The notes under the pieces: model-generated
Database searches by the model: none
What the model saw: the letters and a program-made list of their open reading frames with translations, nothing else
What the model was told of the DNA's origin: nothing
Program-made: the position numbers and the translations under genes
In this document: in pieces, positions 1 through 28,844 of the stretch
How the letters are laid out: each line of letters begins with the position of its first letter
How positions within the stretch are numbered: the first letter of the stretch is position 1
Source: a virus
Virus record (IMG/VR): IMGVR_UViG_3300030329_000641
Location: 1-28,844 of that record
DNA length: 28,844 bases
Reading direction: 5' to 3' (one strand)

Positions 1-31
1 TTAATAATTTCTCTTTTTTATTCTGTGCCAT
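1..31 (-). CDS. Small terminase, 5' fragment (continues at right end)
   Basis: The ATG at 31-29 and the following codons encode the first ten residues of the small terminase, MAQNKKEKLL, before the window ends. The complete gene is at 28428-28775. This is a window-edge duplicate produced by the terminal overlap, not a second gene. Confidence 0.9.
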   Translation of the reverse strand, partial: MAQNKKEKLL

Positions 32-98
32 TTGTATTATTTTATCTTTACATTATAACCTTGTTTCTTTAGGTCATTGTACAATTCTTGTGCCTTAA
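1..98. repeat. Left copy of terminal overlap (circular junction)
   Basis: Bases 1-98 are identical to 28745-28842; the next base differs (C at 99, T at 28843) and the last base agrees. Joining the two copies restores intact ParB-like and small terminase genes, so this is most simply the overlap of a circular or circularly permuted genome. A true short direct terminal repeat is less likely because the copies lie inside coding sequence, but sequence alone cannot exclude it. Confidence 0.9.
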
Positions 99-537
99 CT
101 TCATCATCTTCTTTAATAGTTATTGTTGCACTATTATCTTGCTCTACTAGCTTGTCTATATTAACATCTAAGTCAATATGCTTAAAACCCCAATCAACAA
201 GCTCATCAATATCAAATTCATTCGCCAGTATATCCATGTCAAACTCCCCTGTGTTTTTGTTAAGACGTATATTTAATTCTCTTTCTTGTTCTTTGTTAAG
301 GTTTAATATTATACAGCCTATATCTTTATATCCTAGTTCTTTACATATTTTTAAACGCTGATGCCCACCAATTACTACATAATAATTTTCTGTGAAATAT
401 TCGTTAACTATTATAGGGTCGACCAATCCAAACTTAGTAATACTTTCTTTTAAAGATTTAAAATCCTTTGTACTAATCTGTCTAGGATTATACGTTGCAG
501 CTTTAAGTTTATTAATTTCTATTTTCTCTATATTCAT
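37..537 (-). CDS. ParB/Srx-like nuclease-domain protein
   Basis: A 166-residue protein with a ParB-type N-terminal domain: YNPRQIS (16-22), the FGLVDPIIVN stretch (37-45), and the signature VIGGHQRLK (55-63) followed by a KELGYKDI helix. The rest (QERELNIRLNKNTGEFD and an acidic segment) matches the extension seen in phage ParB-like proteins encoded next to terminase. In plasmid segregation such domains bind DNA and CTP; in phages the role is unclear, with packaging or DNA modification suggested by position. It overlaps the HNH gene upstream by 26 bp and lies 5 bp before the small terminase once the circle is closed. The family call is firm, the function is inferred. Confidence 0.85.
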   Translation of the reverse strand: MNIEKIEINKLKAATYNPRQISTKDFKSLKESITKFGLVDPIIVNEYFTENYYVVIGGHQRLKICKELGYKDIGCIILNLNKEQERELNIRLNKNTGEFDMDILANEFDIDELVDWGFKHIDLDVNIDKLVEQDNSATITIKEDDEVKAQELYNDLKKQGYNVKIK

Positions 538-850
538 CTAATTTCTTATTTATGTCTATTAGTGCGTAAATTTGTGTACATACCATTTCCAAATGTTTTA
601 TCCTACAGTAAGCGTTAAAACACGAATCACCTTCTGCTTTAATGTGACATTCTCTGCATAATCCAACCAAGTTTTCAATGTAATCATTTGTCACCTTGTT
701 TCTAGTTCTTTTCTCTAAGTGATGTATATCTACAGCAGGTGCATTACACATTTCACACGGTATATAGGTGTCTGATGTATCATAACCAAAAAAGTCAAGA
801 TATACTTTCGTATGCTTTTGCACGTCTATCGACTTTATGTAAATTATCAC
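512..850 (-). CDS. HNH endonuclease
   Basis: A 112-residue protein with an HNH metal-finger: CEMC (33-36), VDIHHLEKR (41-49), an Asn in ENLVGLC, and CREC (66-69) followed by H and K. This Zn-clamped HNH form is common beside phage terminases, where it can assist cos cleavage or packaging. The frame opens with GTG at 850, and a second GTG lies at 823; no ATG precedes the nuclease motif, so the start is uncertain. It overlaps the 52-residue cysteine-rich ORF upstream by 56 bp and the ParB-like gene downstream by 26 bp, in a tightly packed operon leading to terminase. It could alternatively be a homing nuclease, but its place in the operon favours packaging. Confidence 0.85.
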   Translation of the reverse strand: MIIYIKSIDVQKHTKVYLDFFGYDTSDTYIPCEMCNAPAVDIHHLEKRTRNKVTNDYIENLVGLCRECHIKAEGDSCFNAYCRIKHLEMVCTQIYALIDINKKLDEYRENRN

Positions 851-953
851 TAGGTAGTGTTAGTATAAAATCACCATTACAAAAATGGCATTTACCTTTT
901 TCCATTAATGTAACTCTAACACAGCTACAACAAAATCTAAACTTCTGACTCAT
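795..953 (-). CDS. Small cysteine-rich (zinc-ribbon-like) protein, 52 aa
   Basis: Reading the minus strand from ATG at 953 to TGA at 797-795 gives a 52-residue protein starting MSQKFRFCCSC and containing a second Cys pair in KCHFCNG. The CxxC pairs about 12 residues apart suggest a small zinc ribbon. The start overlaps the end of the upstream 126-residue gene by 17 bp, like other gene junctions here, and the 3' end overlaps the HNH frame by 56 bp. It is either a separate DNA- or protein-binding partner of the HNH nuclease or its N-terminal part joined by frameshift. Function unknown; reality supported by coupling and the conserved-looking Cys pattern. Confidence 0.6.
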   Translation of the reverse strand: MSQKFRFCCSCVRVTLMEKGKCHFCNGDFILTLPSDNLHKVDRRAKAYESIS

Positions 954-1317
954 TTTTACAACTGTTTACATATACCTTAGCTAATTGTGCTAGTGTCTGT
1001 TGTACACAGCTACCGCAGCTACTTGCTTTTTTATTAGCATTAAATACTTTATTATATAGCTTGACCATAATAGCTTGGTCTTGTCCACTTATTGTCCCCT
1101 TTGTTCTTGGCAACACTTCTTCATATATCTTTAACTCATCTTCTGTAAATTGTCTAACCTTAGAATATGGAAACATCTTATTCAAAGCTTCCTTCCTTTC
1201 ACTACATTTACAGTCAATTCCTGTAACTTCGCTTATTTTGTCTACAACCTTTTTTATACCTGTCGCCTTTGTGATGCGTTCTATTGAATCCCCTAAACCT
1301 TTACTTTGTTTGCTCAT
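937..1317 (-). CDS. Conserved phage protein, Cys-rich, function unknown (126 aa)
   Basis: A 126-residue protein beginning MSKQSKGLGDSIERITKATG. It has a CKC motif (37-39) followed by ERKEALNKMFPY, and a second Cys cluster, SCGSC, near residue 100, suggesting a bound metal. Proteins with this GLGDxIxxITKATGIKK start and a Cys-x-Cys are, from memory, frequent in phages and prophages of Bacteroidota, without a known role. The ATG at 1317 overlaps the end of the 80-residue gene upstream by 17 bp. Its position between replication and packaging genes hints at a DNA-related task, but that is only context. Confidence 0.75.
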   Translation of the reverse strand: MSKQSKGLGDSIERITKATGIKKVVDKISEVTGIDCKCSERKEALNKMFPYSKVRQFTEDELKIYEEVLPRTKGTISGQDQAIMVKLYNKVFNANKKASSCGSCVQQTLAQLAKVYVNSCKNESEV

Positions 1318-1543
1318 TGTTTAATTCTTTTAAAATTTTCTTTTTTAATTTAACATCGTCTAATATGTTAAATGTTCTATTTAGCATAACATTAATAGAA
1401 TTTGTTATTATGTTCATATAGTGTGGTTGTTCAGCTAAAAAATACTCTTTTCCCTTTTCATCTTTAAATGACAAAACACTATCTGCTTTAAAATCTGTAC
1501 TTTTACAATTCTTTAATGCTCTTATTATTCTAGTTTTTTTCAT
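1301..1543 (-). CDS. Hypothetical protein, 80 aa
   Basis: An 80-residue basic protein starting MKKTRIIRAL and ending in a Lys-rich helix (VKLKKKILKELNNEQTK). I do not recognise a family. It is accepted as real because its start overlaps the end of the 49-residue ORF upstream by 14 bp, and its stop overlaps the next gene by 17 bp, the pattern of translational coupling seen through this operon. No membrane segment or signal peptide is visible. Confidence 0.65.
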   Translation of the reverse strand: MKKTRIIRALKNCKSTDFKADSVLSFKDEKGKEYFLAEQPHYMNIITNSINVMLNRTFNILDDVKLKKKILKELNNEQTK

Positions 1544-1679
1544 TTTGACTCATTGCTTTAAATAGTTCGACCATTTCAGGGGGTAATTCACTAATATCTT
1601 TTTCTAATTGTTCAAAGTCACCTGTGTTTAAATAATTGTCTTTTATTTTTAAAAGGTGATCTATCATATTATCTTTCAT
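1530..1679 (-). CDS. Small acidic hypothetical protein, 49 aa
   Basis: The gap between the sigma-like gene and the 80-residue gene holds an ORF from ATG 1679 to TAG 1532-1530: 49 residues, starting MKDNMIDHLLKIKDNYLN, acidic and probably helical, with LPPEMVELFKAM near the C-terminus. It overlaps its neighbours by 11 and 14 bp, which fits the operon and argues against chance. The acidic helical character would suit a protein-binding adaptor, but no family is recognised. Confidence 0.65.
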   Translation of the reverse strand: MKDNMIDHLLKIKDNYLNTGDFEQLEKDISELPPEMVELFKAMSQNEKN

Positions 1680-2175
1680 TGATTAAATAGTTTTTTACGT
1701 TTCTAATTGCTTTGTATAATGTGTTCTTATTAATCTTAGTCGCCTTAGCCATTTCTGATAGGCTAAAATTTTCTCTATAATACAATTTGAATACCTCAGC
1801 ATCAAACCAATATAAATCCTTTAGCTTTTCTTCAATCCAATCTAGCTTAACTTCTATTTCTTCTTTTTTCTTTTTATTGCTTTTAGATGTATCGGCACTT
1901 ATACATTCTATAGTTTGCGTTGCGTGATATTCATAATACTTCTTATACTTATAATAGTATCTGCTAGTTTTAGAATGATACTGATTAATCATTACTCTAA
2001 CAGCATAAAATGTCATTTGGTTCTTTTCTATTATTTCTCTTAATCGTATTTGGTCGCATTTATATAATTCTTCTATGACAAAATGTAATAGTTCTTCATA
2101 CTCTTTAATACCTGCTATGTTCAGTGCTACATCTTTTAGCCTGTCATAGTTTTTTATAAGGTATTCGTCTAACAT
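1669..2175 (-). CDS. Sigma-factor-like HTH protein
   Basis: A 168-residue protein whose C-terminus (about 115-165) resembles sigma-70 region 4: a helix with YWFDAEVFKLYYRENFSLS, then EMAKATKINKNTLYKAIRNV, a typical helix-turn-helix with recognition helix. A Lys/Asp linker precedes it, and the N-terminal half is helical without a clear region 2. It may act as a phage transcription regulator for late genes, perhaps by guiding host RNA polymerase. The ATG at 2175 overlaps the upstream gene by 7 bp. The HTH is clear; calling it a working sigma factor is inference. Confidence 0.7.
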   Translation of the reverse strand: MLDEYLIKNYDRLKDVALNIAGIKEYEELLHFVIEELYKCDQIRLREIIEKNQMTFYAVRVMINQYHSKTSRYYYKYKKYYEYHATQTIECISADTSKSNKKKKEEIEVKLDWIEEKLKDLYWFDAEVFKLYYRENFSLSEMAKATKINKNTLYKAIRNVKNYLINER

Positions 2176-2450
2176 ATTTTAATCACCGAAGGTATTTTAT
2201 ATTTTTTCATTAAGTTGTATTCTACATTAGATAATTTGCCTGTGTGTATCTCTATAATATTGTCAAATCTACTATGTAGTTTTTTATAAATATAATTTAA
2301 TATACTTTCGTTTTTTTTCAAATCTCTTAAAATAAAATTCAATTCAGCGCCACTATCGAATAAAATTGTGAACAAGTAATTGTTAGTATCTACATAATCC
2401 CAATGCAATCTTCCGCTTCTACTATTAAAAAATGTCGGTTTAACTTTCAT
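2169..2450 (-). CDS. Hypothetical protein, 93 aa
   Basis: A 93-residue basic protein starting MKVKPTFFNSRSGRLHWDYV, rich in aromatic and charged residues, with no motif I can name. Its ATG shares bases with the TAA of the VRR-NUC gene (TAATG), and its stop overlaps the sigma-like gene start, so it is translated as part of the early operon. A small nuclease partner or DNA-binding protein is possible from context only. Confidence 0.65.
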   Translation of the reverse strand: MKVKPTFFNSRSGRLHWDYVDTNNYLFTILFDSGAELNFILRDLKKNESILNYIYKKLHSRFDNIIEIHTGKLSNVEYNLMKKYKIPSVIKIC

Positions 2451-2785
2451 TAAAATTTTAAGTAAGTATCTATTATTTCTATTGTTTGGTCTAATCCATT
2501 ACTAGTCATAGCTAAATAACCTCTTTCAGTTAATTTGTTTAACCAAGTTAATTGTTCTACTGTAGGTTTATTATATCCGACCTTTAATTCTATTGCTAAT
2601 CCGTGATAACTTCCTCTAGGTTCATAAATAAATAAATCGGGAAAACCACGCTTATATCCGCTTTTTTTGGCTCTAATTCTAACAGACATGTGTGCTTGAT
2701 AATTGCCGCCCATAGAACCACAGTATAAAACATTCTGTAAGTCTAAATATTTACACACAGCTTTTTGTAATTGATATTCTTTCAT
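2450..2785 (-). CDS. VRR-NUC domain nuclease
   Basis: A 111-residue protein that is essentially one VRR-NUC (PD-(D/E)xK) domain: N-terminal YQLQKAVCKYL, the GFPDLFIY strand with Asp50, then GLAIELKVG with Glu66 and Lys68, then PTVEQLTWLNKLTERGY. These are the expected metal-binding and catalytic residues. Stand-alone VRR-NUC proteins in phages are thought to act as structure-specific or Holliday-junction nucleases during replication and before packaging. It lies 1 bp after the Dam-type methyltransferase gene and overlaps the next gene as TAATG. Confidence 0.9.
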   Translation of the reverse strand: MKEYQLQKAVCKYLDLQNVLYCGSMGGNYQAHMSVRIRAKKSGYKRGFPDLFIYEPRGSYHGLAIELKVGYNKPTVEQLTWLNKLTERGYLAMTSNGLDQTIEIIDTYLKF

Positions 2786-2786
2786 A

Positions 2787-3200
2787 TTAAAATATTACTA
2801 TCATTGAATCGTGCATACCACATTTATTATCTACATATTCACCTTTAGTATTATATCCACTAAATTTTAACCTGCCTTTTATGAATCTAATTTCTTTTTT
2901 ATTAGGCAATATATGATCGTGGAATATCTTTGTACTTGTAGATACAGGGAGTAGCATTACACATAGTTTACCTTTTCTACTTTCTTCTATTGCTTTCATA
3001 ATAAATGCCTCTTTTAATTTTCTACTGTAAGGGGGATTTATAAAGTTTCTAAAACCCCATTCTATTTCTAATCCATTCCAAGACATATCGTGTTGATAAG
3101 GACAAGGATCAAAATTAAAATTAAATTCTTCATTAAGTTTATTATAAAATTCGGTTGGTGTTTTCCAATCGTCTTTGTGTTCTAAGTTTCTGTTTTTCAT
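2787..3200 (-). CDS. dam: Phage N6-adenine DNA methyltransferase (Dam-type, PF05869-like)
   Basis: A 137-residue protein with the features of the phage Dam family: DDWKTPTEFYNKL at 10-22, FNFDPCP at 28-34, and the catalytic NPPY at 55-58, followed by LCVMLLPVSTSTKIFHD and an RFIKGRLKF strand. It would transfer a methyl group from S-adenosylmethionine to adenine N6 in DNA, protecting phage DNA from host restriction or marking replication. The length is normal for these minimal enzymes. Its ATG overlaps the TGA of the 38-residue membrane peptide. Target sequence cannot be read from the protein. Confidence 0.92.
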   Translation of the reverse strand: MKNRNLEHKDDWKTPTEFYNKLNEEFNFNFDPCPYQHDMSWNGLEIEWGFRNFINPPYSRKLKEAFIMKAIEESRKGKLCVMLLPVSTSTKIFHDHILPNKKEIRFIKGRLKFSGYNTKGEYVDNKCGMHDSMIVIF

Positions 3201-3313
3201 CTGTAAAATTTATAAATTATATAAGACAATATTGGTGTTGTCATTAGTATTGTAAATACGTTAATATGGGGTTCACCACAAATACCTAATAAATGTTTTA
3301 AAACTTCAATCAT
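3197..3313 (-). CDS. Predicted 38-aa single-pass membrane peptide
   Basis: The gap between the two methyltransferases is filled by an ORF from ATG 3313 to TGA 3199-3197: 38 residues starting MIEVLKHLLGICGEPH and continuing in a hydrophobic stretch, NVFTILMTTPILSYIIYKF, that can span the membrane, with a basic end. Both ends overlap neighbouring genes by four bases (ATGA), so it is translationally coupled on both sides. I recall small proteins with a GxCGExH motif near a membrane helix from other Bacteroidota phages, but cannot verify that. Function unknown. Confidence 0.6.
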   Translation of the reverse strand: MIEVLKHLLGICGEPHINVFTILMTTPILSYIIYKFYR

Positions 3314-3954
3314 ACTTTGTAATTATTTATTCTTTGTTCTGCTATTTTAAAAGTTTTTAAATCTAACTCACTACCAAAATAATTGGCTTTTAGTTTTTTT
3401 ACACAAACACCAAAAGTTCCACTTCCCATAAAACCGTCCCAAACTTTATCATCTTTAGATACAATCCATTCTAGTATTGGCATTACTAATTTTTCAGGTT
3501 TACTCCACACCCCCAATACTTTATTTACATTTCGTGGCACTTCAATTACACTATTTAGCATTTTTCTTTTTCTTGGTGTATATATTCTATTTCCTAAATT
3601 TTTATCTTTCCCAATACAACCCTTTCCTTTTCTTTTTGGCGATCTATCTGCATTATACTCTCCTGTATACGCTTCGTTTTTTAATTCTCCATATATTAAA
3701 ATATGTTCGTGTGTATGTCTAGGCATTTTGTGACTCACCCATCTACCATCTTTAAAGTGCCATATCATTTCAAATCTTGGAACACCAAAAATTTTATTAA
3801 CATAGTGCCTGTTCTGAAAGTTTGTGAAACAAACATAAGTTTTTGCATTAGGTATATAATTTATATTTTTCCAATCATTAAATGGTGGGTCAAAAAGACA
3901 AACATCAAAATCTCCTTTGTTTTTTTTATAATCTATATTTTTTAATATTATCAT
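3310..3954 (-). CDS. DNA methyltransferase, beta class (N4-cytosine/N6-adenine)
   Basis: A 214-residue methyltransferase in beta-class order: catalytic motif IV DPPF at 22-25, a long variable region (residues 60-145) with many basic residues that would form the target-recognition part, SKPEKL at 151-156, then the S-adenosylmethionine site DGFMGSGTFG at 173-182 and NYFGSELD at 191-198. DPPF suits either N6-adenine or N4-cytosine methylation. Start ATG 3954 overlaps the initiator stop (TAATG). No restriction endonuclease partner is nearby, so an orphan protective role is likely. Confidence 0.9.
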   Translation of the reverse strand: MIILKNIDYKKNKGDFDVCLFDPPFNDWKNINYIPNAKTYVCFTNFQNRHYVNKIFGVPRFEMIWHFKDGRWVSHKMPRHTHEHILIYGELKNEAYTGEYNADRSPKRKGKGCIGKDKNLGNRIYTPRKRKMLNSVIEVPRNVNKVLGVWSKPEKLVMPILEWIVSKDDKVWDGFMGSGTFGVCVKKLKANYFGSELDLKTFKIAEQRINNYKV

Positions 3955-4724
3955 TATACTTTATGTTTTTTTCTCCATACTGTACCTGCTGTAGGTGAAT
4001 ATACTGTTTCAAATCCTAAGTCCTTTAAATACTTAGTGTATTCTTGTTGTCCTTTTGCATCTAGCTTTTTAAATGTGTATTCATCAAAGTATTCAGGAAA
4101 TTTTGACTGCTGGTTTTTATTAAATCCATTAGACGCCCACCTTTTTAATCTTAGGTTTATATCAAATGTCTTTTGCATCTCAGCTCTAAACTTAGAACCA
4201 CTCTTATTCTTTTCTGTCCAATACAAGAAAAAATCATTTTTATCTTCTTCACTTATATCTTTAATAGCGTGAATGGACTTTTTAAAGTCCTCTATTCTTT
4301 TATTAATATTAATACTTTTACTATTACTAATACTATTACTAATACTAATACTAGCAGAGCGTTTGCTATGCGGTCGCAATGCAACCGCATTATTCCATCT
4401 TTTAGCTGCATTTTCTTTAGCCTTAATCGACTTGTTATTTATTTCTTCTATATGTTGATTTAAACGCTTAGAATAAAAACAACCATCTTCTATTACAAAT
4501 AGATCAAAATCTTCTATAACAGCCTTTAATTTGTCTGCATCACATTGTAAACTATATGCTAGTGGTTCATAGTCATCAATACATAGTTTGTTTTCTTCTT
4601 TAAATAATAATTCTAATACAGCCCAGAATATACCATAAGATTCTATCCCTAGTTTACTACGCATTATTATTATTTTGTAATCTGTAAAGCTGTCTGATTG
4701 ATGTAAGAAGTAAGTTTTTTTCAT
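3954..4724 (-). CDS. Replication initiator, Lin1244/DnaD-like (DUF4373-type)
   Basis: A 256-residue protein starting at ATG 4724 (MKKTYFLHQSDSFTDYKI). The N-terminal 100 residues carry the winged-helix pattern of Lin1244/Lin1753-type phage initiators (short DxKI..MRSKLGIESYGIFWAVLE). A low-complexity Ser/Ile/Asn linker (about 128-147) joins it to a C-terminal part with YWTEKN...FRAEMQKTFDINLRLKRWASN, typical of the DnaD-like end. An upstream in-frame ATG at 4757 is rejected because it would place the start inside a terminator. The linker DNA is origin-like. It probably opens the phage origin and recruits host helicase; no phage helicase or polymerase is present. Confidence 0.8.
   Translation of the reverse strand: MKKTYFLHQSDSFTDYKIIIMRSKLGIESYGIFWAVLELLFKEENKLCIDDYEPLAYSLQCDADKLKAVIEDFDLFVIEDGCFYSKRLNQHIEEINNKSIKAKENAAKRWNNAVALRPHSKRSASISISNSISNSKSININKRIEDFKKSIHAIKDISEEDKNDFFLYWTEKNKSGSKFRAEMQKTFDINLRLKRWASNGFNKNQQSKFPEYFDEYTFKKLDAKGQQEYTKYLKDLGFETVYSPTAGTVWRKKHKV
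4275..4390. other. Candidate replication origin inside initiator gene
   Basis: An AT-only tract with two perfect 12-bp direct repeats (ATTACTAATACT at 4323-4334 and 4335-4346) plus a half unit (4347-4352) lies between two inverted repeats: GGACTTT/AAAGTCC (4275-4290) and ATGCGGT/ACCGCAT (4368-4374 and 4384-4390, loop 9), the latter a GC-rich island in AT-rich DNA. The position within the linker of the initiator gene is that of the lambda origin in gene O. This is inference from layout. Confidence 0.45.
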
Positions 4725-4736
4725 AGTTAAATATAT

Positions 4737-4762
4737 AAAAAACCCCCTATATTCCAAGGGGG
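4737..4762 (-). terminator. Rho-independent terminator after SSB gene
   Basis: On the minus strand five C (4762-4758), a ten-base loop and five G (4747-4743) are followed at once by six T (4742-4737). It begins 6 bp after the SSB stop and lies before the initiator ATG at 4724, so it would limit read-through from the control region into replication and later genes. Confidence 0.8.
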
Positions 4763-4768
4763 CTATTA

Positions 4769-5098
4769 TTAAAATGGTGCATTATTATCACTTGCTAAAG
4801 ATTCCATAGTTTGCTGTTCTCTAATTCTACAGTTCTTAATCATAAGAGTATTATAAAACTTACCTTTATATTCTCTACATTTTATATAAAAATCAATATC
4901 TACATATTGTTCTACAGCTAATTTTTTTGAGTGTTCTATTGTGTCAATAGAGGTTTGTCCAAATAATTCAAACTGCATAGTGTGTCTAAATCCTGAATCT
5001 GATTCCTCTATTGTAATTAGCTTTTTGGCAAAATCACCTTTAGCTGTGTTAATATTTTGATCTTCTATATTTGTTATTCTTCCGTTAATTTTATACAT
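4769..5098 (-). CDS. ssb: Single-stranded DNA-binding protein (DUF3127-like OB fold)
   Basis: A 109-residue protein of the DUF3127 type, the SSB-like OB-fold family of Bacteroidota: MYKINGRITNIED start, KGDFAKKLITIEE, FRHTMQFELFGQTS, then YVDIDFYIKCREYKGKFYNTLMIKNCRI. The end, ASDNNAPF, resembles the acidic hydrophobic tip (DDxPF) by which SSB proteins contact partners. It would coat single-stranded DNA in replication and in the annealing recombination encoded upstream. It is followed within 6 bp by a terminator hairpin and is preceded by the annealing protein 11 bp away. Confidence 0.85.
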   Translation of the reverse strand: MYKINGRITNIEDQNINTAKGDFAKKLITIEESDSGFRHTMQFELFGQTSIDTIEHSKKLAVEQYVDIDFYIKCREYKGKFYNTLMIKNCRIREQQTMESLASDNNAPF

Positions 5099-5109
5099 AT
5101 CTATTTTTT

Positions 5110-5505
5110 TTAATTATTATTTCTTTTAAATGATTCGCTTTCATCTTCACCAAAAACACCAAGTTCGTAAAAACCCGCTAATTTAAGGACGGCACGGCTC
5201 ATAGCTCTTTTTTCCGCCATTTCCATAACATACCAACTATTAGTATTTCCGTCTTTAAATGTATTACCTTTTAAAGCACTGCCAAAGGTTTGTATTGTTT
5301 TTTCACCCACATTAGCACTTGCTTTAACTACTGCAAAATGGGGTTCACATTTAATAACGTCATAGACAATACTAATATCTATATTAGCTTGTATTTTATC
5401 AATACCTGCTCTTGTTATTATAGTATAATGTTGATGCTTAAATACATCTTCATCTGTTAAATTATTCTCTACAAATAATCTATTTAAAATATCTCTTTTA
5501 TTCAT
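5110..5505 (-). CDS. Probable single-strand annealing / recombination protein
   Basis: A 131-residue protein with a conserved pattern YTIITRAGIDKIQANIDISI, a central ASANVGEKTIQTFGSA strand, and the strong signature YVMEMAEKRAMSRAVLKLAG followed by FGEDES. The MAEKRAxxRAVLKL helix is found in phage annealing proteins of the Rad52/Sak-like kind and related families. It sits beside SSB, as annealing proteins usually do. It overlaps the HTH regulator gene by 8 bp. The exact family (Erf, Sak or another) cannot be settled by eye. Confidence 0.65.
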   Translation of the reverse strand: MNKRDILNRLFVENNLTDEDVFKHQHYTIITRAGIDKIQANIDISIVYDVIKCEPHFAVVKASANVGEKTIQTFGSALKGNTFKDGNTNSWYVMEMAEKRAMSRAVLKLAGFYELGVFGEDESESFKRNNN

Positions 5506-5713
5506 CAGTATTATTATTAGTTAAAAATTCAGTTATACTTAGATTAAGTATTGTACATAATCTTTCGGCTTCACTTATCTTTAGTGTGCCAGGATTCTTT
5601 AGTTTATTGAGCATTGTAGGATAACTCATTTCCATATACTCGGACAACTCTAATTTAGTTAGATCGTTTTCATACATAGCATAACCAATAATCCTTTTTA
5701 GTTTTTCATTCAT
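5498..5713 (-). CDS. HTH transcriptional regulator (Cro/CI-like)
   Basis: Starting at ATG 5713 the protein has 71 residues, MNEKLKRIIGYAMYENDLTK, then LELSEYMEMSYPTMLNKLKN, a typical helix-turn-helix, and SEAERLCTILNLSITEFL, as in Cro/C.AhdI-like regulators. An in-frame ATG at 5740 would add nine residues; the shorter start is chosen because the HTH family normally begins just before the first helix and an A-rich leader precedes it. It is first in the leftward early operon and faces the divergent control region, so it probably represses or switches these promoters. No antirepressor or integrase accompanies it. Confidence 0.8.
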   Translation of the reverse strand: MNEKLKRIIGYAMYENDLTKLELSEYMEMSYPTMLNKLKNPGTLKISEAERLCTILNLSITEFLTNNNTDE

Positions 5714-5766
5714 AGTTTTATATTTAAAATCATACAGCAATAATAATAAATATATTTGACATACAG

Positions 5767-5780
5767 TTAAATTAATTTAA
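5767..5780. promoter_or_regulatory. 14-bp perfect AT palindrome in control region
   Basis: TTAAATTAATTTAA is a perfect palindrome in the divergent intergenic region, 54 bp before the HTH gene start. It may be a second regulator-binding site; in DNA this AT-rich such a palindrome can also arise by chance. Confidence 0.35.
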
Positions 5781-5783
5781 TAG

Positions 5784-5808
5784 TTATTAACATTCGTATT
5801 GTTAATAA
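5784..5808. promoter_or_regulatory. Inverted-repeat operator candidate
   Basis: TTATTAAC (5784-5791) and its exact complement GTTAATAA (5801-5808) flank a 9-bp spacer, giving a 25-bp dyad midway between the divergent genes, just upstream of the forward promoter. Size and location suit a dimeric HTH repressor such as the one encoded at 5498-5713. Confidence 0.55.
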
Positions 5809-5826
5809 ATATAAACAATGCTTGTG

Positions 5827-5856
5827 TTTGTGTTAAATTTATTTTACATATATTTG
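5827..5856 (+). promoter_or_regulatory. Bacteroidota-type promoter for the plus-strand genes
   Basis: TTTG at 5827-5830 and TATATTTG at 5849-5856 (fits TAnnTTTG) are 18 bp apart, matching the -33/-7 elements used by the primary sigma factor of Bacteroidota. The predicted transcription start would be near 5863, about 25 bp before the first plus-strand ATG. Confidence 0.75.
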
Positions 5857-5886
5857 TGTCATACTAATTATTAAAATAATATAAAA

Positions 5887-6138
5887 ATGGGTGTAAATAT
5901 GATAGCTAAAAACATAGAATTAGATTTAGATGCTATGTCAGTTACTTTAACCGCTTTAAGTCAATATGAAGAAAAAATTTCTAAAATAATTGATAATTTA
6001 AAATTAAGACTTAACGCTGCTGATAGCACTTCTGAAATTAGAGATATACAATCAGACATGCGAAAGGCTGTAAATATAGTTCGAAACATACAAAAATCTA
6101 AAGAATCAATTAGTAACTCTGAAAAGAACATGTTATGA
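5887..6138 (+). CDS. Hypothetical coiled-coil-like protein, 83 aa
   Basis: An 83-residue, largely helical protein with heptad-like spacing (ALSQYEEKISKIIDNLKLRL and IQSDMRKAVNIVRNIQKSK), so probably a coiled coil. No family recognised. A second start at 5899 (MIAKNIELDLD) is possible. It is the first gene of the only rightward transcript, under the promoter at 5827-5856, and its end overlaps the next gene start by four bases (ATGA). Divergent from the regulator, it could be an early host-takeover or lysis/lysogeny-type control protein, though nothing direct shows this. Confidence 0.7.
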   Translation: MGVNMIAKNIELDLDAMSVTLTALSQYEEKISKIIDNLKLRLNAADSTSEIRDIQSDMRKAVNIVRNIQKSKESISNSEKNML

Positions 6139-6344
6139 ATAAATATTTAATACAAGGTAAGGGTTATTGGAATGTACAACTCAATGATCCGTTCATATCG
6201 GGAGTAGAAACAACTGATATAGAATCAAGCTATAATTATATCAAATTTAAAGGCACAGAAAAACAATTAGACAGCTTTTTAGACCAATTAATAGATCAAG
6301 GTGAAGCTGCATTTAAAATAATAGGAATCCATACAATAGATTAA
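6135..6344 (+). CDS. Hypothetical protein, 69 aa
   Basis: A 69-residue protein starting MNKYLIQGKGYWNVQLNDPF and containing YIKFKGTEKQLDSFLDQLID, suggesting a small alpha/beta fold with two strands and one helix. No family recognised. Its start is coupled to the previous gene (ATGA overlap) and the next gene begins 2 bp after its stop, so the three plus-strand genes form one operon. Confidence 0.7.
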   Translation: MNKYLIQGKGYWNVQLNDPFISGVETTDIESSYNYIKFKGTEKQLDSFLDQLIDQGEAAFKIIGIHTID

Positions 6345-6346
6345 TT

Positions 6347-6562
6347 ATGAAAAAAGGAACACAAAAACACACATTATATAACTACCTAAAAGAAGGTAAA
6401 ACAATCTCAACTTTTAATGCTATGTACGATTTAGGAATTGCAGATTTGCAAGGAGTAATCAGACAGCTTAAAGACATAGGAGTAAATATCCAATCTAAAT
6501 ACATTACTGTAAACACTAGATATGGCAATACAGCAACTGTAAAGTCGTATTGGTTAGAATAG
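6347..6562 (+). CDS. Winged-helix/HTH DNA-binding protein, 71 aa
   Basis: A 71-residue protein starting MKKGTQKHTLYNYLKEGKTI, followed by STFNAMYDLGIADLQGVIRQ and LKDIGVNIQSKYI, then an NRYGN-like hairpin (TRYGNTATVKSYWLE). This is the pattern of small HTH_39-like phage proteins: helix 2 and 3 form the HTH, and the C-terminal hairpin the wing. It probably regulates phage or host genes. Last in the rightward operon, ending 4 bp before the structured element in the convergent gap. Confidence 0.75.
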   Translation: MKKGTQKHTLYNYLKEGKTISTFNAMYDLGIADLQGVIRQLKDIGVNIQSKYITVNTRYGNTATVKSYWLE

Positions 6563-6566
6563 AAAA

Positions 6567-6620
6567 GCACCCGCCAAGAACACATTTTACAGGATAAGGA
6601 GAATTACCTGTTACGGGTGC
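6567..6620. terminator. Structured element in the convergent gap, likely bidirectional terminator
   Basis: GCACCCG (6567-6573) pairs with CGGGTGC (6614-6620), enclosing a second hairpin ACAGG/CCTGT (6589-6593 with 6607-6611). On the minus strand the outer stem is followed by TTTTCT; on the plus strand a T-rich stretch begins a few bases later. It separates the converging operons ending at 6562 and 6625. Loop size is larger than in ordinary terminators. Confidence 0.55.
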
Positions 6621-6624
6621 GATT

Positions 6625-6762
6625 CTATTTTAAATTCTTTAATATGATATTAAAGTGTCTGCGTAACTTTTTTAAGTTATATACTCTATTATGGTTTTTA
6701 TCATAAGTATATTCCGCGTCCAATTTTATATCTTTTGCGTATATGTGACTATTTTCACTCAT
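6625..6762 (-). CDS. Small basic hypothetical protein, 45 aa
   Basis: ATG at 6762 overlaps the stop of the metallophosphoesterase (ATGA), giving a 45-residue basic protein, MSENSHIYAKDIKLDAEYTY and a Lys/Arg-rich C-terminal helix (LKKLRRHFNIILKNLK). A longer in-frame start at 6825 would lie inside the upstream gene and is not preferred. It is the last gene of the leftward late operon. No family recognised. Confidence 0.6.
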   Translation of the reverse strand: MSENSHIYAKDIKLDAEYTYDKNHNRVYNLKKLRRHFNIILKNLK

Positions 6763-7499
6763 AATTCCATTAGTAAATTTATTCCAAATTTTCCTGAATT
6801 GCAAATAACCGCACAACCAACACATGGTTTTTTACCATATTTAGCGTACGCCATTGCGTAACTTTCGTGGTCAATACCACACCCCACTTGCATACCAAAT
6901 ACTCTAAAATTCTGACCAACATAATGTTCACAGTAAGCCTGTGTGTGGAGATGACCTTGTACCGTATTCATCATATCTGCTCTACATTTTGTACGTGCTG
7001 TTCCCCCTTCACCGTGGATATACTGAACACCGTCCTTAACATATCTTTCTACAAAATTCCAGCCTGGCACTTCTAATACTTCTTTATAGCTTTTAATCCA
7101 CTTGCTAGGTATAGCTGAAGTTTGAGCTTTCCGCATAACCATACGGTCATGGTTACCGATTATTACTGTAGCTTTTGGGAATGCTTTATACCACCTAGCA
7201 ATACGTTCTACTGCAAATTCAAGCTCTTGTTTACCTGAATACTCAGCATCTATATTAACTTCGTGAAAAGAGCTATAATGATTGTCTATTACATCACCAA
7301 TAAACACAACTTCTGTACATTCAAACTCATCATATTTGGATATACAAAATTCTAGGTATTTATCAAGTGAAAATGGTTCGTGAAGATCACCAATAACAAG
7401 GACGTTATTAAGACCGTTGCCTTCGGATTGGCGTATATTTTTTATTAAGTCGTGTTCTGACTTTGTTAAGCGTAACCGATATTCTTTGAGTTGTTTTAT
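6759..7499 (-). CDS. Calcineurin-like metallophosphoesterase, start codon unclear
   Basis: The frame holds a full metallophosphoesterase: GDLH (motif I, about 7391-7380), GDVIDNH (about 7298-7278), GNHD (motif III), HGEGG and GHLH. The enzyme would use two metals to cleave phosphoesters, possibly nucleic acid or cyclic nucleotides. In-frame sequence from the stop at 7508-7506 to motif I contains no ATG, GTG or TTG; a GTG at 7307 lies after motif I and would remove catalytic residues. ATA at 7499-7497, which overlaps the holin stop, is given as a tentative start. It follows the holin and is coupled to the 45-residue gene. Confidence 0.85.
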   Translation of the reverse strand: MKQLKEYRLRLTKSEHDLIKNIRQSEGNGLNNVLVIGDLHEPFSLDKYLEFCISKYDEFECTEVVFIGDVIDNHYSSFHEVNIDAEYSGKQELEFAVERIARWYKAFPKATVIIGNHDRMVMRKAQTSAIPSKWIKSYKEVLEVPGWNFVERYVKDGVQYIHGEGGTARTKCRADMMNTVQGHLHTQAYCEHYVGQNFRVFGMQVGCGIDHESYAMAYAKYGKKPCVGCAVICNSGKFGINLLMEL

Positions 7500-7876
7500 T
7501 TCTTTTTAATTTTTTCTAACCCTCTACTTCCGAAATAAGCTCCTATTGTTGTTATCAAGCATATTTCTAAAAGAGATTTCCATTTGTCATCTACATTAAA
7601 ACTTATTGTTCCACTATCAACAAATACTAGCAATACTGTTGATATTATTAAGAAGGCTAAAGTTAGTGGTCTAATATTAGCAGGCAACCACCCCGCTTTA
7701 TTATCACTTTCCCACCTTCTAGTTATTTGTTCTTCTGCATTTGCCTGAGCATCTAAAATCATTTGCTCAAATTTAATCTTTAATTCTTTACGTTCGGAGT
7801 CAGTAGTGACTACGTTATCCACCAACTTATTAACATCTAAAGACATTCCCCCAAATAGTTTACTTAAAAATTTCAT
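7496..7876 (-). CDS. Holin, GTA 3TM-like
   Basis: A 126-residue protein with an N-terminal helical, charged part (about 1-60), then RPLTLAFLIISTVLLVFVDS (69-88) and LLEICLITTIGAYFGSRG (about 102-119), hydrophobic segments ending in a basic tail EKIKKK. The ITRRWESDNKAGWLPANIRP linker and GAYFGSRGLEK end match the holin family named after gene transfer agents (PF11351-like). It would make membrane lesions that release the M15 peptidase encoded immediately upstream (4-bp ATGA overlap). Confidence 0.8.
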   Translation of the reverse strand: MKFLSKLFGGMSLDVNKLVDNVVTTDSERKELKIKFEQMILDAQANAEEQITRRWESDNKAGWLPANIRPLTLAFLIISTVLLVFVDSGTISFNVDDKWKSLLEICLITTIGAYFGSRGLEKIKKK

Positions 7877-8376
7877 ATTGTATTATAATGTTTTTTAGCT
7901 CTGTATTTAGTCTTGTTGTTTTCGTCTTTATAAGCAACCAGAATCTGTTTTCTATTTCCTGTTATCTTCCAACTTATATGAATCCAATCAGGATTGTCAC
8001 TGTCTTTGTGTGCTGTAGGAGCAGGATTGCCAAATTCTAATATACACTGGTCAAACTCTAACCCTTGACTTATAATAGCATTAAAGATTCTCATATTATC
8101 CATACGTCCACGCTTAACAAACTGTAAGTCCACAGCCTCGCATTTAGTGTGCTGAGATTTATTAGAACCACCTATTGCTGCATTAAGACTTTCAGACCTA
8201 AAGCCACTTGTTACTCTTAATGGACCAACTGCATTCCTGAGAGGTTGTAAAAGTTCAGTGGCTAAAAGTCTGAGTTTGTGTATTCCTTCCTTGTCGGGTG
8301 TGTTAGAAATACCAAGTCTTGTAGCTGTGTTGCTTTTAGTCAATTCAGCTAGTGTGAAATTTTTGCTTATTCTCAT
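7873..8376 (-). CDS. Endolysin, M15 peptidase (D-Ala-D-Ala carboxypeptidase-like)
   Basis: A 167-residue zinc peptidase: MRISKNFTLAELTKSNTATR start, VTSGFRSESLN (55-65), the metal ligands His76 and Asp83 in SQHTKCEAVDLQF, and His133 in WIHISW. Family members cut peptide cross-links or stems in peptidoglycan. No signal peptide is seen, in keeping with holin-dependent release. Between the thioredoxin-like gene (TAATG overlap) and the holin it forms the lysis core. It could instead be virion-associated, but the position beside a holin favours host lysis. Confidence 0.9.
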   Translation of the reverse strand: MRISKNFTLAELTKSNTATRLGISNTPDKEGIHKLRLLATELLQPLRNAVGPLRVTSGFRSESLNAAIGGSNKSQHTKCEAVDLQFVKRGRMDNMRIFNAIISQGLEFDQCILEFGNPAPTAHKDSDNPDWIHISWKITGNRKQILVAYKDENNKTKYRAKKHYNTI

Positions 8377-8765
8377 TATTCAAATTTTGCTAACATCAAA
8401 TTGTCTATGCTTTTTTGCACGTCCTTTTTTGTTGCGTCTAATTGAAACATAATATTAGCCTTAAACCTGTCCTTTTCTTCTCCACTTTCAAATATAATAA
8501 CTGTAGGTATGCAGGTTACATTATACTTCTTTTGTATGCTTGGAAAACGTCCTATATCAACTCTATACTTTTCACAGTCATTTAGTTTAACTATTTCAGT
8601 AAATTGATTAGCCTCATTCCATTCAACCCAAAACTCTACAGCAACAATATCTTTAGCAATTTTATCCTCAAAGTTAGACTCAGTAATAAAGTCTTGACCA
8701 CTAGCTACTCCTATTATAAAAAATAAGATAGTAATTAAGATATATATTAAATCTGTAAAGCTCAT
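8376..8765 (-). CDS. Exported thioredoxin-fold protein without CxxC
   Basis: A 129-residue protein with an N-terminal hydrophobic stretch (5-21) ending VASGQ, a flavobacterial-style signal peptide or membrane anchor. The rest has thioredoxin strands: IVAVEFWVEW (40-49), a partner helix, YRVDIGRFPSIQKKYNV, and the conserved cis-proline in CIPTVIIF (85-92). The usual CxxC after FW is replaced by WNEA, so redox activity of the classical kind is lost; two Cys (64 and 85) remain. It may act as a chaperone or binding protein in the periplasm. Overlaps both neighbours (ATGA and TAATG), between a TM protein and the endolysin. Confidence 0.7.
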   Translation of the reverse strand: MSFTDLIYILITILFFIIGVASGQDFITESNFEDKIAKDIVAVEFWVEWNEANQFTEIVKLNDCEKYRVDIGRFPSIQKKYNVTCIPTVIIFESGEEKDRFKANIMFQLDATKKDVQKSIDNLMLAKFE

Positions 8766-9043
8766 TGCATTTTATCTATTTTATCTCTAAGGTATTTGAT
8801 GTCCTCTTTTATTTCTGTAACGTCCTCTTGCGTTGTCATTATAGTGGCACGTATCATTTGGTCCTTCATGTCAAACTCCAATTTAGTAACTTCGGGTTCA
8901 GGTGGCAACGGCAATAGTTTTGCTTCATCTATAGAAGCATTAAGGCTAAACCACATACCCACTAGCGTTGCTATTAAAACACCTATACCGCCTAATGTTT
9001 TTAGGCTTATTTCAAACTTAGAATCTTCTGAAAGCTCTTTCAT
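8762..9043 (-). CDS. Single-pass membrane protein with coiled coil, 93 aa
   Basis: A 93-residue protein: short cytosolic N-terminus, membrane helix at about 15-32 (LGGIGVLIATLVGMWFSL), a Pro-rich hinge (LPLPPEPEV), and a C-terminal coiled coil (EDVTEIKEDIKYLRDKIDKM). The layout resembles an inner-membrane spanin or accessory holin subunit. TAATG overlap with the upstream 77-residue gene and ATGA with the thioredoxin-like gene. A spanin role is inference. Confidence 0.7.
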   Translation of the reverse strand: MKELSEDSKFEISLKTLGGIGVLIATLVGMWFSLNASIDEAKLLPLPPEPEVTKLEFDMKDQMIRATIMTTQEDVTEIKEDIKYLRDKIDKMQ

Positions 9044-9276
9044 TATTTACAAGATTTATCACATTTTTTACCTGAAAACTTTTCTACTCCACTAATTCCA
9101 AAACAACCAAGTACAACCCAAACGAATGAATCATAAACAAATTCATTAATTACTAAGTCTTTTCCAATCCAACCTGTAAGTAAATCAGCTATCATTATTA
9201 TACACATTATTATAAAAGCAACAAAACCAATTATTGCTTTTTCATTCCAATTATTATCGTCTTTAAATATATTCAT
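9043..9276 (-). CDS. Two-pass membrane protein, holin-like, 77 aa
   Basis: A 77-residue protein with two probable membrane helices (about 14-34, IIGFVAFIIMCIIMIADLL, and about 46-62, VYDSFVWVVLGCFGISG) and a basic Cys-containing tail (KFSGKKCDKSCK). Size, topology and place at the head of the lysis cluster are those of a small holin or antiholin. I do not recognise the family. Its start overlaps the stop of the LDLa-like exported gene. Confidence 0.65.
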   Translation of the reverse strand: MNIFKDDNNWNEKAIIGFVAFIIMCIIMIADLLTGWIGKDLVINEFVYDSFVWVVLGCFGISGVEKFSGKKCDKSCK

Positions 9277-9824
9277 TATAATACTTTTTTAATTTGACCA
9301 TTTTCTATATATATACTTTCAGGTTTTCTAATATGTTGACCATTAAGGTTATACATTAAACCTGTATTCTGTGAATTTTCAATCAATTCTTCTATGCCTG
9401 TATTACAAGGCAACCCTGTAGCACAGTCAATATATTCTTGAGTAAATATTTCCACGTATTCTGTTTCTATTATAGTGTCATAAATAATAACATCTACGTA
9501 TTCAATAACTGTTTCGTAAATGTATTCTATTTCATATATGGTGTCACATTCTTGAGGGGGTGGTCCACATTCTTCTGGTGTTGTAGGTACTGCATCTGCT
9601 TCGTCTGATCCATCTACGCAATCTTCCCACCCGTCATTAAGATAAAACAAACCACCTTCACCATTTGGCACACAGCCATTCGGGGCGTATTGAGTCCAAT
9701 TAGCAGGGTCATCACCACAGAAAAAACCATTTTGTTCTACGCAATCTAAGCATAGTTGTTGAAAGTCATATCCTTGACCAAATGAAAATGATGTTATAAA
9801 TAGTAATGTAATTAGTCTGTTCAT
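9276..9824 (-). CDS. Exported Cys-rich protein: LDLa-like motif and T9SS-like C-terminal tail
   Basis: A 182-residue protein. Residues 1-16 are a signal peptide ending FSFGQ. Residues 24-90 are Cys-rich with DGWEDCVDGSDEAD (65-78), the Ca-binding end of an LDL-receptor class A module. A Tyr/Glu/Ile-rich segment with repeated EYV follows (about 95-130). The end (about 156-182: MYNLNGQHIRKP and SIYIENGQIKKVL) resembles the last part of a type IX secretion sorting domain. It could be displayed on or secreted from the infected cell, or be part of the virion. It is coupled to the following membrane gene and follows the outer-membrane-like protein by 2 bp. All functional statements are inferred. 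Confidence 0.7.
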   Translation of the reverse strand: MNRLITLLFITSFSFGQGYDFQQLCLDCVEQNGFFCGDDPANWTQYAPNGCVPNGEGGLFYLNDGWEDCVDGSDEADAVPTTPEECGPPPQECDTIYEIEYIYETVIEYVDVIIYDTIIETEYVEIFTQEYIDCATGLPCNTGIEELIENSQNTGLMYNLNGQHIRKPESIYIENGQIKKVL

Positions 9825-9826
9825 TG

Positions 9827-10837
9827 TTAAAAAATTAAATAGTTAAATCCAAACTTGCATTCATATATTGGCTTTTCCCAATAGTTTAAATATGTGCCTT
9901 CTACAAACAAACCTAAATGCTTAGTAACTCTAAGACCTGCTACAATACCTGCATCAAGGTCTAATCCTGCTCCATCATACTCAAAGCTATAGTCACTTAA
10001 ACCATAGTGTAAAGGCATTAAATTTAGCCATGTATGTAGCCATGCGTTATTATGATATTTATAATAAGCCACTCCAATAGCCATAGAAAGCTCATATACG
10101 CTCCCTAAGGCGTTTAATTGCTCTTGATTATAGTTTGCTATAGCTTGTCCAAAATAATGCTTGTAAAACTCATCATTTGACGTTGCTATTAATTCACCAT
10201 TGTTAAACCAATGCCAATTGCCATTGACATATTGTGTTGAATATCCAAAATCTTCTGCTAGATCGTTGAATGTGTTTTCACCACTTATCCAAAAATCCTC
10301 AATAGGTAATATATGATAAACAGGGTGCTGACGAACCAAACCACCCACTGTGAAATCAAAGTTGCCTTTTTGTAGTCTATATCTTGTATCAAACGATATA
10401 AACTCCATATTACGTCTTTCATCATTTTTAAGTTGTATTTTAGTGACACATTTATTGCCTAAATATCTTAACCAAAAATCCTGGTTAGTGAAGTCGCTAC
10501 CACGATGACGAATAAATGAATAATTAAATAAATACTCCCAACCAATGCTATTGCCAATAGTAACATTATCACTGACAGCTTTCTCAGTACCATAGTACCA
10601 TGTTTTAACTTTATATTCATAATCAAATCTTGCTATTTTTCTTAAACCAATAGTGAGGTTATAATCGTATGGATTAACTTTTGTGACATCTTCATAACCC
10701 TTGTCTACAGCTATATAGTTTTGGTTCTCGACCATACTTGTATTCATACTCATAGAAGTATAAAATGTAGCATACTTAAAAAAGTCACCTTGACCAAAGC
10801 ATATAAAAGGAAATAATAATAATAGATATTTAATCAT
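9827..10837 (-). CDS. Exported outer-membrane beta-barrel-like protein
   Basis: Start is set to ATG 10837 (MIKYLLLLFPFICFGQG), a clean signal peptide with FGQ cleavage; the frame stays open to 10918 but would place 27 odd residues before it. The mature part, about 320 residues, has alternating aromatic/polar strands (NLTIGLRKIARFDYEYKVKT, FDFTVGGLVRQH), an aromatic-rich sequence and ends in strands with FGFNYLIF, a terminal Phe typical of outer-membrane barrels. No family recognised. The phage may insert it into the host outer membrane, for instance to block further adsorption, or it may be a structural protein of unknown kind. Confidence 0.7.
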   Translation of the reverse strand: MIKYLLLLFPFICFGQGDFFKYATFYTSMSMNTSMVENQNYIAVDKGYEDVTKVNPYDYNLTIGLRKIARFDYEYKVKTWYYGTEKAVSDNVTIGNSIGWEYLFNYSFIRHRGSDFTNQDFWLRYLGNKCVTKIQLKNDERRNMEFISFDTRYRLQKGNFDFTVGGLVRQHPVYHILPIEDFWISGENTFNDLAEDFGYSTQYVNGNWHWFNNGELIATSNDEFYKHYFGQAIANYNQEQLNALGSVYELSMAIGVAYYKYHNNAWLHTWLNLMPLHYGLSDYSFEYDGAGLDLDAGIVAGLRVTKHLGLFVEGTYLNYWEKPIYECKFGFNYLIF

Positions 10838-10842
10838 AATAA

Positions 10843-11388
10843 TTATATTGCAGGTGCTATTGAAACTGTTGCGTAAACCTTCATTGTCCAGTCCCCATTG
10901 AACGCACCCCCTGACCACAATTCTAACGCTTTTCCACTTATATCACCTGCGTATGTTCCATCAGCAGGTACTGTAGTGTTGCCACTAAAAACAAAAGTTC
11001 TGTCTGCACCTTCATTTTTGTAAAAATCTCGATGTCTATCCCAATAATTGGTTGTTCCCGATGTTGCCTTATCATATCCAATATATAAATACTCCCCATT
11101 AGTTTCATTAACCCCCACATGAGTACATACACAAATAACTGTTTGCGGTATTACTATAAACCCCGTTCCTGGATTAAACAGACCTAGTGGTGTTGTACTT
11201 AAAGCATTAACAGCCGCACTGTCTAAAGATGAGGTCACGGTTGTTATTAATCTTTGTGCTTTTAAAGATTTAGATGTCCCCTCGGGGCTACCCGTGGTGT
11301 CTGATATATCCACACCCATTATTAGATCTCTATAATCAATCGGTGTTGTTCCGTATGCTGTTTTGTCTGTTAGTCGTTGTCCTGCCAT
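10843..11388 (-). CDS. Probable virion structural protein, 181 aa
   Basis: A 181-residue Gly/Thr/Ser-rich protein. The start, MAGQRLTDKTAYGTTPIDYR, and DLIMGVDISDTTGSPEGTS then KSLKAQRL are a pattern I associate with N-terminal attachment parts of phage fibres or decoration proteins, where a DTxxSPxGTSK loop precedes a coiled stalk. The C-terminal 100 residues are beta-rich. It lies after the head connectors and before the exported proteins, so it may be a head decoration or tail-fibre protein. Confidence 0.55.
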   Translation of the reverse strand: MAGQRLTDKTAYGTTPIDYRDLIMGVDISDTTGSPEGTSKSLKAQRLITTVTSSLDSAAVNALSTTPLGLFNPGTGFIVIPQTVICVCTHVGVNETNGEYLYIGYDKATSGTTNYWDRHRDFYKNEGADRTFVFSGNTTVPADGTYAGDISGKALELWSGGAFNGDWTMKVYATVSIAPAI

Positions 11389-11467
11389 TGTTTAATTTTT
11401 TAATATAATTTTTTAGCTTTTTAAAGTTTTCTAAGCTACTAGGGTATGTACGTCTTTTAACAGTCAT
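11336..11467 (-). CDS. Possible small basic ORF, 43 aa
   Basis: The 68-bp gap between the connector and the structural gene contains an ORF from ATG 11467 to TGA 11338-11336, 43 residues starting MTVKRRTYPSSLENFKKLKN, very basic. Its start overlaps the connector stop as many coupled genes do, but it runs 53 bp into the next gene, and its 3' part is low-complexity. Doubtful; could be chance. Confidence 0.3.
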   Translation of the reverse strand: MTVKRRTYPSSLENFKKLKNYIKKLNNGRTTTNRQNSIRNNTD

Positions 11468-12041
11468 AAATCTTTATTCCTGATAATTGTAAATAATTTT
11501 TTAAACTGTTACCCATAGGAGCTACATCTAAATTCAATCCTGCATAGTAGTTACGTACTGTCGGTGACATTTCCCCTGCATCATTGTTACTAGCGTATTC
11601 AGGGAATGCTGAGCTTCCCTTGTCAGTTAAATAATCAATCAATCGTTGTCTATAAAACTGAGCTGCATCTGTAGCTGTGTCCATTAAAGGTTTTATATCG
11701 TCATAAGTAGCACTAGAAGATTGTTCTGTACCACCCATAACTACAACTGCATTATTTACAAATCTTAGCCTTAAATACGGTGCTAATTGTGCAAAAGAAA
11801 ATTGTACAAGAGCAGGTTGTATATAAGTTTCCATTAAAGTCTTATAATCACCTGTAAGTGTGCCACCTTGTATTTTAGTTTTTAGTGCTTCATATAAATC
11901 AGTTCCAAGTACAGGAAGTATATTCATATCCTGTGCCAATAGTATATAAGGCATTATAAGGTTGTCATCTACTGAACCACCTAAGGCTGTATCTTTTTTT
12001 AATCTTGTTGCTGATATAAATAATGTATGTTGTATTGCCAT
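11457..12041 (-). CDS. Head-tail connector-like protein (DUF6712-like)
   Basis: A 194-residue helical protein: LKKDTALGGSVDDNLIMPYI and LAQDMNILPVLGTDLYEALK, then a Tyr/Gln helix (YIQPALVQFSFAQLAPYLRL) and FYRQRLIDYL. I recognise the pattern (cf. DUF6712) from Bacteroidota phages, where the gene follows the portal; fold and place suit an adaptor of the gp6/gp15 kind that sits under the portal. It starts 8 bp after the portal stop. The connector role is inferred from position. Confidence 0.65.
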   Translation of the reverse strand: MAIQHTLFISATRLKKDTALGGSVDDNLIMPYILLAQDMNILPVLGTDLYEALKTKIQGGTLTGDYKTLMETYIQPALVQFSFAQLAPYLRLRFVNNAVVVMGGTEQSSSATYDDIKPLMDTATDAAQFYRQRLIDYLTDKGSSAFPEYASNNDAGEMSPTVRNYYAGLNLDVAPMGNSLKNYLQLSGIKIYDC

Positions 12042-12049
12042 ATTTTAAT

Positions 12050-14203
12050 TTATTTTACGCCTGGATAATGTCCTTGATTTGGCATATTCTCAGGTGCTAT
12101 TACTGCATCTTTAATTCCTCTTGGTCTTGGTGTGTATGATTTAGGTATGCTATCCGTTTTTTTATAATCGTTCATACTTTGACCGTCTTTTAATTCTGTA
12201 CCTTCTTTTAATCTATATAGAATAACCTTCCAAGCGTGTCTGCAATATACACCACCTTTAAATTTGAAAAGGTCATACGGTCTGCCTTTGTGTCCTAATT
12301 GCTTATTCACTCCTGCTCTACTAGCTGCATCAATATCTTCAATTCTATATACAAAACCTGCTTTGCTAAGTCGCATCATATTCTTGCAAAATGTTCTAGT
12401 TGACTTGCTTGGCTTTCTACTCTTTTTAATATACTTAAATCTAACTCTATAATATGATTTATCTAAGTAGCTAAACCTGTCCTCTTTGCTAACTATTTCG
12501 TCTGCAAATTTATCTTTTATGTCTTTAGGCTCTATAAAGCTATCTGCCCAATCATCATAGTCCTCTACATAGTCTTGTTCATCTACAACTTCCCATTTGT
12601 CTAAATCTATTTGTTCACCTTCTAGTGCATCAAATACATCATCAAATTCATCATCAGACAAATCAGCTCTAACGCCTTCTATTTCTTTTACTTTTTTTTT
12701 TGCCCAAGATTGTCCTGCATCACCACCCCATAACGCCCAAGCAATTCTTCCTGCTGACGGAAACCCATCTTCACCTATTTCAAACCCTTCTGCTTTTTTA
12801 TCTACTTCGTGTCTAGCAAAAAAACTGTTCATTCTTTTAATCGTATCTAAGCTAAGGTTGTCACCGTTCTTAATATTAGTAGCTCTAGCAACTGCAACTT
12901 GAGTGCCACCACGTCCGTATTCTCTACGCCACTCTAAACCCTTTATAGCTTCGTCAATCATTCCTTGCGTCGGTTTAGTGTCTATATCTTTTAAATCTTT
13001 AAATTCTTGCTTTAAATCTTCTGTATTTATATCTTCTTTTGTAACACCTTCTTTTTCTTGTTCTTCTTCTGATTGTGTCTTAGTAACTTCTAAATCAATG
13101 AAATCAGCAGGTTTAAGCGACTTAAAGTATAAATCAAGGTTTATATCATTAACTCTAAATATCTTCTCTAAACCCTTTAAAAGCGTGTTTTGGAATGGAA
13201 TAACCACTGTATTTGTAAATAAACTAAAGGCATCACGTAATTCGTCCGCATTATTTCCTAAACCACCACCTTCTGCTCTAATTCCAAACAATATAGGTGA
13301 TGTAACTCTATGTCCTGCTAAGATTTGATTTACAGCTTGTTTTGACATACCTTCCCAAGCACTTTGTGCATCATTCATTTGGATAGGTTCTATAATAGGT
13401 GCTGTTTCTTTTCCATCATTGAAAGTGATAAGTATTTTACCTGCGTTTCCACTCCCTGCAAATTTAGCGTTTAATTGACGCTCTATAGTTCTACGTTCTT
13501 CATCAGTAGGCACTCCATTAGAAAATCCAACGTGCATTGAAGGTGTCATACCGCTTGTAATATTAGATAAATGAAACTGAGCAATCTCTAACTCCATTTG
13601 AATCCAATCCGTTGCAGCTACATAATCAGGTGCAAACCCATAAAATAAAGCAGGGTTTTTATCTCTTATCATTAAGATTTGACTAGCTTGTGTTCTGTCG
13701 TCAGTATTGAAGGCTGCATAAGCACGTGGTCTGTATTCTGCTTTTTTAACTTTTGACCAATCAGCACTATAATAATATGTATCTATTTCACCGTCAATCA
13801 TTTTACCTGAACGTATATATTGAGCAGGTATATGTTTCATTTTAGCAATCTTGCTACGATCCCTAGACCATATAACATTAACGTAACACCCACCAAATAG
13901 CTTTAAGTCCATAGCTAGGTCTTTTAGCACATCGTCATCTGAATTATGCAATAATTCTGTTAAACGTAAATATGATTCTTTTGTGTCTGTAGTTTCATCT
14001 GCATTTGTAGCAGCTAATCCTTCACCATAAATCATAGCACCTATAGACTTAATCAAAGCACCATTAATAGCACTACCTAAGAATAGGTCTAGTAAGTAGT
14101 TCGGATATAGATTGTCTTTCCCAAAAGAAATCCAATCATTCTTAGAATCTTCTACTAAATGGGGTATATTGTAATGTGATAATTTAATTAAATCTAACTT
14201 CAT
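12050..14203 (-). CDS. Portal protein with long C-terminal extension
   Basis: A 717-residue protein. Residues 1 to about 370 read as a portal: LFLGSAINGALIKSIGAMIYG, DLAMDLKLFGGCYVNVIW, FHLSNITSGMTPSMHVGF, and LAGHRVTSPILFGI. Then an Asp/Glu/Lys linker, a module with GRGGTQVAVARATNIKNGDN, FARHEVDKKAEGF and PSAGRIAWALWGGDAG (about 420-505), an acidic stretch (about 515-565), and a final module with TRTFCKNMM, a GHKGRPYD motif and KGGVYCRHAWK (about 595-680). Normal portals are 400-500 residues. The extra modules recur in proteases and portals of Bacteroidota phages; their role is not known to me. The portal forms the dodecameric DNA channel. Confidence 0.8.
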   Translation of the reverse strand: MKLDLIKLSHYNIPHLVEDSKNDWISFGKDNLYPNYLLDLFLGSAINGALIKSIGAMIYGEGLAATNADETTDTKESYLRLTELLHNSDDDVLKDLAMDLKLFGGCYVNVIWSRDRSKIAKMKHIPAQYIRSGKMIDGEIDTYYYSADWSKVKKAEYRPRAYAAFNTDDRTQASQILMIRDKNPALFYGFAPDYVAATDWIQMELEIAQFHLSNITSGMTPSMHVGFSNGVPTDEERRTIERQLNAKFAGSGNAGKILITFNDGKETAPIIEPIQMNDAQSAWEGMSKQAVNQILAGHRVTSPILFGIRAEGGGLGNNADELRDAFSLFTNTVVIPFQNTLLKGLEKIFRVNDINLDLYFKSLKPADFIDLEVTKTQSEEEQEKEGVTKEDINTEDLKQEFKDLKDIDTKPTQGMIDEAIKGLEWRREYGRGGTQVAVARATNIKNGDNLSLDTIKRMNSFFARHEVDKKAEGFEIGEDGFPSAGRIAWALWGGDAGQSWAKKKVKEIEGVRADLSDDEFDDVFDALEGEQIDLDKWEVVDEQDYVEDYDDWADSFIEPKDIKDKFADEIVSKEDRFSYLDKSYYRVRFKYIKKSRKPSKSTRTFCKNMMRLSKAGFVYRIEDIDAASRAGVNKQLGHKGRPYDLFKFKGGVYCRHAWKVILYRLKEGTELKDGQSMNDYKKTDSIPKSYTPRPRGIKDAVIAPENMPNQGHYPGVK

Positions 14204-14205
14204 AA

Positions 14206-14697
14206 TTAATTTGGTGTTAAATAAACTGATTCTGTGTCTGAATCATTAGTTGTATATTCTTTGTAAGTCGGTGACCAACCATCTGCCTCTGCAGGCTCGA
14301 CATTCATTAAACCCGTAAATATTTTTTTACCTGCTAATGATGGTGTTAAATTGTCAGAAGAACTATTTTCATATATTACAACGTCCCAAAAGCCAATAGG
14401 ATAGTTTATGTAAAAAGTAGGATATGTTATTTGTCCGAAAGATAAATATCCAAGTGCAGGATTCGCATTAAAAGGAGCTGTATATAAAAAGAAAGTTGTT
14501 ATTCTATCATTAAAACCATTAGCACCCCAATTTGCAATTGGAGTAACATTTTGTTCTACACCTGTTAATTGACTTTTGCAAGAAACCAACAATCCTTTTG
14601 CAGTATCAAAATCAGCAGACATTTTATCTTTTAAATTTAGTCTAACTGTGAAGATTTTGGCAAGTCCGCCCTGCTTATTTACATTTAATTGAATCAT
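14206..14697 (-). CDS. Hypothetical virion-like protein, 163 aa
   Basis: A 163-residue beta-rich protein starting MIQLNVNKQGGLAKIFTVRL, with PIGFWDVVIYEN and KKIFTGLMNVEP strands and a Gly/Asn/Thr-rich core. No family recognised. Its start overlaps the 38-residue ORF (ATGA) and it ends 2 bp before the portal gene, so it belongs to the head operon. A decoration or connector role is possible but unsupported beyond position. Confidence 0.6.
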   Translation of the reverse strand: MIQLNVNKQGGLAKIFTVRLNLKDKMSADFDTAKGLLVSCKSQLTGVEQNVTPIANWGANGFNDRITTFFLYTAPFNANPALGYLSFGQITYPTFYINYPIGFWDVVIYENSSSDNLTPSLAGKKIFTGLMNVEPAEADGWSPTYKEYTTNDSDTESVYLTPN

Positions 14698-14810
14698 TCT
14701 TCTTTATAAATTTTATAAAATTCTTCAGGACATTGTTCTCTAAATATCTTTAACTGTTCTTCTGTCATAGCAGGTCTTATGTCGTTACCCTCTTTTTGAA
14801 CCCAAGTCAT
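14694..14810 (-). CDS. Micro-ORF, 38 aa, acidic
   Basis: Minus-strand ORF from ATG 14810 to TGA 14696-14694: 38 residues, MTWVQKEGNDIRPAMTEEQL then a charged helix KIFREQCPEEFYKIYKEE. It overlaps the 57-residue ORF upstream by 26 bp and the next gene by four bases (ATGA). The TEEQL...FREQ pattern resembles a hook of the N-terminal helical kind found in small phage proteins, but the call rests on coupling and gap filling. Confidence 0.5.
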   Translation of the reverse strand: MTWVQKEGNDIRPAMTEEQLKIFREQCPEEFYKIYKEE

Positions 14811-14958
14811 CTTTTTTCTTTTTAGTTTCTTTTACAAATAAAGCATCTCTAACGCTTTCGTTAAGTCTTTCAATTTGCTTTTGTGTTAAGTCATTTAATG
14901 GGATATTGATAGTGTCAATACTTTTGCCTTCCCATTCTTTTTTTAATTTCCAAGCCAT
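14785..14958 (-). CDS. Small phage protein, 57 aa
   Basis: Minus-strand ORF from ATG 14958 to TAA 14787-14785: MAWKLKKEWEGKSI, DTINIPLNDLTQKQIERLNE, then a Lys-rich tail (KETKKKKDDLGSKRG). Short, charged proteins with an LTQKQIERL-type helix are common near portal and tail genes in Bacteroidota phages, in my recollection. It is the first gene after the terminator at 15007-15032 and carries the shared leader motif (14971-14980) 12 bp before its ATG, so it may start a new transcript. Confidence 0.6.
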   Translation of the reverse strand: MAWKLKKEWEGKSIDTINIPLNDLTQKQIERLNESVRDALFVKETKKKKDDLGSKRG

Positions 14959-14970
14959 AGTAGTTTATTA

Positions 14971-14980
14971 TAAATATAAA
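14971..14980 (-). promoter_or_regulatory. Shared leader motif upstream of 57-aa ORF
   Basis: TTTATATTTA on the minus strand, the core of a motif found before four minus-strand genes (also 17428-17439, 18455-18470, 27257-27272) and in the control region (5803-5815). It resembles a -7 element (TAnnTTTG) with A for G. Here it follows a terminator, consistent with a promoter. Confidence 0.4.
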
Positions 14981-15006
14981 AGTTAAGATATTGTTTTTTA
15001 GTGTAC

Positions 15007-15032
15007 AAAAAAAGGGGCAAAAAACCCCTTTT
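15007..15032 (-). terminator. Rho-independent terminator after the major-tail-like gene
   Basis: On the minus strand AAAAGGGG (15032-15025), a loop of about seven bases and CCCCTTTT run on into a T tract ending at 15007, about 20 bp after the stop at 15054. The symmetric A/T arms mean it could also work on the other strand. Confidence 0.85.
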
Positions 15033-15053
15033 CTTTTCTATTTAGAGTAACGA

Positions 15054-15647
15054 TTAAGTCCCAACTGTAATTGTTAAAGCGGTATCATCTGAAAGTCCAT
15101 CAAACGGGAATTTAGCATCTCCTGCACTAACAGGTGCAGGTATTTGTACTAAAGCATTCTTTTCTTCTGCAGCCCATTCTATAGTATATCCTGTTAAATC
15201 ACCTTTAGCAGCACCTGTTACAACAGTACCACCTGTTACATGACAACCACCATCAATACCTAATAAGAATACATTGTCGTTTTCATCTTGTACAAAAATT
15301 TGAGATCTTGAATACGCCATAAGTCTTAACTCATTGGTCATATCGTGGTCAATCTTTTGTAGTGTTACAGATAATGTTTGATTAAAGAATGTAGTTCCAT
15401 TAGCATTGTCTGATTGTATATTAACAGTCATACTAGATAAGTTTGGCACTAGGTCATATTTAAATACTTCTACAGTACCACCACAACAAGACCAATTAGC
15501 AAAACCCGCAGGATTCATTTCTGTAGTGTTTATTGTAGCAACAGCAGAAACATTATTGCTGTATGATTTAGCAATATAAATGGCTTTTAGACCACCTATA
15601 CTGTCTTTACAATCTATTAAACGTCCTCTTGTAATATTACAAGCCAT
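15054..15647 (-). CDS. Probable major tail (tube) protein
   Basis: A 197-residue protein beginning MACNITRGRLIDCKDSIGGL, a Cys-spaced start I recognise from Bacteroidota phage tail proteins (MACNIT.GR..DCKD.VGG.KAIY). It has further Cys in WSCCGGTVEVFKYDL, a beta-rich middle, and a final Gly/Thr-rich strand segment. It stands between the capsid gene and a strong terminator, as expected for a highly expressed virion protein. Tail tube is favoured; a minor capsid protein is the alternative. Confidence 0.6.
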   Translation of the reverse strand: MACNITRGRLIDCKDSIGGLKAIYIAKSYSNNVSAVATINTTEMNPAGFANWSCCGGTVEVFKYDLVPNLSSMTVNIQSDNANGTTFFNQTLSVTLQKIDHDMTNELRLMAYSRSQIFVQDENDNVFLLGIDGGCHVTGGTVVTGAAKGDLTGYTIEWAAEEKNALVQIPAPVSAGDAKFPFDGLSDDTALTITVGT

Positions 15648-15670
15648 ATTATTATTATTTAAAAGTTAAT

Positions 15671-15696
15671 AAAAGGGGAGTATATTTCAACTCCCC
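15671..15696 (-). terminator. Rho-independent terminator after the capsid gene
   Basis: On the minus strand GGGGAGT (15696-15690) and ACTCCCC (15681-15675) pair around an 8-base loop and are followed by TTTT (15674-15671). It starts 11 bp after the capsid stop, leaving the next gene (15647) to depend on read-through or its own start. Confidence 0.85.
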
Positions 15697-15706
15697 ATTT
15701 AAAGTA

Positions 15707-16636
15707 TTAAGCGTAATACACCATATCACTACCAAAGGCATATCCAACACCCGCAGTAAATCTCATTCCTATTCTAACATTGTCAGAAAGATCTTTGTCA
15801 GACATATCTAATAATCTAACTTCACTTCTTGAACCGTCAGTTCCAAAAAACATATTAGAGATTCGTCCTGCTACCATAGCATTAGCCCCTAATCCAGGTG
15901 CATGAGCAATTTTAATACCATTATAAGTGTATTCCCATTGACCATTCATATTGTATAAATTCCCATAACCTAAAGTTGCTTGAGACTGTATGTAGTATCT
16001 CCAAGCTGCAGTTCCAACGAAAATTCTTAAATCTTCTTTTCCAAATACAGCATTTGGAATAGCATCTTGAACTTTTCCAAGTTCAGCAACAATATTACCT
16101 GCATTTAGAGGTGTTCCCGTAACATCAACAACATCACCATCAGCTAATAATAGTTTTTGAAAACCATCAAATTCACCATTGTTTCCTGCATCTCCCTGCC
16201 ATATAGATTCTTCTATTTCAGCAGCAACTCTTTCAGCTGTTTGAGATATTAAGTAATCACTAAATGATGTAGGGAGTGTTCCGTTCAATCCTGCAGTCAT
16301 GTTTTGACCTTCCCATGTAGCTAAGAAATCTTCTTTACAGATTTGAATATTTACGTCCATATCTTTTGGCTCAAGAACCTTGTCAGCATAAGTAACTGTT
16401 CCTGAATCTGTAAAATCACAAGTTGAATCTGCCATTAAATTACCTGCTGTTCCTGCAACAGTAATCTTTCTTAAATTAGTTTTGTATTTTACGTTGTTTA
16501 ACACTGTTAAGTTATTTTCAGCTAAGGTCGTTCCCGAAAGAAGAGCTGCCGAAATGTAACCTTGTGCAGCTTCACCTGCATAATTAGACGTTACTGTTTC
16601 AGCAAAGTCATATTTTTTAGTTAAATTCTTTTTCAT
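15707..16636 (-). CDS. Major capsid protein
   Basis: A 309-residue protein with the features of the HK97-fold capsid family: an N-terminal arm (MKKNLTKKYDFAETVTSNYAG), the long helix with SDYLISQTAERVAAEIEESI, WQGDAGNNGEFDGFQKLLL, an AVFGKEDLRIFVGTAAWRYY strand, GIKIAHAPGLGANAMVAGR, and a closing FTAGVGYAFGSDMVYY strand. It forms the icosahedral shell. The neighbour upstream is the scaffold-like protein (11 bp) and the XkdF protease precedes that; a terminator follows directly. No obvious N-terminal delta domain is present, consistent with a separate scaffold. Confidence 0.85.
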   Translation of the reverse strand: MKKNLTKKYDFAETVTSNYAGEAAQGYISAALLSGTTLAENNLTVLNNVKYKTNLRKITVAGTAGNLMADSTCDFTDSGTVTYADKVLEPKDMDVNIQICKEDFLATWEGQNMTAGLNGTLPTSFSDYLISQTAERVAAEIEESIWQGDAGNNGEFDGFQKLLLADGDVVDVTGTPLNAGNIVAELGKVQDAIPNAVFGKEDLRIFVGTAAWRYYIQSQATLGYGNLYNMNGQWEYTYNGIKIAHAPGLGANAMVAGRISNMFFGTDGSRSEVRLLDMSDKDLSDNVRIGMRFTAGVGYAFGSDMVYYA

Positions 16637-16647
16637 CTTTTTTAAAA

Positions 16648-17421
16648 TTATTTATTGTTTATATAATAAGCAACTCTTTCTTTTGTGCTTAACTTCCTTA
16701 AATCAACAGTAGAGTTAAAACTTCTGCCTTCAGGATTGTATTCAATACCTTCACTTGCAGGTTCACCACTTAGTTCTACTATTTTACTTTTTAATTCTTC
16801 TATTTGAGTCATAAGTTCACCTATAACTTCGTTTGACATTTCTGTTTTTTCTTCTGCTGATGCTTCAACATTTACGTTTTCACCATATACTGCCTTTTCT
16901 AAGGCCTCAACTCTATCCTTCATTTCCTCGTATGTCTTCGCCCAGTCGGTTTCTTCAGCTTCAGATTCTTCAGCTAATTCTTCTGTTTCTTCTTCTGCCT
17001 TTTTTCCAAATACTTTTTCCTCTAAAGCAGCAACTCTATCTTTCATTTCTTCAAATGTTTTAGCCCAGTCAGTTTCTTCAGCTTCAGATTCTTCAGCTAA
17101 TTGTTCTTCAATAGGTTCTCTAGTATCTTCAGCCGATAGTTCTTCCTCAGATTCCTTTTCTTCCCCTAAGTCTAGGATTTTAGATTTATCATCAATAGAC
17201 AGTTTATATCCATTTTCCATAGTGTAGCTTCCCGCTTCTAATGGAGTTGCCTCAGAATCGTCACCGATTGCAAAGACTTTAGAACCAACCACAAATTGCT
17301 CATCTTCTGTAGCAATTATGCGACCGTCTTCTAATTTCATTTCAGCGTACATTTTTACGCTATAAGATTTAGGTTCGTTTTTCATTTTTAAGATATTTAA
17401 AATTTTTTCTAGTGTACTCAT
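16648..17421 (-). CDS. Scaffold-like acidic protein with internal duplication
   Basis: A 257-residue, very acidic, mostly coiled-coil protein. Residues 20-85 may form a small beta domain (MYAEMKLEDGRIIATEDEQF). Residues 108-148 and 149-180 are a tandem repeat: LAEESEAEETDWAKT[F/Y]EE then MKDRV.ALE. A further coiled coil and a C-terminal segment (GRSFNSTVDLRKL) ending ERVAYYINNK follow. Place between protease and capsid gene, acidity and coiled coil all suit a capsid scaffolding protein cleaved out by the protease. The shared leader motif lies just before its ATG. Confidence 0.75.
   Translation of the reverse strand: MSTLEKILNILKMKNEPKSYSVKMYAEMKLEDGRIIATEDEQFVVGSKVFAIGDDSEATPLEAGSYTMENGYKLSIDDKSKILDLGEEKESEEELSAEDTREPIEEQLAEESEAEETDWAKTFEEMKDRVAALEEKVFGKKAEEETEELAEESEAEETDWAKTYEEMKDRVEALEKAVYGENVNVEASAEEKTEMSNEVIGELMTQIEELKSKIVELSGEPASEGIEYNPEGRSFNSTVDLRKLSTKERVAYYINNK
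16882..17100 (-). repeat. Tandem duplication in scaffold gene, period 123 bp
   Basis: Residues 108-148 repeat at 149 onward with a period of 41 residues; the nucleotide word GCCCAGTC recurs at 16940 and 17063, exactly 123 bp apart, in nearly identical surroundings. The copies have drifted by few substitutions. Confidence 0.85.
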
Positions 17422-17427
17422 AACATA

Positions 17428-17439
17428 TATAAATATAAA
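17428..17439 (-). promoter_or_regulatory. Shared leader motif before scaffold gene
   Basis: TTTATATTTATA on the minus strand, ending 6 bp before the scaffold ATG. Same core as the other leader sites; probably a promoter -7-like or translation-initiation element. Confidence 0.4.
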
Positions 17440-17472
17440 GGCGTTATTATTGTTTATTTCTTTTAGCGTTTT

Positions 17473-18453
17473 TTACTTGAATTTAATTGTAGCACATACT
17501 TTTGCAGCTGTTTCTTTATTGCCATATTCCTTCATCTGATCTCGCATACATTCGTCCCATGAATACTTTAACATAGCTTTACGTTTAGCGTAAGCAATAT
17601 ATTCTAACATCTTGTATTTTTTCTTGCGTTTCTTTCGTCCTGTTTCAGCGTGTTCTTCACGCATTGTTGCTGATGAATGGTCTGCACATGGCATAAATAA
17701 TTTAACACCGTCTACTGTATGTGGGTGGCTACCTGAACAGCCTTTGAACATTTCTGCATATAGTTCAGCTTCTTCTTTTGTTCTAAATAATGGTTCACCA
17801 TCTAAAGCACCTACAGGCTGTAGTTCGTTTTGTAGAATAACATCTTTAATTTTACTCATTGTCACCTCATCAGGACAATCTTCACAAACTTCGTCTAATA
17901 TATCTACTTTTTTAGATGCTTCAATTAGTTTATCCGTAAAGTAGCCTTCTATACTGAACCCACGAACCTCTTTATTCTTAATTGCTTCCCAAATCTCAGG
18001 ATTGTTTTCTGCCGATACTTGTACAAACCACGTCCCAATAGGTAAGCTCGAAAAACCATACATATTGGATTTGTCATATTTCTTATCTTCCTTAATCCAC
18101 GATTCTACGACAGTTAAACCCTGTATTGGTTCTTTGTGTTCTAAGGTGTGATTATTGTTGTTTAAACTTGACATAAATAACTTCTGAGCTTGTTTTATAG
18201 TTTCTTTAGTAAAGTAAACGTCGTATTCTTCGTTAGTTTCCTTATCTAGTCGCGGTATACGTTTCTCAGGGATCAGAATAGCACCGATTAATTGTTTCTT
18301 TTCTTCATCTGCCTTTGCTAGACTTAAAAAGTCATTATTAAAGAAAACAAAATTTTCTTCAATGGCAGGAAATTTAACAACGGAAATCGCATCTACGCCA
18401 AAGTGGTCTGCAGTTTCATCTATGATTAATTCAATTAATTTTTTCTTTTTCAT
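17473..18453 (-). CDS. Prohead protease, XkdF-like, with C-terminal extension
   Basis: A 326-residue protein. Residues about 15-175 match the XkdF-type phage protease domain: LIGAILIPEKRIPRLDK, VYFTKETIKQAQKLF, HTLEHKEPIQGLTVVESWI, GTWFVQVSAENNPEIW and VRGFSIEGYF. The His/Glu pair (HTLEH) and the Ser in GFSIEG are the likely catalytic part. The C-terminal third carries GSHPHTVDGVKLFMPCADH and YSWDECMRDQMKEYGNKETA...VCATI, small modules also seen in phage portal or head proteins. It processes the scaffold and possibly the capsid protein encoded next. The identical 16-bp leader motif lies one base from its ATG. Confidence 0.8.
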   Translation of the reverse strand: MKKKKLIELIIDETADHFGVDAISVVKFPAIEENFVFFNNDFLSLAKADEEKKQLIGAILIPEKRIPRLDKETNEEYDVYFTKETIKQAQKLFMSSLNNNNHTLEHKEPIQGLTVVESWIKEDKKYDKSNMYGFSSLPIGTWFVQVSAENNPEIWEAIKNKEVRGFSIEGYFTDKLIEASKKVDILDEVCEDCPDEVTMSKIKDVILQNELQPVGALDGEPLFRTKEEAELYAEMFKGCSGSHPHTVDGVKLFMPCADHSSATMREEHAETGRKKRKKKYKMLEYIAYAKRKAMLKYSWDECMRDQMKEYGNKETAAKVCATIKFK

Positions 18454-18454
18454 A

Positions 18455-18470
18455 TACTAATAAATATAAA
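18455..18470 (-). promoter_or_regulatory. Shared leader motif before protease gene
   Basis: The forward-strand word TACTAATAAATATAAA (16 bp) is identical to the one at 27257-27272; on the minus strand it reads TTTATATTTATTAGTA just before ATG. Probably a promoter or initiation element opening the head block. Confidence 0.5.
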
Positions 18471-18484
18471 GTTGTCTGTTTTGT

Positions 18485-20200
18485 TTATAATGTGGCTTGT
18501 ATGTCTAATTCATTCTGTAAGGCTTGGGCATTTGAAATATCATTTTCTACAACGTACGCTTGAGCAGGCTGTGAACCACCACCTAGTGTGGGCTGCTCCA
18601 CTGCTTCCATATTAGGTGACATTGGTCCTAGTCCTGTATCTTGGGGTACAGCGGGTTCAGGACCACCACCACCACCACCACCTGAATCACCAGGTAACTT
18701 AGTAGATAGTATTTGTTTTACATTCATCATACCTGCTGCTATTGCACCGATTGCAGCTATTGGTCCAAATATAGGACCTGCACCAATAGGCGGTGGTGCT
18801 AAGGCTGCTGCTGCTGCACTATATGTATTAATTAATGCTTGACCTACAGCTAGTGCTTTTCCTGCTTTAGATTGCTCCCCTAATAATGATGCTACCTGTC
18901 CTAGTGAATTAGCTACTATGTCACGTCTTGTAGCTGCAACAGCTCGTTCAATATCAGCTTTTTTCTTTGCAGCATCTCTATCAATAGCTACTAACGTGTC
19001 TTGCAAAACTTGTTGATCTGAAATAGTACGCATAGCTAAAGTCCTTCTGTTTTCAGCTTCTATTTCTATATCTGACATTTGTTGCTCTAGTTCACTTTTG
19101 CCAATAGATGTTAATTCTTGTAAATTAGCAATCCTTTCATCTTGTAAAGCTGCTTCATTTGTTTTTTGCTCAGAAGATAATCCTGCAATTTTAGCATCTA
19201 TTGCAATCATTTCTGTCTTTAATGAAAACAGTTCTTCCATTCTTTCAGGTGTTTCACCTTCTAAATCATTTAGTTGTTTTACAGAATCTATTTGTGCCTG
19301 TATTGCATCTTTTTCAGCTTGTGTTTGCTTTTCTAACACCCCTGCTAATTTATCATTTGCAGCTATTCTTTCATCTACTGTAAGTCTAATATCGTCCCGT
19401 TGTTGCCTTAATACTTCAGCTTCCCTGTCGTATTTTTCAATTAATCTTTGTTGTTCTAGTGCTAAAAGACCATAATTCTTTTTGGTTTGTGTTATTGCCT
19501 TTCCCTGTTCTATAATTGAATTTACTGTTACACCTTCAAAGGTTTTTTTAAATTCATCTACTACCACTGTAGAAATGTTTGTTATTTCACCAACCGCTTC
19601 TACAAAATCACCGACTATCTCTTTTCCACTGTTTAAAGCTTCTGTAGCTGTGTCTTTTATTGATTGTTTAGTTGCTTCTATATCTGCTGTAAGTTCTTTT
19701 ATTCTTTCAATATCTTTACCTTTACCACCTAAAAAAGATTTTTCCCAAGCTAACATGGCCGCTTGTATTCCTAGCTTTATAGTTTGAAAACTTATTTTTA
19801 AAGGAGTAATGGCAATATCTAATACATTTTTTGCCACCCTACCTAGAGCATCAAAATTTTCAGTAGACTTAGCTACAGCATTGTAGGTGTTTACGATTGA
19901 GTCTGTAACAAGTTTAAAAACAACACCAATAGAATTAAATACAGTTTCTACTGTATCAGCTATAGCTTGGTTTTTCATCATTTGCTCTGATAACAATTCA
20001 AACGCTTTTAAAACCAAACCCACTCCCATAGCCTTAAACGCTAAACCTACCCCTCTAAAACCCCTTTCTAACTTCCCTACTTGAGATTCAGTTTTTTTAG
20101 AGGTTTTGCTTATTTCACCTAATTCTGCTTCAACTGCTTCTAGTCTTTTGATTGCATCTTCTGTGTCAACTTGTAATTTAACTGTTTTTTCTATACTCAT
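18485..20200 (-). CDS. Tail tape measure protein
   Basis: A 571-residue protein: N-terminal coiled coil (AIKRLEAVEAELGEISKTSK), hydrophobic helices (GVGLAFKAMGVGLVLKAFEL), a long coiled coil of Glu/Gln/Lys heptads (about 240-430), then YSAAAAALAPPPIGAGP, a hydrophobic Gly/Ala-rich region with GPIAAIGAIAAGMMNVKQI, LSTKLPG and a Gly7 tract. The A/G-rich end followed by LSTKLPG is typical of tape measures in Bacteroidota phages. It sets tail length; at 571 residues a fairly short siphovirus tail is expected. Preceded by a 57-residue ORF with one base between. Confidence 0.8.
   Translation of the reverse strand: MSIEKTVKLQVDTEDAIKRLEAVEAELGEISKTSKKTESQVGKLERGFRGVGLAFKAMGVGLVLKAFELLSEQMMKNQAIADTVETVFNSIGVVFKLVTDSIVNTYNAVAKSTENFDALGRVAKNVLDIAITPLKISFQTIKLGIQAAMLAWEKSFLGGKGKDIERIKELTADIEATKQSIKDTATEALNSGKEIVGDFVEAVGEITNISTVVVDEFKKTFEGVTVNSIIEQGKAITQTKKNYGLLALEQQRLIEKYDREAEVLRQQRDDIRLTVDERIAANDKLAGVLEKQTQAEKDAIQAQIDSVKQLNDLEGETPERMEELFSLKTEMIAIDAKIAGLSSEQKTNEAALQDERIANLQELTSIGKSELEQQMSDIEIEAENRRTLAMRTISDQQVLQDTLVAIDRDAAKKKADIERAVAATRRDIVANSLGQVASLLGEQSKAGKALAVGQALINTYSAAAAALAPPPIGAGPIFGPIAAIGAIAAGMMNVKQILSTKLPGDSGGGGGGGPEPAVPQDTGLGPMSPNMEAVEQPTLGGGSQPAQAYVVENDISNAQALQNELDIQATL
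18662..18682 (+). repeat. Seven-copy ACC microsatellite in tape measure gene
   Basis: Seven ACC triplets in a row encode the Gly7 stretch of the tape measure protein on the minus strand. Copy changes would keep the frame and alter only the flexible linker. Confidence 0.9.
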
Positions 20201-20201
20201 T

Positions 20202-20375
20202 TTATCTAAATATTATTCTATATAATTGCTTGAACATTCTTCTTATACTTGTATGGTATTCTTCTATACCATAAGCAAAATCTAATTCCTTGTCTTTGTG
20301 TTCTACTAATTGTAAATGGTCAATAGTAGGTATAATTAATTTACTTGTATTTTCTATATATTTTTTTAATTCCAT
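20202..20375 (-). CDS. Hidden small ORF between tail protein and tape measure, 57 aa
   Basis: ATG at 20375 overlaps the end of the 1184-residue gene by 10 bp and the TAA at 20204-20202 is one base from the tape measure ATG, so the frame exactly fills the gap. The 57 residues begin MELKKYIENTSKLIIPTIDH and contain LEHKDKEL-like charged helix (LQLVEHKDKELDFAYGIEEY) and a basic end (IRRMFKQLYRIIFR). No family recognised; the place is one where tail-assembly partners of the tape measure can occur. Confidence 0.6.
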   Translation of the reverse strand: MELKKYIENTSKLIIPTIDHLQLVEHKDKELDFAYGIEEYHTSIRRMFKQLYRIIFR

Positions 20376-23300
20376 TGTAATCTTTGTAAATTTTGTAATT
20401 GTATGAAATCATAGTTTTGATATTGTGCATCATCTGCATCAACTCTACTTTCTAAGTTTGGTACCAGTGTAATATCATAATCTACTGTTAGTTGCCAAAC
20501 CCTTCTAGCACGTGTATCTAAATCTTTTATGCCAAATCTAATATAATCTTGATAGTTATCTATTTCTAGTGAACAAGTAGATGCAGCACCCGATTCTTTA
20601 AGTGCATATTCAGGTGTGCCATTGGCTGTACCTAGTTGTGTTATTCCATCAGCTAAAGTAAATTTAAAAGCTGTATAATACGCAAACGCTTCTGTTGATC
20701 CCATAGGATATGTAGTACTATAACCACCTACAACAGTAGATATTCCTTTAACTCTTATATTAACAATACTACTAGTAGGAATAGTTAGCGTAGCCATGTT
20801 TTCAGAACCATTAATATAAGCATAGCTTTTAGTGTCCCCTGTTGTTTTTCCTAGTAATACCATTCTATGACTTTCGCCCATTATAGAACCTATATTTCCT
20901 TTTTTTCCTGTGTATTGTATTTTTATGTCATCACCAAATTCAGGCAAAATATTATAAGAATATTTTCCCCTATTAGTTCCTGTTGTAAGAGACTTAGCAT
21001 AACCACGTAAAACTAATCCGACATAGTTTTTAGCTCCCTTTGCATTAATTATATTTCTAGCTCTATATATGTCAGATAATTGAATAGGTAAACTACCTAC
21101 ATTTGCTATACACATACCATTACCTGGTGTCCATTGACTAAAATATGTTTCACCACTTATTACTAAATCAGTAGGTATAGCGAAGAATTGACCACCGTTA
21201 CATTGGCAACACTCAGCACTTGTTTCTGTACCTTGATAAGATGTCCCATCAGTTTCTAGTGTCAATACAGGGGTACAAGTCGGGTTTGTAGAAGGACACC
21301 ACACAAAGCGACCACCATACGTATTGTTATTAGCATATACACCTAGAACATAATCACAATCCATGCAAGTACCAACAAACATATCATTCTGAGTAATCAA
21401 TGTAACTTTAGAACTAGCTTTAGCACCTACCTGATAATTCTTTATGTCTAAGATTCGATAGTATGTGTCTTTAATAAAGATTTCATCATTAAACTTAAAA
21501 TTAAATATATCTACTTCATTTAAATTTAAATGGCACTCTACAATCTTAGTATTTTGATTATATATTAAATTATAAAATTGTGACCAATAAGCATAGTATA
21601 AACTATTAGCAGCTAAATAATCACCTTCGGGGTCAGAGTTAAAAACAGGACTAATACCTGCGGGTGGTGGCTGTTGACTCCAATATAGAGATTTGGTGGT
21701 TATACCAATAGTGCCTTCATCAGTACCTGCAACAGTTAATTCATAAGGACTGCATAATGGATAGTCATTAAAACCATGTGCTTCAACACCACCCGTAAAA
21801 CTATTATTAACGCTGTGCATATAATAAAGGTCTGCGGTGGTAAAAACCCTTGTTTTTGTTCCACTATAATAGAATAGTTTTGGTTTGGTTTTAGTATAAG
21901 TATTTACATAAACACCATCTTCTAGTTCATAGGTAAATTCGTATTGAACAACCATTCTAGGTATAAATGTTTCTAGTGGTTCATCTTCAGTTGCAAATAC
22001 TTGTTGATTTATATATGGAGCAAAAGGTGATTGATATTTAGATTCGCCCTGAGCAAATTCATTGTTTGTATTTAAGGTATTGATATTTCCAAAGACATTT
22101 AAATCAGGTCTAAATTCTTTCATTGTTTTATTCATCAAATCCTCATCTTCTTGGTCTGTATATTCAACAACCGCCTTTTGCAGAGACGTTGTATCTTTAA
22201 TAATAATTTCTTTTGATGTATCTAATTTATCTGACCAAAATTTTTGATCACCACCACCAATAAAATCATTATAAGGTTCAATACTTAATATATTAGGGTT
22301 GTCATTATCAGGTATTATAACCAAATTAAATCTTTGTATAAGGTCTTTTAAAAACGCCTTTTGCGTTAAAGATGGATCAATACCATTAATAGTATCTACT
22401 GTTTTACCATAGACATTGTCACCGAGACCATCCCATACAACCCGCATTTCAGTTTTTAAACCCGGCATAGAACTATATAGGTCATTTAGTCCCCATCTAA
22501 CAATTCCTGGACCAGAATTATCCTTTTCTACGTGTTTTAATTTCACATATATTCGAACATAATTGTAGTCATCAACTCCCGTGCCATCACCAAAAGGTAC
22601 GCTAGTTATATCAAGCGTTGCGTCCATAAAAATCTCTTGATTAGCATCATCGGTATTAAGACCTGCATTTTGTTCTGAAAAATAAACAGTAGACGGGTCT
22701 TCTTGACCTACTACATTACAACCCACAACCATAAACTCAAACTTAGAACCATTTGTCCAACACCCCTTGATATTTTGCGTTGTAACATTTGAAGCTACAT
22801 ACATGGCTGTCATATTTGAATCAGTTCTTTTAAATGCGTTTATGCTTGTATTCCATAAACCATCAGGATCAGTAGGGAAGGCATCACCTGAATTGATAGG
22901 TGTTGTTTGATTTACTAGCATTAAGTTATATTCCTGCATCATTTCCCAAGTATTACCAAACCCTGTTACAAGACCATCGTCACAATCTATATCATATCCT
23001 GAAGGTACAGTTACAGTTTTCCATGCTGTATCAGCACCTGCTATTGATTGACCATCGACCATTCCTGGAGTCACTAAAATCTCACAACTTGGTTTACCTG
23101 TGTGATTACAAGTAGTCATAAATAATCTTCCGAAATAATCAGAATCAAGAAAAGTGGATTTATACTTAAAACCATTTTTACGTAATATCTGGTTTAAAAC
23201 CGACCTAATCTGTATTGCAGGTTTAAATTGATATATAGGAATCATATAGTCCTGAACATCATATCCCGCATTTGAAAGAGATGTAATTCTACTTTGATCC

Positions 23301-23920
23301 ATACTCAAAAAAGTACTTGGCAAGGAAGGGTCAGGATATAAAAAATTCTCTTTATTTACCTGCATAGGAAACATAACCTTTTGAACATTTGCGTCTGTAT
23401 CTCTAAATGAATCACCATCTATATTGGTAAATAGTGCTGTAGTGCCGTCCCAAGAATAACCTATATTAGTGGCATTATATATAAATTGCCATTCTTTTTT
23501 CTCTGCATATCCCCAAGCATCTACAACTTTTTTATTTCCTATAATGTTAAATAAATTAACACCATTAGATAATAACACTACTTCATAGAGTCCCGCTTTT
23601 AGATATACTGATTTAAGTTGCAAAACACCCTCAAATTGGGGTACAGTGCCAACATATAAGACAGCATCAAAAGCCTGATGCGTATTAAAAACTAAAGCCT
23701 CAAGGTTTACGTTGTACCAATTCTCAAAGAACGCATTGTTATTGTCTGTGAATGGCAACTTAAAAGTTTGAGAATAACTAGCTTTTCTTTTTTCAGGTTC
23801 TTTAATATCGGCAAATTGAAAATTTAAACTAATACTAGGATTGTCTTGTAAATCTAGCTGAAAAGTTTCTTCTGCTGTGCCACCTACATTGTTTCTATAT
23901 GCAACTAATCGTACATTCAT
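20366..23920 (-). CDS. Large tail protein (tail hub/tip or receptor-binding candidate)
   Basis: A 1184-residue protein, the longest gene here. The N-terminus, MNVRLVAYRNNVGGTAEETF, then SISLNFQFADIKEPEKRKAS and YSQTFKLPFTDNNNAFFEN, is typical of large tail proteins in Bacteroidota phages, where a Gln-Thr-Phe-lys-Leu-Pro loop and an FDAVLYVG-like strand recall distal tail/hub folds. The middle has mixed beta structure and Asn-rich loops; a Cys-rich piece (CMDCDY, ECCQCNGG) lies around residues 855-920. The C-terminal 250 residues are probably a jelly-roll-like domain. Directly coupled to the 516-residue gene upstream and the 57-residue ORF downstream. Confidence 0.65.
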   Translation of the reverse strand: MNVRLVAYRNNVGGTAEETFQLDLQDNPSISLNFQFADIKEPEKRKASYSQTFKLPFTDNNNAFFENWYNVNLEALVFNTHQAFDAVLYVGTVPQFEGVLQLKSVYLKAGLYEVVLLSNGVNLFNIIGNKKVVDAWGYAEKKEWQFIYNATNIGYSWDGTTALFTNIDGDSFRDTDANVQKVMFPMQVNKENFLYPDPSLPSTFLSMDQSRITSLSNAGYDVQDYMIPIYQFKPAIQIRSVLNQILRKNGFKYKSTFLDSDYFGRLFMTTCNHTGKPSCEILVTPGMVDGQSIAGADTAWKTVTVPSGYDIDCDDGLVTGFGNTWEMMQEYNLMLVNQTTPINSGDAFPTDPDGLWNTSINAFKRTDSNMTAMYVASNVTTQNIKGCWTNGSKFEFMVVGCNVVGQEDPSTVYFSEQNAGLNTDDANQEIFMDATLDITSVPFGDGTGVDDYNYVRIYVKLKHVEKDNSGPGIVRWGLNDLYSSMPGLKTEMRVVWDGLGDNVYGKTVDTINGIDPSLTQKAFLKDLIQRFNLVIIPDNDNPNILSIEPYNDFIGGGDQKFWSDKLDTSKEIIIKDTTSLQKAVVEYTDQEDEDLMNKTMKEFRPDLNVFGNINTLNTNNEFAQGESKYQSPFAPYINQQVFATEDEPLETFIPRMVVQYEFTYELEDGVYVNTYTKTKPKLFYYSGTKTRVFTTADLYYMHSVNNSFTGGVEAHGFNDYPLCSPYELTVAGTDEGTIGITTKSLYWSQQPPPAGISPVFNSDPEGDYLAANSLYYAYWSQFYNLIYNQNTKIVECHLNLNEVDIFNFKFNDEIFIKDTYYRILDIKNYQVGAKASSKVTLITQNDMFVGTCMDCDYVLGVYANNNTYGGRFVWCPSTNPTCTPVLTLETDGTSYQGTETSAECCQCNGGQFFAIPTDLVISGETYFSQWTPGNGMCIANVGSLPIQLSDIYRARNIINAKGAKNYVGLVLRGYAKSLTTGTNRGKYSYNILPEFGDDIKIQYTGKKGNIGSIMGESHRMVLLGKTTGDTKSYAYINGSENMATLTIPTSSIVNIRVKGISTVVGGYSTTYPMGSTEAFAYYTAFKFTLADGITQLGTANGTPEYALKESGAASTCSLEIDNYQDYIRFGIKDLDTRARRVWQLTVDYDITLVPNLESRVDADDAQYQNYDFIQLQNLQRLQWN

Positions 23921-25470
23921 TATGAATTGGTATTTACTTCGTTAGAGTATTCTATGTTAATTGAGTATTGTATTAGCTTATCATTGGCTACTGTTTTTTT
24001 AATATAGCTACTATCAGTAACTACTACTGATTGAGTAAATGGTGTATCTACATTTTGAACTACATAAACATCAGTACTAAATAGACATTCTTTTATTAAA
24101 GAGGCTTGTTCAGGGTCAAGATAGCCTGTATTTAGTGTTTCTTTTCTTATTGCATCTGTTTCTCTAACCGCTTGTCCTTTATCCCAATTGCTATAACGAT
24201 ATTTAGATTTATTAAATATGCCAATAACTTTAGAATATTTATTCCTAGAAACATCTATTTTTTCAGTTGATTTTAATTCAAAATTTAAATAGTCCCAACA
24301 ACCCTTGCTGTTACGCCAAGCTAGTCTACGCATAACGTACCCTTTACAGCTTTTTTCCTGCTGTTTAAAGGCATATAATGCAGACATAGCTGTATTAGTA
24401 GAATCAACAGCTTTAACTGTATAATAAGACCACCCTGCATTATTAGCGTGTGAAGGTTTGTGTGTGGTACTGTTGCCATTAGAACTATCTGTGAATCCAT
24501 TAAGATTACCTGGTCCACAGCCAAAATATAAAATCCTTTCTTTATCTTCATCTACTTCAGTACCGAGAGTAAGTGGTTTAGCTCCACCAATAGCTGCTGC
24601 ATTTGTAATATAGCTAGTGCTTAATACAGAATCAGAGCTATCATAGTATTTGATTTCCATTTTTGCAGGTTTACTACCAAAATTTAATTCACCGTTTATA
24701 AAGGCAATAGTATGAAAATCACCTACCTGTGTTGTTGTATTATAATAAACATAGTTTAAGTAACTACCTAATCCAAACGGATTAACATAACTAGAAGAAC
24801 CAACATCTGATAAAAAAAGTTTACTCGTGCCATTGAGACAGTATAGTTGCATAGCAATTCCTTGAATATACTGCGAATCAACACCTGATGCTGTAGTGCT
24901 ACGTTCTTGAAATAAATTTAAAGCACCCTGCATATAAAAAGAAGTATTTGATACGGGAGTAGAAGGCGTATAACAGGTTACAGCACTAGCTGTGCTTAAA
25001 GCATAACAATCTATAGCTCTAACGTGTATTGATGATATTTGAGTTTTAGCTCTACTTGTATCACCATTTACGCTGAAAATTCTGTAAGCTACTGACCCCC
25101 CTGATTCATAGGTATTAGCACCTAGTTTATGTATTGTGCTAAATGGGATTCCATCTAAATTTTGGTCATAGACTGTGTCTACTAATTGTGTGTTTACTAC
25201 ATCTTTAATATCAAAAAATGCTCTAGCTTTTCCTGCTGCAACATCAACACTATAACCGTTACGTCTTTGCTTATATGTAGCTATAAGATTAGCACTAACA
25301 GCAGAGGTACCCGTATAAACTTCTAATCCTATTTTATAGAAAAAAAATGAAGATACGTCCTGGTCTTTATAAATCATAAAACCTATCATTGGATTCCAAT
25401 TTGTAATAACAGGCACTCCGTCTGATGCCTTAACAGGTTGTTGTACTATACTTAAATTATTTGTAGACAT
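23920..25470 (-). CDS. Tail protein, 516 aa
   Basis: A 516-residue beta-rich protein starting MSTNNLSIVQQPVKASDGVP, VITNWNPMIGFMIYKDQDVS, with a middle rich in Ser/Thr/Tyr/Gly and a C-terminal part containing RLAWRNSKGCWDYLNFEL and SRNKYSKVIGIFNKSKYRYS. I recall this RLAWRNxxGxxDYxxF segment from tail proteins of Bacteroidota phages. Its stop overlaps the start of the large tail gene (shared bases at 23920), and it follows the gp10-like gene by 5 bp. Exact tail role unknown. Confidence 0.6.
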   Translation of the reverse strand: MSTNNLSIVQQPVKASDGVPVITNWNPMIGFMIYKDQDVSSFFFYKIGLEVYTGTSAVSANLIATYKQRRNGYSVDVAAGKARAFFDIKDVVNTQLVDTVYDQNLDGIPFSTIHKLGANTYESGGSVAYRIFSVNGDTSRAKTQISSIHVRAIDCYALSTASAVTCYTPSTPVSNTSFYMQGALNLFQERSTTASGVDSQYIQGIAMQLYCLNGTSKLFLSDVGSSSYVNPFGLGSYLNYVYYNTTTQVGDFHTIAFINGELNFGSKPAKMEIKYYDSSDSVLSTSYITNAAAIGGAKPLTLGTEVDEDKERILYFGCGPGNLNGFTDSSNGNSTTHKPSHANNAGWSYYTVKAVDSTNTAMSALYAFKQQEKSCKGYVMRRLAWRNSKGCWDYLNFELKSTEKIDVSRNKYSKVIGIFNKSKYRYSNWDKGQAVRETDAIRKETLNTGYLDPEQASLIKECLFSTDVYVVQNVDTPFTQSVVVTDSSYIKKTVANDKLIQYSINIEYSNEVNTNS

Positions 25471-25475
25471 ATATA

Positions 25476-26033
25476 TTATATTAGTTCTAAAGCTACTTCT
25501 AGGTCATCTGCGAAAGCTCTAGTAATGTTATCAGTTTGTTTATTTAATTGTTCTGTAAATGGTTTGCTAAAAAATTGTGTACGGGTTAATCCTCTTTGAA
25601 ATATAGAACGCTGTATTAAAAAGGCAAAACTTTTGTTAGTTATAAATTGTCCCCCTCTATTACCTGCACTTTTCCATTTTTTATCTACTCGACCTTTAAC
25701 ACCTTTAGATTTAATCCAATCTAATAATGGTTTTTGAGGTGGCATTTTACTTGAGTATTTGAATGGACTTCCTTGCCCTCTTTTTTTTGGTCTTGCATTT
25801 CCCTCATAACCACCAGCACCTCTAACTCCTTCGTCTACAAATTGCCAATAATCTTTAGCACGTCCAAATTCAAACTCTAGTGTTACCGAATCTCGTTGAT
25901 TAGTAACTAGATAATCAAAGTCATTAAATAAGTTACCGCTACCTTTTTTCTTTTTCTTTAATATACCACGTCCTTCCTTGACAACATTATTGCCAAGTTT
26001 CTGTAGTGCTTGTATGGTATTTTTAAACTCCAT
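25476..26033 (-). CDS. Head-tail joining / tail completion protein (HK97 gp10-like)
   Basis: A 185-residue basic protein: MEFKNTIQALQKLGNNVVKE, DYLVTNQRDSVTLEFEFGRA, KDYWQFVDEGVRG, RGQGSPFKYSSKMPP then a FAFLIQRSIFQRGLTRTQFF helix. The YWQFVDEGVRG...SPFKY...PP.KPLLDWI layout is that of the HK97 gp10-like family, which acts at the head-tail junction. It overlaps the tail terminator-like gene by one base, and the pair occurs together in many siphoviruses. Confidence 0.7.
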   Translation of the reverse strand: MEFKNTIQALQKLGNNVVKEGRGILKKKKKGSGNLFNDFDYLVTNQRDSVTLEFEFGRAKDYWQFVDEGVRGAGGYEGNARPKKRGQGSPFKYSSKMPPQKPLLDWIKSKGVKGRVDKKWKSAGNRGGQFITNKSFAFLIQRSIFQRGLTRTQFFSKPFTEQLNKQTDNITRAFADDLEVALELI

Positions 26034-26524
26034 TATGTATTAGCTTCTATTGGTGCTATGCACAAGTTATTCTTATTGTTTACATCTACATTAATTGTAG
26101 CACTCCAACCTGTTAATAAGTTATTGAATCTAGCTGTGAATGGTTCACACGTTATAGGTAACTGTAATACCACTTGGTCATCAACCCAAGATTGAGTAGC
26201 TAGACTGTGTTTAAATTCTGCAATAACATCATTTAAGATTTGTAGTGTTTCTGAATAAGTATCAACACGCCCTAATCTTTGTTTATTTGGTTCATCACCA
26301 ACTTCGTCATTAATCATATCCATTACATATAGAGTAAAAGAATATGTCATAACACCCTGATTAACTGTAGCACTTCCTGGTTCTGCATATAGTATATTAT
26401 AATCACTAGCACCAAGTTTATTAATGTCTACTTCATCTAACAGTCCTGAATGAAAGCTATTAATCTCATAATGCTTTGTTGCTATTGTTTCTAAATATCC
26501 GACTACGTTTCTAAAAGTTATCAT
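26033..26524 (-). CDS. Tail terminator-like protein, 163 aa
   Basis: A 163-residue protein starting MITFRNVVGYLETIATKHYE, with SDYNILYAEPGSATVNQGVM, TYSFTLYVMDMIN, EPNKQRLGRVDTYSETLQIL and QLPITCEPFTARFNN. This matches the size and strand-helix layout of tail terminators that close the tail tube, and it is followed by the gp10-like gene. Its start overlaps the end of the frameshift extension gene by 14 bp. The role is inferred from pattern and neighbours. Confidence 0.6.
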   Translation of the reverse strand: MITFRNVVGYLETIATKHYEINSFHSGLLDEVDINKLGASDYNILYAEPGSATVNQGVMTYSFTLYVMDMINDEVGDEPNKQRLGRVDTYSETLQILNDVIAEFKHSLATQSWVDDQVVLQLPITCEPFTARFNNLLTGWSATINVDVNNKNNLCIAPIEANT

Positions 26525-26792
26525 AGTTGCTACGTTGTTTATTATTATAATCTTGACTATACGCCAAGTATGTTAGTACCTCTAGTATTGGTAACCTAGT
26601 TATTTTTTCAATGTCTAAGATTGAATTAGATAAGCTATACAAAACATTGTACCACCCCCACTTGCTCTGCATTGTTACGCCTTTTGTGGTGTCGTGTTTT
26701 GAGCTTCCAAATAATGGTGCGTAATCTTCGCCAATCTTTCGCCTAAAGTCAAAAAAAAACCTAAGCTGCTTAATGCTATATTCATTGGACAA
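26511..26792 (-). CDS. -1 frameshift extension of tail-assembly chaperone (gpGT-like)
   Basis: This frame overlaps the chaperone gene by 118 bp. It has an ATG at 26792, but the likely mode of expression is a -1 shift on the nine-T run at 26759-26751 of the chaperone mRNA: after Phe168 translation would continue FDFRRKIGEDYAPLFGSSKH and end at 26511, giving a fusion of about 248 residues. The extension contains SKWGWYNVLYSLSNSILDIE and LPILEVLTYLAYSQDY, resembling C-terminal parts of such chaperones in Bacteroidota phages. Independent translation from the ATG cannot be excluded. Confidence 0.75.
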   Translation of the reverse strand: MSNEYSIKQLRFFFDFRRKIGEDYAPLFGSSKHDTTKGVTMQSKWGWYNVLYSLSNSILDIEKITRLPILEVLTYLAYSQDYNNKQRSNYDNF

Positions 26793-27256
26793 TCCTTGAA
26801 TAGTTCTTCTTTGAATTCTTCAGGATCGTAAGCCTCTACAGCATACCTGTCATTAACCTTATTTGTAACACGTCTATAAAGTATTGACATAATAATATGT
26901 AGATTCTCTATAGGTTCTTTACAATATGCTTCTAAATCAATATATTCACCTGTAGTAAGTTTGCTAAGGTTTGGACAAAACCCATATTCTTCACCTTTAA
27001 ATGTAAACAGCTTTTTAAAATCTTGTTTAGTAGGTTCTGTATCAATCATCTTTTTAATTATGTCCATTATCTCTAACAAGTCTGTGTAAGCCATTTTCTT
27101 TACAATAAAGGGAGTAGTGTTACATAATAACGCTAAACTCTTTACAACCTTTGTTTTATCTGTCCCTTTACCTTCCTGAATCTTGACATACTTTTGATAT
27201 GTTCCAATAGTTATGTCTTTCCAATTATCAGGGATTGTTAATTTAACCTCTTTCAT
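26675..27256 (-). CDS. Tail-assembly chaperone (gpG-like)
   Basis: A 193-residue protein starting MKEVKLTIPDNWKDITIGTY, QKYVKIQEGK, with FTFKGEEYGFCPNLSKLTTG, EYIDLEAYCKEPIENLHIIM and CPMNIALSSLGFFLTLGERL near the end. I recognise the ITIGxYQKYxxI start and the xxFFLTLGxEL end from chaperone-like proteins of Bacteroidota phages that precede the tail genes. They assist tape-measure and tail-tube assembly. The T9 run at 26759-26751, codons for Gly166-Phe-Phe-Leu, is the site where ribosomes may slip into the extension frame. First gene after the large terminase, with the shared leader motif before its ATG. Confidence 0.7.
   Translation of the reverse strand: MKEVKLTIPDNWKDITIGTYQKYVKIQEGKGTDKTKVVKSLALLCNTTPFIVKKMAYTDLLEIMDIIKKMIDTEPTKQDFKKLFTFKGEEYGFCPNLSKLTTGEYIDLEAYCKEPIENLHIIMSILYRRVTNKVNDRYAVEAYDPEEFKEELFKDCPMNIALSSLGFFLTLGERLAKITHHYLEAQNTTPQKA
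26751..26759 (-). promoter_or_regulatory. Candidate -1 ribosomal frameshift site (T9)
   Basis: The minus strand has nine consecutive T inside overlapping frames; T TTT TTT fits the X XXY YYZ slippery form in the zero frame (GGT TTT TTT TTG). A shift of -1 joins the chaperone to the 26511 extension. Confidence 0.75.
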
Positions 27257-27272
27257 TACTAATAAATATAAA
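27257..27272 (-). promoter_or_regulatory. Shared leader motif before tail-assembly chaperone
   Basis: TACTAATAAATATAAA, identical to 18455-18470, directly precedes the chaperone ATG on the minus strand. It may mark the start of the tail transcript or a translation element. Confidence 0.5.
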
Positions 27273-27289
27273 ATGTTAATATTTGTTTT

Positions 27290-28447
27290 TTACAATATAT
27301 AATACTTGCCACTATGATTAATTGATAGCTTGTTTAAACACAGATAACGTACTGCATCTACTAAGTGGTCATTGACTTTTACGGGGGTATTTAATACATC
27401 ACCATTTTTATCTGTAGCCCATTTATAAGACCTAAATTCTTTTATTGCATTTAAACTATCTTTTGTTATGTTAAGTTTGTATCTACGCATTATGTCAATT
27501 CCTAAATGTATTCCTGCTCCCTTCTTAGCTGGTTTTATATTAAAGCCTTGACGATATATTTCTTCTATTGATTTTGGTTCTGCTGAATCTCCTACTATTT
27601 CTGATGTTCTGTCTACTCCTAGTTCTTTCATCTTATTAGCTAAGTCTGTATTAGTCAAACGCTTTTCATAAAGTAATTCTCTAATATATAAGCTGTCATC
27701 TAATTGTCTAACTTCTACTAATGCTGTAGGTGAATTAGTAAAGCCAAAGTCTAATCCATAACCAACTAAACGCCCTTGTACGTCATCAACAAGTTGAAAG
27801 TTTCTAAATATCATTGTCTGCACTGTCCCTATTTCACCAAGTCCATATACACGCCAATAGTCAGGATCAATATCTTTTAATCTTTCAATCTCAGCTATAG
27901 TATCTTCATCTAAGAATGGATTGGCTTGATATGTGGATTGTAAGAATGTGCAATCATCTCTAGTATGTACCTTTTCATATATCCAAGAATAGGGATCAGA
28001 AGGGTTGTAGTCTAAGTATATCTTTTCTGTTGTTCTAAGTATTAGCTGTTGCCAATCTTCATAATTAAATTCATTTGCTTCATTACACCATAGATAATTT
28101 CTTTTACGTCCACGTATCTTGACTGGCTGATCCACTGAAATAAATTCTATTAAGTTGCCATTTAATTGATATGATAATTCTGATTTGTTATGATTTTCTT
28201 CTGAATATAATTCTAGTTCTTTTAAGATATTTAACACATCACGATATGCTGTACCTTTAAGAGCAGGGAGTGTCTTTCTGCATATAGTAAATACCTTTCC
28301 TGTTTCTTCTAAGCATTTAACAATAAACAACTGACACAGCGAATAGGTCTTGCTAGAACGGGTGCCCCCCTGTAGGCACGTTATTCTAGTTTTAGACCTA
28401 TACGCCTTGTGAAATACATTTGTTGTTTTAATCTTTGCCTGTGTCAA
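27290..28447 (-). CDS. terL: Terminase large subunit
   Basis: A 385-residue terminase: Walker A-like QGGTRSSKT (26-34), ATPase coupling region, Walker B region YLWCNEANEF with Glu123, QSTYQANPFL, then the RNase H-like nuclease with GLDFG (Asp233), GDSAEPKSIEE (Asp288) and DHLVDAVRY (Asp360, Asp364). It cuts and drives phage DNA into proheads. The frame opens with TTG at 28447; no ATG or GTG occurs before Walker A and a stop lies just upstream, so TTG is the probable start, coupled to the small terminase by a 20-bp overlap. Length is at the short end for the family but all motifs are present. Confidence 0.93.
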   Translation of the reverse strand: MTQAKIKTTNVFHKAYRSKTRITCLQGGTRSSKTYSLCQLFIVKCLEETGKVFTICRKTLPALKGTAYRDVLNILKELELYSEENHNKSELSYQLNGNLIEFISVDQPVKIRGRKRNYLWCNEANEFNYEDWQQLILRTTEKIYLDYNPSDPYSWIYEKVHTRDDCTFLQSTYQANPFLDEDTIAEIERLKDIDPDYWRVYGLGEIGTVQTMIFRNFQLVDDVQGRLVGYGLDFGFTNSPTALVEVRQLDDSLYIRELLYEKRLTNTDLANKMKELGVDRTSEIVGDSAEPKSIEEIYRQGFNIKPAKKGAGIHLGIDIMRRYKLNITKDSLNAIKEFRSYKWATDKNGDVLNTPVKVNDHLVDAVRYLCLNKLSINHSGKYYIL

Positions 28448-28775
28448 TTACTTGTATAGTTAAATCGGTTAATGATTTACCACCGCTTGTTATGTCTACT
28501 TTCTCTGCATATCCTCTGTCCCTAGCTTTTGACTTCAAGTAAAATATAATACTTGTTTCTTTTCCACTAGATATGTTTTTAATTAGTTGCCCTTCTACAT
28601 AATCAATCTGAGCTTCCTTAATATCTTCAACAGCTTGAGCAAATTCAGGGTCTTCACGCATATACCTATAGTATGTACTTCTACTAATATTACCTGCCTT
28701 TTTACAAGCGTGATATATAAGTCCTTGCGTTTCTTGTAACGCTTTTAATAATTTCTCTTTTTTATTCTGTGCCAT
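28428..28775 (-). CDS. terS: Terminase small subunit
   Basis: A 115-residue protein, MAQNKKEKLLKALQETQGLI then YHACKKAGNISRSTYYRYMR, an N-terminal helix-turn-helix that would recognise the packaging site, DPEFAQAVEDIKEAQIDYVE, and a central oligomerisation helix pair (FYLKSKARDRGYAEKVDITS). This is the standard HTH small-terminase layout (terminase_2/HTH-like). It starts inside the right terminal overlap, 5 bp after the ParB-like stop, and overlaps the large terminase by 20 bp. Confidence 0.85.
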   Translation of the reverse strand: MAQNKKEKLLKALQETQGLIYHACKKAGNISRSTYYRYMREDPEFAQAVEDIKEAQIDYVEGQLIKNISSGKETSIIFYLKSKARDRGYAEKVDITSGGKSLTDLTIQVIDTGKD

Positions 28776-28842
28776 TTGTATTATTTTATCTTTACATTAT
28801 AACCTTGTTTCTTTAGGTCATTGTACAATTCTTGTGCCTTAA
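28745..28842. repeat. Right copy of terminal overlap
   Basis: Identical to bases 1-98. The copies cross the start of the small terminase and the end of the ParB-like gene in the same way, as expected from a circularised assembly of a complete phage genome. Confidence 0.9.
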
Positions 28843-28844
28843 TT
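28781..28844 (-). CDS. ParB-like protein, 3' fragment (window-edge copy)
   Basis: Codons for the last 20 or so residues of the ParB-like protein, repeated through the terminal overlap; the complete gene is at 37-537. One base differs (28843 T against 99 C), changing Val147 to Ile. Confidence 0.9.
   Translation of the reverse strand, partial: IKAQELYNDLKKQGYNVKIK

Follow-up and report, generated by a model that had tools for sequence, protein, structure and literature searches.

A conserved two-gene phage cassette pairs a predicted outer-membrane barrel with an LDLa-type protein whose tail resembles short type IX secretion signals

Use of the type IX secretion system (T9SS) by a phage was proposed in 2020 for Cryophage, which encodes proteins with T9SS sorting domains and was suggested to hijack the system of its host (PMC7468147). 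A compact type of T9SS signal has been described in Prevotella intermedia (PMC11969387). It spans some 40-55 residues and is made up of a PT/GI cleavage site, a motif B containing Tyr and Gly, a spacer of 1-6 residues, a motif D of the form GxYI, in which the Gly is absolutely conserved, and a basic motif E; cleavage and glycan attachment have been shown for some of these signals (PMC11969387). Such short signals have been reported only from Prevotella. For another class of substrates, the type B cargo, the genes are linked with those of PorP/SprF shuttle barrels (PMC12618676). Signal peptide cleavage before a glutamine, the Q-rule, is specific to Bacteroidetes (PMC5837995), and proteins following this rule have been noted earlier in Porphyromonas phages (PMC10367356).

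The window that we analyzed is a stretch of 28,844 nucleotides (IMG/VR record IMGVR_UViG_3300030329_000641, positions 1 to 28,844). It is a phage genome, in which terminase, portal, head protease, tape measure, M15 endolysin and holin are all recognizable. The terminase has matches in many phages, with Parabacteroides and Flavobacterium phages (Bacteroidota) among the best-scoring ones. The low-coordinate end has a gene for a ParB-like protein and two that resemble DNA methyltransferase genes (37-537, 2787-3200 and 3310-3954).

The protein of interest has 182 aa and is encoded at 9276..9824 on the minus strand, as are all features of the cassette for which coordinates are given below. The open reading frame call is backed by a family of about 130 distinct proteins (131 in our set, with a complete tail in 128). 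Relatives were found at 88 IMG/VR stretches and none among 50,697 isolated phage records; in all, more than 100 phage contigs carry the family. Pfam, NCBIfam and PHROGs gave no family name, either for this protein or for the barrel encoded next to it. Common to the family are a signal peptide, a six-cysteine N-terminal domain (the head) ending in NDGWxDCxDxSDE, a stalk, a D-C-x-x-G-x-P-C loop and a tail of 40-42 residues. The stalk of the window protein consists of DT/EY(I) repeats (residues 93-131, 9432..9548), and its length differs among relatives, whose total length ranges from 148 to 308 aa. The conserved loop (residues 133-140, 9405..9428) stands directly before a possible sortase site. 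Among close relatives, pN/pS is 0.14 for the tail, 0.17 for the head and 0.05 for the stalk. Since the ratio is low in every region, the whole protein, including its tail, is under purifying selection. The AlphaFold model is of low confidence (pLDDT 60), with a disordered stalk, and a fold search with it was uninformative.

A signal peptide is predicted for residues 1-16 (9777..9824), with Q-rule cleavage before Gln17. At the predicted +1 position, 126 of 129 family sequences have glutamine, which bears out the signal peptide named in the initial annotation, a brief reading of the DNA letters made before this analysis. The same Q-rule feature is found in the upstream barrel protein and in a downstream thioredoxin-like protein. 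This feature argues for a Bacteroidota host and for genuine export.

The head (residues 25-86, 9567..9752) contains Cys25, Cys28, Cys36, Cys51, Cys69 and Cys86, together with the acidic residues D64, D71, D74 and E75; D64, D74 and E75 are invariant in the family, and D71 is kept in at least 90%. The LDLa-like motif pointed out in the initial annotation proved to be part of a variant LDLa domain: most relatives (37 of 48) match the LDLa model PF00057, the best at E 7e-4, and LDL-receptor modules rank first in a PDB profile search. The window protein itself, however, stays under the curated cut-off (14.1 bits against 24.1, E 0.055). In common with PF00057, the phage head has the acidic calcium-ligand positions, the SDE motif and cysteines at five of the six positions. 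The phage head differs in that the canonical set of six cysteines is not complete, Asn63 standing at the position of Cys4, and in having an extra cysteine upstream and an insertion between Cys2 and Cys3. The extra cysteine may compensate for the lost Cys4, and the head presumably binds calcium.

The strongest support for the LDLa assignment is transitive. A genome scan identified three cellular relatives of the head domain, L082 (Crocinitomicaceae), L083 (Flavobacteriales) and L084 (Neomarinimicrobiota), which the head profile matches at E 1e-24, 2e-19 and 5e-15, respectively (Z=200,000). In L082 and L083, the same Cys4-less head, with Asn for Cys, is present in large proteins that also have a C-terminal T9SS domain, clear in L082 and partly masked by N in L083. 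L084 contains a phage-like LDLa domain with the canonical Cys at this position beside ordinary LDLa repeats; the order in L084 (9254-11380) is one phage-like domain, then canonical repeats. The three genomes yielded 50, 22 and 11 T9SS-domain matches in the same order, and PorV was found in those of L082 and L083, the two Bacteroidota. By these comparisons, the head is a variant LDLa domain with its closest cellular relatives in Bacteroidota proteins bearing T9SS domains.

The tail of the window protein (residues 141-182, 9279..9404) resembles a short T9SS signal by motif and profile comparisons, with possible cleavage at NT/GI. It has a motif B-like YNLNGQHI (residues 158-165, 9330..9353) and a motif D-like SIYI (residues 170-173, 9306..9317), with Ser where most relatives have Gly. 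TIGR04183, the model for type A T9SS C-terminal domains, gave no match at E<=1 in any of 48 family members, and the standard model is therefore blind to this tail. We counted motif residues over the 128 complete tails with patterns that were written after the family had been seen, so that the following figures measure conservation within the family and not an independent discovery rate: the tail is at the extreme C-terminus and 40-42 residues long in 128/128; motif B, which the search pattern required and all 128 tails passed, has its Gly in 128/128 and its Tyr in 127/128; motif D has Tyr in 126/128, Ile in 128/128 and Gly in only 98/128; a basic motif E residue is present in 128/128; the Ile position of the cleavage motif (NTGI in the window protein) is aliphatic in 128/128; and the spacing of the motifs is fixed.

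Independent tests of the tail came from a genome search, which led to the bacterial protein L115, from PDB profile searches, from a reversed profile and from comparison with T9SS-domain profiles alongside controls. Against 29 long T9SS domains, the tail profile scored 20.1 (P 4e-4), with YNLxGQxI aligned to IYDIxGQxV, while 43 other phage families, represented by their C-termini, reached at most 14.3 and 200 column shuffles at most 19.2. A tail profile that included the L115 tail matched two secreted PDB enzymes at their C-termini, 4kca (E 1.9e-4) and 7jvi (E 0.012), the latter from a Bacteroidaceae metagenome bin (PMC8810776). With the phage-only profile, 4kca again ranked first but at no better than E 0.011, and a yeast splicing factor followed closely at 0.029. 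The reversed tail profile found nothing in the PDB.

The bacterial protein L115 (encoded at 985-1632) has a signal peptide and ends in the same compact tail (E 6e-5 for one genome, of 150 that were searched), and suggests that short T9SS signals occur outside Prevotella. Bacterial copies of tails this compact were very rare in wide genome searches: DNA patterns designed for them had one match in 299 genomes and none in 118, and most weak tail matches in a phylum search were internal or due to chance. In IMG/VR, tail searches returned only the LDLa-head family, and the tail is thus not shown to be modular among phages. Together, the above observations make the tail look like a short T9SS sorting domain. 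Of the T9SS-like C-terminus proposed in the initial annotation, the pattern stands, as it is kept in nearly all complete relatives and beats the controls; a score with the standard T9SS model was not obtained, and it is to this model only that the lack of a score applies.

The gene upstream of the LDLa-head gene encodes a protein of 336 aa (9827..10837) with a signal peptide, for which AlphaFold and fold search predict a 12-strand outer-membrane barrel. The AlphaFold model has 12 main antiparallel strands (pLDDT 75, pTM 0.68). Its top fold matches are outer-membrane barrels, with modest TM-scores, among them the polypeptide exporter barrel FapF; the only clearly similar match in BFVD is the phage protein A0A516LKJ4 (30% identity). 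The barrel has at least 361 relatives in IMG/VR, no tblastn homologue in isolated phages and no match in Pfam or NCBIfam, and the family was not found in 299 bacterial genomes of one order, in a search that was run without a positive control. We also considered that the barrel might be a PorV or a PorP/SprF shuttle, and rejected this at hhalign probabilities of 0.6% and 8.2%, respectively.

Barrel and LDLa-head gene form an obligate pair. Among 80 barrel loci sampled, the LDLa gene follows directly downstream in 79, and the remaining stretch ends 50 bases past the barrel, so that pairing is seen in 79/79 testable loci. In the reverse direction, the barrel is present at 73/73 testable LDLa loci. 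In some phages, a short gene sits between the two. No counterpart of the pair was found in isolated phages or in the sampled bacterial genomes.

Further genes are part of the cassette or adjoin it. The LDLa-head gene is followed by genes for a small membrane protein of 77 aa (9043..9276) and a one-helix membrane protein of 93 aa with a periplasmic coil (8762..9043). Next come an exported thioredoxin-fold protein of 129 aa without CxxC (8376..8765) and, coupled downstream, an M15 peptidase endolysin (7873..8376) and a holin (7496..7876). The seven genes from barrel to holin are coupled in the window, with overlaps of 1-4 nt or a gap of 2 nt. The thioredoxin-fold protein is found downstream in 62 of 63 testable loci, preceded by one or two small membrane proteins. 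W-x-x-W-N-x-x-N replaces the CxxC of this protein (8376-8765 in the window) in those family members that were inspected. The protein is conserved in the cassette and probably redox-inactive. The initial annotation had missed the obligate barrel partner as well as the coupled genes for the thioredoxin-like protein and for lysis. A scan for Bacteroidetes-type promoters gave one match, no more than expected by chance. At 6759-7307, a metallophosphatase-like open reading frame with a GNHDR motif has a GTG start and looks N-terminally shortened in comparison with several relatives of 216-274 aa.

The boldest reading compatible with the data is that of a widespread phage surface-display cassette, in which a dedicated barrel and an LDLa-head protein, the latter delivered by the host T9SS through a minimal 40-residue signal, would alter the surface of the infected cell; we assign this reading a probability of about 0.4. 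In our preferred explanation, a phage of a T9SS-bearing Bacteroidota host would make a small surface protein, probably late in infection, and move it along a host export route. Sec export through the Q-rule signal peptide, a step with sequence support, would be followed by folding of the disulfide-rich LDLa head, a domain assigned by homology, in the periplasm on its stalk of variable length. Judging from the motif match, the PorV/SprA machinery of the host would then recognize the 40-42-residue tail as a short T9SS signal and take the protein across the outer membrane for display on the cell or release from it, possibly with cleavage by a sortase near NT/GI and linkage to surface polysaccharide. 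Finally, the LDLa-head protein would act together with the adjacent phage barrel, with which we infer a physical interaction. We consider T9SS export of the LDLa-head protein probable, and the whole course from Sec export and periplasmic folding to T9SS exit and action with the barrel nearly as probable. Infected cells, or the debris after lysis, might thereby be altered at their surface so that phages no longer adsorb. Such superinfection exclusion or receptor masking is our first choice for the function and the weakest step of the scheme, and we propose it only tentatively. Arrival of a phage protein at the host surface by the host T9SS is consistent with all the sequence evidence and partly supported by it. 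Against the T9SS assignment, no T9SS model scores, and the motif D Gly is not kept in all relatives. The weak PDB match of the phage-only tail profile, the restriction of reported short signals to Prevotella, the rarity of bacterial copies of the tail and the lack of sequence kinship between the barrel and PorV or PorP also count against it.

The tail could also be a docking piece for the phage barrel, in which case the LDLa protein would be periplasmic, or would be exported or anchored by the barrel, and the host T9SS would not be needed. The constant presence of the barrel at testable loci fits this explanation, and so do the restriction of the tail to the LDLa-head family among 80 phage loci, the lack of a T9SS model match and the exporter FapF among the fold matches of the barrel. 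It is nevertheless unlikely in our view, because the tail is closer to T9SS domains than any of the controls, because it is found on a bacterial secreted protein, yet 299 genomes of the order concerned did not yield the barrel, and because relatives of the head domain occur on T9SS cargo. We attach a similarly low probability to a module for outer-membrane disruption or lysis, composed of barrel, LDLa protein, one-helix membrane protein and thioredoxin-like protein, which would act after endolysin and holin in place of a classical spanin. Such a module would not need a T9SS-like surface signal or a head common to bacterial surface proteins, and in the larger phages of the family the cassette does not lie beside the same endolysin and holin. 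In the window, however, translation of these genes is coupled to that of endolysin and holin, the parts of the cassette span inner membrane, periplasm and outer membrane, and the one-helix protein is spanin-like in its layout, a membrane helix and then a periplasmic coil (match to PHROG Rz very weak, E 0.54).

Two further explanations are much less probable. The LDLa-head protein might be a virion component for decoration or adhesion, with other roles for its signal-peptide-like start and its tail. Its gene lies downstream of tail and appendage-like genes, but the conservation of the Q-rule signal peptide in the family and the outer-membrane type of the partner barrel make this very improbable. 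Least credible of all is that the LDLa and T9SS resemblances both reflect chance or convergence in a short cysteine-rich secreted protein: taken singly, the protein stays below the cut-off of both curated models, but the family-level and control tests of head and tail disfavor this explanation.

If surface display by the host T9SS is correct, whole environmental phage lineages, and not a single genome, would use this system to put a protein on the cell surface. Short T9SS signals would extend beyond Prevotella, a 40-residue tag would be available, and there would be a concrete candidate for phage control of adsorption or lysis at the outer membrane. In the initial annotation, the route to the host surface was called little-known. 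The literature that we searched contains no conserved short-signal, two-gene T9SS cargo of a phage; T9SS use by a phage as such is not wholly new, having been proposed once, for Cryophage.

Among the known systems, the P. intermedia short signals, compared here by their published motif description, agree with the phage tail in size, in the Tyr and Gly of motif B, in the basic motif E and in three predicted short strands. The resemblance is partial in the cleavage motif, where the phage tails have an aliphatic residue at the Ile position, and in the close motif D, as its Gly is not absolute in the phage tails. The phage hosts are probably not Prevotella. Type B cargo resembles the phage locus in that a gene for T9SS-type cargo adjoins one for a small outer-membrane barrel (PMC12618676); the phage barrel, however, is not homologous to PorP/PorV and is encoded upstream rather than downstream, and the phage tail is not of type B. 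The Cryophage cargo is likewise phage-encoded and has T9SS-type C-termini, but it comprises three variable genes of a single phage, for two glycoside hydrolases and a PA14 protein, with type A domains of the standard kind (PMC7468147), whereas the window protein belongs to one conserved family with a short signal, an obligate barrel partner and a distribution over more than 100 phage contigs.
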